DNA of 55,497 nt from Candidatus Baltobacteraceae bacterium (lineage in GTDB: Bacteria > Vulcanimicrobiota > Vulcanimicrobiia > Vulcanimicrobiales > Vulcanimicrobiaceae): assembly GCA_036559195.1 (NCBI GenBank), contig DATBTN010000059.1, forward strand, positions 1 to 55,497. The letters run 5' to 3'. The stretch's first letter is position 1; each line of letters begins with the position of its first letter. Below the pieces are notes generated by a model. The model worked only from the letters and a program-made list of their open reading frames with translations, did no database searches and was not told where the DNA came from. Of the stretch, positions 1 to 55,497 are shown piece after piece. The translations under genes and the position numbers were made by a program.

Positions 1-110
1 GATTTTTTAACTGAGATTGCACTTCGCGCAATCTCCGGCACTCCGGTCCGCTTCCGACACGTTGCGTCGGAATCGGCCCTGCGCGCCCCCACCCTGACTT
101 CGCGGGTGGG
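1..110. other. Non-coding run of three hairpins
   Basis: No convincing gene is visible here. Three perfect inverted repeats follow one another: arms at 13-20/28-35 (8 bp, GAGATTGC), 52-58/66-72 (7 bp, TTCCGAC) and 88-94/104-110 (7 bp, CCCACCC). The block is bounded by near-identical T-rich words, GATTTTTTAAC at 1-11 and a version one T longer at 116-127. This could be the 3' end of an upstream transcript or part of a repeated structured element whose earlier part lies outside the window. Confidence 0.4.
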
Positions 111-125
111 ACCCCGATTTTTTTA
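88..125 (+). terminator. Candidate Rho-independent terminator
   Basis: A perfect 7-bp stem (88-94 with 104-110) is followed by ACCCCGA and a run of seven T at 118-124. A second possible stem (CGGGT with ACCC) directly abuts the T-run. This would end a transcript entering from the left edge. The gap between the main stem and the T-run makes the call moderate. Confidence 0.45.
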
Positions 126-139
126 ACAAAAAAAAGGCG

Positions 140-301
140 TCGCCGAAGCGACCCCATCGATTGGAACCTACCGGCGGTCCCTCGGATGAAGACCGGATCG
201 CCCGAAGGCATCCGGTGAGGACCCTCCCGGGCCCTACTTCGGCTCTGGGAGTGTACCACGGCGGACGGGGTGCCCGTCAAGGACTCCTGTCCCGCGGAAG
301 G
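140..301 (+). ncRNA. Structured 5' leader, possible cis-regulatory RNA
   Basis: Consecutive helices occupy the leader of the GNAT gene: TCGC-CGAA-GCGA at 140-151; a long hairpin with outer arms 176-183/217-223, middle arms CCGGAT/ATCCGG at 193-198/210-215 and an inner GCC-CGAA-GGC at 200-209; a hairpin at 224-251 (CTCCCGGGCC with GGCTCTGGGAG); and a weaker stem at 261-266/289-295. The last helix abuts a Shine-Dalgarno-like GGAAGG (296-301) 12 nt before the ATG at 314, as expected if folding controls ribosome access. I matched it to no known riboswitch class, so ligand and function are unknown. Confidence 0.4.
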
Positions 302-313
302 CATTATCACCCG

Positions 314-781
314 ATGACCGAGCCCATCTATCGCGCCTTGCTCGGAAGCGAGCTTTCCACTGCCGCCGCCTATTGGATGGCGATGAACCAAGAACTCGCG
401 CTGACGCAGTCAGGTTTCGTCGAGGATCCCGAAGCAATCCTCGACGCCTATCTTCGCGACGGCACGAGCCGCGGAACGCTGTGCGTCTTCGGCGCGCAGC
501 TCGATGGCGAGATCGTGGGGAGCGCGTGCGCCGCGCTAAACAACTGGGGTTCGAATGCCATTCTGCGCGCGCCCTCCGCGACGATCGTCGGCGTCTACGT
601 CCTGCCGCCGTTCCGCCGTCGCGGAATCGCCCGAGGCCTGACCGAGCGCGCGATCGAGTGGTGCCGTGCGCAGGGCTGCGAGTACGTGCGGCTTCAGGCG
701 TCGGCCGCCGGCCGTCCGCTCTATGAATCGCTGGGTTTCACGCCGGGTTCGGAGATGCGTCTCGATCTGCGCGCGCGGTAA
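314..781 (+). CDS. GNAT-family N-acetyltransferase
   Basis: A 155-residue protein with the GNAT fold, which transfers an acetyl group from acetyl-CoA to an amine. The acetyl-CoA-binding segment is clear: VGVYVLPPFRRRGIARGL contains the R/Q-x-x-G-x-A loop of motif A, and the C-terminal LYESLGF is the usual GNAT ending. The substrate cannot be told. I start at ATG 314 (MTEPIYRAL): upstream in-frame codons run through the structured leader and give an arginine-rich stretch unlike a protein. GGAAGG at 296-301 is the likely ribosome site. It stands alone, with a possible RNA switch in front. Confidence 0.8.
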   Translation: MTEPIYRALLGSELSTAAAYWMAMNQELALTQSGFVEDPEAILDAYLRDGTSRGTLCVFGAQLDGEIVGSACAALNNWGSNAILRAPSATIVGVYVLPPFRRRGIARGLTERAIEWCRAQGCEYVRLQASAAGRPLYESLGFTPGSEMRLDLRAR

Positions 782-904
782 CGCGTACGTCCGCGAATGC
801 CACCAACGTGGCAGCATGATTCGCGTTGCAAGGTCTGAGCTTCTCAGTCGCGTAGCCTAACGCTAACCCGTTTTTTTTAACCATGTAGAAGAGGACGCAC
901 GCCC
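782..904. other. Intergenic region upstream of M61 peptidase
   Basis: A small hairpin (GCCAC-CAAC-GTGGC, about 799-812) is followed by a T-run (871-878) ending in TTAACC, which resembles the T-rich words at 1-11 and 116-127. AGAAGAGG just before 905 is a good ribosome site for the next gene. No clear promoter hexamers were recognised. Confidence 0.35.
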
Positions 905-2779
905 GTGAATCTTGCCAGCCTGCGCGCGACGCTTGGAAGCGTCGCTCTTTCGAGTTGTGTGCTTTTTGCGCCGCACGCCGCAGCGGCCGCCGAGCCGATC
1001 GCGCTAACCGTCGACGCTTCGCTCGCGCCGACGCAAAATCTGGTGCGAACGCACGAAATCATTCCGGTGAGCCCGGGAAAATTGACGCTCTTCTACCCGC
1101 AATGGATTCCCGGCGAACACGCGGCCGTAGGCCCGATTCAAAACGTCGCAGGGCTCGCGATCAAGGCCGGCGGCAAGACGCTGCCCTGGACGCGCGAGCC
1201 GTACAATCTCTTTGCTTTCGACCTTACGGTTCCGCAGGGCGTGAGTTCGATCGACGTCGATTTCGTCTATTTGGGTGCGACCTTCGGTAACTATTCGTCG
1301 AATCGGCTCTCCTCGCCGAACATCTTCGTGATCGACTGGAATCAGAACGTGCTGTATCCCTCGACCGGTACGTTTCAAAACACGATGTTCGATCCAACGT
1401 TGATTCTGCCGGGCTCGAATTGGAAGCTCGCGACCGCGCTTTACGATGAAAAACGTCTCGGCAATACCGTGAGCTGGAGTACGACCTCGCTCGAGCGGTT
1501 GCTCGATTCGCCGCTCGATTCATGCCTCAACTTTCGCCAGTGGGAATTGTGGAAGGATACCGGCGCGTTCCCGGGGACCGCGACGCTCAACGTCTGCGCG
1601 GATATCCCCGAAGAACTCGACGCGAGCGCCAAGGTCGTCGATCACTACAAAGCGCTCGTGCGCGAGATGATCGCGATGTACGGCGCGCGCCACTGGCACG
1701 ATTATCATTTTCTATTGACGCTTTCCGACGTGATGCCCGGCGAAGGCGTCGAGCATCACGAATCGAGCGACGACGGTGAGGGCGGGAATTACCTCATCGA
1801 TGCGGTTGCGCTCGAGCGCGGCGGCGATCTGCTTTCGCACGAGTTCAACCATTCGTGGGACGGCAAGTACCGCATGCCGGCCGGTCTCTATCCGAAGAAT
1901 CCGAACTTGCCGTTCGACGACGAACTGCTCTGGGTCTACGAGGGCATGACGCAATACTACGGCGACGTCATGTCGTTCCGCGACGGCATTCGCGATGCGA
2001 AGAATTGGCCCGATCAAGTCGCGGAGATCTATGCGAATTACGACAACGAGCCGGGACGTTTGCAGCGCTCGCTCGACGACACGGCGACGTCGGGACCGTT
2101 TCTTTACGGCGCGCCGCGCGTCTACACGTCGGAACGCCGCAGCGTCGACTTCTACTCCGAGGGCCAGCTCGTGTGGCTAAAGGCCGATGCCGTCATCCGC
2201 CGTCTGTCGGGCAATAAAAAATCGCTCGATACGTTTGCGCGGGCGTTCTTCGGTCAAGAGAATACGGGGCCGATCGTCAAGACGTACACGCGGGCCGACG
2301 TCATCGCCGGCCTCGAACGCGTCGTGCCCTACGATTGGACTTCGTTCTTTCACACCTGGGTTGACGATATCGCACCGCATCCGGCCGACGGCTTTACCGA
2401 GGACGGCTGGAAACTCGTCTATACCGACGAGCCGACTCACTACGTGAAGAAGAACGACTTCGTTTACTCGGTGGGCTTTAGCGCGCGCAACGGGATGGTC
2501 GCCGACGTGCACTTCGGTTCGCCCGCCTACGAGGCGGGCCTCGACGTGCTCAGTTCGATCGTCGCGGTCAACGGGCGAACCTACTCCGACGATCTCATGT
2601 TCGATGCGATCGCGGCGGCACAGAAATCACATCAGCCGATCGTTCTGCTGACCGTGAAGAACGATGCCTACCGCACCATTACGATCCCGTACTACGGCGG
2701 CCCGCGCTACCCGCATCTCGTTCGGATCGCCGGCACGCCCGACCGCCTGAGCGACGTCGTGAAACCGTTAGCTAAGTGA
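905..2779 (+). CDS. M61 family glycyl-aminopeptidase-like metalloprotease with PDZ domain
   Basis: Secreted zinc peptidase of 624 residues, probably periplasmic. A signal peptide covers about residues 1-28 (ends PHAAAAAEP). The N-terminal beta domain is followed by the catalytic domain with HEFNH at 312-316 (two zinc His and the catalytic Glu) and the third ligand Glu346 in YEGMTQYYG. A PDZ-like domain near 520-590 (VHFGSPAYEAGL) completes the M61 layout. Family members remove N-terminal residues, often Gly or Ala, from peptides. Start is GTG 905 with AGAAGAGG upstream. The 3' end overlaps the convergent aminotransferase by 12 bp. Confidence 0.88.
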   Translation: MNLASLRATLGSVALSSCVLFAPHAAAAAEPIALTVDASLAPTQNLVRTHEIIPVSPGKLTLFYPQWIPGEHAAVGPIQNVAGLAIKAGGKTLPWTREPYNLFAFDLTVPQGVSSIDVDFVYLGATFGNYSSNRLSSPNIFVIDWNQNVLYPSTGTFQNTMFDPTLILPGSNWKLATALYDEKRLGNTVSWSTTSLERLLDSPLDSCLNFRQWELWKDTGAFPGTATLNVCADIPEELDASAKVVDHYKALVREMIAMYGARHWHDYHFLLTLSDVMPGEGVEHHESSDDGEGGNYLIDAVALERGGDLLSHEFNHSWDGKYRMPAGLYPKNPNLPFDDELLWVYEGMTQYYGDVMSFRDGIRDAKNWPDQVAEIYANYDNEPGRLQRSLDDTATSGPFLYGAPRVYTSERRSVDFYSEGQLVWLKADAVIRRLSGNKKSLDTFARAFFGQENTGPIVKTYTRADVIAGLERVVPYDWTSFFHTWVDDIAPHPADGFTEDGWKLVYTDEPTHYVKKNDFVYSVGFSARNGMVADVHFGSPAYEAGLDVLSSIVAVNGRTYSDDLMFDAIAAAQKSHQPIVLLTVKNDAYRTITIPYYGGPRYPHLVRIAGTPDRLSDVVKPLAK

Positions 2780-3988
2780 TTTGACGGCGTCGCGGAAGCC
2801 CGCTAACAGAAACTCGATCGCCGCTTCGTCGATGACCAGCGGCGGGGCGATGCGCAAGACGTTGGCGTGCGTATCTTTGGCCGCGATGCCGCGTTCGAGC
2901 AGCGCGTCGGAGAGGTGGCGCGCTTCGATCGTGAGTTCGATGCCGATCATCAGGCCTCGGCCGCGCACCTCTTTAATCAGCGGTGACGCGATCGCGCGAA
3001 AGCCCTGCATCAACGTTGCGCCGGCATACCGCGAACGGCTCACCAGATTCTCCTCGACGATGACGTCGATGGCCGCATCGGCCACCGCCGATCCGAGGGG
3101 ATTGCCGCCGAACGTGCTGCCGTGGTCGCCGGGCTTGAAAAGCCCCATGAGGGCCGCACTCGCGAGTACCGCCGATACCGGATAGAAGCCGCCGCCGAGC
3201 GCTTTGCCGACGATCATCACGTCGGCCTTGATGCCGTCGTGATCGCAGGCGAAGAGATCGCCCGTGCGCCCGAAGCCCGTTTGAATTTCGTCGGCCACGA
3301 AGAGCACGCGGTGCTCGCGGCACAGCCCCCACGCACGTTTGAGGAAGCCGTCGGGCGGAACGATCACGCCGCCCTCGCCTTGAATCGGCTCGATGAGGAT
3401 CGCACACGTATTCGCGGTGACCGCGCGGGCCAGCGCGTCGTAGTCGCCGTACGGAACCAACACGAAGCCGGGCGCGAACGGACCGAAACTGCGTTTGTAT
3501 TCGTCGTTCGAACTCGCGCCGATAATCGCGGTCGTGCGTCCGTGAAAATTGTTCGCGAAAACGACGATCTCCGCACGATCCGGCGCGATGCCCTTAACGT
3601 CGTATCCCCAACGGCGCACGAGTTTGATCGCGGTTTCGACGGCTTCGGCGCCGGTATTCATCGGCAGCGCCATCTCGTAGCCGCACAGTTCCGTCAGTTT
3701 CTTTAAAAAACCGGGCATACGATCGTTGCGCATCGCGCGGGAGGTCAGCGTAACTTTTTTTGCCTGCTCGATCAATGCCGCGCGAATACGCGGGTGGCCG
3801 TGGCCCTGATTGACGGCGGAATAGGCGCTAATGCAATCCAAAAAGCGATTGCCGTCGACATCGTAGAGCCAAACGCCCTCGGCGCGCTCCACCACCACGT
3901 CCAGGGGATGATAGTTGTGGGCGCTATAGCGGTCCTCGAGCGCAATGAGCTCGCGAGACTTATCTTGAAAAACGTGCATGCTATCCAT
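2768..3988 (-). CDS. rocD: Ornithine aminotransferase
   Basis: PLP-dependent class III aminotransferase of 406 residues. It most resembles ornithine delta-aminotransferase, which moves the delta-amino group of ornithine to 2-oxoglutarate and yields glutamate semialdehyde, linking arginine/ornithine to proline and glutamate. Visible marks are SAYSAVNQGHGHP near the N-terminus, NTGAEAVETA, EPIQGEGG, the cofactor Asp in ADEIQTGFGRTG, and the Schiff-base Lys in VGKALGGGFYP. A second in-frame ATG (3979) could be the start; neither has a clear ribosome site. No other arginine-catabolism gene is nearby. Other omega-aminotransferases are a less likely alternative. Confidence 0.88.
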   Translation of the reverse strand: MDSMHVFQDKSRELIALEDRYSAHNYHPLDVVVERAEGVWLYDVDGNRFLDCISAYSAVNQGHGHPRIRAALIEQAKKVTLTSRAMRNDRMPGFLKKLTELCGYEMALPMNTGAEAVETAIKLVRRWGYDVKGIAPDRAEIVVFANNFHGRTTAIIGASSNDEYKRSFGPFAPGFVLVPYGDYDALARAVTANTCAILIEPIQGEGGVIVPPDGFLKRAWGLCREHRVLFVADEIQTGFGRTGDLFACDHDGIKADVMIVGKALGGGFYPVSAVLASAALMGLFKPGDHGSTFGGNPLGSAVADAAIDVIVEENLVSRSRYAGATLMQGFRAIASPLIKEVRGRGLMIGIELTIEARHLSDALLERGIAAKDTHANVLRIAPPLVIDEAAIEFLLAGFRDAVKSLS

Positions 3989-4085
3989 GCGCGCCGCGTG
4001 TGTTTACCGGCCTTTACCGGGACCGCAGGGGCGCGAGCGCCTGCGTTCGAGGAACACTTATCGCAAAGACTTAAGGACCGTACGC

Positions 4086-4958
4086 TTGGCAACCTCTTTT
4101 ACAAACGACCCCTACGAACGGGCGCGCGCCGGCCTCAAGCACTTGCTCGATCGCGACCACGACCGGATCGGCGTATCGGGACGATCGCTCGTCTACGATC
4201 ACGGGCGGCGGACCCCGCGGGCGGCGGTGCTTTTCCACGGTCTCTCGGCAAGCCCCACGCAGTTCGCAGCCGTTGCCGAGGCACTCTACGCCCGCGGCTA
4301 CAATGTGCTCGTTCCGCGTCTCCCGCGCCACGGCTATGAAGACCGAATGTCCGATGCGCTTTCGCGGTTAACGGCGGCGCAGTTGCGCGCGAGCGCGACC
4401 GAGTCGTTCGAGCTCGCGCGCGGACTCGGCGAACACGTTACCGTCGTCGGTTTTTCTCTCGGCGGCTTGCTCGCGGCCTATTTGGCGCAACACGAACCGG
4501 TCGACTGCGTGGTTGCGGTCGCACCGTTCTTGGGCATCGTGCTCGTGCCGAGCCTCTTTCGCCGTCCGCTCACCTTTTGGGCGCTGCGCACGCGCAATCG
4601 CTTTGCCTGGTGGGATCCGTTTTTGCGCGACCGGCAACTCCCCGCGCACGGCTATCCGCGCTATTCCACGCACGCCGTAGCGCACGCGCTGACGATCGCC
4701 AACGATCTGCTCGAGGCGGCGCGCGCCGATTCGCCCCGCGCTCGACGAATCGTGCTCGTCACCAACGCCCGCGAGACGGCGATCAACAATCGCGCGGTCA
4801 ATCGGTTGCTCCAACGCTGGCGCAAGAAGAAGCCGGAGGCCGTACACGCCCATCGCTTCGACGATCTGCCGCTCTCGCACGACATCATCGAGCCGCTGCG
4901 CCATCCCGATATCTCGCAGCGCGTCTTGCGAGTCCTCGTCGAACTGATCGATCGATGA
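4086..4958 (+). CDS. Alpha/beta hydrolase (esterase-like), first of a pair
   Basis: A 290-residue serine hydrolase. FHGLSASPTQF forms the oxyanion region, the nucleophile elbow is GFSLGG with Ser124, and the C-terminal His is in SHDIIEP. No signal peptide is seen, so it is probably cytoplasmic. The TTG start at 4086 is preferred because AAGGAC lies 7 nt upstream; the in-frame ATG at 3978 would overlap rocD and add a low-complexity Arg/Pro stretch. The stop overlaps the tag start as ATGA. A paralogue lies just beyond tag, sharing segments such as FxWWDP, HGYPRYSTHA and VTNxxxxAxNN. Substrate unknown; possibly a carboxylesterase or acylglycerol lipase. Confidence 0.75.
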   Translation: MATSFTNDPYERARAGLKHLLDRDHDRIGVSGRSLVYDHGRRTPRAAVLFHGLSASPTQFAAVAEALYARGYNVLVPRLPRHGYEDRMSDALSRLTAAQLRASATESFELARGLGEHVTVVGFSLGGLLAAYLAQHEPVDCVVAVAPFLGIVLVPSLFRRPLTFWALRTRNRFAWWDPFLRDRQLPAHGYPRYSTHAVAHALTIANDLLEAARADSPRARRIVLVTNARETAINNRAVNRLLQRWRKKKPEAVHAHRFDDLPLSHDIIEPLRHPDISQRVLRVLVELIDR

Positions 4959-5503
4959 CGCGCTGTTCGTGGGCCACGAGCGATCTCGCGATCGCGTATC
5001 ACGATGCGGAGTGGGGCGTACCCCAGCATGACGACCGGTGCCTCTTCGAATTTCTCGTTCTCGAAGGCGCGCAGGCCGGCCTGAGCTGGGAGACGATCTT
5101 GCGCAAACGCGAACGCTACCGCGCGGCATTCGCCGGATTCGATCCCGCGCGCGTCGCGCGGTTCGCGCCGGCAAAAATCGAACGCTTGATGGAGGATCCG
5201 GGTATCGTGCGCAATCGTCTCAAGATCTTGTCGGCCGTCGGCAATGCGCGAGCGTTTCTCGCCGTGCAGCGTGAGTTCGGCAGCTTCGATGCCTACCTGT
5301 GGGGCTTCGTGAACGGCAAAACGATCCGCAGCCGCCCCAAGCGCTCGAGCGACGTGCCCGCTACGACGCCGCTCTCCGATGCCATCAGCAAAGACCTGCG
5401 AAAGCGCGGGTTCAAATTCGTGGGATCGACGATCGTCTATGCGTTTCTACAAGCCGTCGGCGTGGTCGACGATCATCTCGCCGGCTGCGAGCGCGCGTGC
5501 TGA
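4955..5503 (+). CDS. tag: DNA-3-methyladenine glycosylase I
   Basis: Base-excision repair enzyme that removes 3-methyladenine from alkylated DNA. At 182 residues it has the normal Tag length. The N-terminal CSWATSDLAIAYHDAEWG carries Cys4 and His16, and the C-terminal DHLAGC carries His174 and Cys178. These are the four zinc ligands of the family. LEGAQAGLSWETIL holds the active-site Glu. ATG 4955 overlaps the previous stop by 4 nt and the next gene starts 7 nt before the tag stop, so all three are translationally coupled. Why a repair glycosylase sits between two paralogous hydrolases is unclear. Confidence 0.95.
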   Translation: MTRCSWATSDLAIAYHDAEWGVPQHDDRCLFEFLVLEGAQAGLSWETILRKRERYRAAFAGFDPARVARFAPAKIERLMEDPGIVRNRLKILSAVGNARAFLAVQREFGSFDAYLWGFVNGKTIRSRPKRSSDVPATTPLSDAISKDLRKRGFKFVGSTIVYAFLQAVGVVDDHLAGCERAC

Positions 5504-6411
5504 GCGCGCCGAACGCGCGACCGGCGGCCTCGTACGCGGAGGCGCTCGAACGGGCGGCCGCGTTCGCGGCGCTCGACGATGCGAGCATTCTGCCGGCGGC
5601 CCGAACGGTCGTGCTCGAGCACGGCTCGCGCGCGCCGCTCGCGGTCGTCCTGCTGCATGGATTTACGAACCATCCCGGACAGTACGGCCGTTTGGCGCCG
5701 CTCGTGCACGCGCGCGGGCACAACGTCTTCATTCCGCGCCTGCCCGAGCACGGCGACCGGGACCGCATGACGACGCGCCTTCGCCGCCTCACCGCAGAGC
5801 GTTTGCTGGCGTCGGCAACCGAAGCGGTGGATATCGCCTGCGGTTTGGGCGAGCGCGTCTGCGTGCTCGGCATATCGACCAGCGGTCTGCTCTGTGCGTA
5901 CTTCGCGCAGTATCGAGCCGACGTCACGCGGGCGATTCCGGTGAGCCCAGCGTTCGCGCTGCTCGACGCGCCGTACGGCGTGAGTTTTCTGCTCGAAAAG
6001 GTCGTGCTCGCGGTTCCCAACCTGTTTCTCTGGTGGGATCCGCGCATCAAGCAAAACCAGCGCCCCTCGACCGCCTATCCGCGTTTCCCGACGCACGCGC
6101 TCATGCAATGCCTGCGAATCGCCGACGATCTGCACGCACGGAGCAAACGAGCCGCCTTAAAAGCCGCATCGGTGCACGTCGTTACCAATCGCTTCGATCC
6201 GGCCGTAAATAACGCGGTGACCGCCGAGATCGTGCGAAACTGGCAGCGCTTTCGCCCGCAGGCGGCGACGGCGTTCGAGTTCGCGGGTCTGCCGAAGAAC
6301 CACGACATCGTCGATCCCGATAACCCGCTCGCCCGGACCGAAGTGGTCTATCCAACGCTGCTGGCGGCGATCGACGCGACGCTCGAGATCCGCCCCTTAA
6401 TCCGTTCATAA
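5497..6411 (+). CDS. Alpha/beta hydrolase paralogue with altered nucleophile elbow
   Basis: A 304-residue paralogue of the hydrolase upstream of tag. It shares LLHGFTNHPGQYG, FLWWDPRIK, AYPRFPTHALMQ and a C-terminal His in KNHDIVDP. The usual G-x-S-x-G elbow is G125-I-S127-T-S129-G130, so the last glycine is replaced by Ser while the nucleophile Ser is kept. The likely acid residue is Asp in NRFDPAVNN, where the first copy has Glu. Start is GTG 5497, overlapping tag by 7 nt; longer in-frame starts lie inside tag. Activity is plausible, the substrate unknown. Confidence 0.72.
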   Translation: MLSAPNARPAASYAEALERAAAFAALDDASILPAARTVVLEHGSRAPLAVVLLHGFTNHPGQYGRLAPLVHARGHNVFIPRLPEHGDRDRMTTRLRRLTAERLLASATEAVDIACGLGERVCVLGISTSGLLCAYFAQYRADVTRAIPVSPAFALLDAPYGVSFLLEKVVLAVPNLFLWWDPRIKQNQRPSTAYPRFPTHALMQCLRIADDLHARSKRAALKAASVHVVTNRFDPAVNNAVTAEIVRNWQRFRPQAATAFEFAGLPKNHDIVDPDNPLARTEVVYPTLLAAIDATLEIRPLIRS

Positions 6412-6466
6412 TATTGCTCAGGTACAACAACATGCGTACACCGTTGTTTTTACAAGGAGACTTTTT
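6412..6466. promoter_or_regulatory. Leader of the PstS-like gene
   Basis: A short gap holding an imperfect inverted repeat, AACAAC (6426 region) with GTTGTT (6444 region), followed by five T and then the strong ribosome site AAGGAG just before ATG 6467. The repeat may end the hydrolase transcript or act as a leader stem. TAATAT near 6410 could be a -10 element, but I see no convincing -35. Confidence 0.35.
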
Positions 6467-7303
6467 ATGCTGCGCAAGTTTGCGTTAGTACTCGCCGCGG
6501 CGGGTTTGCTCGTGCCGTTGGCGGCCTGCGGCGGAGACGGGTCCACGACGAGCGGCGCGGTCTCGGGCGATATCACCGTTGCCGGCTCGACCGCGTTGCT
6601 GCCGCTGGTCAAGCAGGCGGCCGTCGATTATCAAACCCAGAATCCAAACGTGAAGATCAGCGTCTCGGGCGGCGGTTCGCGCGTCGGTATCACGCAGGCC
6701 GCGCAGGGCGGCGTACAGATCGGCGACTCCGATATCGCGGCGCTGGGCGAGCCGAGCTTACTCGACCATCGGGTCGCCGTCGTTTCGTTCGGCGTGGTGG
6801 TGAATCCGGCGTCGGGCATCACGCATCTTACGACCAAGCAGATTCGCGACGTCTTCACCGGCAAGGTCGCAAACTGGAAACAAGTCGGCGGTAAGGACAT
6901 GAAAATCACGATCGTAAACCGTCCGAGCAGCTCGGGAACGCGCGCGGTTTTCGTGAAGAACGTCATGGGCGGAACGCAACCCTCCGCAGAGGGCCTCACG
7001 CAAGACTCGTCGGGGACCGTCGCAACGATCGTCGGGCAGACCCCGAGCGCGGCGTCGTATCTCGCGATGGGCTACGTGAAACCGGGCGCGGTGACCGCCG
7101 TTGCGATCGACGGCATCGCTCCGACCGACGCGAACGTCACGTCCGGCAAATACCCGTATTGGTCGTACGAGCACATGTTCACAAAGGGTAAGCCGAGCCA
7201 AACCGTTGCGAACTTCATCACGTTCGTTACCAACGACAAAGCGCTGCTCGCCCAGCTGCATTTCATTCCCGTCTCCGAGATGAAGACAGCCGGCAAGATG
7301 TAG
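6467..7303 (+). CDS. pstS: PstS-like phosphate-binding lipoprotein
   Basis: Substrate-binding protein of 278 residues for an ABC importer, anchored outside the inner membrane. The N-terminus has a lipobox (PLAAC, Cys at about residue 23). TVAGSTALLPL near the start, SGGGSRVGI and RPSSSGTR are the phosphate-contact segments typical of PstS. ACAAGGAG gives a strong ribosome site. No pstC, pstA, pstB or phoU is beside it, so the transporter must lie elsewhere or the protein only senses or scavenges phosphate. PhoB control is likely for the family, but no clear Pho box was recognised. Confidence 0.85.
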   Translation: MLRKFALVLAAAGLLVPLAACGGDGSTTSGAVSGDITVAGSTALLPLVKQAAVDYQTQNPNVKISVSGGGSRVGITQAAQGGVQIGDSDIAALGEPSLLDHRVAVVSFGVVVNPASGITHLTTKQIRDVFTGKVANWKQVGGKDMKITIVNRPSSSGTRAVFVKNVMGGTQPSAEGLTQDSSGTVATIVGQTPSAASYLAMGYVKPGAVTAVAIDGIAPTDANVTSGKYPYWSYEHMFTKGKPSQTVANFITFVTNDKALLAQLHFIPVSEMKTAGKM

Positions 7304-7319
7304 CCGAGCCGGATTCGCT

Positions 7320-10300
7320 TTAGGCGAGGCTGGGCAGCGGAAGCGAGGGTCGGGTCGAGAGATCCGGGTAGGCCTCCTTGTGCTGCTCGGCCGCCGGCAG
7401 AATCAACCCGAGCGCGAAGTCGAGCTGCGGGTCTTTTCCGTTGCGGTAGTCTTGCGGCGCAAAGTCGATGTCGTAATCCGGATCCGTGCCGTAATTTTCA
7501 ACGTTCCAGCCCACGTCCTTAAACCAAAACGAGAACTCGGGCTGCGTGGTGATCGTTCCGTCGACCAAACGATGGTACGGATTGATGCCGATCACGCCGC
7601 CCCACGTGCGCTTGCCGACGAGCGGCCCTAGACCCATCAATTTGAAGCAATGGCTGAAGATATCGCCGTCGCTGCCCGCGTTCGCGTTGGTAATCGCAAC
7701 GATCGGGCCGCCAACCGATTCGGGCGGATACGGCACGGGCTTGCTGCTGTAACGGCCCACGTCGTAGCCCACGCGTTTGCGCGCGAGTTTCTCGAGCAGC
7801 AGCGGCGAAACGTGGCCGCCGCGATTGTACCGCACGTCGACGATGAGTCCGCGGCGATCGTACTCGGAGAGATACCCGCGGTGAAACTCCGAGAATCCCC
7901 ACGGGCCCATATCGGGAATGTGCACGTAGCCGATTTTGCCGCCCGACCGCTCGTGCACGTAGGCGCGATTGGCGTCCACCCACGCCCGGTAGCGCAGCCC
8001 TTGTTCGCTCTCGAGCGTTTTAACCGTAACGCGCCGTTCGCCGCCCTTGCGGGCCTGCATCGTCAACGACACTTCGCGTCCGGCCGTGTGCACGAGCAAC
8101 TGTTGCGGCGTAATCGTGCGCGAGAGCCGCTTACCGGCGATTGCGAGCAAAATATCGCCTTCGCGAATTTCGAGCCCCGGTTCCGCGAGCGGTGAATCGC
8201 TCTCGCGATTCCATGAATCGCCGCGGTAGATGCGCTCGATCTTCCACCCGTCGCTGCTCGCGTCGTATGCGAGGTCGGCTCCGAGAAAGCCGCGACGATA
8301 TTGCGGCGGAATGCGGTGGTCGCCGCCATACTCGTAGGCGTGCGAAGTGCCCAGTTCGCCCTGCATCTCCCAGATGAGGTCGGAGAGTTCGGCGCGCGTG
8401 CGCACGCGCGGAAGAACGGCCGCATAGCGGTCGAAGACGCGGTCCCAGTCGATATCCGACATGTCTTCGACCCAGAAATGTTCGGTCTGCAAGCGCCAGG
8501 CTTCGCGGTACATCTGCGCCCACTCGTCGCGTGCATCGATCTCCACGGAGATCCGATCGAGATCGAGCCAACCGCTCTTGCGGCCCGCGTCGCCGGCGGG
8601 CTTGGGGGGCTCGTCGCCTTCATCGGGCAGGTCGCCGAGTGCGTCGAGGACGCGCAGCCGATCGTGCGAACGATAGACCAGCGTGTGGTGATCGCCCGCA
8701 ATCGCGATCTCGTTAACGTCCGGTGCGAAGACCGCGCAGCGCTGCTGCTCGAAATCGTAAGCGAGCAACGTTCCGGCGCCGTCCTCTTCGTCCCACGAGC
8801 GGCCGACCGGCTTGATTCCGCGTACGTCGAACTTCGTGAAGAAGACCCGGCCTTTAACGGCAACGAGTTGTCCGTAATCGCCCTCTTCAACCGGGAACCC
8901 GAGAATGCGCCCCGCGATTCCGTCGAAGTCGATCTCGACGTTCGCGGGTTTCTCTTGCTCTTTCTTTTTTTTGCCCGGCGATTGGTCGTCGCGATCGTCG
9001 TCATCGTGATGGTGTTCGTGATCGCGGTGGACCGGTTTGGGCTTGGGGACGAACGGATTGGGGACGTCGTCGCGAAGCGTGACGACGAACGGGCGCTGCG
9101 CCTGCGGGAAGCTCAGGTCGAATTGCAGCGCGTCGTAGACGGGATCGAAATCGCGCGCGGAGATGAAGTATAGGTATTTGCCGTCGGGATCCCACGCGGG
9201 ACCATGATCGACGCGCAGCTTCGGCGTGATGTCGTGAATCTTGCCCGACTTCACGCGCACCACGCGCACGATCGACTCGTTCGCGCTTTCGGGCCAGAAG
9301 ACGTAGGCAACGTAACGTCCGTCGGGCGAGAATGCCAGATCGGTGATGCGATTGCCGACGCTTTTGTCCACGACCCGCACGCTGCCGTCGCCGGCATCCA
9401 CCAACAGCAGCTCTTGGCGATGATTCGCGACCGCCAACAGATCGTCGGCCGGCGAGGCGACGAGCTCGGTCACGCGACCGATATCGCCTTTCGTAATGAC
9501 CGTCGGTTTGCAGCTCGCGTCTTGCGCGTGGATCGCGACTTGCTCGAGACCGTTGATGTCGGTCACGCAGGCGAAGCGCTTGCCATCGTGCAGCCAGGCG
9601 AACGCGCGATACCGCGCGGCGCTGCCGATTCCGTGGTGGACCGGAGCCTCTTCCCACAACGGCATCGTGAACGGTTGCCCGCGCGCGATGATGCCGATGC
9701 CCGTTCCGTCGCGCGAGGGTACGAATTCGTCGAGTTCGTCGGTGCCATCGGAGAAACGGCGGACCGTTTGCGGCTGCGCGGACGGCGTGGCGACCTCGAT
9801 TTCGTCCGTCCGGTCGCCGGCGATATCGTAGACGCGCAGCGCTCCGCCGGCCGCGTAGACGATGCGCGTTCCGTCGGTCGAGGGGAAGCGTACGTAATAC
9901 TCGGTTTCGTGCGTGTGACGCACGACGTCGCCGCCGTCCGGCGCGCAGGAGTACAGGTTGCCGATACCGTCGTGGTCGGCCGCAAAGTAGATGCGCTCGC
10001 CGATCCACATCGGCTGCACGGGATTGCCGTCGGGCAGGTGCAGCCGTTCGAAGTCGCCGCGGCCGCGCAGATCGACCCACACTTCTCCGCTGGTCCCGCC
10101 GCGGTAGCGTTTCCAGCGCGCATTGTCGTCGCCGTTGCGGCCGATCGCCACCCGCTCGTCCGCACCCAGACTCAGCGTTTTCATCGGCCCGAAGGGGAGT
10201 TCGCGCGGCACGCCGCCCTCCGGCGCGATCGCGAACCCGCGAGTCTCGCGTTCGTACCAGGCCGAGGGATTGCTCACGAAGAGAATCTCTTTCCCGTCGG

Positions 10301-10586
10301 GACTCCACCCGCTCACCGCCGCGACCGTGCCGCCAAGGAAGGTCAAGCGCTTGGGCCGCCCCCCCGCCGACGGCATCACGTAGACCTCCGGATGGCCCTC
10401 GTCGGTCGAGATGAAGGCGATCCGGCTGCCATCGGGCGAGAGTCGCGGATGCGACGACACGCCGGTGCTGGCGGTCAGCCGCACGGCGGTTCCGCCCTGC
10501 GCCGATACGCTCCAAAGATCTTCTTCACAGACAAAAACGAGGCGGTCGCCCGCGATGGTCGGGTAACGATAATAACCGTGGCTCAT
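7320..10586 (-). CDS. Tricorn-like protease (S41 family) with beta-propellers and PDZ
   Basis: Large peptidase of about 1,088 residues that degrades oligopeptides, by homology to archaeal tricorn. WD40-like/TolB-type beta-propeller repeats (RLSPDGSRIAFIS, SPDGRYVAYVF and others) fill roughly the first 650 residues. A helical segment, a PDZ domain (LEIREGDILLAIAGKRL) and the C-terminal tail-specific protease domain follow. The nucleophile Ser is in NANAGSDGDIF. A His/Asp/Lys-rich spacer (HRDHEHHHDDDDRDD followed by poly-Lys) lies between propeller blades. I prefer ATG 10586 (MSHGYYRYP); an in-frame ATG at 10667 would overlap the uppS promoter region. No signal peptide is seen, so it is probably cytoplasmic. 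Confidence 0.88.
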   Translation of the reverse strand: MSHGYYRYPTIAGDRLVFVCEEDLWSVSAQGGTAVRLTASTGVSSHPRLSPDGSRIAFISTDEGHPEVYVMPSAGGRPKRLTFLGGTVAAVSGWSPDGKEILFVSNPSAWYERETRGFAIAPEGGVPRELPFGPMKTLSLGADERVAIGRNGDDNARWKRYRGGTSGEVWVDLRGRGDFERLHLPDGNPVQPMWIGERIYFAADHDGIGNLYSCAPDGGDVVRHTHETEYYVRFPSTDGTRIVYAAGGALRVYDIAGDRTDEIEVATPSAQPQTVRRFSDGTDELDEFVPSRDGTGIGIIARGQPFTMPLWEEAPVHHGIGSAARYRAFAWLHDGKRFACVTDINGLEQVAIHAQDASCKPTVITKGDIGRVTELVASPADDLLAVANHRQELLLVDAGDGSVRVVDKSVGNRITDLAFSPDGRYVAYVFWPESANESIVRVVRVKSGKIHDITPKLRVDHGPAWDPDGKYLYFISARDFDPVYDALQFDLSFPQAQRPFVVTLRDDVPNPFVPKPKPVHRDHEHHHDDDDRDDQSPGKKKKEQEKPANVEIDFDGIAGRILGFPVEEGDYGQLVAVKGRVFFTKFDVRGIKPVGRSWDEEDGAGTLLAYDFEQQRCAVFAPDVNEIAIAGDHHTLVYRSHDRLRVLDALGDLPDEGDEPPKPAGDAGRKSGWLDLDRISVEIDARDEWAQMYREAWRLQTEHFWVEDMSDIDWDRVFDRYAAVLPRVRTRAELSDLIWEMQGELGTSHAYEYGGDHRIPPQYRRGFLGADLAYDASSDGWKIERIYRGDSWNRESDSPLAEPGLEIREGDILLAIAGKRLSRTITPQQLLVHTAGREVSLTMQARKGGERRVTVKTLESEQGLRYRAWVDANRAYVHERSGGKIGYVHIPDMGPWGFSEFHRGYLSEYDRRGLIVDVRYNRGGHVSPLLLEKLARKRVGYDVGRYSSKPVPYPPESVGGPIVAITNANAGSDGDIFSHCFKLMGLGPLVGKRTWGGVIGINPYHRLVDGTITTQPEFSFWFKDVGWNVENYGTDPDYDIDFAPQDYRNGKDPQLDFALGLILPAAEQHKEAYPDLSTRPSLPLPSLA

Positions 10587-10639
10587 GGGACTTGGGAAGT
10601 TGGCGACCGGAGGACGCCGTTCCGCTCGCGGTCCCCGGC

Positions 10640-10675
10640 TTGCACCCGTTATTACTTTGTGATACAAAGTAAATC
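10640..10675 (+). promoter_or_regulatory. Candidate uppS promoter with palindromic operator
   Basis: TTGCAC (10640-10645) and TACAAA (10663-10668) are separated by exactly 17 nt and fit a sigma70-type promoter. A palindrome, TTACTTTG / CAAAGTAA with a 5-nt centre (10652-10672), covers the -10 element, as a repressor operator would. The uppS ATG (10676) begins only 7 nt after the -10, so the transcript would be leaderless or nearly so. The divergent tricorn gene could share the operator. Confidence 0.5.
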
Positions 10676-11392
10676 ATGCTGCACGCTCCACTGACCGATC
10701 CGGTGCCGTCGCACGTCGCGATCATCATGGATGGCAACCGCCGCTGGGCGGCGGCTCGCGGTCTGCCGATCGCCGAAGGGTACCGGCGGGGCATCGTGGC
10801 GTTGCGTGCCGCCGTGCGCGCGGCGATCGACTCGGGCGTGGGCACGCTGACCGTCTTCGGGTTTTCGACCGAGAATTGGCGGCGCGATTCGACCGAGGTC
10901 GCCCTGCTCATGTATCTCTGCGCCGCCTTCGCGCGCAGCGAAAAATCGGCCCTCGCGCGTCAGGGCGTGCGCGTGAAGATCGTTGGCGACGTCGAGCCCT
11001 TTTCGTTTGCCGCTCGCGCCGGACTGCGCGACCTGGTGCGCTCGACGCAGCAGAATCACCGCCTCGTGCTGAATCTCGCGCTCAATTACAGCGGCCGGGC
11101 GGAGATTCTGCAGGCCGTTCGTTCGATCGCACTCGACGTCGCCGGCGGCCGCCTCGATGCCGGCACGATCGACGAATCCACGCTGCGCTCGCGGATGTAC
11201 GCGCCCGAATCGCCCGATCCCGATCTGCTCATTCGTACCGGCGGCGATTACCGCATCTCGAACTTCCTGCTCTACCAACTCGCGTACACCGAACTCTTGA
11301 CCGTCGCGACGATGTGGCCGGACTTCACGCAGGCGCACTTTGCCGACGCGGTCCGGCACTTCTGCGACCGCCAACGCCGCTACGGCGCCTAA
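10676..11392 (+). CDS. uppS: Undecaprenyl diphosphate synthase (cis-prenyltransferase)
   Basis: Makes the C55 polyprenyl diphosphate carrier for peptidoglycan and other envelope glycans by adding isopentenyl diphosphate units to farnesyl diphosphate. The 238-residue length is normal. Signature segments are HVAIIMDGNRRWA (catalytic Asp), FGFSTENWRR, NYSGRAEI and the C-terminal DLLIRTGGDYRISNFLLYQ. ATG 10676 has no Shine-Dalgarno upstream and sits about 7 nt after a -10-like element, suggesting leaderless translation. The usual cdsA/dxr neighbours are absent. Confidence 0.93.
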   Translation: MLHAPLTDPVPSHVAIIMDGNRRWAAARGLPIAEGYRRGIVALRAAVRAAIDSGVGTLTVFGFSTENWRRDSTEVALLMYLCAAFARSEKSALARQGVRVKIVGDVEPFSFAARAGLRDLVRSTQQNHRLVLNLALNYSGRAEILQAVRSIALDVAGGRLDAGTIDESTLRSRMYAPESPDPDLLIRTGGDYRISNFLLYQLAYTELLTVATMWPDFTQAHFADAVRHFCDRQRRYGA

Positions 11393-11417
11393 CGGCGTTT
11401 CGTCGAGTGGGGGCCGC

Positions 11418-12827
11418 CTAGAGCGAGTTGCGGTCCTTTGCGCGTTCGAGCAGATCGCCTAACGTCTTGATCAAGAGTTGGGCGTTGTGCAGCTGGAGGC
11501 GCGGCCCCGCCAGCCGCGGCGTCGCGCTGCGTTTTTCGAAGGGCAGCACGGTGCCGCCCGGCGGAAAGGCAATCGCGGGGAAGCCGGCGATGCTGCGAAA
11601 GATCAGCTCGGCATAAAATGCGTTGGCCCAACCGAATTCGGCGCGCGTGAATCGCCAGTAGCCGTCGGGATAGAAACTCTCGTGAATGAGTCCGTCTTTG
11701 CTGTCGGTCTCCGCGAGGGTCGTGATGCTTTCGTCGACTTCGGCGCTCGACGTGGCCGTGAGCGCGCGCGCGATGATGCCGAGCGGCCACACGAATCCGG
11801 CGGGCGTATGCGGGCTGCCGAGTCCCTCGGCATAGCGTCCTTTGAAATAGTACGGATTGCGTTTGGAGAGTGCGAACGCGCGCGTGTTGAGATAGGCCGG
11901 GTCTTCGTTCGAACACCACCCCAACGCCGGCAGCGACGTCAGGTTCGGCACGTTCGCATCGTCCATGAGCTTGTCGTGTCCCAAACCATCGGTCTCGTAG
12001 ACGTAGATCCAACCGCCGAGCGCGGGATTGTAGACGCGGCCGTACCGTTCGATGCCGACCTGAACCTCGTGCGCGAGCGTATCCGCATCGTGCGAAAGAC
12101 GCGCGTCATGCCAGCCGCTGCGCGCGAGCCGCCCGATTTCGAGCAAGGCCACGACCGCGATCGCCTCTTGAGGTATGTTGAAGCGATACGTCACGGCGTC
12201 GTCGGACGGGCGAAACGCATCCCAGATCATGCCGGTCGCATCGTTGTAGGCGTCGTGCGTGGCCACGCGGTACGGGTAGTTGTAGCGGTCGCAGCGATCG
12301 TGATGCTGTTCGCAGCGATACGTGGCGACGATCGTGCGCAGCGCCTCGTGCAGATCGGAGGTAAAAAGATGGCGGTCGCGGCTTTCGCGCCAGTAGGTCC
12401 ACGCGAGCAGCACCGGCCACGCGAGCGAATCGACCTCCCACTTGCGTTCCCACACGTGATAGTTGGCTTGAAACGCGTTCGCGTACGGATCGGCGATCGC
12501 GTTGCGGGCGTTGCGCTGGATCACTTCGTCGATGCGCAGCGAGAGAATCGGGTAATACCGGCCGAAGCGCACGTACGGCAGCGTCTGCGCGCTCGAATCG
12601 CGCAGCCACATCGCGGGGATATCGCCCGTCTGCACGTACGTCGTGCCGTCGCGCTCGCTAAAGAAGTCGGTGAAGAGCGTGTGAAAGAGCGAACTCGCTT
12701 CGATCGGCCGGATGCGCTGGCCGGTCATCGGCAGCGAGACGTCCTGCGCGTTTGCGGGCGCAATGGCGCGCAGAAGCACGACGGCAAGTGCGAGGCCCGC
12801 CAAGAGCCGCGATCGGTGTAAACGCAA
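11418..12827 (-). CDS. GH125 exo-alpha-1,6-mannosidase
   Basis: Secreted glycoside hydrolase of 469 residues with an N-terminal signal peptide (cleavage near APANAQD). TGDIPAMWLRDSSAQ, GMIWDAFRPSDD and TDSKDGLIHESF match the metal-independent GH125 family, which removes terminal non-reducing alpha-1,6-linked mannose. With the GH38 enzyme at 36.7 kb it suggests turnover of mannose-containing glycans, either taken from other organisms or the cell's own. The 3' ends of this gene and uppS converge 25 nt apart. Start ATG 12827 begins a normal signal peptide. Confidence 0.88.
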   Translation of the reverse strand: MRLHRSRLLAGLALAVVLLRAIAPANAQDVSLPMTGQRIRPIEASSLFHTLFTDFFSERDGTTYVQTGDIPAMWLRDSSAQTLPYVRFGRYYPILSLRIDEVIQRNARNAIADPYANAFQANYHVWERKWEVDSLAWPVLLAWTYWRESRDRHLFTSDLHEALRTIVATYRCEQHHDRCDRYNYPYRVATHDAYNDATGMIWDAFRPSDDAVTYRFNIPQEAIAVVALLEIGRLARSGWHDARLSHDADTLAHEVQVGIERYGRVYNPALGGWIYVYETDGLGHDKLMDDANVPNLTSLPALGWCSNEDPAYLNTRAFALSKRNPYYFKGRYAEGLGSPHTPAGFVWPLGIIARALTATSSAEVDESITTLAETDSKDGLIHESFYPDGYWRFTRAEFGWANAFYAELIFRSIAGFPAIAFPPGGTVLPFEKRSATPRLAGPRLQLHNAQLLIKTLGDLLERAKDRNSL

Positions 12828-12978
12828 GACTCGCTACGACTCCGGCCCGAGCGCGATCGCTCCGATCTGTTCGCGAGGGTGTTGGGGCGGCGCGGCGACG
12901 TTGGCTTGCATCGTCGGCTCGTTCGCGCCCGGAGTAACGGAGGCTTCGGCATCTCGCAAAATTAATCTAAAAGGCGCT
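12828..12978. promoter_or_regulatory. Divergent intergenic region between the GH125 gene and meaB
   Basis: About 150 bp separate two divergent genes, so promoters for both should lie here. I see no strong hexamers or palindromes. AAAAGG at 12970-12974 is a plausible ribosome site for meaB. Confidence 0.35.
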
Positions 12979-13974
12979 TTGACCCAAACCGAACATGCCG
13001 CCCTCCTGCGGGAGTTTGAGGCCCGCTCTCCGCGCGCGCTCGCGCGCGCCATCTCGCTCTGCGAGGGCGGTCGCGGCGCCGAACTCATGCGCGCGCTCTA
13101 CGGCAAAACCGGGCGGGCGCTTACCATCGGATTGACCGGGCCGCCGGGCGTGGGCAAGTCGACGCTGAGCTCGGCCCTCGTGCGTAAAGCGCGCGCGCTC
13201 GGCAAGACGGTCGGCGTCATCTCGGTCGACCCGTCCTCGCCGTTTTCCCACGGCGCGCTGCTTGGCGATCGCATTCGTCTCACCGAACACTTCACCGATA
13301 GCGACGTCTTCATCCGCTCGATGGCCAGCCGCGGTCACTTAGGCGGGCTCGCGGGCGCGACCGCGGACGCCGTTTCGCTGATGGATGCCTTTGGCAAAGA
13401 CGTGATTCTGATCGAGACCGTCGGCGTAGGCCAGTCCGAGATCGAGATCGCCGAACTCGCGCAGACCACGATCGTCGCGCTGCAGCCCGGCAGCGGCGAC
13501 TCGATTCAGGTGCTCAAAGCCGGGATCATGGAAGTCGCAGATATTTTCGTGGTCAACAAGGCCGACCACCCCATGGCCAATCAGCTCAAACGCGAGATTC
13601 GCTCGATGATGGAGATGCTCGATTTCTCGGGCTGGGTGCCGGAGCTCGTGATGACCAACGCCTTGGCCGGCGACGGAATCGACGATCTCTGGACGGCCGT
13701 ACAGACGCACCTCGCCTATCTGACAAGCAGCGGCGAACTCGACCAAAAACGGCGCGAGGCCTACGTGCACCAGGTGCGCCAGCTGGCTCTGGGGCATCTG
13801 CAGCGCCGGCTCGAGCGCGAACTCGACGGCGATATCGCCACCGGCATCGATCCCTACGCGGCCGCCGACCGGGTGCTCCAGGCCTTCGGCGCGGGCGCCG
13901 AAGCGGGCGACGAACCGGCGCGTGCGCCGCGAAATCGCGCGGCGGTCAAAGGGCTGACGGGCCATCCCGCCTGA
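12979..13974 (+). CDS. meaB: MeaB-type G3E GTPase, chaperone of B12-dependent acyl-CoA mutase
   Basis: GTPase of 331 residues that guards loading and reactivation of adenosylcobalamin mutases. Motifs: Walker A GPPGVGKST, the family-typical VDPSSPFSHGALLGDRIR, ETVGVGQSE, and the base-specific NKAD. Length fits stand-alone MeaB. I choose TTG 12979 (TQTEHAALLREFEARSP) because the conserved helical N-terminus begins there and AAAAGG precedes it; an upstream in-frame ATG at 12712 lies inside the GH125 gene. The mutase begins 81 nt downstream on the same strand, which supports a dedicated partner role. Confidence 0.92.
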   Translation: MTQTEHAALLREFEARSPRALARAISLCEGGRGAELMRALYGKTGRALTIGLTGPPGVGKSTLSSALVRKARALGKTVGVISVDPSSPFSHGALLGDRIRLTEHFTDSDVFIRSMASRGHLGGLAGATADAVSLMDAFGKDVILIETVGVGQSEIEIAELAQTTIVALQPGSGDSIQVLKAGIMEVADIFVVNKADHPMANQLKREIRSMMEMLDFSGWVPELVMTNALAGDGIDDLWTAVQTHLAYLTSSGELDQKRREAYVHQVRQLALGHLQRRLERELDGDIATGIDPYAAADRVLQAFGAGAEAGDEPARAPRNRAAVKGLTGHPA

Positions 13975-14055
13975 GACGGCCTCCGACTTCAGGGGCTTGC
14001 CTTCCGCGCGCCGTCTTGGGAAAATACACTGCGCACGTTGAATGAAGAGGCTATC

Positions 14056-15768
14056 TTGGCCAAAATGATCGAGCGTCCGAGCGGGCTCGGCGCGCAACCG
14101 ACAACGCAATTCGTCCAGCAGCAAGAGCAATGGGAAGCTGCCGCCGCCAAGGGTAAGGGCCGTAAAGGTCCTGGCTCGGGCGCGGTCGATCGTACCATTT
14201 CCGATCTTCCTCTTAAGCCCGTTTACGGTCCGCAGGACGTCGAGCATCTCGATCTCGCGCGCGATGTAAGTTGGCCGGGGCAGTACCCGTACACGCGCGG
14301 CATTCATCCCAACATGTATCGCGATCGCTTGTGGACGATGCGTCAGTTCGCCGGTTTCGGTAACGCGAAGCAAACCAACGAGCGCTATCACTTCCTGCTC
14401 TCGCAGGGCCAGCACGGGCTCTCGGTCGCGTTCGACATGCCGACGCTCATGGGCTACGACTCCGATGCCGCGCAGGCGCGCGGCGAGGTTGGCCGCTGCG
14501 GCGTCGCGATCGATACGCTCGCGGATATGGAGCAGCTCTTCGACGGCATCGACATGGGCGACATCACGACCTCGATGACGATCAACGGTCCCGCCTGTAT
14601 CGCCCTCGCGCAGTACATCGCGGCGGCCGAAAAGAAGGGCATCCCGCGCGCGAAACTCGGCGGAACGATTCAAGCCGATATTCTCAAAGAGTACATCGCG
14701 CAAAAAGAGTGGATATTTCCGCCGCGCCCGCACATGCGCGTGCTCGTCGATATGATGCGCTTCACGCGCGACGAGATGCCGAAGTGGAACTCGATCTCCG
14801 TCTCGGGCTATCACATTCGCGAAGCCGGCTCGACCGCCGTGCAAGAACTCGCGTTCACCCTAGCCGATGGGTTCGCATACGTGGAGGCCGGCATGAAGGC
14901 CGGCATGGACGTCGACTCGTTTGCGCCGCGGCTCTCCTTTTTCTTTAACGCGCACATCGACTTTTTTGAGGAGATCTGCAAGTACCGCGCCGCACGCCGC
15001 ATTTGGGCGCGCCGTTTGAAGGAGAAGTACGGCGCGAAAGATCCGCGCTCGTGGCAGTTGCGCTTCCACACGCAGACCGCCGGCTGCAGCGCGACCGCCC
15101 AGCAGCCGGAGAATAACATCGTGCGCGTCGCGTTCGAGGCGATGGCTGCGGTGCTCGGCGGAACGCAATCGCTGCACACCAACTCGATGGACGAAGTGCT
15201 GGCGCTCCCAACCGAGAAATCCGTGGAGATCGCGCTGCGCACGCAGCAGGTGCTCGCCTACGAGACCAACGTCACCAACGTGGTCGATCCGCTCGGCGGC
15301 TCGTACTATGTTGAAGCGCTCACCGATTCGATGGAGGCGCAAGCCGAAGAGTACTTCCGGCAGATCGAGGAATACGGCGGCGTGATCGAAGCGATCGAGG
15401 CCGGCTTCTTCCAGCGCGAAATCGCCGACGCGAGTTATCGCTACCAGCGTTCGCTGGAAACGAAAGATCGCGTCATCGTCGGCGTCAACGCGTTCCAAAA
15501 AGAAGAGGGACGCGGCGATCTCGATCTGCTCAAGATCGGCGAGGAGATCGAACGCGGACAATCGGCATCGGTTTGCGCCATACGCGCGCAGCGCGATGCG
15601 AACGCGGTCGCGCGATCGCTCGAAGGCTTGCAGCGGGCCTGTAAAGACCCGCTCGACAACGTGATGCCGCATCTCATCGACGCGGTCAACGCCTACGCGA
15701 CCGAGGGCGAGATCGTGGAAGCTATGGTCGCGGTTTACGGGAGATACACGGAGCGCGCTGCGTTCTAA
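14056..15768 (+). CDS. icmA: B12-dependent acyl-CoA mutase large subunit, isobutyryl-CoA mutase type
   Basis: Catalytic TIM-barrel subunit of 570 residues without its own cobalamin domain. Overall it reads as the MCM/ICM family: [47 protein letters not shown]. At the two positions that set substrate choice in published comparisons, methylmalonyl-CoA mutase has Tyr89 and Arg207. Here Phe98 (RQFAGFG) and Gln216 (KEYIAQKEW) match the Phe80/Gln198 pair of isobutyryl-CoA mutase. Ala125 (SVAFD) differs from the Asp of 2-hydroxyisobutyryl-CoA mutase. TTG 14056 is preferred, with GAAGAGG 5 nt upstream; an in-frame TTG at 14038 is the alternative. The stop overlaps the next ATG. Confidence 0.85.
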
Positions 15769-15926
15769 TGAGTACCATGCGGACACACACCGAAATCGAA
15801 CGGCTCGCCGTTCGGCAAACCCTCGAAGAAGTTATGCGCAAGCTCGAAGAAGCGCTGCGCTTGAGCCGCGAACTCGATCGCGTCAAACGCGACGCGAGTT
15901 GCGAGCATAAGGGAGTTCATGGCTAG
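15768..15926 (+). CDS. Small helical protein between the mutase subunits (52 residues)
   Basis: An ORF of 52 codons whose ATG shares one base with the stop of the mutase gene (TAATG) and whose last 8 nt overlap the B12-subunit gene. The product starts [15 protein letters not shown], and residues about 8-42 form a charged amphipathic helix rich in Leu, Glu and Arg (TLEEVMRKLEEALRLSREL), suited to a coiled coil. AAGGGAG inside its 3' end is the ribosome site for the B12 subunit. It could be a small structural or assembly subunit, or a translated spacer that couples the two subunits. I know no named family for it. Confidence 0.65.
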   Translation: MSTMRTHTEIERLAVRQTLEEVMRKLEEALRLSRELDRVKRDASCEHKGVHG

Positions 15927-16332
15927 ACCGTTACGCATCGTGATCGCCAAAGCGGGTCTCGACGGGCACGACCGCGGCGCCAAAGTCATCGCGCGCGCGC
16001 TGCGCGACGCGGGGATGGAGGTCATCTACACGGGGCTCTTTCAGACCCCCGAGCAGATCGTTCAAACCGCGATTCAAGAAGACGCCGACGGCATCGGCCT
16101 CTCGATTCTCTCGGGCGCGCACATGACGCTCTTTCCGCTGATCGTCGATCAGCTCAAAGCCCAGGGCGCGGCCGACATCGTCTTTTTTGGCGGCGGCACG
16201 ATCCCCCCGGAAGATGCCGACGAGCTTCGCCATCGCGGCGTTCGTGAGATCTTCACGCCCGGCGCGCCGCTTGCCAACATCATCGACTTCGTTCAGCGCG
16301 AAGGCGGTCAACGCCGCGAACTCGTCGGCTAA
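15919..16332 (+). CDS. icmB: B12-binding small subunit of acyl-CoA mutase
   Basis: Cobalamin-binding protein of 137 residues, the length of known small mutase subunits. The base-off/His-on motif D-x-H-x-x-G is present as DGHDRG with His17 as cobalt ligand, followed by the Ser loop (LSILSGAH) and GGGT (FFGGGTIPPED). It completes the holoenzyme with the large subunit upstream. ATG 15919 has AAGGGAG in front, inside the small ORF it overlaps by 8 nt. gltX begins 2 nt after its stop. Confidence 0.93.
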   Translation: MARPLRIVIAKAGLDGHDRGAKVIARALRDAGMEVIYTGLFQTPEQIVQTAIQEDADGIGLSILSGAHMTLFPLIVDQLKAQGAADIVFFGGGTIPPEDADELRHRGVREIFTPGAPLANIIDFVQREGGQRRELVG

Positions 16333-16334
16333 GC

Positions 16335-17831
16335 TTGAAGGTTAGAACCCGCGTCGCCCCGTCGCCTACGGGCGACCCGCATGTCGGCACCGCATACGTC
16401 GCGTTGCTCAACTATTGTTTTGCGAAGAAGCATGGCGGCGAGTTCGTTTTGCGCATCGAGGATACGGACCGCGCGCGCAGCACGCGGGAATCCGAAACTG
16501 CGATTCTCGATTCGCTGCATTGGCTGGGGCTGTCGTGGGACGAGGGGCCGGACAATGGCGGTCCTCACGGCCCCTACCGGCAGAGCGAGCGCTCCGCGAT
16601 CTACGCCGAACACGTGGCGAGGCTGCTTGCGGCCGGAGACGCTTTTAAATGCTTCTGCAGCCCCGCGCGACTGGAAGAGATGCGCGAGGCGCAGCGCGCC
16701 GCCAAGCAGCCGCCGCGCTACGACGGCCTCTGTACCGCGTTGAGCGCGTCGGAGGTTGCGGCGCGCGAGTCGCGGGGCGAACCGTATGTCGTGCGGATGC
16801 GCGTGCCGTCTGAAGGCGTCTGCGTCGTGAACGATCTGCGTCGCGGACCGATCGAGTTCGAATGGAACGCGGTCGACATGCAGGTGCTGGTGAAGTCCGA
16901 CGGCATGCCGACCTACCATCTGGCCAACGTCGTCGACGATCACCTGATGGAGATCACGCACGTCATCCGCGGCGAAGAGTGGGTGAGTTCCGCTCCCAAG
17001 CACGTGTTGCTCTACCGCTATTTCGGGTGGGAAGCCCCCGCGCTGCTGCACCTGCCGCTGCTGCGCAATCCCGATAAGAGCAAGCTGAGCAAACGCAAGA
17101 ATCCCACGAGTATTCTGTTTTACGAAGAGATGGGCTATTTGCCCGAGGCGCTCTGTAACTTCTTGGGGTTGCTCGCGGTGCATGCGATTGAGGGCGAAGA
17201 GCTGATGACGCTCCCGCAATTGATCGAACGGTTTACGCTCGATCATATCGCGCTCGGCGGTCCGGTTTTCGACGTCGCGAAACTCAACTGGCTCAACGGG
17301 CGCTATCTGCGCGAAGTGCTCGACGCGCCGGCCTTTATGGAGCGCGTGCGGGCCTGGGCATTCGAACCGGCGCGTCTGGAGCGTATCGCGCGCCTCGCGC
17401 AGCCCCGCATCGAACGCTTGAGCGATCTCGGGCCGCTGCTCGCGTTCTTTTTCGCGGGCCGCGTTGCCATTACGGCGCAGGATCTGCGCGGCGGCAAACT
17501 CGACGATGCAGCGCTGCGTCAGGCGTTCCAACTCGCGATGTGGGAATTCGATGCGCTGCGCGTTTGGGATCTCGCCGGAATCGAGGCGGTGCTCAAGCGC
17601 GTTGCCGAAACGCTCGAACGAAAGTTTCGCGACGTCGCGCGCCCGTTCTACGTTGCGATCACCGGCAGCCCCACTTCGGTGCCGCTCTACGATGCGATCG
17701 AGATGCTCGGCCGCGACCTCGTGCGCGAGCGCCTGCGTTTCGCGTTGGAATTGCTCGGCGGCGCGAGCGCGGCCGAGCAGAAAGCGTGGAAGCAGTTGAC
17801 CGCGGCCGGCGTAGGAGAGAACCAAGCATGA
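16335..17831 (+). CDS. gltX: Glutamyl-tRNA synthetase
   Basis: Class I aminoacyl-tRNA synthetase of 498 residues that charges tRNA-Glu. RVAPSPTGDPHVGTAY contains the HIGH-type motif (PHVGT), ELRIED-like FVLRIEDTDR is typical, and KLSKRK is the KMSKS loop. The anticodon-binding domain fills the C-terminal third. The TTG start at 16335, 2 nt after icmB, is required to keep the conserved N-terminal strand. The stop overlaps the glmU start (ATGA), so translation is coupled. Placement after a mutase operon looks like simple co-transcription. Confidence 0.95.
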   Translation: MKVRTRVAPSPTGDPHVGTAYVALLNYCFAKKHGGEFVLRIEDTDRARSTRESETAILDSLHWLGLSWDEGPDNGGPHGPYRQSERSAIYAEHVARLLAAGDAFKCFCSPARLEEMREAQRAAKQPPRYDGLCTALSASEVAARESRGEPYVVRMRVPSEGVCVVNDLRRGPIEFEWNAVDMQVLVKSDGMPTYHLANVVDDHLMEITHVIRGEEWVSSAPKHVLLYRYFGWEAPALLHLPLLRNPDKSKLSKRKNPTSILFYEEMGYLPEALCNFLGLLAVHAIEGEELMTLPQLIERFTLDHIALGGPVFDVAKLNWLNGRYLREVLDAPAFMERVRAWAFEPARLERIARLAQPRIERLSDLGPLLAFFFAGRVAITAQDLRGGKLDDAALRQAFQLAMWEFDALRVWDLAGIEAVLKRVAETLERKFRDVARPFYVAITGSPTSVPLYDAIEMLGRDLVRERLRFALELLGGASAAEQKAWKQLTAAGVGENQA

Positions 17832-19183
17832 GCGTTCGAGCGATCGTCCTAGCGGCGGGCAAAGGTACGCGCATGAAGAGCGCGATGCCCAAAGTGCTGC
17901 ACGATCTGTGCGGCCGTCCGTTGCTTTGGCACGTCTTGGCCTCGCTGCGGCGCGCCGGCGTCGACGAGATCGTGGTGGTCAGCAACCCCGAACTCGATCC
18001 ACTGCTCGCGGATTTCGGCGTAGCGAGCATCGTTCAGCAAGAGCAGCTCGGAACCGGGCATGCCGTGCAAGTGGCGCTGCGGCAATTGGAAGCGCGCGAG
18101 GGCGGACGCGTGATCGTCGCCTACGGCGACATGCCGCTCGTCGACGACGGAATCTTCGAGGAGATCCTGGGCGCGCTTGCGGGTAACGGCGCGGGGGGCG
18201 CGGCGCTCGCAATCGTCACCGCGACGATGCCGCTACCCTCGAACTTCGGGCGCGTGATCCGCAGCGGCGACGGCGTCGAGCGCATCGTCGAAGTCAAAGA
18301 CGCAACTCCCGCCGAACTCGCCGTCGACGAAATGAACGCCGGCATCTACGCGTTCGAAGAATCGGCGCTGCGCGCGGGCATCGCGCACCTGCGCAACGAC
18401 AACGCGCAAAAAGAATACTACCTCACCGACATGGTGGAGATGTTCGCCCAAGACGGAAAACGAGTCGTGCCGATAAAATCGAACGATCACCTCCACGTAC
18501 TCGGTATCAATGACCGCGTCGAACTCGCGATCGCCCGCAAAGAACTCAACGCGCGGCTCTGCGCGCGGTACATGCGCGACGGCGCGACCATCGTCGATCC
18601 GGAGACGACCTATCTCGAACCGGAACTCACCATCGGACGCGATACGATCGTCTATCCGAACACGACGATCGGGCGACTCTCGGAGATCGGCGAACGCTGC
18701 GTGATCGGGCCTAACGCGCGCCTCTCGAACGCCCGGCTCGGCGACGACGTGAGCGTACGCGAGAGCGTCGTGATCGACAGCACCGTCGGAAACCACGTCC
18801 GGATCGGGCCTTTCGCGCATCTGCGCGGCAACACCGAGCTAGCGGCGGACGTGCACGTCGGCAATTTCGTCGAGGTAAAGAACTCGCGCCTCGCGCGCGG
18901 CGTCAAAGCCGGACACCTAACCTATCTTGGCGATGCGACGATCGGCGCGCGCAGCAACATCGGCGCCGGCACCATCACGTGCAACTACGACGGCACCACC
19001 AAGCACCCCACGACGATCGGCGAGAACGTGTTCATCGGCTCCAACACGTCGCTGGTAGCGCCGGTGACGATCGGCGACGGCGCGCTGACTGGTGCGTCGG
19101 CCGTGGTAATCAAAGACGTCGCCGCCGGCGAACGCGTCGCGGGTAATCCCGCCCGTCCGCTGCCGAAAAAACCGGCCGGCTAA
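17828..19183 (+). CDS. glmU: Bifunctional UDP-GlcNAc pyrophosphorylase / GlcN-1-P acetyltransferase
   Basis: Makes UDP-GlcNAc for peptidoglycan in two steps. The N-terminal uridylyltransferase domain has LAAGKGTRMKS, QLGTGHAV and YGDMPL. The C-terminal left-handed beta-helix acetyltransferase has the hexapeptide repeats, HVGNFVEVKNS and GAGTITCNYDG. The length of 451 residues is normal. ATG 17828 overlaps the gltX stop by 4 nt; a longer in-frame ORF would run inside gltX and is rejected. It ends at a strong hairpin. In many bacteria glmU precedes prs, which here lies 14 kb away. Confidence 0.96.
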   Translation: MSVRAIVLAAGKGTRMKSAMPKVLHDLCGRPLLWHVLASLRRAGVDEIVVVSNPELDPLLADFGVASIVQQEQLGTGHAVQVALRQLEAREGGRVIVAYGDMPLVDDGIFEEILGALAGNGAGGAALAIVTATMPLPSNFGRVIRSGDGVERIVEVKDATPAELAVDEMNAGIYAFEESALRAGIAHLRNDNAQKEYYLTDMVEMFAQDGKRVVPIKSNDHLHVLGINDRVELAIARKELNARLCARYMRDGATIVDPETTYLEPELTIGRDTIVYPNTTIGRLSEIGERCVIGPNARLSNARLGDDVSVRESVVIDSTVGNHVRIGPFAHLRGNTELAADVHVGNFVEVKNSRLARGVKAGHLTYLGDATIGARSNIGAGTITCNYDGTTKHPTTIGENVFIGSNTSLVAPVTIGDGALTGASAVVIKDVAAGERVAGNPARPLPKKPAG

Positions 19184-19187
19184 AAGC

Positions 19188-19225
19188 GCAACGGGTGCCG
19201 CATGTTGCAATGCGGCACCCGTTGC
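19188..19225. terminator. Perfect 16-bp hairpin between convergent genes
   Basis: Arms GCAACGGGTGCCGCAT (19188-19203) and its exact complement (19210-19225) enclose a 6-nt loop. It lies 5 nt after the glmU stop and 16 nt before the stop of the convergent sedolisin gene, so it probably ends both transcripts. No T-run follows on either side. Confidence 0.7.
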
Positions 19226-19240
19226 GTCGCCCGGGGAGAG

Positions 19241-20998
19241 CTATTTTCCGATCGTCGCGTTGGTTGCGCTGACGTCGAAAGTGCCGAGACCCGTGGTGTA
19301 GTCGAAGCCCGGCAGCGCGCTATACGCGCCGTTGCCGCCCGTGAGAATATCGTGGAAACCGCCGTAAGCGCGGGTAGGCGGCGGTCCGGCCACCGGCGCA
19401 CCGGGCGTCGCTTGCGAATAGATCTTGTAGAAGGCGGGCGATCCCAAGCCCAGAGCGTTGTCATGCGCGCTTTGCAGTCTCGCATAGACGCCCGCCGCGA
19501 GCGGCGAGGAGAGGCTGGTGCCGCCGATGACCGTGAGCGCACCGCCCACGTAAACGTCGGCGCCGGTGTTCGGATCCGCGTCCATCGCGATGTCCGGCAA
19601 ACCGCGTAGGCTGACCGGCGCGCCGGCCGCGCTCGGATTGCTCGGCTGTACGCCTTGCTGCCAGTACGGCGAGTACTCGAACTGACTAACGCCGCCGCCG
19701 CCGGCGTTCCACGCGAGCTCGCCTTCGTAGCTTGCATCCGCGTTGCTCAGCAGCGTCGTGCCGCCAACCGCCACCACGTATGGTGACGCTGCCGGATATT
19801 CGACTAGCGGCGCGCCGGCGGGAACGCCGTTGGGCGTTCCGACCGAACAAAACGATCCGGTATCGCCGCTCGAGGCAAACATCGTCTGGCCTTGCGCCGC
19901 GCCTTGTAGCAGGATCTCGTCGTCGACGAGCATCGAGCCGTCGAGATACGGCCCGAATTCGCAGCCGCCGAACGACGAGTTCCCGATCTGCGCGAGGTCC
20001 TGCGTCACCCACTTGTTATATTCGAGCGCGATATCGGAGTCGGTGAGCGACGTGGTTGCGTAGATATAGAGATGCTTGAGCGCGCCGGCCATGCCGCTCG
20101 ACGCTTGCGTGTCGAGATCCCATTCGTCCACGCCCGCCACGTCGGGGCTCGCGAGCCCGACCCGCACGACGCTCGCCGGAACCTGCGGCAGCCCGAAATG
20201 ACTTTCGGCGACGCGCAGATCGCCGATCACCGACGAGACGTCTCCTTCGGCCATCACCGCGACCGACGTATTCGATCCGGCCGGCGTACTGCCGACGTCG
20301 TACGTCTTCCAGAACGTCGATGGATTGTAGTCGAAGCGAACGCACGTCGCCCCGGATCCGATGCCGCACGGAGTGATCGGCGCGGCGCGTACTTTCACGG
20401 CGTTATTGAGCCCGAGCACGGCGACCACGATGCCCGAGAGCGATTGCGGCACGAACGCCGGCGACGTGTTGGCGAAGACGTTCGTATTTTGCTGCGTGAA
20501 CGCGTGCAGCGTGGTATCGAAAGCCTTCTGCACGATAGCCGACGTTGCGTCGGCGCTCACCAGCAGGTTGTTCGGCTCGACGGCGATGTTGGTGAACCCT
20601 TGACCGCGCAGATACGCCGTGACGGCAGCGACTTGTGCCGGCGTGGGCGCGTATTGCGCGTCGAACGCGGACGGATCGACCCTGGTGCCGCCGGCGACGG
20701 CGGCTTTGAGCCCGTCGGCATTGCGCAGCTGCAGGCCCAGCCGCACGGTTAGCGGAGTCGATGCGGCGAGGGCTCCCCGATCGCTCGCATTTGCAAGCTG
20801 CAGCGCTTGCGTACCCGTCGGTGCCCACCCGCTTGGAGCTGCCGCCGCCGCGGAGACGGCGCGGCTGGTCGCCGCGCCGGAGCTCGCCGGAGATTGCGAT
20901 CCGATCGGCGGCAGCGAGCCGCCGTGGCCGGCGCACGCGGTCGCAGCCAACATGCCGGCGACCGCGAATGTTGCGCCGATACGCTTCGTCATGCGCAT
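19241..20998 (-). CDS. Sedolisin (S53) serine-carboxyl protease, copy 2
   Basis: Secreted acid-type protease of 585 residues. A hydrophobic signal segment ends at a Cys (LAATAC), possibly a lipid anchor though the lipobox is weak. A pro-domain of the S53 activation type follows at about 60-200. The catalytic set is complete: Glu and Asp in DEWDLD, Asp in SSGDTG and nucleophile Ser in GGTSLSSP. The C-terminal DILTGGNGAY and FDYTTGLG resemble the calcium site. It starts 2 nt after the stop of the upstream paralogue, so the two form a tandem-duplication operon. Members work on proteins at low pH. Confidence 0.9.
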   Translation of the reverse strand: MRMTKRIGATFAVAGMLAATACAGHGGSLPPIGSQSPASSGAATSRAVSAAAAAPSGWAPTGTQALQLANASDRGALAASTPLTVRLGLQLRNADGLKAAVAGGTRVDPSAFDAQYAPTPAQVAAVTAYLRGQGFTNIAVEPNNLLVSADATSAIVQKAFDTTLHAFTQQNTNVFANTSPAFVPQSLSGIVVAVLGLNNAVKVRAAPITPCGIGSGATCVRFDYNPSTFWKTYDVGSTPAGSNTSVAVMAEGDVSSVIGDLRVAESHFGLPQVPASVVRVGLASPDVAGVDEWDLDTQASSGMAGALKHLYIYATTSLTDSDIALEYNKWVTQDLAQIGNSSFGGCEFGPYLDGSMLVDDEILLQGAAQGQTMFASSGDTGSFCSVGTPNGVPAGAPLVEYPAASPYVVAVGGTTLLSNADASYEGELAWNAGGGGVSQFEYSPYWQQGVQPSNPSAAGAPVSLRGLPDIAMDADPNTGADVYVGGALTVIGGTSLSSPLAAGVYARLQSAHDNALGLGSPAFYKIYSQATPGAPVAGPPPTRAYGGFHDILTGGNGAYSALPGFDYTTGLGTFDVSATNATIGK

Positions 20999-21000
20999 CC

Positions 21001-22785
21001 CTATTGTCCGATCTGCGCGTTGGCGATTGAGATATCGAAGCTGCCCAGTCCGGTCGTGTAATCGTAGCGTGGAAGTGCCGAATAGGTGACGTTGGAGCCG
21101 GTCAGCACGTCGTGGAATCCGCCGATCGGCTGCGTCGGCGGCGGTCCGAGCAGTGCGGTTCCCGGGGCGGCGTGCGCGTGATAGTTGTTATAGAAGAGCG
21201 GCGGCGCGAAGCCGAGCGTATTGTGGTGCGCCGTCTGCAGGCGAGCGAAAACGCCGGCCGCGAGTGGCGATGCGAGGCTCGTTCCGCCGGACGTGCAGGG
21301 CGTGCACGAACCGTTCACCGCCGAACCGGAGGTGTAGAGCAGCGCGCCGGATTCGAGCGAGGCATCCATCGCCACGTCGGGCAATCCGCGGAAGTTCTGA
21401 CCCTGCGCGCTCACCGGTTGTTCGCTCGCTTCCCAATACGGGGAGTATTCGAACTGGCTCAACCCGCCGCCGCCGGCTTCCCAGGAGTTCTCGCCTTTGT
21501 AGGTGCCGTCGGCATTCGAAAACAGGTCGGTCCCGCCGACCGCGACGACGTACGGCGAAGCCGCCGGATATTCGACGAAGGGTGCGCCTGCCGGCACGCC
21601 ATTGGGTACGCCGACTCCGCAGAAACCGCCGGAGTCGCCGGTCGAAACGAACATCGTTTGGCCTTGTGCGGCGCCTTCGAGCAAGATCTCGTCGTCAACG
21701 AGCATCGAGCCGTCGAGGTACGGACCGAACTCGCAGCCGCCGAACGACGAGTTGCCGATGTTCGTGCGGTGCTGCGTCACCCACTTGTTGTATTCCAGTG
21801 CGATATCGGAATCGGTAAGCGACGTGGTGTCGTAGAGATAGAGCGCCTTGAGGTTGCCGGCGATCCCGCTCGAATACGTCATGTCGAGCGTCCATTCATC
21901 GGCACCGGCCGTATCGGTGCTGGGCAGCCCGACGGGCACGACGTTCACCGGAACTTGCGGCAGGTTGAAATGCGATTCGTTGACGCGTAGATCCGCGATC
22001 GATGAGTTTACGTTGCCTTCGGCCATGATCGCGACGGCCGTATTCGAACCGGACGGCGTGTTCCCGGCGTCGTAGGTGATTTGGAAGGTGGCCGGGTCGT
22101 AAAAACGCACGCATGTCGGCGCGACCGGCGTATTGACGGACTTGATGCACGCCGTCGGTTTGAGCTGCGGCTTGGGTTTCATCATCTGCGCCGTGTTCAA
22201 GCCGAGCACGGCCACCACGGTTCCCGAAAGCGATTGCGGAACGTAAGCGGGCGCAACGTTTGCAAGCACCGTCGCGCCGTTCTGCGTGAAAGAGTGAATC
22301 GTGGTGTTGAAGGCTTTTTGCACTACCGCCGCCGTCGCGTCGGCGCTAACGAGCAGGTTGTTGGGCTCGACGCTCACGTTGGTGAAGCCTTGGCTCTGCA
22401 GGTACGACGTCACGCTTGCGACTTGCGCTTGCGTTGGTCCGTACTGGGTTGCGAGCGCCGATTGATCGATCGTTTGCCCGGAGGCGACGAGCGATTTGAG
22501 CGCATCGGCGTTGCGCATCTGGAGCCCGAGGCGCACGGTCATCGGCTTCGAACCCGATACGGCCCCGAGATCGCTTGCGTTGAGAAGGCCGACCGATTGG
22601 GTGGCCGTGGAAGCCCATCCGCTGGGTGCGGCCGCGACCGATTTAGCGGCGCGGCTATTGCCCGCGCCGACGGCGCTAGCTTGCGGCTGCGAACCGATAG
22701 GCGGCACGGCTCCGCCCCCGCCTTGACCCGAGCAGGCGGCCGTGGCTAAGCCGACCACCAGTGCTACGGCACTGAGTTTTTTCAT
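21001..22785 (-). CDS. Sedolisin (S53) serine-carboxyl protease, copy 1
   Basis: First gene of the tandem pair, 594 residues. The signal segment (MKKLSAVALVVGLATAAC) is followed by a Gly-rich linker, the pro-domain and the protease domain with Glu/Asp in DEWTLD, Asp in STGDSGG and Ser in GGTSLASP. Compared with copy 2 it has short insertions, for example a Cys-containing loop (NGSCTPCTSGG) before the catalytic Ser. ATG 22785 is preferred because GGGGGAG lies just upstream; a longer in-frame start at 22866 adds an unlikely stretch. The copies are diverged but share long identical segments. Confidence 0.91.
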   Translation of the reverse strand: MKKLSAVALVVGLATAACSGQGGGGAVPPIGSQPQASAVGAGNSRAAKSVAAAPSGWASTATQSVGLLNASDLGAVSGSKPMTVRLGLQMRNADALKSLVASGQTIDQSALATQYGPTQAQVASVTSYLQSQGFTNVSVEPNNLLVSADATAAVVQKAFNTTIHSFTQNGATVLANVAPAYVPQSLSGTVVAVLGLNTAQMMKPKPQLKPTACIKSVNTPVAPTCVRFYDPATFQITYDAGNTPSGSNTAVAIMAEGNVNSSIADLRVNESHFNLPQVPVNVVPVGLPSTDTAGADEWTLDMTYSSGIAGNLKALYLYDTTSLTDSDIALEYNKWVTQHRTNIGNSSFGGCEFGPYLDGSMLVDDEILLEGAAQGQTMFVSTGDSGGFCGVGVPNGVPAGAPFVEYPAASPYVVAVGGTDLFSNADGTYKGENSWEAGGGGLSQFEYSPYWEASEQPVSAQGQNFRGLPDVAMDASLESGALLYTSGSAVNGSCTPCTSGGTSLASPLAAGVFARLQTAHHNTLGFAPPLFYNNYHAHAAPGTALLGPPPTQPIGGFHDVLTGSNVTYSALPRYDYTTGLGSFDISIANAQIGQ

Positions 22786-22878
22786 GTGTTGCTCCCCCGG
22801 AAAGAAGTGTGCGAGTACTCCACCCCAGGCGAGCGTACGTCTAGCGCACCGGCCGAACCATACCAAAAATTGGGTAGA

Positions 22879-22961
22879 GGATTCGGCCTGCGGCCGAATC
22901 CGTCGCGTTCGGCCCGCTGGGCCGAGCCGCCCGTCGCGTTCGGCCCGCTGGGCCGAGCCGC
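22879..22961. repeat. Hairpin plus two tandem 30-bp hairpin repeats
   Basis: GGATTCGGCC / GGCCGAATCC (22879-22888 and 22892-22901) form a 10-bp stem with a 3-nt loop. Two identical 30-bp units then follow at 22901-22930 and 22932-22961 (period 31), each containing CGGCCC-GCT-GGGCCG. The block lies upstream of the sedolisin pair and just past the end of the decarboxylase gene (stop at 22965), so it may serve as that gene's terminator. It could equally be a dispersed repeat family. Confidence 0.7.
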
Positions 22962-22964
22962 GTT

Positions 22965-24410
22965 TTACGCGGTTTGCGTGGCTAGTAGCGCGTCGCCGAG
23001 GGCGGCTAGGATTTGGACGAGGTGATCGAAATCGGCTTGGGTGCTGCGGTGGTTGGTGATATTGGCGCGCAAGGCGCGCCGGCCGAAGATCGTAGTCGAG
23101 GAGAGCACGGCTTCGCCGCTCTCCTGCAGACGAATGGCCAGTTCGTCGTTGAAGCGATCGGACGCTTCATCGCTCGCCCCCGGGATGCGATAGCGAAAGC
23201 ACACGATGTTGAGCGTGGCGGGTGCGAGTATTTCGAAGCGCGGATCCGCTTCGAGCAATCGCTGCAGGTAACGGGCCTGCTCGCAATTGCGTTCGATCGC
23301 TGCGGCCAGACGCCGAGAGCCGTGTTCCTTGATCGTGAACCAAACCTTGAGCGCGCGAAAGCCGCGCGAAAGATCGGTCCCGAAATCGGCGAACCACGGC
23401 GTGCCCGCCGCCAGTCCGCGCGGCATACGTGTGATATACGGGCCTTCGGTTGCAAACGTGGCGCGATGCAGGTCGCCGTCGCGCACCAGCACGCAGCCGG
23501 CGTCGTACGGCACGTGCAGCCACTTGTGAAAGTCGAAGGCGATCGAGTCGGCCGCTTCGATGCCGCGCAGCGCCGGCCGCAGCGTTTCGGAGAGATACGC
23601 GACCGCGCCGAACGCGCCGTCGACGTGAAACCACAGCCCCTCGCGGTGCGCGAGCGCGGCGAGTTCGTCGAGCGGATCGATCGCCCCCGTATCGACCGAT
23701 CCGGCGGTTCCGACGATGAAGAACGGCACGTACCCGGCGGCGCGATCGCGGGCGATGCACTCGGCGACGAGCTGCGGCTGCGCGCGATGCCGCTCGTCAA
23801 CCGGCAGCACGCGCAACGCCGCGGAGCCAAGCCCGGCGGTCTCGAACGCTTTGCGCACGCAGCTGTGCGTCGCCGCCGATGCGTAACCGACGAGTTTGCG
23901 CGTCGATTGGTCCAGCCCGTCTTCGCGCACTTGCGGCCCCAGCGCTTTCGTGCGTGCGACCAGCACCGCGATGAGATTCGCCGCCGAGGTACCGCTTACG
24001 AGGATCCCCGACGCGCTCGCGCGCCAGCCGTAGAGCGCCGCGAACCACGCGATCACTTGCCGTTCCACGTAGACGGCACCGTGATCGCGGCCGCCCACGT
24101 TCGAGTTCATCGTTGCGGCCAACAGGTCGGCGATCGCGCCGCTCGGCGTACCGCTGCCATGCACCCAACCGAAAAAACGCGGATGGATGTTTCCGGTCGC
24201 ATACGGCATGATCGATTCGGTGAAATCGGCGTAGACGTCTTCGAAACTCGACGGCTCGAGCGGAAGCGGTTCGCGCAAATGCGCCCGCACGTCCTCGGGA
24301 ACCGCGCGCCACACGGGCCGCTCGCGCACGTCGTGCAGAAAGTCGATGGCGTCGTCGAGCGCGCGATGCGCCTGCGCGCGAAACGCGCTCCAGTCAGCGG
24401 GATCGAGCAC
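22965..24410 (-). CDS. PLP-dependent group II amino-acid decarboxylase
   Basis: Enzyme of 481 residues in the aromatic-L-amino-acid/glutamate/histidine decarboxylase family, which turns an amino acid into its amine. NIHPRFFGWVHGSGTP, FVDG-like FHVDGAFGAVAYLS and the PLP Lys in DFHKWLHVPYD support the call. The substrate cannot be read from sequence; an aromatic amino acid is a reasonable first guess. It begins at GTG 24410, overlapping the end of the TPR/ATP-grasp gene by 17 nt, so both probably act together. Confidence 0.85.
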   Translation of the reverse strand: MLDPADWSAFRAQAHRALDDAIDFLHDVRERPVWRAVPEDVRAHLREPLPLEPSSFEDVYADFTESIMPYATGNIHPRFFGWVHGSGTPSGAIADLLAATMNSNVGGRDHGAVYVERQVIAWFAALYGWRASASGILVSGTSAANLIAVLVARTKALGPQVREDGLDQSTRKLVGYASAATHSCVRKAFETAGLGSAALRVLPVDERHRAQPQLVAECIARDRAAGYVPFFIVGTAGSVDTGAIDPLDELAALAHREGLWFHVDGAFGAVAYLSETLRPALRGIEAADSIAFDFHKWLHVPYDAGCVLVRDGDLHRATFATEGPYITRMPRGLAAGTPWFADFGTDLSRGFRALKVWFTIKEHGSRRLAAAIERNCEQARYLQRLLEADPRFEILAPATLNIVCFRYRIPGASDEASDRFNDELAIRLQESGEAVLSSTTIFGRRALRANITNHRSTQADFDHLVQILAALGDALLATQTA

Positions 24411-25722
24411 GAGAATCCAACAGCCGTTCGAGCGAGGCGAAAATCTGCGGCACGTAGAGCCGCTTGTAACCGAAGAGTTCGACGGGATCCTGCATGTGCA
24501 CGATCATGGCCGGATCCGCTTCGAAAACCAGCAGGTTGCCGGCCGGATCGATGCTGCAGTCGATGCCGAAGTAATCGAGGCCGATCGCGCGGGCGATCTC
24601 GCGCAGCGCGCGCTGCAGCGGCGGTCCGAAGACCGACGGAAAGTCGGCCAAATAGCGCTCCTCTTCCGCCCGCATCCACGCTTGTTCGGCCATCGGTGCG
24701 TTGTAATAGTGAATCATCCAATTCGGCGAGATCGCGAGATGATAGGCGTGGGGTTCGCCGTCGACGCAGATGATGCGATATTTGCGGTAGAAGCCGTCGG
24801 GCTGCCGATACTCGACGAACGGACTCACGTAGAAAAACTCCGCGCGCGCGCTCTCGAGATACGCGTCGAGGTCGGCGAGCGCGTCGATCTTTGCGAGATC
24901 GTGTCCGGCATGGGAACCGACCGGGCGCACGAGCAGCGGAGCCTCGATCGGAAGCCGATGCGCCGCAACGTCTTCGCGCGTTACGCGCGTGACCGACGGC
25001 GTGACGCACGACTCGATTCCGCGAAGCACGTCGACGAGCGCGACCCGATTGGTGTTGAGCACGCGTGCGGGATCGTTGATCGCCGGCAAACCGAGCCGCT
25101 CGACGATCGCGCTCGCGATCTCCAGCGACTCGAGCGCGTCGTCGGCTTCGCCGATCGCGTTGAAGATCACGTCGCAGGCCGGAAGCCGCGCCGCCGCCGC
25201 GAGCGAGTCACGGCCCAGCAGAAAGAACTTATGAACGGTCGTGGTTTGCGCATCGAACAGAAAATCGACCGGAATATTTGCCTGCCAGTCCCCCGGGCGC
25301 AGCAACACCAAGACGCGTCGCCGCTCCTGAGGCGCGATCGCGCTGAAGAGCTGCTGACGTTCCAGCGCGCGCAATTGAAACGCGAGCGCGTCTTCGCGGC
25401 GCCCGGCGACCTGCGCGAGTTCGTACAGTGCCAAATTGGCGGCTACGTTATCCGGCTCGGCCGTTAAGGCATCGAGATAGTGCCGTCGCGCGTCGTCGAA
25501 TCGCTGCGCGCGCGAGGCGAGGCCGCCTAGTCCGACGTGCGCGGCGACCAGACCTCGATCGGCTCGAATCGCGGCCTCGTAGGCTTGCCGCGCCGCGGCG
25601 CCGTCGCCCGACTCATCGAGCGCGATCGCCAGATTGCATTGCAATTCGGCAACCTCGGGGTGAAGCGCGGCGCCCGCGCGGAACGCCTCGATGGCTTGCG
25701 CTTGTTGACCCGACGCGCGCAA
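24394..25722 (-). CDS. TPR protein with C-terminal ATP-grasp domain
   Basis: At least 442 residues. About three tetratricopeptide repeats (EAFRAGAALHPEVAEL, ARRHYLDALTAEPDNVAA) are followed by a RimK-like ATP-grasp region: LLVRPVGSHAG binds ATP, and GIDCSIDPAGNLLVFEAD carries metal ligands. ATP-grasp enzymes ligate a carboxylate to an amine. TTG 25722 has no ribosome site and cuts the first TPR helix. The frame stays open to 25809 and encodes a matching helix (AFEANARGIAL), so the true start is probably upstream, perhaps ATC 25794 with GAGGT before it. Coupled to the decarboxylase downstream. Confidence 0.75.
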   Translation of the reverse strand: MRASGQQAQAIEAFRAGAALHPEVAELQCNLAIALDESGDGAAARQAYEAAIRADRGLVAAHVGLGGLASRAQRFDDARRHYLDALTAEPDNVAANLALYELAQVAGRREDALAFQLRALERQQLFSAIAPQERRRVLVLLRPGDWQANIPVDFLFDAQTTTVHKFFLLGRDSLAAAARLPACDVIFNAIGEADDALESLEIASAIVERLGLPAINDPARVLNTNRVALVDVLRGIESCVTPSVTRVTREDVAAHRLPIEAPLLVRPVGSHAGHDLAKIDALADLDAYLESARAEFFYVSPFVEYRQPDGFYRKYRIICVDGEPHAYHLAISPNWMIHYYNAPMAEQAWMRAEEERYLADFPSVFGPPLQRALREIARAIGLDYFGIDCSIDPAGNLLVFEADPAMIVHMQDPVELFGYKRLYVPQIFASLERLLDSRARSR

Positions 25723-25814
25723 GGCGATGCCGCGCGCGTTGGCCTCGAAGGCCTGCGGTTCGGGTTGCGGGGATGACCGATCGGTGTGCTCGATGGGTAC
25801 TGACCTCAGCTAGA

Positions 25815-26927
25815 GTGTACGAAGTTGTGTTGACGCTTGTCGGCGGCGCCGCGGTTCTCCTCGCGTGCCTGCTCGTTCGCGCGTCGGCGCTCGTAAAGTT
25901 TTACGAACGTTCGCTGCGGCGGGTGGAACGCCGCGAATCCGATGTATTGGAGGCCGTTCGCATCCTCACCGCGGCCTCGCGCGAATCCAGCGCCGCCGTT
26001 CTGATCGCGCTCGACCGTACGCTGCGCGTGCTCGACCCGGCGATCGACGACGTGCTGGTCTTCGTTCCGGAGACCGAGGAACTCGCGTGCGTCTTTGCCG
26101 GCGGCGGCCGCAGCGAGCACTTTCGGGGGCTGCGTCTGAGGCGCGACGCGTCCGACTCGTTGCCCGCGCGCGCGGCTCTCTGCGCGCATCGCGCCCAATC
26201 CGGCGACGACGCGCGCAAATTGATGCCGACCGATCGGGCCACGCTCGCGATTCCGATGCTCGACGGCCGGGGCCTCGCCGCCGTGGTCTACGTCGCATCG
26301 GCGCGCGCGGAAGCATTCGGCGAGCCCGATGCGCTGGTTCGCGCGGTCGGGCAGACCGCGTCTCCGTTCGCGCTTGCCGCCGAACGCGAAGCGGATCGCG
26401 CGAGCGCGACCTACGATGGCCTCACCGGCCTGCTGACGCCGCGCGCTTTTCGAAGCCGTCTGCAAGACGACGTCGCGCACGTGCGGCTCTTACCCGCAAC
26501 GACGCTTTCGCTCTGGTTCATCGACACCGACGATTTCAAAGCGGTGAACGACCGCTTCGGACACGGAGCCGGCGACGTCGTGCTGCAACGTATGGCGGCG
26601 CTGCTGCGCGATCACGCCGTGCCCGGCGTCGACGTGGTCGCGCGCAACGGCGGCGACGAATTTTGCGCGATCATTCGCGACGCACAGAAGACCGTCGCGA
26701 TCGCGCGCGCGCAAGCGTTTTGCGAAGCGGTGCGCGCGGCGAGTTTCGGCGTCGAGGCGCGCATCACCGCAAGCGTCGGGCTCGCATCGTATCCGCAGGA
26801 TGCGACGAGCGCGCAGGCGTTGCTCGAACTCGCCGACGCGGCGATGTATCATAGCAAGCATGCCGGCCGCGATCGCGTCGCGTTCGCCCTGGGCGGCTCG
26901 CGGTTTGCCGTCTACGGCAAAAAATAG
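25815..26927 (+). CDS. Membrane-anchored diguanylate cyclase (GGDEF)
   Basis: Makes the second messenger c-di-GMP. In 370 residues it has one N-terminal membrane helix (about 5-22, VLTLVGGAAVLLACLLV), a region resembling a GAF sensor (40-200) and a GGDEF domain with intact GGDEF at 279-283. The allosteric inhibitory RxxD site, expected five residues before GGDEF, reads PGVD, so product inhibition is probably lost. GTG 25815 is used; the longer ORF upstream runs over the divergent TPR gene. No EAL or PilZ gene is nearby. Confidence 0.88.
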   Translation: MYEVVLTLVGGAAVLLACLLVRASALVKFYERSLRRVERRESDVLEAVRILTAASRESSAAVLIALDRTLRVLDPAIDDVLVFVPETEELACVFAGGGRSEHFRGLRLRRDASDSLPARAALCAHRAQSGDDARKLMPTDRATLAIPMLDGRGLAAVVYVASARAEAFGEPDALVRAVGQTASPFALAAEREADRASATYDGLTGLLTPRAFRSRLQDDVAHVRLLPATTLSLWFIDTDDFKAVNDRFGHGAGDVVLQRMAALLRDHAVPGVDVVARNGGDEFCAIIRDAQKTVAIARAQAFCEAVRAASFGVEARITASVGLASYPQDATSAQALLELADAAMYHSKHAGRDRVAFALGGSRFAVYGKK

Positions 26928-26972
26928 CGGCGCGCCGCAAGCGATTGGCGCCGTCGAGGCGAATGATCGCTC

Positions 26973-27635
26973 ATGGCCGTCAAACTCGTGTGGAGCACCC
27001 CCGATGCAGAGCGCCTAATGGGCTACTGCGCGCGCGTGAGCAATCCGGAGAATCAAGAGAATCCCAACGTCGCGGGTCTCCTGCGCTATTGCATCAAGCA
27101 CGGCCACTGGTCGGTCTTCGAGATGGCCGATATGTGCGTCCAAATAGCGACGACGCGCGGTATTAGCGCGCAGGTCCTCCGCCATCGGAGTTTTCATTTT
27201 CAGGAGTTCAGCTTACGCTACGCGCCGGTGCAGAAAATCGAACGCGTGCGCCCGCGACGTCAAGATGCGAAGAATCGTCAGTCGTCGCACGACGATCTTC
27301 CGGCCGATACGCTCGAATGGTTCGAGCGCGCGCAGAACGAGCATTTCGGGCAAGCGCGCAAGCTCTACGACGAAGCGCTCGCACGCGGGATCGCTAAAGA
27401 ATCGGCGCGTTTTTTACTGCCCCTGGCGTCGGGAACCACGATCTATATGAAGGGCAGCGTTCGCGACTGGATCCACTATCTCAACCTGCGCACCGACCCG
27501 GGCACGCAGTTGGAGCATCGCGAGATCGCCCAGGGCTGCAAAGACCTTTTCATCGAGCAGTTTCCAATCGTCGCCGAAGCCCTCGGCTGGAGCGCAACGC
27601 CCGCAGCCGCCCCCGATCTCGAACCCGCCAAGTAA
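26973..27635 (+). CDS. thyX: Flavin-dependent thymidylate synthase
   Basis: Makes dTMP from dUMP with FAD and methylene-tetrahydrofolate. The 220 residues include the diagnostic ThyX motif RHR-x7-S (Arg70-His71-Arg72, then [11 protein letters not shown]) that binds FAD and d[20 protein letters not shown] near the C-terminus is the other conserved patch. ATG 26973 follows the GGDEF gene by 45 nt. A classical ThyA is not seen here; organisms with ThyX often lack it. Confidence 0.95.
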
Positions 27636-27650
27636 CCGTGCCACCCCCCT

Positions 27651-27698
27651 GTCATCCTGAGCCTGTCGAAGGACGAGAGCCTGTCGAAGGACGAGAGC
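27651..27698 (+). repeat. Dispersed palindromic repeat, copy A
   Basis: TGTCATCCTGAGCCTGTCG starts at 27651, followed by AAGGACGAG and a second partial unit CCTGTCGAAGGACGAG. The same core occurs at 43743, 46210 and 46312. Read in one frame it encodes the artefactual peptide PEPVEGREP, which would prefix the next gene if its start were set too far upstream. Confidence 0.85.
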
Positions 27699-27724
27699 CG
27701 CTTAAACGGCGACGCGCTTCGAAC

Positions 27725-28972
27725 GTGGCGATTGCGGGGTTGCTGCTCGCGGCGTTGTTCGTGCTTTTTGCGGGGGGCAACGCGCTTGCGGGGACGGCGC
27801 GCCCGAACGCGCTCGACCGCAGCGTCGATGCGATTCCGGCGGCGACGCTGCAATCGGCTCCGGCGATTGCGCTCGTGGACGCCGATCGCGAAGCTGCGGC
27901 GGAGCGCCTGCAAGGCTATCGCGCGCCGATCTGGATCGCGATGATGCTGTTGCAGATTCTGGTTCTCGCGTGGTTTTGGCGCTCCGGCTGGGCGGCGGCG
28001 TGGCGCGACCGCTTGCGCCGATCGATGCGAAACGCGTTTGCCGTGCGTTTCGTTTTCGGCGCCTCGCTCGTACTGATCGCCAAGTTCGCGGCCTTGCTCC
28101 CGCAATTCGCGGAATACCGGCTGTGGCGCGTGATGGATATCTCGACGGAACTCTCGCGCGCCTGGATCGCCGATTGGTTTCTGGGCGCGCTATTCGCGAT
28201 GGCGATTGCCGGCGTCGTCGCCGGCGTCGTGCTGTGGTTCGCCGACCGCACCCATCAGTGGTATCTCTACACGATCGCCGGCGTTATCGCGATCACGCTG
28301 CTCGTGAAGTGGGCGAATCCGCTCACCGCGCCCGCCTTTGCTCGTGAGACTGCGGTACCACCGGCGGTGGCAACCGAGACGGCCGCGCTCGCTTCCGGCG
28401 CCGGACTGGGCGGCGTACGCGTGCGCGAGGCCGTGATCTCCGATAGAACGCGCGCGGGCAGCGCGAACGTTATCGGGCTCGGCCCGTCGCAAACTCTTCT
28501 GCTCTCCGACACCCTGCTGCAGGGCAGTACGCGCGGCGAGGTGCGCTTCGCGATCGCGCGCGAGATCGGCTATCTCGTTGCGGACGACTCGTTACACCTA
28601 GCGATCGCCGAAGCGCTGATCGCAATCGTCGGCGCCGCGCTCGCGGTCTTTATCGCCGACCGCATCGGTTTTCGGCGCGACGACGATCCGGTTTCGCGCC
28701 TGGCTCTGGTCGGCGCTTTGCTCGGGTGCGTCTATCTGATCGCGCTGCCGCTCTATCGCGGCTACGAACGCGGCGTGGAAGCGCGCGCGGACCGGTACGC
28801 CCTCGCGCTGACGCGCGATCCCGCCCCCGCGATTCGGGCCGTCGTGCGGCGCGCCGATCAAGAACTGCTCGCCGTATGCCCGAATCGCTTCTCGCTCGCT
28901 TACTTCGAGACGATGCCTCCAACGGCGGCGCGCGTCGCCGCGTTTACGGGCCGCGCGAATCCCTGCCCCTGA
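27725..28972 (+). CDS. M48-family (Ste24-like) membrane protein with a lost zinc site
   Basis: About 415 residues with six or so membrane helices. It follows the Ste24/CAAX protease plan: ANVIGLGPSQTLLLSDTLL corresponds to the conserved block before the zinc motif, and VEARADRYALALT matches the third-ligand E-x-x-A-D (Glu352). Where active members have H-E-x-x-H it reads R279-E-I-G-Y283, so both zinc histidines are gone and proteolysis is unlikely. It may be a pseudo-enzyme. I use GTG 27725; the longer ORF from 27638 starts inside the palindromic repeat. GTG 27725 lacks an obvious ribosome site, so the start is uncertain. Confidence 0.72.
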   Translation: MAIAGLLLAALFVLFAGGNALAGTARPNALDRSVDAIPAATLQSAPAIALVDADREAAAERLQGYRAPIWIAMMLLQILVLAWFWRSGWAAAWRDRLRRSMRNAFAVRFVFGASLVLIAKFAALLPQFAEYRLWRVMDISTELSRAWIADWFLGALFAMAIAGVVAGVVLWFADRTHQWYLYTIAGVIAITLLVKWANPLTAPAFARETAVPPAVATETAALASGAGLGGVRVREAVISDRTRAGSANVIGLGPSQTLLLSDTLLQGSTRGEVRFAIAREIGYLVADDSLHLAIAEALIAIVGAALAVFIADRIGFRRDDDPVSRLALVGALLGCVYLIALPLYRGYERGVEARADRYALALTRDPAPAIRAVVRRADQELLAVCPNRFSLAYFETMPPTAARVAAFTGRANPCP

Positions 28973-29023
28973 CGGCGTTACGAAACGCCCCTCCGCGGCG
29001 CTGTAAAGAGGTAGAATCGAACG

Positions 29024-29872
29024 ATGAGACGACATTTTGGAATCGGCGTCGTGACGGCGGCGGCGCTCGCGCTGGCCCTGATCTTTACGCCGCTCGGCGG
29101 CTATGCGAGCGGGTTTCTGACGATCTTTCAACCCAAGCAATTTACGACCGTGGATATCTCGCAGACGGATCTCACGCATTTCAAGTTGCTTCCGCGAGCG
29201 GATCGGTTCGGAACCTCGCGCGAGGTCGTGCGTCCGCGCCACATCCGGCTCGCATCGCTCGCCGCGGCGAAATCCCACGTCGATTTCGCCGTACTTCGTC
29301 CGCAAAACGTTCCCGGCTCGCTTTCGCGGCCGCGTTCGTACGACGTGCAGACGCCGGGCGAGTTTACGTTTACGTTCAGCGCGAAAAAAGCGCGCGCCTA
29401 CGCGGCGCGTCAGCACCGGCGGCTACCGGCGATGCCGGCGAATCTCGACGGCACGACGGTACGCGTCGCGCTTGGCTCGGTCGTCGTCGCGACCTACGGT
29501 ACGCACGCTCGAGGGACGCGCCGCATCGAACCGTTTCTGACCTTCGTGCAGGCGCGCGCCCCACGCGTTACGTCGACCGGCGCGACGCTCCCGGCGCTCG
29601 AGAGCTATGTGCTCGCGATGCCGGGCATCGCGCCGCAGCTCGCATCGCAGATTCGCGCGCTCGGCGATCTCAGCCAAACGCTGCCGATTCCGATTCGTCC
29701 CGACAAGCAGACCGCGCAGCGGATCACGGTCGGCGGTGCGCCGGGTTTAGCGATCGGCGATAATACCGGACTCGGTGCCGGTGTGGTGTGGGAGAAAAAC
29801 GGCATCGTTTACGGCGTCGCCGGAACGCTGAGCGAGGACGACGTGTTGGCGTTTGCCAATGGCCTCCGGTAA
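29024..29872 (+). CDS. Secreted or membrane-anchored protein of unknown function
   Basis: A 282-residue protein I do not recognise. Residues 8-28 form a signal peptide or anchor (TAAALALALIFTPLGG). The rest is soluble: a basic middle region (SAKKARAYAARQHRR), a segment TVRVALGSVVVATYGT, and a C-terminal GLGAGVVWEKNGIVYGVAGTL that resembles DUF4367-type extracytoplasmic domains. AAGAGG precedes ATG 29024. Its last 14 nt overlap the ABC ATPase gene, so it belongs to the exporter operon and may be a sensor, cargo-binding or regulatory subunit. Confidence 0.6.
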   Translation: MRRHFGIGVVTAAALALALIFTPLGGYASGFLTIFQPKQFTTVDISQTDLTHFKLLPRADRFGTSREVVRPRHIRLASLAAAKSHVDFAVLRPQNVPGSLSRPRSYDVQTPGEFTFTFSAKKARAYAARQHRRLPAMPANLDGTTVRVALGSVVVATYGTHARGTRRIEPFLTFVQARAPRVTSTGATLPALESYVLAMPGIAPQLASQIRALGDLSQTLPIPIRPDKQTAQRITVGGAPGLAIGDNTGLGAGVVWEKNGIVYGVAGTLSEDDVLAFANGLR

Positions 29873-30770
29873 CGCCCTCGAAGCGCACCATCTCGTTAAG
29901 CGCTACGGCGCCGTGACCGCGCTTGCCGATCTCTCGCTTGAGATCGGGCGCGGCGAGATCTTCGGTTTCCTAGGCCCAAACGGTGCCGGCAAAACGACGG
30001 CGGTGAAGATCCTGGTTGGTCTCAATCGCGCGAGCGCCGGGGATGCGACGGTTTTGGGCCGTCCGCTTAGCGATCGTGCCACGCGGCGCAAGATCGGCTA
30101 TCTGCCCGAACTCTTTCGCTATCAGGAGTGGCTGAGCGCTCGCGAGGTCCTGCATTTTCACGCGCGACTCGCAGGGCTCTCGACGACGCGATCCGCCGGC
30201 GAACTGCCGCGCGTCTTAAACCTAGTCGGCCTGACGGCGCGCGGCGACGACCGGGTCGGCACCTTTTCCAAAGGAATGCAACAGCGCCTCGGCCTCGCCG
30301 TAGCGCTGCTCGGCGAACCCGAAGTGATCTTTCTCGACGAGCCCACCTCGGCGCTCGATCCGATCGGGCGGCACGACGTGCGCGAACTCTTGCGCGTGCT
30401 CCAATCGCGCGGCACCACGGTCTTCCTCAACTCGCACCTTTTGAGCGAGGTGGAATTGGTCTGCGATCGCGTTGCGATCGTCAACCGGGGCCGCGTCGTC
30501 GCGCACGGACCGATCGCCGCGATCGTCGGCAGCGGCCGCGGCGTACGCGTGCGCGCGAGCGCCGACGGGACGCCGCTCGAGCCGGTGCTCTCGGCGTTCG
30601 GCCCGACCGTCGCCGACGGCGACGCGCTGCGCGTGGAAGGCGTACCGCGCGACGCGATTCCGCAACTGGTTGCGGCGTTGGTCGCCGCAAACGCGCGCGT
30701 CTACGAGATCGAACCGCTCGCAACCTCGCTCGAAGAACGGTTTTTGCAGATGACCGGAGACGGCGCGTGA
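29859..30770 (+). CDS. ABC transporter ATP-binding protein (ABC-2 exporter type)
   Basis: ATPase of 303 residues that would power export with the permease encoded next. Walker A is GPNGAGKT, the signature loop is FSKGMQQRL, and Walker B is VIFLDEPTSALDP, followed by NSHLL with the switch His. The extended C-terminus (about 220-303) is typical of CcmA/NatA-like drug or lipid exporters. ATG 29859 overlaps the upstream gene by 14 nt; its stop overlaps the permease start as GTGA. Confidence 0.9.
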   Translation: MASGNALEAHHLVKRYGAVTALADLSLEIGRGEIFGFLGPNGAGKTTAVKILVGLNRASAGDATVLGRPLSDRATRRKIGYLPELFRYQEWLSAREVLHFHARLAGLSTTRSAGELPRVLNLVGLTARGDDRVGTFSKGMQQRLGLAVALLGEPEVIFLDEPTSALDPIGRHDVRELLRVLQSRGTTVFLNSHLLSEVELVCDRVAIVNRGRVVAHGPIAAIVGSGRGVRVRASADGTPLEPVLSAFGPTVADGDALRVEGVPRDAIPQLVAALVAANARVYEIEPLATSLEERFLQMTGDGA

Positions 30771-31624
30771 TCGATGTCGTGCTCGTAACCTTGCGCGAGT
30801 TGGTTCGCCGCCGCTTCGTGCTCGCGGCGATCGTCGCAACGGCGCTGCTCGTTGCGCTCACCGCCTGGGGATTCCACAGTCTGACGCACGCGCACGATCG
30901 TCACGGCGCGACGCTCTCGCCGCTCGAAGTTCGAACGACCAGCGCCGGGCTCGTGCTGCTGATTGCGTACATGTTTAGCTTCGTGCTGGCGGTGGCGGCA
31001 ACGTTCGTTGCGGCGCCCGCGCTCGCCAACGAAATCGAGTCGGGCGTGCTGCTGCCGATCGTCGTGCGTCCGATCGCGCGCGCGTCGATTCTGCTCGGCA
31101 AGACGATCGGCATCGGATTGATGCTCGGCGCCTATTTACTGGTAGCGGGGATCGCCGAACTCACGATCGTGCGCGCGATTACGGGCTACGCTCCGCCGCA
31201 TCCGTTCGAAGCCTTCGGATTCGTTTGGCTGCTCGCGCTCGTCATGGTCGCGTTCGCGACGCTGCTCGGCACGCGACTCTCCGCGATCGCGAGCAGCATC
31301 GTCGCGGTCGTGCTCTTCGGTATCGCCTGGATCGGCGGCATCGTGGGCGGCATCGGCGGCGCGGTCCACAACCAAGCCCTCGTAAACGCCGGCACGATCT
31401 CGCAACTCGTCCTGCCGAGCGATGCGATGTGGCAGGCGGCCGCGTACCGATTGGAACCCGTGGCGATGATCGTCGGCATGCAGCAGGCCGCCGCGCATAA
31501 TTCCTACGGCGGTCCGTTTCTGATCGCGGCGCCGCCGCCGCTGCCGATGCTCCTCTGGACGCTCGCGTGGATCGTGGTCGTCGTTAGCCTGGCTTCGTGG
31601 AGTTTTGCTCGCCGGAGTCTGTGA
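30767..31624 (+). CDS. ABC-2 family permease
   Basis: Membrane component of 285 residues with about six helices and the ABC-2 layout: a first helix after VTLRELVRRRF, a large extracytoplasmic loop with His (HSLTHAHDRHG), then EIESGVLLPIVVRPIARASILLGK, the typical coupling segment. GTG 30767 overlaps the ATPase stop. The 3' end overlaps pth, on the other strand, by 41 bp. The exported substrate is unknown. Confidence 0.85.
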   Translation: MIDVVLVTLRELVRRRFVLAAIVATALLVALTAWGFHSLTHAHDRHGATLSPLEVRTTSAGLVLLIAYMFSFVLAVAATFVAAPALANEIESGVLLPIVVRPIARASILLGKTIGIGLMLGAYLLVAGIAELTIVRAITGYAPPHPFEAFGFVWLLALVMVAFATLLGTRLSAIASSIVAVVLFGIAWIGGIVGGIGGAVHNQALVNAGTISQLVLPSDAMWQAAAYRLEPVAMIVGMQQAAAHNSYGGPFLIAAPPPLPMLLWTLAWIVVVVSLASWSFARRSL

Positions 31625-32189
31625 GCGCCCAGGTGTTGACGAATTGCATCGCCGCGTCGATGCCCGCGTCGAGCCAGCGTTCGATCCCGTCGGCGGCCGC
31701 GCCGACGACGTCGGGCAACCGCTCGCGTTCCGCTTCGGTGAAGGGGCTAAGGACGTGATCGATCGTGTCGTACTCGGGGCGGCCGACGCCCACGCGCAGG
31801 CGCGGAAAACCTTCGCCCACCGTCGCGATGAGCGAACGCATGCCGTTGTGGCCGCCATGGCCGCCGAACGCGCGCAACCGAAGTTTGCCGAAGGGAATAT
31901 CCATCTCGTCGTACGCAACGAAGACGCCGGCCGGCGGCACGCGATACCACGAGGCGATCAAACGAACCGGCGCGCCGCTCAAATTCATGAACGACTGGGG
32001 TTTGACGAGCACGATCTTGCGCCGCGAATCGTAGATCTGCAGCGCGTTGTCTTTTTTCTTCCAGCCGTCTAACGCAAAGCGACGCGCCACTTCGTCGGCT
32101 ATCGAAAATCCGACGTTGTGACGCGTGCGCTCGTACTCTCTGCCCGGGTTGCCCAATCCGACGATTAGGCGTACGTCGGAGTCGGCTAT
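31584..32189 (-). CDS. pth: Peptidyl-tRNA hydrolase, apparently with an ATA start
   Basis: Frees tRNA from stalled peptidyl-tRNA. Conserved elements: LIVGLGNPGREYERTRHNVGF (Asn and catalytic His), KPQSFMNLSG, YDEMDIPFGKLRLR and GGHGGHNGM. The first ordinary start (TTG 32156) would delete the core strand RLIVGL. The frame is open upstream only to ATA at 32189, which overlaps the rplY stop (ATAG) and has AAGGAG exactly 7 nt upstream. I therefore start it there, giving 201 residues. It is the last gene of prs-rplY-pth. Confidence 0.85.
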   Translation of the reverse strand: MADSDVRLIVGLGNPGREYERTRHNVGFSIADEVARRFALDGWKKKDNALQIYDSRRKIVLVKPQSFMNLSGAPVRLIASWYRVPPAGVFVAYDEMDIPFGKLRLRAFGGHGGHNGMRSLIATVGEGFPRLRVGVGRPEYDTIDHVLSPFTEAERERLPDVVGAAADGIERWLDAGIDAAMQFVNTWALTDSGEQNSTKPG

Positions 32190-32845
32190 TTAGCGGCTCC
32201 TTCGCCTTCCGGAGTCTCGCCGATGACGACGGGTTCGGCCTGAGCCGGCGCGCCTTCGGTGGCGGCTTCCTCAAGCACTTGAGCGGTCTTCGAGGGCTCG
32301 ACGACCACGACGGTTTGATCGCCCGGCGTGATCATGGTGAATCCGTCGGGAAGCGTTATCTGGCTCGCCGTGATGTGATCGTGAATGCCAAGTTCGCTCA
32401 CGTCGATCTCAATGCTGTCGGGCAGTTTGTTCGCCGGCCCGGAGACTTCGAGGTCGTGGGCGACCACGTCCATCACGCCGCCGGAGTCTTTAACGCCCTT
32501 AGCAACGCCGGTCGTGACGACCGGGAGTCGCGCGTGAACGCTCTCGTTGGCCGACGTGCGCTGCAGGTCGGCGTGGAGCACTTTGCGCGAAACCGGGTGG
32601 ATTTGGATCTCGCGAACCAGCGCCGTTTCGTTCTTCTTTCCATCGAACACGAGCGTGACGAGCGACGTGCGCCCGCCGTGATGGAGGAGTTCGTCAAACG
32701 CGCGCGCGTCGAAGATCACGTGCTGGGGCTCGCTGCCGTGACCGTAAAGGACGCCCGGGACTTTCCCCTGCGCGCGCAGGCCACGCGAGCCCGTCGTGCC
32801 GGTTTGCGCGCGGTCTTGGACCGATAGTCGTAATTCTTGTGCCAC
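32186..32845 (-). CDS. rplY: Ribosomal protein L25, long Ctc form
   Basis: Binds 5S rRNA in the large subunit. The 219 residues consist of the N-terminal L25 domain (TGSRGLRAQGKVPGVLYGHG) and the C-terminal beta-domain of the Ctc/TL5 form (SIEIDVSELGIHDHI, LPDGFTMITPGDQTVVVV). The acidic, Ala-rich tail (EGEGAAK) is common. GTG start at 32845 has GGAGAG upstream. It lies 30 nt after prs and overlaps the start of pth. Confidence 0.95.
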   Translation of the reverse strand: MAQELRLSVQDRAQTGTTGSRGLRAQGKVPGVLYGHGSEPQHVIFDARAFDELLHHGGRTSLVTLVFDGKKNETALVREIQIHPVSRKVLHADLQRTSANESVHARLPVVTTGVAKGVKDSGGVMDVVAHDLEVSGPANKLPDSIEIDVSELGIHDHITASQITLPDGFTMITPGDQTVVVVEPSKTAQVLEEAATEGAPAQAEPVVIGETPEGEGAAK

Positions 32846-32875
32846 GATGAAGTTCTCTCCAGTTCTAGTGTACGG

Positions 32876-33898
32876 TTACGGTACGGCGATGGGCTCCGGC
32901 TCGATGCGCGGGGCCTCGGTCAATCTTTTCTCCGGGTCTTCGGTGAAGAGTTCGGAGACGGAGCGGTTGGTCGTAATACGATTGATCGCATCGGCGAGCG
33001 TTTGGGCGATCGAGAGCTGCACGAATTTCGGGTGCTCGGTCACGTCCGGGAACGGGATCGTGTCGGTCACGACCACTCGTTCGATGGGCGACTCTTCGAG
33101 CACGCGGATCGCATCGCCCGCGAAAATGCCGTGCGTGGCGATCGTGTAGACTTTCGTCGCACCCCGCGCGAGGATCGCTTCCGCCGCCTTAGCCAGCGTT
33201 CCGCCGGTCGAGATCATATCATCGACCACGACCGCGATCTTACCCGAAACGTCGCCGACAATATCGGTAACCTCCGAAACGTCGGGCTCCGGCCGGCGTT
33301 TGAAGACGATTGCCAGCGAACTGCCCAGCCGCTTGGCGAAGAGTTCGGCGCGATGGACGCCGCCCGCATCGGGCGAGACCACCACGATCTTGTCGTCGCA
33401 GAGGCCCTCTTTTTTGAGGTAGTTACAGGCGACCGGCATCGCGGTGAGATTATCGACCGGCCCGTCGAAGAAGCCCTGAATCTGAGCGGCGTGCAGGTCC
33501 ACGGTGACCATGCGCTTGGCGCCGGCCGTTTTGAGGAGGTTGGCGATCACTTTGGCGGAGATCGGCTCGCGGCCGGTCGTCTTTTTATCCTGTTTCGCGT
33601 ACCCGTAGTACGGGACGACCGCCGTGATGCGCGCCGCCGACGCCCGCTTGAGCGCGTCGATCATCAGCAGAAGCTCCATCAGCGAGTCGTTGACCCCGTT
33701 TCCGTTGGGCGCCTTGCAGATCGACTGGATCGCAAAGACCTCGGAACCGCGGACGTTCTCGCCGATCTGGACGCGCGTCTCTTCGTTTTTGAACTTCGAG
33801 ACCAGCGCTTTGCCCACGTGAAGTTTCAGCCGCTTGGCGATCTCGTCGGCTAGACGCGGGTTCGAATTTCCGCTGAAGAGGAGTGGATTGTGACTCAA
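32876..33898 (-). CDS. prs: Ribose-phosphate pyrophosphokinase
   Basis: Makes PRPP from ribose 5-phosphate and ATP for purine, pyrimidine, His, Trp and NAD synthesis. The 340 residues contain the ATP loop and flexible loop ([20 protein letters not shown]) and the PRPP motif [12 protein letters not shown]. The TTG at 33898 ([15 protein letters not shown]) is preferred because GGAG lies 8 nt upstream and the protein then starts as in the family. The C-terminal 25 residues extend slightly beyond typical Prs. First gene of prs-rplY-pth and divergent from uvrB. Confidence 0.94.
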
Positions 33899-33927
33899 CG
33901 GTGCATCTCCGGGGAGGCGAGCGCGGA

Positions 33928-33954
33928 CCTCAGAGCAGTTCACGCGCTCTGGGG
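33928..33954. promoter_or_regulatory. Inverted repeat in the prs/uvrB divergent region
   Basis: CCTCAGAGC (33928-33936) can pair with GCTCTGGGG (33946-33954), with one G-T wobble and a 9-nt centre. It lies in the 100-bp gap between divergent prs and uvrB and could bind a regulator of either. It does not resemble a LexA box known to me. Confidence 0.35.
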
Positions 33955-33998
33955 TCACGACCTTCGCGAAACCCGCGCCCCGGGCGGGGCGGTCTAGC

Positions 33999-36050
33999 AT
34001 GAGCATGCCGCAGAAATTCGAACTCGTCGCCCCCTACTCGCTCGCCGGCGACCAGCCGAAGGCCACCGCCGCCCTCAGCGAGGGCGTGCTCCGCGGCGAC
34101 CGCGCGCAGACGCTGCTCGGGGTGACGGGCTCGGGCAAAACCGTCGCCATGGCGCGCGTCATCGAGATGGTTCAGAAACCCACGCTCGTACTCTGCCACA
34201 ACAAGACGCTCGCGGCCCAGCTCTGCGCCGAGTTCCGCGATTTTTTCCCCAACAACGCGGTCGAGTATTTCGTATCGTACTTCGACTACTATCAGCCCGA
34301 AGCGTATATCGCGCACACCGATACCTATATCGAGAAGGACAGCTCGATCAACGACGAGATCGAGCGGCTCCGCCACTCGGCCACCCAGTCGATGCTCACG
34401 CGTCCCGATACGCTGATCGTGGCCTCGGTCTCGTGCATCTACGGCCTCGGTTCGCCCTCGGATTACATGGAGATGTCGGTCACGATCCGCGTCGGCGGCG
34501 AACTCAATCGCGACGCATTCCTGCGCAAACTCGTCGACATGCAATACCGGCGCAACGATCTCAACCTCGTGCGCGGAACCTTTCGCGTTCGCGGCGACAC
34601 GCTTGAATTCGTAAGCGTCGATGAAGAGCTCGTTCATCGCATCGAGTTTTTCGGCGATACGGTCGATGCGATCAACGTCGTCAACTTGATGACCGGCGAG
34701 TACGTCGAGTCCAAAGACGAACTGCTGATCTTCCCGGCCAAGCATTTCATCACGCCCGACGAGAAGCTGCGCCGTGCCGTTACGTCGATCGAAATCGAGC
34801 TCGAGGATCGGCTCAAGTATTTCAAGGACAACGGCAAACTGATCGAGGCGCAGCGCATCGAGGGCCGCACCCGATACGATCTCGACATGCTGCGCGAAGT
34901 CGGCTACTGCAACGGCGTCGAGAATTACTCGCGGCACCTCACCGGTCGCGAACCGGGCTCCACGCCGTGGTGCCTCCTGGACTTCTTTCCGAAGGATTGG
35001 CTGCTCTTCGTCGACGAGTCGCACGTGACGATGCCGCAGACGCATGGCATGTTCGCGGGCGATCGCTCGCGCAAACTCTCGCTCGTCGATCACGGCTTTC
35101 GCCTGCCGAGCGCGCTCGATAACCGGCCGCTCACCTACGACGAATTCGACGCACATATCAACCAGGTCGTCTACGTCTCGGCGACGCCGAGTACGTACGA
35201 GCTCGGGCGCAGCAGCCAAGTCGTCGAAATGATTATTCGCCCGACCGGCCTGGTCGATCCCGAAGTCGAGGTGCGGCCGACCCGCAATCAGGTCGACGAT
35301 CTCATGGAAGAGATTCGCCTGCGCGTGACGCGCAACGAACGCGTGCTCGTGACCACGCTAACCAAGAAGATGGCCGAGGATCTCACCGACTTCTTGCTCG
35401 AGATGAACTTTAAGGTGCGTTACCTGCATAGCGAGATCGACACGCTCGAGCGCATCGCGATTCTGCGCGATCTGCGCCTGGGCGTCTTCGACGTACTCGT
35501 CGGAATTAATTTGCTGCGCGAAGGTTTGGATTTGCCGGAAGTCTCGCTCGTCGGCATCCTCGACGCCGATAAAGAAGGCTATCTGCGCAGCGAGACCTCG
35601 CTCGTGCAGACGATTGGGCGCGCGGCGCGGCACGTTGAAGGCAAGGTGATCATGTACGCAGACGTCATTACGGAATCGATGGCGCGCGCGCTCGGTGAGA
35701 CCAAGCGCCGCCGCGAAACGCAGGTCGCGTTCAACGCCGCGCACGGCATCGAGCCGAAGTCGATTCGCAAGGAGGTTCGCGACATTCTCGAACTCGTCGG
35801 CGCCACCGCCGACGTTGAGGAGAAATTAAAGCGGGAAAAACTGCCGCGCGACGTGGCGATCAAGATGGCGCAGGACATCGAGCGCAAGATGCGCGAGTAC
35901 GCCGCCAATCTCGAGTTCGAAAAGGCGGCTGCGCTTCGCGACGAGCTGGTGGAACTGCGCAAACAGTTGGGGGGCAACGAGTCGCTGCTTTTTGCGGGCA
36001 AGGCACCGAAGATTTTCGAGCAGGCGCTCAAGGAACTGGCCGGCCGCTAG
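33999..36050 (+). CDS. uvrB: UvrABC nucleotide-excision repair protein B
   Basis: Damage-verifying helicase-like subunit, 683 residues. Walker A is GVTGSGKT, the beta-hairpin lies within [13 protein letters not shown] (one Tyr of the usual motif is Phe), VYVSATP is a helicase motif, and GRAARH is motif VI. The C-terminal UVR domain (about 640-680, [19 protein letters not shown]) binds UvrC. ATG 33999 is used; a second ATG at 34005 is also possible. uvrA is about 7 kb downstream on the same strand. Confidence 0.96.
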
Positions 36051-36163
36051 CCCGGGGCGGCGCCGATCGTACGGCCAGCGCGTGAACGGTGCCGATTCCC
36101 GGGTACACGATCTTCCCAAAGCTTTCTTCCTTGGTTACCAAGCACGTAAGGAGCGAAACTTTA

Positions 36164-36664
36164 ATGAAGCATCTACGAACGATTCGCGCGACCGCGGCTG
36201 CGGTTGCCCTGGCGGCAACCGTTGGATTCGTCGGTTTGGCGCACGCCCCGTCGAGCGCCCGTCCGGCGCCGCAGGCGACGGAGCTTCCATCCCCGGCCGA
36301 GTCGGCGCCCCCCGAGGCCGCGACCCCAGAGCCCGTGATGGCGCCCCCGGCCGGTACCACGACGCCCGCGCCGGATCAGGCGACGCCGGCGACCGGCAGC
36401 ACCGCTCCGACCACGCAGACCAACGCACTCAACGACAATCCCAACGGAGCGAATTGGCTGCAGAAGTTCAATCGCCAGCCGGCCGCCATGCCGAGCCACA
36501 CCATGCCGAGTCACACGATGATGATGAAGCATCACATGATGACGCCGGGCCACATGCCGATGGCGCATCCCATGCCGATGGCGCATCCCATGCCGATGAA
36601 GCACCCGATGCCGATGAAACACCCAATGACGATGCCGATGCCGAAACCGTCGCCGACGCCCTAG
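36164..36664 (+). CDS. Secreted Met/His/Pro-rich protein, possible metal binder
   Basis: A 166-residue protein with a signal peptide (about 1-30, ending GLAHAPSS), a Pro/Ala/Thr-rich linker and a C-terminal tail built almost only of Met, His, Pro and Lys. The tail contains MPMAHP twice and MPMKHP twice, from an 18-nt repeat in the DNA. Met and His in this density usually bind Cu(I), Cu(II) or silver, as in periplasmic copper proteins; the role here is inference. ATG 36164 has TAAGGAG 10 nt upstream. No copper transporter lies nearby. Confidence 0.7.
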   Translation: MKHLRTIRATAAAVALAATVGFVGLAHAPSSARPAPQATELPSPAESAPPEAATPEPVMAPPAGTTTPAPDQATPATGSTAPTTQTNALNDNPNGANWLQKFNRQPAAMPSHTMPSHTMMMKHHMMTPGHMPMAHPMPMAHPMPMKHPMPMKHPMTMPMPKPSPTP

Positions 36665-36693
36665 CCGGCGCGGCCGGATACTCGAACGGTAAA

Positions 36694-36745
36694 ACAACGG
36701 AGCCCTCCGAAGGTACAAGGTCGCTAAAGGGAGGGTGTCCGTTGT
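36694..36745 (+). terminator. Long hairpin between the Met-rich gene and the GH38 gene
   Basis: ACAACGGA (36694-36701) pairs with TCCGTTGT (36738-36745), and CCCTCC (36703-36708) with GGAGGG (36730-36735), with one small bulge and a 21-nt loop. TGTATCGTTTT follows. It may end the upstream transcript. The GTG at 36735, the furthest start of the next gene, lies in the 3' arm, so it could also limit translation. Confidence 0.5.
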
Positions 36746-39260
36746 TGTATCGTTTTGGCTGCGCCGTTGGCAAGATCGACGGAATCGGATTGCGGCCGGC
36801 ACCGTAACCGTGCGGCTTACACTCGCCCCGGTGGAGCGCACCGGCGCGCTCGCGGTGTTGACGGCCACCCTGGAACCGCAGTCGCGCCCGGTACGCATTC
36901 GCTACGCAACGCGAACCGGCGCGCTTTTGCGGGTCGATGGAGCCGCGCTCGGAGCTTTCGATCGCGAACATCGCGAGGTCGAGTTGGCGCCGTGCGAGCG
37001 GCCGCGCGCGTTGCAGTTCGAAGTCGAACTGCGCGCCCTGCCAACCAACGCGCTGCCTTCCGGCCCCGGGCTGCAATGGATGCTGCTCCAGGCCCTCTCG
37101 CACCCCGAGCCGCACGCGCATGCGGAACTGCTCGAGGGCGCGGAATCGCTGCCGGAACCGGCCGACGGGGACGTTCGCGCGATCGGACACTCCCATCTGG
37201 ACGTTGCGTGGCTCTGGACGTACGAAGAAACGCGCCGCAAGGCCGCGCGCACGTTTGCCATCGCGACCGATCTGCTCGATCGCGATCCAACCTTTACGTT
37301 CGCGCAATCGCAGCCGCAGCTCTACGCCTTTGTGGAGCACGACGATCCCGCGCTGTTCGCACGCGTCGCGGCGCATGTGGCTGCGGGGCGCTTCGATCCG
37401 CAGGTCGCCGCCATGTGGGTCGAGCCCGACTGCAACCTGCCTTCGGGCGAATCGCTGCTGCGGCAGTTGCTCTTCGGGCACCGCTATTGCCTCGAACGTT
37501 TCGGCGTCGAGCCCGCGATCGCGTGGCTGCCCGATTCGTTCGGCTTCGCGAACACGCTGCCGATGCTGCTCGCGCACGCGGGCGTGCGTTTTTTTGCCAC
37601 GACCAAGCTGCAATGGAACGACACCACGCGCTTTCCCTATCCGCAGTTTACGTGGCGCGCGCCCGACGGCAGCGAAGTGATCGGCGCGCTGCTGCAATCG
37701 TACGACGGCGGCCTCACGCCCGAACGCATTCGGATCGCGCGCGAGCGCGACGAACCGATCGTCGCGGGGTATGGCGACGGGGGCGGCGGCGTGACGCCCG
37801 GGATGCTCGCCGACGTACGCCGCGACGGCCGCTGGATCGCGCCGCGCGGCTGGTTCGAGGAATTGCGCGCGCGCGGCGATCGTCTGCCGGTCCATGCCGG
37901 CGAACTCTATCTGGAGTATCATCGCGGCGTCTACACGACGCATCACGATCTCAAGGCGGGCAACGCGCTGCTCGAACGCGCGCTCGCGGAGGCGGAGGAA
38001 CTCGTCTCGTGGTGCACCGCCGTGCGCGCGCCGCGCGAGATGCTCGCGCATTTCCGCGATGGATTGCGCGCCGCGTGGGAGATCGTCCTGCGCAATCAAT
38101 TTCATGACGTGCTGCCCGGTACGTCGATCGCGGCCGTGAATGCCGATGCCGTTGCGGAGCACGCGCGCGCCGGCGAAATCGTTGCGAGCGTCTTGGGTTC
38201 CGCGCAGCAAGCGCTGCCGCGCGGTCGCGCGCCCGCGGCGCGCCCGCAATCAAGCGCGCCGCTCGAGACCGACGGCGACTACCTGTTCGACAACGGCTTG
38301 CTGCGCGCGAGAATCGCGCCCACCGGCGCCATTCTCGAACTCGCCGCCGCCGGCGGCCCAAACGTCTGCACGCAGGGCAACGTGCTCGCGCTCTACACCG
38401 ACCGGCCCAAGAAGTGGGAAGCGTGGAACGTGGACGCGGGCTACGAGCGCACGTTACGCCACGCCAAGCCCGGTCCGTGCCGCATCGAAGCGGGCGCCCT
38501 CGTCGTGCCGTTTACGTTCGGGCGTTCGAGCGCGACCATGCGCGTCGCGCTCGAGGCCGGCGAGCCGTTTCTGCGCGTCGATCTGGATCTCGATTGGCGC
38601 GAGCGGCGCACGCTGCTGCGCGTGGAGCAGTGGCTGCCGATCGATGCCGAGGCCGTCACGTACGGTACGCCGCACGGCACGGTCGAGCGCGGCGCGCGCC
38701 GGACGACGCCCGAGGAGCGTGCGAAGTTTGAAGTGCCGGGTCAGCGCTTCGCGGTGGTTCGCGGCGCCGGCGACGCGGGTCTCGCCCTCTTTGCGCTCGA
38801 CACCTACGGCTGGAGCGCGCGCGTGCTGCCCAAGGGCGGGATTCAACTGGGGCATTCGCTGCTGCGCGGTACGACCTGGCCCGACCCCGGCGCCGATCTC
38901 GGCGGCCAGCGGCTGCACTATGCGTTCGCGCCTTTCGCCGGCGCGACGATCGGCGCGATCGAGCGCGCGTGGCTGACGTTCGCGCACCAGCCGCGGGTTC
39001 GGCTCTTTACCTGCGACGACGACGGCGTTGCGATCGCGGCCTGCAAGCCCGCCGAGGATGGCGACGGCGCGATCGTGCGGGTTCGGGAATGCGACGGCCG
39101 GGGACGCGCGGTTGCGTTGCGCTGCGGCGCTCGCATGCGCGAAGCCGAGCCCGTCGATGCGCTGGAACGCCCGGCGAGCGGCGCGGCGACGATCGAAGGC
39201 GAACACCTGCATTGCGAGATCGGCGCTTTTGCCTTGCGCAGTTTCCGGGTAAGGTTCTAG
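36735..39260 (+). CDS. GH38 alpha-mannosidase
   Basis: Glycoside hydrolase of up to 841 residues that removes alpha-linked mannose. The zinc-binding HSHLDVAWLW and the nucleophile Asp in WLPDSFGF are typical of GH38, with NQFHDVLPGTSI and a C-terminal beta domain. No signal peptide is seen, so it is probably cytoplasmic. The start is uncertain: GTG 36735 lies inside a hairpin, and GTG 36810 (VRLTLAPVERTG) is the shorter choice. The next gene begins 1 nt after its stop. Together with the secreted GH125 enzyme it points to mannan or mannosylated-glycan use. Confidence 0.88.
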   Translation: MSVVVSFWLRRWQDRRNRIAAGTVTVRLTLAPVERTGALAVLTATLEPQSRPVRIRYATRTGALLRVDGAALGAFDREHREVELAPCERPRALQFEVELRALPTNALPSGPGLQWMLLQALSHPEPHAHAELLEGAESLPEPADGDVRAIGHSHLDVAWLWTYEETRRKAARTFAIATDLLDRDPTFTFAQSQPQLYAFVEHDDPALFARVAAHVAAGRFDPQVAAMWVEPDCNLPSGESLLRQLLFGHRYCLERFGVEPAIAWLPDSFGFANTLPMLLAHAGVRFFATTKLQWNDTTRFPYPQFTWRAPDGSEVIGALLQSYDGGLTPERIRIARERDEPIVAGYGDGGGGVTPGMLADVRRDGRWIAPRGWFEELRARGDRLPVHAGELYLEYHRGVYTTHHDLKAGNALLERALAEAEELVSWCTAVRAPREMLAHFRDGLRAAWEIVLRNQFHDVLPGTSIAAVNADAVAEHARAGEIVASVLGSAQQALPRGRAPAARPQSSAPLETDGDYLFDNGLLRARIAPTGAILELAAAGGPNVCTQGNVLALYTDRPKKWEAWNVDAGYERTLRHAKPGPCRIEAGALVVPFTFGRSSATMRVALEAGEPFLRVDLDLDWRERRTLLRVEQWLPIDAEAVTYGTPHGTVERGARRTTPEERAKFEVPGQRFAVVRGAGDAGLALFALDTYGWSARVLPKGGIQLGHSLLRGTTWPDPGADLGGQRLHYAFAPFAGATIGAIERAWLTFAHQPRVRLFTCDDDGVAIAACKPAEDGDGAIVRVRECDGRGRAVALRCGARMREAEPVDALERPASGAATIEGEHLHCEIGAFALRSFRVRF

Positions 39261-39261
39261 G

Positions 39262-39984
39262 ATGCGCGATCTACACTGCGTCCTGTTTGATTTGGACGAC
39301 ACGCTCCACGACGACACGCTCGCCTACAAGAGCGCCGCGGAAGAAGTGGCGCGGGAGGTTGCGGCGGAGCACGGTATCGATGCGCTCGCTCTCAAGACCG
39401 CCTACGTGGCCGAGGCCGAGGGATTCTGGAAGCAGCTCTCGAGCGACCAGCTTGCGACGCGGCTCGCGAGCCTGCGGGCGACGCTGTGGTCGAACGCGCT
39501 AGGCACCGTCGGCCTCACCGATCGCGATCTCGCGAGCCGGAGCGCCTCGAATTACAATCGCTACCGCAAAAAGTATCTCGCCCTTTTTCCGGGCGCGCGC
39601 GATCTGCTGCTCGCGCTGCGCGCGCGCGGCACGAAACTCGGGCTCGTTACCAATGGGTTTGCCGAGACGCATCGCGAGAAGATCGCGCTTTTGCAAATCG
39701 GCGAACTCTTCGATGCGATCTTTATCGCCGACGAGGTCGGGATGCTCAAGCCCGATCCGCTGCTCTTCGCCCACGCGTGCACCAAACTCGCGTGCGCGCC
39801 CTCGCACAGCGCGATGGTCGGCGACCGTTACGAACGCGATATTCGCGGGGCCCGCGATGCCGGGCTTTTCACGGTGTGGATGAACGTGCACGGCGAGACG
39901 GTGCCCGCGGGCGCGCCGCCGCCGGACGTTACCGTCGAGACCGTCGGCCAGGTTGCGGCCGTTCTGCTCGGCGAACCCGCGTAG
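39262..39984 (+). CDS. HAD-superfamily phosphatase
   Basis: A 240-residue hydrolase of the C1-capped HAD group, similar to YjjG or phosphoglycolate-phosphatase-like enzymes. Motif I is FDLDDTLHD (nucleophile and acid Asp), motif II is LVTNGF, motif III Lys is in MLKPDP, and motif IV is GDRYERDI. It dephosphorylates a small metabolite; the substrate is not readable from sequence. ATG 39262 lies 1 nt after the mannosidase stop, and the next ATG lies 1 nt beyond its own stop, so a coupled series is likely. Confidence 0.85.
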   Translation: MRDLHCVLFDLDDTLHDDTLAYKSAAEEVAREVAAEHGIDALALKTAYVAEAEGFWKQLSSDQLATRLASLRATLWSNALGTVGLTDRDLASRSASNYNRYRKKYLALFPGARDLLLALRARGTKLGLVTNGFAETHREKIALLQIGELFDAIFIADEVGMLKPDPLLFAHACTKLACAPSHSAMVGDRYERDIRGARDAGLFTVWMNVHGETVPAGAPPPDVTVETVGQVAAVLLGEPA

Positions 39985-39985
39985 G

Positions 39986-40741
39986 ATGCAAGCGCAGGCA
40001 CCGGTCACCGGCACGTTCCGTCGCGCGTGGGAACTGCTGGCCGGCAATTGGATCGTCGTGGTACCGGCCGTTATCGTCGGCATCGTTACCGGCGTGGTGC
40101 TCTATCTGTTGGACGTCTACGCCGGCGTCTCGCTCGGCGGGCTCGGCGATCTCAACGGCGGACCCGGCGTTTTTGCAATCTTTATCGGCTCGATCGTCGC
40201 CGTCGTCGTGCGGATGCTCGGGGCGATCGTTTCGATCGCGTACACGACCGGCATGGCGGCGGCGGCGTGGCAGCGCGGCCGTGCGACGCTCGCCGACGGT
40301 ACGAGCGCGCTACGCAAAGACGGCACGCAAGTCTTCATCGCGATCCTGCTGCTGTTTCTAATCGGTTCCATCGCCGCGTTTTTGATGGATTTTCTCTTCT
40401 ATCTTCCGGTCTTGCTCTATGCGATCTTCGTGCTCTATACGATTCCGGGCGTCATCGTCGGCGAACGGACGGCGGTTGACGCGCTCGTCGAGTCCTTTCG
40501 GCTAGCCGGAAAGAACTTTTGGGCGACCACCGGCGTCGTGGCGCTCATCATCGCGATCGCCGCCGTGGCCGCGATTCTTGGGGGGCTGCTGCACGGCATT
40601 CCGCTGATCGGCTCGATCTTCGAGCTGGTCGTTATGGAGGTGGTCGTCGCCTACGCGACCCTGGTCGTTGTGGGAGAATATATCGTTTTGCGCCCCACCC
40701 TCGACCAGCCGGCCGACGCTCCCCCGCCGGCTGCATCCTAA
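39986..40741 (+). CDS. Multi-pass membrane protein of unknown function
   Basis: About 251 residues with roughly six membrane helices and a soluble N-terminus ([16 protein letters not shown]). Helices are rich in Val, Ile and Ala; [19 protein letters not shown] lies between helices and is typical of membrane domains found in glycerophosphodiester phosphodiesterase-like or DUF-type proteins. No enzyme motif is seen. The C-terminus is Pro/Ala-rich. It starts 1 nt after the HAD gene stop and 28 nt before uvrA. Confidence 0.6.
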
Positions 40742-40769
40742 ACTCCCAAGCCGCGGTCTAGAGAAAAGC

Positions 40770-43730
<2,961 letters not shown>

Positions 43731-43742
43731 CCCATGAGCAAT

Positions 43743-43838
43743 TGTCATCCTGAGCTTGTCGAAGGACGGAGCTTGTCGAAGGACGTGGTTCGACAGGCTC
43801 ACCATGACAAGTCGAAGGACGGGCTCACTATGACAAGT
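43743..43838. repeat. Dispersed palindromic repeat, copy B (inverted pair)
   Basis: TGTCATCCTGAGCTTGTCG starts at 43743 and continues AAGGACG. Its near inverted copy runs at 43784-43809 (CGTGGTTCGACAGG, CTCACCATGACA). The pair can fold, but CC faces CC and GG faces GG, leaving two symmetric mismatched patches. A partial unit fills the loop side, and further partial units (GTCGAAGGACGGGCTCAC, ATGACAAGTCGAAG) follow. It sits between uvrA and the VOC gene. Confidence 0.85.
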
Positions 43839-43857
43839 CGAAGTGGAGTTGACGGCG

Positions 43858-46279
<2,422 letters not shown>

Positions 46280-46311
46280 AACCAGCGACTCCTCACCAAC
46301 CCCCCCCCTCT

Positions 46312-46353
46312 TGTCATCCTGAGCTTGTCGAAGGACGAGCCTGTCGAAGGACG
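46312..46353 (+). repeat. Dispersed palindromic repeat, copy D
   Basis: TGTCATCCTGAGCTTGTCG at 46312 continues AAGGACGAG and adds the partial unit CCTGTCGAAGGACG, just as in copy A. No inverted partner follows. A run of nine C lies just before it (about 46300-46309). Confidence 0.82.
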
Positions 46354-46376
46354 GGCTTGCGGTTGCGAGCGCGGGG

Positions 46377-47903
46377 TTAGAAGACGCGTACGATGCCGGC
46401 GGGGTGAGGCGGTTCGGATAGCGCGCTTGCGAGGGCGTCGGGGAGGTCGCCGGCGATTACGCCGCGGCTGCGTTCGGCGGCGCAGCGTTTACCGGTCAAT
46501 CCGTGCCAGTAGGCGCCGACGCGCGCCGCGTCGACCGGTGCGAGTCCTTGGGCGAGCAGTGTCGCGATGATACCCGTGAGTACGTCGCCGGTGCCGGCCG
46601 TCGCGAGCGCGTTGTTGCCGCTGGTATTCACGTGCATCGTCGCGCCGTCGTAGATTAGCGTGCTCTGGCCTTTAAGCAGCGTGACGATCGCGGTGCGGTG
46701 CACAAACTCGCGCAAGCGTTCGACGCGTTCGCCGTCGCCCACGCTCCCTTTGCCGGAGAGTCGCGCGAACTCACCCGCGTGCGGCGTTAGAACGCAGCGC
46801 TTGGCACGCAAGAGTTCCAGATGTTTCGCGAAGTGAAATAGCGCGCTCGCATCGGCGACGAACGGCAGCTCGATGCGTTCGGCGACGCCGCGCACGATCG
46901 CGCCGGTTCGCTCGTCCAAGCCCAGACCCGGGCCGACGGCAAACGCCGTTGCATGATTTGCCAGATCGAGAATCGTACCGACGGCCGCGGCCGCCGATTG
47001 CGATTCGGGAATGGTCACGACGACCGCCTCGACGAGATGCGCGCGCAGCGCCGGTGCGGCCGCCTCGCTCGTAACGACCGTCACGTATCCGGCACCCGCG
47101 CGAGCCGCGCCGCGCGCGGCGAGTATCGCGGCTCCGGGGAACTGACTCGACCCGGCAAAGAGTAGCGGCGCACCCGAACGGCGCTTATCCGAATCGGCCG
47201 GGCGTTCGGGCAGCCGCGCGATCAGCTCCGCCGCATCGACGGCCGCATAGATGCGGTCCTGCGTCGCAAGCTCGGCGTCGGCGATCCCGATCGACGCGCA
47301 CCAGAGCGCGCCGACGAAGGCGCGGGCGTTTTCGAGCAGCAGGCCCGGCTTCAGCGCGCCGAGCGCGAGCGTCACGTCCGCGCGCACCGCGTCGCCGGGG
47401 GTCGCACCGGTCAGCGCGTCGACGCCGCTCGGAACGTCGATGGCGAGCACCTCCGCGTCGCTGCCGTTCACCGCTGCAATCGCCGCCGCATACTGCGGCG
47501 GCAGCGGCATGCGAGCACCCGTACCGAAAAGCGCATCGAGCACGAGTCCGCTCTCGCCGATCGCCGCGCGCGCGGCCGTTTCATTCTGCGGGAGCGGGTG
47601 AAGATGCACGCCGGCATCGTGGGCGCGCAGCTCGGCATCGCGGCGCGCGGGCGAGGACGAGCGCTCGTCCTCCTGCGCGTAGATGTGCCGCTCGTAGGAC
47701 GCATCCAATTCCGCAAACGCGGCGAATGCGTCTCCGCCGTTGTTGCCGGGACCGGCAAACGCGACGATGCGCGGCCCGCGGGCATGGCGCTCGATCAGTT
47801 CGGCGATGCGCGCGCCGGCGTTGCGCATCAGTTCGACCTCGCCCATTCGTTGCGCGGCCAGCGCGTCCACGGCGCGCATTTGCTCGGGCGTCAGTACGAA
47901 CAC
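46377..47903 (-). CDS. nnr: Bifunctional NAD(P)H-hydrate repair enzyme
   Basis: Repairs hydrated, damaged NADH and NADPH in 508 residues. The N-terminal YjeF/NAXE epimerase domain has AGPGNNGGDAF and LDALFGTG, AIDVPSGVD. The C-terminal ADP/ATP-dependent dehydratase has the ribokinase-like LTPHAGEFARL and ATAGTGDVLTGII. GTG 47903 begins 1 nt after the acpS stop, so acpS-nnr is an operon, a common pairing in bacteria. The 3' end faces ligA across two palindromic repeats. Confidence 0.94.
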   Translation of the reverse strand: MFVLTPEQMRAVDALAAQRMGEVELMRNAGARIAELIERHARGPRIVAFAGPGNNGGDAFAAFAELDASYERHIYAQEDERSSSPARRDAELRAHDAGVHLHPLPQNETAARAAIGESGLVLDALFGTGARMPLPPQYAAAIAAVNGSDAEVLAIDVPSGVDALTGATPGDAVRADVTLALGALKPGLLLENARAFVGALWCASIGIADAELATQDRIYAAVDAAELIARLPERPADSDKRRSGAPLLFAGSSQFPGAAILAARGAARAGAGYVTVVTSEAAAPALRAHLVEAVVVTIPESQSAAAAVGTILDLANHATAFAVGPGLGLDERTGAIVRGVAERIELPFVADASALFHFAKHLELLRAKRCVLTPHAGEFARLSGKGSVGDGERVERLREFVHRTAIVTLLKGQSTLIYDGATMHVNTSGNNALATAGTGDVLTGIIATLLAQGLAPVDAARVGAYWHGLTGKRCAAERSRGVIAGDLPDALASALSEPPHPAGIVRVF

Positions 47904-47904
47904 G

Positions 47905-48270
47905 CTACTCGCGTTCCAGAATGACGACCGCGGCCGCCGCGTTCGCCGTATGCGTGATCGTCAGGTGGACGGCCGAGACGCCGCGGCGCGCGAGCAGCTC
48001 GCTTGCTCGCCCCAAAAGCACGATCGCGGGCTTCCCGCTGCGTTCGTGCGAGACCCCGATCTGCCGCCACGGGATCGCGTGTCCGAATGCCTTGCGCGTC
48101 GCCTCTTTCGCGGCAAAGAATCCGGCGAAACGTTCGGCGCGATTGCGCTTGCGCATCGCGTAGGCGACCTCTTCGTCGGTGTAGATCTTGCGCGCGAACC
48201 ATGCGAGCTTCGCGTCGTCGAAGCGATAGCGCTCGACCTCCGCCAGGTCGATCCCCATGCCAATGATCAT
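47905..48270 (-). CDS. acpS: Holo-[acyl-carrier-protein] synthase
   Basis: Transfers phosphopantetheine from CoA to ACP, activating fatty acid synthesis. The 121-residue length is normal. MGIDLAEVER carries the metal Asp and FFAAKEATRKAFG carries the metal Glu; VHLTITHTANAAAAVV closes the fold. ATG 48270 lies 48 nt from the divergent archaemetzincin start. First gene of acpS-nnr. Confidence 0.94.
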   Translation of the reverse strand: MIIGMGIDLAEVERYRFDDAKLAWFARKIYTDEEVAYAMRKRNRAERFAGFFAAKEATRKAFGHAIPWRQIGVSHERSGKPAIVLLGRASELLARRGVSAVHLTITHTANAAAAVVILERE

Positions 48271-48318
48271 AGCTAGCAGTGTTCGGCCCCGCGGTGGCGA
48301 AGACTCCTCCCGCAGACT

Positions 48319-48852
48319 ATGGAAACGCAGATCCGCATCGTCCCGATCAACGCGATCGACCCCGGCTTCCTTTCGCGTTTGGGACTCTGTCTCGAAGAAC
48401 GTTTCTTATACAGCGCGTCGGTGCAGCGCGGGCTCGCCGTACCACGCAGCGCGGTCAACAGCGCGCGGCAGCAAATGTTCCTCTCGACGCTCACCTCGAA
48501 AGTGTTGCGCGAGTATCCCGACGACGACGGCCTGCTCCTCGCGATCACCGATTTCGACCTCTACAAAACGTCGCACCGCTTCATCTTCGGCGACGCCGAC
48601 GAGCAACGGCGCGTCGCGGTCGTTTCGCTGCATCGGCTTCGTTCGGAGTTCTACGGCGAAGAACCCGACGAGAACGTGCTCTTCCAGCGAACGCTCAAAG
48701 AATGCGTGCACGAGCTGGGCCACGCGCTCGGCCTCAAACATTGCTATAACGCGCGCTGCGCGATGTATTACTCGAACTCGATCTTCGAGAGCGACAACAA
48801 GATGTCGTACTACTGCGAAGCCTGCGACAAGCGCAGCCGCGCCCGGAGCTGA
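48319..48852 (+). CDS. amzA: Archaemetzincin-type zinc metalloprotease
   Basis: A 177-residue peptidase of the archaemetzincin family (M54), frequent in archaea and scattered in bacteria. The full signature is present: HELGHALGLKH (residues 131-141, three zinc His and the catalytic Glu), then Cys142, Cys147, Met149 (the Met-turn) and a later CEAC, which binds a second, structural zinc. No signal peptide is seen, so it is cytoplasmic. Physiological substrates are unknown. The start has no strong ribosome site. Confidence 0.93.
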   Translation: METQIRIVPINAIDPGFLSRLGLCLEERFLYSASVQRGLAVPRSAVNSARQQMFLSTLTSKVLREYPDDDGLLLAITDFDLYKTSHRFIFGDADEQRRVAVVSLHRLRSEFYGEEPDENVLFQRTLKECVHELGHALGLKHCYNARCAMYYSNSIFESDNKMSYYCEACDKRSRARS

Positions 48853-49000
48853 GAGGCCCTCCGGGCCCCGCTCTAAATAAATTCCCCGTTTTAGCCGTAG
48901 ACTCTGAGAGAAGAATGCCGGAGCGCCCGTCGGGCGCCTTCCTTGGCGTTCGATCGTTTTTCGAGGCGAGGTTCGAGTGGTTCTTGCTGGGAGCAGGCCG
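48853..49000. terminator. Hairpins after amzA and before the chemoreceptor gene
   Basis: GGCCC-TCC-GGGCC (48855-48867) and GCGCCC-GTC-GGGCGC (about 48923-48937) follow the amzA stop. CTTCCTT comes after the second, so it may end the amzA transcript. GGAG upstream of ATG 49001 is the ribosome site for the next gene. No riboswitch class was recognised. Confidence 0.45.
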
Positions 49001-50650
49001 ATGATCCAGGCTCGTCTGACCGCCTGGCGTTCGCGCCTGGGGAATCCCGCACGCGCGCTGCTCGCGATTGCAGCGGCGCTGCTCTGCGCGATCCTCGATG
49101 CGTATGGTTCTAAAGTCCCATCGTTTGACCTCGTGCTGCTGGCGATCGTGGCGGCAACCGCTGCCGTTGCCGGGCTCCCGTTCGGACCGGCGCTGGCGGT
49201 TGCGGCCGGTGCGATCGATTACGCCGTGCGCGCGCACCAACATCGCGGCGGCGCTCTCGGTTCGGGATTTCTACTCGCGCTCGTCGGCGTGCTGATCGCG
49301 ATGCTCGTTGCGACCGACGCCGGCGATAGGGCCTCCGACGGTGCGGGCGACTCGGCGCCGCACTCGCTGCGCACGGCCGGCGGACTCGCATCGAGCGTCG
49401 CCGCGCTCGCGTCGGGCATCCGCGAAGTCAGTCAGGGCGATTTCACCAAGAATTTGGCCGTCTCCGACGGATCGCTCGCCGATCTCGCGATCGCGCTCAA
49501 CAAATTGATCTTCGGCATGCGCGAGTTTCTCGGCGGGCTGCACGAGAGCGCCGCCCAGCTCGGTTCGGCCGGCGGCGAACTCAACGCGACGGCTTCCACG
49601 GCGCTGGCCGTAATCGAAGGCGCGTCGCTCGCGCAAGGTCAGCTCGACGAAGGCATCGGCGAACAGTCGCGGATCGTTGGAAGCGCGACGAGCAAAGTGA
49701 CGCAGCTGACGCAAACGATCTCCGCTATCGCCGCGTCGGCCGAAGAACAGACGCGCAGCCTCGACGAGACCTCGCTCGCCGTTACCAACATGGCGAGTTC
49801 GATCGAGCAGGTAACGGCGCAGGTCGATTCGCTCGCCTCGATCTCGGCGGAGACGTCGCAGACGGCCGAGCGCGGCGGCGTTGCGATCCACACGATCGTC
49901 GAAGGGATGGACACGATCCGCGCGACCATCGGCGATCTCGGTCGCGACATCGCGATGCTCGGCAGCAACTCCGAGCAGATCGGCGACATCGTAAAAGTGA
50001 TCGACCGCATCGCGGAGCAGACGAATCTACTGGCGCTCAACGCCGCCATCGAAGCGGCTCGCGCCGGCGAGCACGGCCGCGGTTTCGCCGTCGTCGCGAC
50101 CGAGATTCGCAAACTCGCCGACGGAAGCGTGCAGGCGACCAAAGAAATCGCCGGCCACATCCTCTCGACGCAGAACGTGATCGCGGAGGTCGTTCGCGCG
50201 ATGGAACGCCTAACGGCGCGCGTTGAAGATAACGTCGGCAGTACGACCTCGGCGTCGGGCGCCTTGCGCGAGATCGTGCAGGCCGTGCTCTCGGCCAATC
50301 AGCAGATCGGCGAGATTTCGTCGGTCGCGCGGGCGATGAGCAGCAACTCGTATCAAGTGATTCGTTCGATCGAAGAGATCGCGAAATCGGTCCAGCTTAA
50401 CGTGACAGCCACGCAAGCGATGTCGACGCATTCCGACGCGGTGACGTCGGCGTTCGAAAATATCGCCTCGATCTCGCAGACGAACGCGTCGTCAGTCGAA
50501 GTCCTCACCTACGTGAATAAGGAAGTAACGGACGCCGCCCAGCGCATTTTGAACTCGGTCGAAGAGATGAACGAATCGGCCGCACGGATCGACAGCCGAC
50601 TCCGGCAGTTCAAAGTGAGCGACCGCGGCGCGCAAGGAGACACGGTATGA
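49001..50650 (+). CDS. Methyl-accepting chemotaxis-type signalling protein without a sensor domain
   Basis: A 549-residue membrane protein. Three hydrophobic segments lie in the first 105 residues with only short loops, so there is no classical periplasmic ligand domain. A long helical region follows, with the conserved hairpin tip [20 protein letters not shown] from residue 339, which contacts CheA and CheW. No CheR-docking pentapeptide is seen at the end. ATG 49001 has GGGAG 7 nt upstream; GTG 48977 is the alternative. The stop overlaps the ATG of the sensor-like gene that follows, suggesting the two are made together. Confidence 0.85.
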
Positions 50651-51984
50651 TGATGAGTCTGCGTTTTCGCCTGCTCGGCACGATCGTCGCAGCGATCGTC
50701 CTCTTTTTCTTGATCAGCGTCATCGCGGCGCGGGTCACGCTGCAGAAGGACTTGAGCGCCCTCGGGCGCACCGAGGCCACCAACGGCTCGAACGCCTTCG
50801 GCGGCTATTGGGACTCGCGCAAAGAGCAGGTTCGATTGCTCATTACGCAAGACGCGGTCTCTAACGCGCTGCGCAAATCGCTGCAGTCGCACGATGGCAA
50901 AGCGCTGCAGGACCAGCTCTCCAACATCGCGCGAACCTCGAACCTCTCGTTCCTCACCATCGTCGACGGCAAAGGCCGCGTGGTCGCGCGAGCCAACGGC
51001 ACGAATCTCGGCAGCCTCGGCGACGAGAGATACGTGCAGCGTGCGCTCGGCGGCGAAACCGTCAGCACGGCCGCCTTGTTGGCGCCGAACGAATTGCAAG
51101 GCGAAGGTCTCGCCGCGCAGGCGGTCTCCGACGTGAAGGGTCCCGATGGAAAGACCGTCGAGCACCTAACGCGCGGACTCGCGCTCGTTGCGGCCGCGCC
51201 GATGTCGGACTCGAACGAGCGGACGCTCGGGGCGATCTATGGCGGCGTGCTGATGAACCATTTCTACGATCTCGTGGATCAAAGCACGCACGCTCTTGGA
51301 GGGCAGACGGCGCTGCTCGACGGCGATGCGATCGTGGCATCGACGATCAGTCAGGCCGACGGCACCCGCGTGGTCGACACGCAAGTCGCTCACGCCGCCG
51401 ACGCGAATAAGGTCCAAGACGATTACGTGGGCAGCGACACCGAGGGCGGTACCGAGTACATGGCCCGAATCGATCCGATCTCGAACGATCAAAACGAGGT
51501 CGTCGGAGCGTTTTGGTACGGTCTGCCGATGGCGCAGATTACGACGATCCAAAACCATCTGATGGAAACGTTCGTGCTGTGGGGCCTGGTGGCCATGGCG
51601 ATTGCGCTTTTGCTGGCGGTGCCGATCGTGCGGCGCCTCTCGTTAGCGCTGGCGCGCCGGAGCGCGCAAGTCAGTTCGGCAGCGAAGGAACTCGGCGTTA
51701 CCATTGTAGGCGGTGAGGTCTCCGGCGATCACGTGGCGGCAACGAAAGCTGCAGTCGAGCGCTCCGGAGCCGTGATCGACGACATCGCGGCCAACGGCGC
51801 GACGCCCGCCAAGATGGCCGATCTCAAAGCGCTCAACGAGGAACTCGTCGGCGATATGGTCGTCATCGACACGCTCTCACACGAAATGAGCGGACGCCTG
51901 CAGCAGGCCGTTACGCGCGTCGCCGAGCTCAAAGACGTCGCGCGCGGGCTCGATAAACTGGTTCACGGCGCGCCGGCGACGTAG
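50647..51984 (+). CDS. dCache-like membrane sensor lacking a signalling domain
   Basis: A 445-residue protein with an N-terminal membrane helix (about 8-28), a large periplasmic region (about 29-305) of double-Cache type ([21 protein letters not shown], then a second half with [10 protein letters not shown] and [10 protein letters not shown]), and a second helix (about 312-331). The remaining cytoplasmic part is helical but has no kinase, GGDEF or MCP signalling motif. Its ATG overlaps the stop of the chemoreceptor gene, so it probably supplies the sensing half of that receptor. The ligand is unknown. Confidence 0.75.
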
Positions 51985-51992
51985 ACGACATC

Positions 51993-52208
51993 GTGGCAGA
52001 CGTCATTCTGTTCTTCGCGAGCAACGCCGATACGATGATCGCGACCAAGGCGCTAAAAGACTCCGGAATCGTGGCGAAGATGATTCCGAAGCCGGCGACC
52101 CTCAGCGCATCGGCAAACCTCTGCTTAAGCTTGGACGGAAGTTTGGAGTCGCAAGCCGTCGCGGCGCTCTCCGGTGCAAACGTCGCGCTCGGCGGCGTCG
52201 CGAAATAA
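51993..52208 (+). CDS. Small DUF3343-like protein
   Basis: A 71-residue protein reading like the DUF3343 family of putative sulfur or selenium carriers: VILFFASNADTMIATKAL followed by GIVAKMIPKPATLSASANLCLSLD. The conserved patch with a Cys in true members is altered here, with one Cys in NLCLSL. It begins at GTG 51993, 9 nt after the sensor gene stop, so it may be co-translated with the two-gene sensor unit. Its role is uncertain. Confidence 0.55.
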   Translation: MADVILFFASNADTMIATKALKDSGIVAKMIPKPATLSASANLCLSLDGSLESQAVAALSGANVALGGVAK

Positions 52209-52949
52209 CTAGCGCATAACGCGCGCGTCGGCGAGCGCGATCTCGCGCTGCGCTCCGTCGTGCCGCACGATCAACGCGCCGCCGGTTGCGAGCCGCAGCG
52301 GTTCCGCTTCGAAGGGTGCCGTCTCGCCGTCGAGGACGAACGTATAGGGCGTACCCGGAATGCGCGCGGCCTCTTCCCAGCGGCGAGCGACGTGCTGCGG
52401 CGTGCGCAAGAGATCGTACATGGCATCGAAACGCTCGAGAATCGTCGCGAGTAGCGCGTCGCGCGCGACCGGCGCGCGATCGTCGCAAAACGCCGGCGGC
52501 GGTTCGATCTCGGCAAGCGCTGCCGCGCCGGCGGCATCGGCCGGGCGCGTCACGTTAATTCCGATCCCGCAGCCCGCCCACGCGGTATCCCCGCTAATGC
52601 GCGAGATGCAGAGAATTCCCGCAATTTTGCGTTTGCCGAGCAGGACGTCGTTTGGCCATTGTAACGTCACCGCGATTCCGTGCGCTTCGAGCGCCGCGCT
52701 TACCACGAGCGCGCTCCAGAACGGGACGATCCAGAGATCGGCGCTCGCGATCGGTTCGGGGAGCGCGGTCGTGAAGAGCAGGGCGCTGCCCGGCGGCGCG
52801 ATCCACGCGCGGCCCTTTCGGCCCGAGCCGCGCTGCTGGTAATCGGCCGCGATGGTGAGGCCGAGAGCCTCGGGTTTGCCGAGCAGACGGGCGATATCGT
52901 CGTTCGTGCTGCCGGTGACGGCAACGCGCAGGACGCCTGAAAAGCGCAT
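52209..52949 (-). CDS. birA: Biotin--[acetyl-CoA-carboxylase] ligase, no DNA-binding domain
   Basis: Attaches biotin to carboxylase carrier domains through biotinyl-AMP. The 246 residues include VTGSTNDD at the start, [12 protein letters not shown] (ATP/biotin loop) and [17 protein letters not shown]. The N-terminal helix-turn-helix of the E. coli repressor-type BirA is missing, so this is a class I ligase that does not itself repress biotin genes. It converges with the DUF3343-like gene (adjacent stops) and is divergent from ndk. Confidence 0.93.
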
Positions 52950-53006
52950 GGCCCGGTATTTTCGCCGCAGGCCTTCGCGTGGCCCGGCCCGTATTGGAGC
53001 GGCGTT

Positions 53007-54783
<1,777 letters not shown>

Positions 54784-54809
54784 TGGGAAATGGCGACCCG
54801 TGCCCTCGC

Positions 54810-54881
54810 GGGCCCGTAGCTCAGCGGTAGAGCGCCCGGCTCATAACTGGTTGCGCGTAGGTTCGAATCCTACCGGGCCCA
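54810..54881 (+). tRNA. tRNA with CAU anticodon (elongator Met or Ile2)
   Basis: A complete cloverleaf: acceptor GGGCCCG/CGGGCCC, D-stem GCTC/GAGC, anticodon loop CTCATAA (anticodon CAT), T-stem GTAGG/CCTAC with loop TTCGAAT and discriminator A. CCA is not encoded. It begins with G1-C72, unlike an initiator tRNA. The anticodon stem has an unpaired C27/U43 and a G-U pair. Elongator Met and lysidine-type Ile cannot be separated by eye. Confidence 0.9.
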
Positions 54882-54946
54882 CATTTTTCGGCTGCGGCGC
54901 GCCCGCAGCGTTTAGACTCCTTGCAAGCTGTGGAATGACTCCTAGC

Positions 54947-55375
54947 ATGCAGGGAGTTTTTATCGTTCGTTCGCTTACCGCGCTTGCGCTGGCCGCAGGC
55001 TTGGCCGCGTGCTCGTCGGCAACGCAGAGCACGCATCCGCAAAGCAATTCGACCGCGGCCCCCGACGCCGCGATGACCAAGATGGCGAAGACGCACTATC
55101 GGGTCAGTGCCGATAAGGCATCGAAGAGCATGAACTACAGCGTTTACGTCAACGGCCAGCCGGGCCCAACCCTCAATACTGCCGGCGGCTCGGCCGACAT
55201 TTCGAGCCTCGTACCCGTCGGAAACGATACGATCGCCATAAAATGGAAAAAGGATCGTAACAACGGTTCGGGAACCGTCACCGTGTGGTCCGGCGCCAAG
55301 GTGCTCCTCGTCGAACACGTGCGTCCGAGCGATCCGGTGACGGGGCAAAAATCCGTCTCGGTCAGCGCGAAATAG
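54947..55375 (+). CDS. Small lipoprotein of unknown function
   Basis: A 142-residue secreted lipoprotein (mature part about 120). The signal peptide ends in the lipobox LAAC followed by SSATQ. The mature part has a Ser/Thr-rich stretch and then beta-rich sequence (YRVSADKASKSMNYSVYVNG, TVWSGAKVLLVEHV), suggesting a small adhesion-like or Ig-like domain. Start ATG 54947 has no ribosome site; AGGGAG lies 5 nt before ATC 54962, so initiation could be slightly further in. The long upstream ORF runs through the tRNA and is not used. Confidence 0.65.
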   Translation: MQGVFIVRSLTALALAAGLAACSSATQSTHPQSNSTAAPDAAMTKMAKTHYRVSADKASKSMNYSVYVNGQPGPTLNTAGGSADISSLVPVGNDTIAIKWKKDRNNGSGTVTVWSGAKVLLVEHVRPSDPVTGQKSVSVSAK

Positions 55376-55421
55376 CGGGAGGCCGCCACTCCCCCCGGTA
55401 CGAATAGGGGACGGCCACCGT

Positions 55422-55496
55422 GGCGCCATCGTCTATCGGTTAGGACAGCGCCCTTTCAAGGCGCAGAGACGGGTTCGATTCCCGTTGGCGCTACCA
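55422..55496 (+). tRNA. tRNA-Glu (UUC)
   Basis: Cloverleaf with acceptor GGCGCCA/TGGCGCT (first pair G1-U72), anticodon loop CTTTCAA (anticodon TTC), T-stem GACGG/CCCGT-type with loop TTCGATT, discriminator A and encoded CCA at 55494-55496. Its cognate synthetase gene (gltX) lies at 16.3 kb. Confidence 0.92.
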
Positions 55497-55497
55497 C

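Follow-up and report, generated by a model that had tools for sequence, protein, structure and literature searches.

The 55,497 nt contig analysed here, referred to below as the window, comes from a draft Candidatus Baltobacteraceae genome (G000) and carries on its forward strand the genes of a split B12-dependent acyl-CoA mutase. The first of these, at 12979..13974 (+), encodes a MeaB-type G-protein chaperone (PF03308, 4.8e-87; TIGR00750, over the cut-off), for which the TTG at 12979 is the likely start from reading of the sequence, the mechanical ORF opening at 12712. The large subunit, assigned here to the isobutyryl-CoA mutase (ICM) type, lies at 14056..15768 (+) and runs for 570 aa from a TTG at 14056, with a Shine-Dalgarno-like AAGAGG immediately 5', to the stop codon at 15766–15768. 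This stop codon is overlapped (TAATG) by the ATG of a 52 aa micro-ORF (15768..15926, +), the end of which overlaps in turn the start of the B12-binding small subunit (15919..16332, +; 137 aa). The DxHxxG motif of separate B12-binding subunits is present in the latter as AGLDGHDRG, and it scores 172.5 bits against TIGR00640, for which the cut-off is 57.45. In enzymes of this kind the large subunit is a TIM barrel that binds the acyl-CoA, the small subunit carries the B12, and MeaB guards the loading and repair of the cofactor. The locus is flanked by a GH125 glycosidase gene on one side and gltX on the other, with no adenosyltransferase gene among its neighbours, and no cobalamin riboswitch is found at the gathering threshold in the window or in the examined stretch of contig C58, which carries a second mutase gene of this genome.

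The initial annotation had placed Phe98 and Gln216 of the large subunit at the columns of Tyr89 and Arg207 of methylmalonyl-CoA mutase (MCM), and Ala125 at that of the Asp of 2-hydroxyisobutyryl-CoA mutase (HCM), which is Asp117 in entry 4r3u. All three placements are confirmed, both by HMMER alignment against solved structures, in which the 5req row prints F at position 89 as the entry is, per its title, the Y89F mutant of MCM, and by 159 large subunits aligned separately with MAFFT. The active-site Tyr-His pair of AdoCbl acyl-CoA mutases is retained in the MAFFT alignment as Tyr252 and His253. Phe/Gln in place of Tyr89/Arg207 is what we take to be the isobutyryl-CoA mutase pair. The combination Phe/Ala/Gln (F/A/Q) is also present in 30 of 30 window-type large subunits encoded elsewhere in the order, and since these were taken as the 30 best profile-HMM scores, with the motif playing no part in the choice, its presence in all of them would not be expected by chance. 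The sizes of the two subunits (570 and 137 aa), which had also been put forward as a sign of ICM, do not serve as one: in Xanthobacter and Methylibium the HCM clusters encode 562 aa with 135–136 aa, and the subunits of the split MCM of Ilyobacter have 558 and 131 aa, so that size is not diagnostic.

In an excerpt of PMC7238569, the recognition of Tyr and Arg as the two specificity sites of MCM is credited to Jost et al. 2015. In the window protein Phe98 and Gln216 replace this pair, which grips the carboxylate of methylmalonyl-CoA, and because of this replacement the pocket would be expected to accept an uncharged, short branched acyl group. The most likely reaction would then be the interconversion of isobutyryl-CoA and n-butyryl-CoA, which would link branched-chain (valine-type) acyl-CoA to β-oxidation, in whichever direction the predicted pathway runs.

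Modelled with AlphaFold, the large subunit has a mean pLDDT of 69, falling to about 30 around residue 98. With the model at this confidence, the 41 Foldseek matches with E up to 0.001 are to mutases, the best being HCM (4r3u, TM 0.84–0.86), followed by MCM and then by IcmF. The model shows an intact mutase barrel, and is silent on the substrate. That HCM is the nearest solved structure might suggest that the window enzyme is itself a 2-hydroxyisobutyryl-CoA mutase (HCM/RCM); it matches HCM (HcmA/HcmB) with 547 bits, the subunits are similar in size, and there is a Gln at the Arg207 column in both. The Ile (or Val) 90 and Asp 117 of HCM are, however, absent from the window protein, which has Phe98 and Ala125 in their place. 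The mutases Xaut_5021 of Xanthobacter and that of Methylibium PM1 are presumably HCM, as their residues fit, and an AMP-binding or CoA-ligase gene is part of both these clusters, whereas none adjoins the window locus. In addition, some relatives have separate mutases of a third, HCM-like type, with I/D/Q or V/D/Q at the three columns (nine loci in the MAFFT alignment), and six of the eight rows of this type placed in the tree, all of them I/D/Q, group with the HCM references (support 99). An HCM identity for the window enzyme is extremely improbable on this evidence.

The curated family models that best match the large subunit, TIGR00641 and PF01642, bear MCM names, and the protein belongs to the same family and has the same subunit split as the split MCMs, with 54% identity to that of Ilyobacter and 51% to the MCM-type paralog in its own genome. 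These names apply across the whole family, however, and the paralog, which is the only other large subunit in the genome, is better suited to them. It is encoded on contig C58 (525 aa) and has the Tyr/Ala/Arg combination, so the Tyr and Arg of MCM that are missing from the window protein are found here; upstream of it there is a biotin-carboxylase subunit gene (pccA) with a carboxyltransferase subunit gene (pccB) further up, and downstream an epimerase-like gene, all named from reading of their sequences. The split MCMs of Ilyobacter and Carboxydocella share with the C58 protein both the Tyr/Arg pair and the pcc/epimerase neighbours, while the window locus has neither.

The same division is seen among relatives. 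Twenty MCM-type loci, picked to span genera, are all Y/A/R in the MAFFT alignment, and have near them epimerase homologs in 20, pccA in 17 and pccB in 8 cases; none of the three genes was found near any of 36 window-type loci, for which the flanks are about 1.5 kb in 30 and about 6 kb in 6; those of most MCM-type loci measure about 2 to 4.5 kb. In a tree of 96 rows, built by a quick method with SH-aLRT support only, the MCM type of the Eremiobacterota forms a single clade (11 of 11 rows, support 100), and the window protein and its orthologs cluster (support 100) among F/A/Q rows. The next sequence to this clade from outside the phylum is from Chloroflexi (94, below the starred level), and the surrounding F/A/Q rows include two from Syntrophomonadaceae; the positions of three long branches (L160, L161 and L076) are themselves unsure. 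The tree check proposed with the initial annotation thus places the window enzyme outside both the MCM-type and the HCM-type clades, in a set of rows containing no biochemically proven ICM. That the automatic label is correct, and the window enzyme is an MCM after all, is very unlikely given that 30 orthologs have F/Q rather than Y/R and that the Y/R paralog adjoins pcc and epimerase genes. The Tyr/Arg pair, these neighbours and the tree would assign the methylmalonyl role to the C58 paralog. The warning that an automatic MCM label would mislead is borne out for the window gene: as judged from sequence, that label fits the C58 paralog and an isobutyryl-CoA-mutase-type label fits the gene in the window.

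By every sequence feature tested the window enzyme would be an ICM-like mutase, with a predicted substrate. A scan of public genomes with motifs returned at least 597 stretches, at least 596 of them encoding relatives; the nearest named loci among these are from Candidatus Eremiobacterota, and the best 80 are drawn from many phyla. Two of the Eremiobacterota contigs (L083 and L080) have their matches at the same places as genomes of the family to which the window belongs. F/A/Q is present in 78 of these 80 in the MAFFT alignment, the other two being incomplete with only the Q visible (L101) or too short for alignment (L087); the scan motifs contained F or Q, so that this figure speaks for breadth and is not independent support for F/A/Q. 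The type is common and widespread, and it may be that it acts on more than one substrate across so many phyla.

This breadth bears on whether the window enzyme might act on a different uncharged acyl-CoA, such as isovaleryl- or pivalyl-CoA or one with a longer branched chain. Xaut_5043, which we take to be a pivalyl-CoA mutase (PCM), carries Leu and Asn where the window protein has Phe and Gln, so the pivalyl-type Leu/Asn pair is absent here. The pocket of ICM-type enzymes may nevertheless be broad, as crystals of the fused isobutyryl-CoA mutase IcmF bind isobutyryl-, butyryl-, isovaleryl- and pivalyl-CoA according to the PDB entry titles, and IcmF is said in an excerpt of PMC10481361 to act on both substrate pairs; in addition, sequences of the F/A/Q type are numerous and diverse. 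Near F/A/Q loci elsewhere the commonest family is acyl-CoA dehydrogenase, with 12 of the 92 ORFs scanned (191 listed), followed by Dxs, MutL and UbiA-type proteins with five each of the 92; near 72 such loci there are no epimerase homologs, three pccA and five pccB. Acyl-CoA dehydrogenase neighbours would fit a short acyl-CoA and remain compatible with others. Overall, a substrate other than isobutyryl-/butyryl-CoA is unlikely.

An either/or relationship between ICM and the distal valine pathway was also considered and follows no simple rule. Methylmalonate-semialdehyde dehydrogenase (MMSDH) is over the cut-off in 8 of 11 genomes, the exceptions being G000, G044 and G064, and no 3-hydroxyisobutyrate dehydrogenase (HIBADH) is over the cut-off in any of the 11, which argues against the ICM as a simple replacement of that pathway. 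In G000 the ECH_2 (HIBCH-type) model finds several enoyl-CoA-hydratase-like frames, none of them full length in one piece. Nor does the gap between the genes for MeaB and the large subunit offer a clue to the pathway, as its gene content varies, where readable, across nine loci of relatives. It holds an alpha/beta hydrolase gene in L023, a gene for an NAD-binding protein resembling 3-hydroxyisobutyrate dehydrogenase in L009 (from reading of the sequence and a model search), and elsewhere unrecognised genes.

Within its own genome, the small subunit in the window is the only acyl-CoA-mutase B12 subunit over the cut-off, and the MeaB in the window is the only full-length MeaB found. A search of the genome with PF02310 returned three B12-domain proteins, one being this small subunit, one of the size of MetH, and the third a fragment, at the end of a contig, which is presumably, from its sequence, the B12 domain of a lysine 5,6-aminomutase. 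No candidates other than the window small subunit and MeaB were thus found for either mutase of the genome. None of the 20 MCM-type loci of relatives has a small subunit or MeaB gene near it, a twenty-first Y/A/R locus (L190) is likewise without a small subunit, and the small subunit is present in 29 of 30 window-type loci.

Indeed, a deficit of small subunits is general in the order. There are more large subunits than acyl-CoA-mutase small subunits over the cut-off in 78 of 83 genomes, with a surplus of exactly one in 67, although most of these counts come from draft genomes and fragmented genes inflate some of those for the large subunit. The numbers are equal in five genomes (one with none of either, four with one of each), and in none are there fewer large than small subunits. 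In the ten genomes with ten contigs or fewer the difference is exactly one in every case, including single-contig genome G073, which has three large and two small subunits. Across 11 genomes, all PF02310 matches other than the small subunits are in frames of at least 245 aa, except for the fragment at the contig end in G000 and for a frame of 158 aa in G037, which scores below the small-subunit cut-off. Among these 11 genomes, the seven with only two large subunits have a single full-length MeaB each; G073, G074 and G081 have two apiece, and G037 has one for three mutases.

The pattern extends beyond the phylum, where large subunits outnumber small ones in 13 of 14 genomes, with two or three large and one small subunit in 12 of the 14. 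In all 12 of these the F/Q large subunit is accompanied by a Tyr/Arg one. Of the other two, the Helarchaeota genome has three large and two small subunits, and that of Carboxydocella two of each; there every large subunit is matched by a small one of its own, so sharing is not universal.

The simplest reading of these counts is that one B12 subunit and, in the Eremiobacterota, one MeaB would serve both mutases, as two interchangeable substrate subunits acting on one B12 module. The small subunit and MeaB in the window would then most likely also serve the Tyr/Arg large subunit encoded on C58. The comparison is one of gene counts, and G000 is a draft in 80 contigs (96.9% complete), in which the C58 protein might be unused or might have an undetected or unassembled partner. 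Three other drafts, counted among the 78 and 81–85% complete (G014, G027 and G031), have one large subunit, its type unread, and no small subunit over the cut-off, which would point either to missing sequence or to a mutase that lacks this partner. That the small subunit is unshared is nonetheless unlikely, because small subunits are also in deficit in a single-contig genome, in all 10 of the well-assembled genomes and in 12 of 14 from elsewhere, and because the MCM-type protein retains its Tyr/Arg, its Tyr-His pair and its operon.

Most genomes of the order have at least two large subunits, as would also be expected if the window large subunit were a non-catalytic partner of the MCM-type one, comparable with the beta chain of heterodimeric MCM. 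Against this, Tyr252 and His253 are retained, the match to catalytic alpha chains is 467 bits as against 101 bits to beta chains, and in four genomes (G029, G048, G059 and G069) a single large subunit adjoins a single small subunit with no second large one detected. A non-catalytic role is scarcely credible.

The best explanation of the whole, and a probable one, is that the window encodes an ICM-type mutase whose B12 small subunit and MeaB also serve the MCM on C58. The original interpretation of the locus stands in part: by its specificity pair the enzyme is no MCM, and neither is it an HCM. Its argument from subunit sizes has fallen, and the locus as a whole probably does not lie outside propionate metabolism, since the small subunit and MeaB probably also serve the MCM of the genome.

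In its general arrangement the locus resembles known systems. Streptomyces IcmA/IcmB is, on our understanding, a split isobutyryl-CoA mutase in which IcmA has the F/Q pair. IcmF (PDB 4xc6, 5cjt–5cjw) has a homologous barrel, B12 domain and G-protein, but in one fused protein, whereas these are separate genes in the window, and the large subunit scores 293 bits against it. Excerpts of PMC5017805 describe Syntrophothermus lipocalidus as an isomeriser of isobutyrate with an isobutyryl-CoA mutase cluster that includes a MeaB-like protein. Like IcmA/IcmB and this cluster (Slip_0757–0760), the window has split large and B12-binding subunits; it differs from both in the apparent use of its B12 subunit and MeaB by an MCM as well, in its GH125 and gltX flanks with no adenosyltransferase, and in the presence of a conserved micro-ORF between the subunits.

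This micro-ORF, for which a single helix is predicted, has the core TLxEVxxKLEEALRLS. Of 67 loci examined, 46 have a similar ORF with this core (31 distinct peptides), 19 have none and 2 were unjudgeable. By genome it is found in 29 of 42 judged, and in 17 of 19 genera, where one genus (g34) is counted on a weak match in one of its three genomes and two (g14 and g32) have none. The proportion of synonymous differences across all pairs is 0.67, against 0.40 for non-synonymous ones, and dS exceeds dN in 14 of the 15 closest pairs listed, the exception being L024/L034. A profile search of 11 genomes finds the micro-ORF solely at the mutase locus in six of them; in the other five (G037, G064, G073, G074 and G081) there is nothing better than E 0.2, and so the micro-ORF is not essential to the mutase. 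AlphaFold, with an input of three sequences, predicts one helix over residues 2–48 (pLDDT 85). No known family was found among Pfam and NCBIfam models, which give scattered matches only (E at least 0.01). The matches of the micro-ORF profile to solved structures were set aside, being to LEEALRL-like repeats of designed pentatricopeptide proteins or chance-like. From its position one might guess that the micro-protein takes part in the assembly or stability of the small subunit.

On a more speculative view, which is possible though doubtful, the isobutyryl- and methylmalonyl-type mutases of many phyla would share one B12 subunit and one MeaB, their substrate subunits competing for the B12 subunit, and in the Eremiobacterota the translationally coupled 52 aa helical protein would help to assemble or apportion that subunit. 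The ICM reading by itself would add one more member to a known class; the apparent sharing of a B12 subunit with MCM across phyla, together with the micro-ORF, is what makes the organisation novel. The open-licence literature, as far as a limited set of terms retrieved excerpts from it, contains no statement that such mutases share a B12 subunit.

The curated models matched by the window protein bear the name of MCM, and to read them literally would lead to the wrong pathway, a concern that reaches the many phyla in which the F/A/Q type is found. If the B12 subunit is indeed shared, the pairing of large and small subunits gene by gene would be wrong for many genomes, the knockout of one small subunit would strike two pathways, and the allocation of the cofactor between two mutases would be directly testable. 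The micro-ORF is a concrete and unfamiliar component of a well-studied class of enzymes.

Between the two subunit genes of the split mutase lies a conserved micro-ORF of 52 aa (window 15768-15926, forward strand), which overlaps both of its neighbours and for which there is no credible match in Pfam or NCBIfam. Near the mutase locus, on the reverse strand, are genes for a tricorn-type protease (7320-10667) and a GH125 alpha-mannosidase (11418-12827). Two forward-strand tRNA genes (54810-54881 and 55422-55493) are present near the contig end.

Large subunits with the F/A/Q residues of the window mutase are also carried on plasmids, in Deinococcus (L070), where the small subunit and the chaperone MeaB are both present, and in Haloarcula (L071), where no small subunit was found in the fetched stretch. 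The mutase of L101, on a contig labelled Rhodospirillales, is 81% identical to that of the window, and this contig is perhaps a mis-binned one from Eremiobacterota.

Elsewhere in the window's own genome, a fragment of a B12 protein at the end of contig C8 (L005:1-504) looks similar to the B12 domain found in lysine 5,6-aminomutase. B12-domain matches that score similarly to this fragment are found in other genomes, in frames of 245-330 aa.

In some relatives there is a third type of mutase, whose residues at the diagnostic columns are I/D/Q or V/D/Q (L185-L189, L191-L194). There is a small subunit at all nine of these loci, and MeaB at seven of the nine. In its diagnostic residues this third mutase is like 2-hydroxyisobutyryl-CoA mutase.

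Follow-up and report, generated by a model that had tools for sequence, protein, structure and literature searches.

A sensor-less chemoreceptor transducer and a separate double-Cache sensor encoded as a conserved gene pair in Eremiobacterota

The usual account of how chemoreceptors signal across the membrane is an unbroken chain that begins at the ligand domain, passes through TM2, and reaches HAMP. In canonical double-Cache (dCache) chemoreceptors such as PctA, Tlp3/CcmL, and TlpA, sensor and signalling domain lie on one chain. A few receptors divide these tasks between two proteins. CetA/CetB is a bipartite energy-taxis receptor of Campylobacter jejuni, with a counterpart, CetBA2, in Magnetospirillum gryphiswaldense that is encoded by overlapping genes and whose components have been shown to interact (PMC2628428, PMC12442639). 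There, an MCP with two membrane helices, HAMP, and signalling domain is served by the small PAS protein CetB, which is cytoplasmic and, in M. gryphiswaldense, depends on FAD. Sensory rhodopsins, seven-helix retinal proteins without a Cache domain, form 2:2 complexes with Htr transducers carrying two membrane helices, and the contact includes the membrane-proximal/HAMP region (PMC3274258). Among open-access publications, where a case from a subscription journal may have been missed, we found CetA/CetB-type receptors only and no split or two-protein Cache chemoreceptor.

We analysed a locus in a 55,497-nt stretch (positions 1-55,497 of contig DATBTN010000059.1; hereafter the window) of a Candidatus Baltobacteraceae bacterium (GCA_036559195.1), in which genes for an MCP, a Cache sensor (SENS), and a small DUF3343-like protein (SeS) follow one another on the forward strand (Table 1). 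As in CetA/CetB, a sensor-less MCP with membrane helices, a HAMP-like segment, and a signalling domain stands beside an adjacent gene for a sensor without an output domain. The sensor here, however, is an outward-facing transmembrane double-Cache protein rather than a cytoplasmic PAS protein, the MCP probably has four membrane helices rather than two, and a DUF3343-like third gene is present. With sensory rhodopsin/Htr the locus shares a membrane sensor and an MCP-like transducer on separate polypeptides; its sensor has two transmembrane helices and a dCache domain in place of a retinal-binding seven-helix bundle. Canonical dCache chemoreceptors have the same extracytoplasmic fold and signalling-domain class, joined on one chain instead of divided between two genes. 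By analogy, the proposed receptor would work like CetA/CetB (PMC2628428, PMC12442639) and sensory rhodopsin/Htr (PMC3274258), and it is a member of neither because its sensor is of a different kind.

Table 1. Features of the MCP-SENS-SeS locus in window coordinates (genes are given from start codon to the end of the stop codon)
Feature	Position	Strand	Basis
Sensor-less MCP transducer, 549 aa (ATG start)	49001..50650	+	PF00015 E 7e-44; 28 orthologues aligned
MCP membrane region, aa 15-104, probably four helices	49043..49312	+	AF2; hydropathy; mean identity 0.35
Degenerate HAMP-like segment of MCP, aa 131-180	49391..49540	+	HAMP E 0.12 in window copy, 0.0094 in one orthologue; conservation 0.69
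MCP signalling domain, hairpin tip invariant	49841..50386	+	Pfam; orthologue alignment
Near-invariant 15-residue patch in MCP C-terminal arm, aa 496-510	50486..50530	+	Mean pairwise identity 0.94
Shine-Dalgarno-like AAGGAG, 7 nt upstream of sensor start	50634..50639	+	Sequence reading
ATGA stop/start overlap of MCP and sensor genes	50647..50650	+	4 nt in 27/27 relatives
Double-Cache membrane sensor (SENS) without output domain, 445 aa (ATG start)	50647..51984	+	Pfam; AF2; structure comparison
Extracytoplasmic double-Cache domain of sensor, aa 36-300	50752..51546	+	Pfam; AF2; structure comparison
Cytoplasmic helical hairpin of sensor, aa 338-440, with conserved segments aa 346-366 and 403-441	51658..51966	+	AF2 (moderate confidence); conservation
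Small DUF3343/Se_S_carrier-like protein (SeS), 71 aa, without the family's conserved Cys (GTG start)	51993..52208	+	PF11823; conserved third gene; Cys comparison

The product of the first gene matches the MCP signalling domain with 150 bits against a cut-off of 34.6 (aa 281-462), and the CheA/CheW-binding hairpin tip is invariant across the orthologues, in agreement with the first-pass annotation of this gene. Its reading of the protein as devoid of a periplasmic sensor also holds: Pfam scans of the window copy and its orthologues revealed no ligand-binding or sensor domain, and only short loops join the membrane helices in the AF2 model. The ligand domain that a canonical transmembrane MCP carries in the same polypeptide as its signalling domain is thus absent. 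The number of membrane helices needs revision. Three had been proposed, whereas the AF2 model (pLDDT mostly 70-85, pTM 0.33) places four helices in membrane range near the N-terminus (residues 15-36, 42-57, 61-79, and 85-104), followed by a low-confidence linker and then helix up to residue 535. Four helices, which also fit a positively charged cytoplasmic N-terminus, are therefore the probable count. HAMP is weakly recognizable. Mean pairwise identity is low in the membrane region and higher in the HAMP-like segment, and the patch in the C-terminal arm stands out beside the universal hairpin tip.

The second gene encodes a protein with Pfam matches to sCache_3_3 (E 3e-13) and also to sCache_3_2, Cache_3-Cache_2, and dCache_1; sCache_3_3 is matched by 30/30 sensor homologues and dCache_3 by 18/30. 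In the AF2 model (mean pLDDT 83), TM1 continues as a long helix ahead of two PAS-like lobes, and TM2 leads to an antiparallel two-helix cytoplasmic hairpin modelled with moderate confidence (block pLDDT 53-76). This is the layout of a dCache sensor, with a long N-terminal helix and two PAS-like lobes between two transmembrane helices. Structure comparison of the ectodomain (aa ~30-300) retrieved the double-Cache sensors DctB, LuxQ, KinD, PctA, and TlpA, with both lobes matched in DctB, LuxQ, TlpA, and PctA; the distal lobe alone aligned with CitA at Z 18.2 and an rmsd of 2.2 over 128 residues. The earlier assignment of a double-Cache-type sensor with two membrane helices is thereby borne out.

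That this sensor lacks an output domain, also proposed earlier, is correct insofar as no Pfam output domain, hidden or otherwise, was found in any of 30 homologues. It overlooks a conserved cytoplasmic helical hairpin of ~110 aa. The two best-conserved segments of the sensor are both cytoplasmic, with mean pairwise identities of 0.84 (aa 346-366) and 0.73 (aa 403-441) vs 0.59 for the ectodomain, so the protein is not empty on the cytoplasmic side and carries a short conserved module outside every Pfam family. Candidate identities for parts of the cytoplasmic region were rejected. A match to AIRS (PF00586) in the juxtamembrane segment scored above the cut-off for a fragment, yet occurred in 1/30 homologues and is spurious. 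An 11-residue segment resembles an H-box, but homologues have Gln or another residue in place of its His, and that His sits in the second helix rather than the first.

The antiparallel hairpin resembles a shortened MCP in the AF2 model, which raises the alternative that the sensor, as a degenerate chemoreceptor, enters mixed dimers or trimers with the MCP in the array through its short coiled-coil hairpin, modulating the MCP rather than feeding it. A weak profile match between the sensor tail and the MCP C-terminal arm points the same way. This match falls short of significance (hhalign E 0.028, probability 1.8%), and homology is not claimed; moreover, the hairpin tip varies in sequence and length among sensor homologues, unlike the MCP tip. 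We regard a mixed partnership of this kind as quite improbable.

The distribution of the two genes argues for a functional pair. Strong sensor matches occurred in 29 of 98 genomes searched, mostly derived from metagenomes, and the MCP occurred in the identical 29, all within the window's own taxonomic family (Eremiobacterota). SeS was found in the same 29 genomes and in one more (G060), where a lone homologue (57% identical; L138:1899-2105) has no MCP or sensor nearby and is a paralogue or a relic. When 84,980 species representatives were scanned by pattern, 33 sensor loci emerged; their records are titled Candidatus Eremiobacterota or Eremiobacteria or as the MAG of a "bacterium". Contig breaks aside, the fetched loci of relatives read acpS - archaemetzincin - [sensor 2] - MCP - SENS - SeS - birA - ndk - eno; in the window, too, a gene for an archaemetzincin-family metalloprotease (48319-48852) lies directly upstream of the MCP.

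The MCP-SENS-SeS order, whose conservation had been put forward as a check, is kept down to ~46% sensor identity. Insertions of >400 nt flank the trio between archaemetzincin and MCP (10/28 loci) and between SeS and birA (7/27) and never fall inside it. The ATGA overlap noted earlier between the MCP and sensor genes can be read directly in the sequence and measures exactly 4 nt at 27/27 loci with an assembled junction, though the flanking nucleotides vary. The gap between sensor and SeS ranges from 2 to 175 nt among loci and is 8 nt in the window, not 9 as first given. Because such overlaps are common in operons and are vertically inherited, the 27/27 count is supportive and not proof; tight linkage and vertical inheritance inflate both the co-occurrence and the overlap statistics. 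Conservation of the cassette across about 20 genera shows that the arrangement is not due to chance.

Two overlapping genes in place of the usual single one could, taken alone, mark an ordinary MCP that was frameshifted, split, or misassembled. That explanation is excluded because the signalling half comes first, in reverse of the MCP order, because each half has its own membrane helices, and because both are conserved intact in 27 loci. A clear fused ancestor, with Cache sensor and MCP on one chain, was not found among the weak distant sensor matches, since one of the genomes concerned (G005) has an ordinary Cache MCP there and two others (G081 and G093) have long ORFs that lack the MCP tip.

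Across genomes, the pair goes together with the chemotaxis system. The window genome encodes CheA, CheW, and CheR (the last on contig C63), which settles an earlier question about its CheA/CheW. The cheA-cheW genes (L055, contig C39) directly follow fliR-flhB-flhA-like and PilZ-like genes, named from their translations rather than by family search, and so the system probably serves a flagellum. Across 39 genomes of the same family, the pair is present in 18/23 CheW-positive and 0/16 CheW-negative genomes (Fisher p 1e-6, uncorrected for relatedness); all sampled pair-bearing genomes possess CheW. Besides the cassette MCP, the window genome encodes just one other, of ordinary type (L070:4022-6070, contig C25), which has an extracytoplasmic sensor region of its own and adjoins ftsA-ftsZ-like genes.

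Duplications at the locus bear on its possible modularity. In four genomes, a second, diverged sensor (about 31-36% identical) lies directly upstream of the shared MCP (L042:3876-5126, L047:7741-9012, L049:8985-10241, and L064:2738-4015). A fifth genome retains a remnant (L046, ~4181-4444). Between sensors 1 and 2, identity is 0.31 in the ectodomain and 0.64 and 0.55 in the cytoplasmic segments. In genus g7, SENS and SeS are duplicated in tandem as a unit downstream of the MCP (L045 in G006:C110; L036 and L069 in G040). Both patterns fit interchangeable sensors that share one docking module and one transducer.

The g7 duplications, in which sensor and SeS multiply as a pair without the MCP, are also compatible with co-expressed but functionally separate proteins: the MCP, whose own four-helix membrane region could sense, would monitor an internal or membrane state (energy or membrane stress), with the Cache protein and its small partner forming an unrelated sensory unit. 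Such a unit would have a sensor with no output domain of its own, and the second sensor likewise adjoins the shared MCP; sensor and MCP are, besides, always jointly present or jointly absent. Functional separation is accordingly unlikely in our view, if less so than the mixed partnership considered above.

We favour the interpretation that MCP and sensor form a two-subunit membrane chemoreceptor, perhaps with SeS as a third subunit, and assign it a probability of roughly three in four. The first-pass annotation, which had arrived at a two-subunit receptor, named two findings that would speak against it, homologues usually occurring alone and a hidden output domain in the sensor gene; neither was encountered. 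Because the sensing and signalling halves come from two separate, always-paired genes, the cell probably assembles this receptor from parts. The MCP would act as the transducer, with a four-helix anchor, a HAMP-like segment, and a CheA/CheW-binding hairpin but no ligand domain of its own; the second gene would supply the ligand-binding subunit, which would span the membrane with two helices, expose its double-Cache domain on the outer side, and hold the conserved hairpin in the cytoplasm. The ATGA overlap would couple translation of the two genes, keeping their products in step.

Binding of a ligand in the Cache domain would then shift TM2 and the cytoplasmic hairpin of the sensor. For this hairpin, the most likely docking site on the MCP is the HAMP-like/upper coiled-coil region rather than the membrane helices; docking there would alter the kinase-control state of the MCP and thereby signal through CheA/CheW to the flagellum. 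Judged from conservation, docking in the cytoplasm is more likely than docking within the membrane because the MCP membrane helices are poorly conserved (0.35), which counts against a specific helix-helix interface. The best-conserved sensor segments are, by contrast, cytoplasmic and are also those best kept between paralogues flanking one MCP, which supports the pairing.

SeS, described earlier as a small DUF3343-like protein, indeed matches PF11823 (30.2 bits against a gathering cut-off of 25; E 3e-7). Its orthologues share 62-77% identity with the window copy, and a few score below the cut-off. DUF3343 proteins have been assigned a putative part in Se/S trafficking and have a single Cys that is highly conserved (PMC5322559). 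In the cassette proteins, this Cys is Ala or Ser, the canonical C-G motif reading A/S-N (in a comparison with three canonical sequences only), and the gene neighbours a receptor rather than selenium genes. Most copies retain another Cys a few residues downstream, where three (L060, L061, and L063) have Ala. Given the altered motif and the loss of the later Cys in these copies, the sequences make a role as Se/S carrier unlikely. No solved structure clearly related to SeS by sequence was found. SeS is probably a cytoplasmic accessory subunit, an adaptor or stabilizer. A more elaborate, tentative possibility, to which we give less than even odds, is a three-component modular receptor: the sensor-less four-helix MCP would be a shared socket, Cache subunits would plug in through their cytoplasmic hairpins, and the DUF3343-derived protein, no longer an Se/S carrier, would be the cytoplasmic coupling subunit. 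Lineages would then alter their sensing by duplicating the sensor, as sensor 2 or as a sensor-SeS pair, and not the whole receptor.

The proposed Cache-based bipartite chemoreceptor, confined to one lineage, would be new beside the known bipartite receptors. To the cytoplasmic PAS sensors (CetB) and rhodopsins that serve these it would add Cache domains, which have been called the largest superfamily of prokaryotic extracellular sensors (PMC4822843). Separate ligand and signalling membrane proteins would break the usual chain from ligand domain through TM2 to HAMP, and in such a receptor the coupling step becomes testable as a protein-protein contact. The cassette also offers a natural design for sensor swapping and suggests that a DUF3343 relative has a role outside selenium metabolism.
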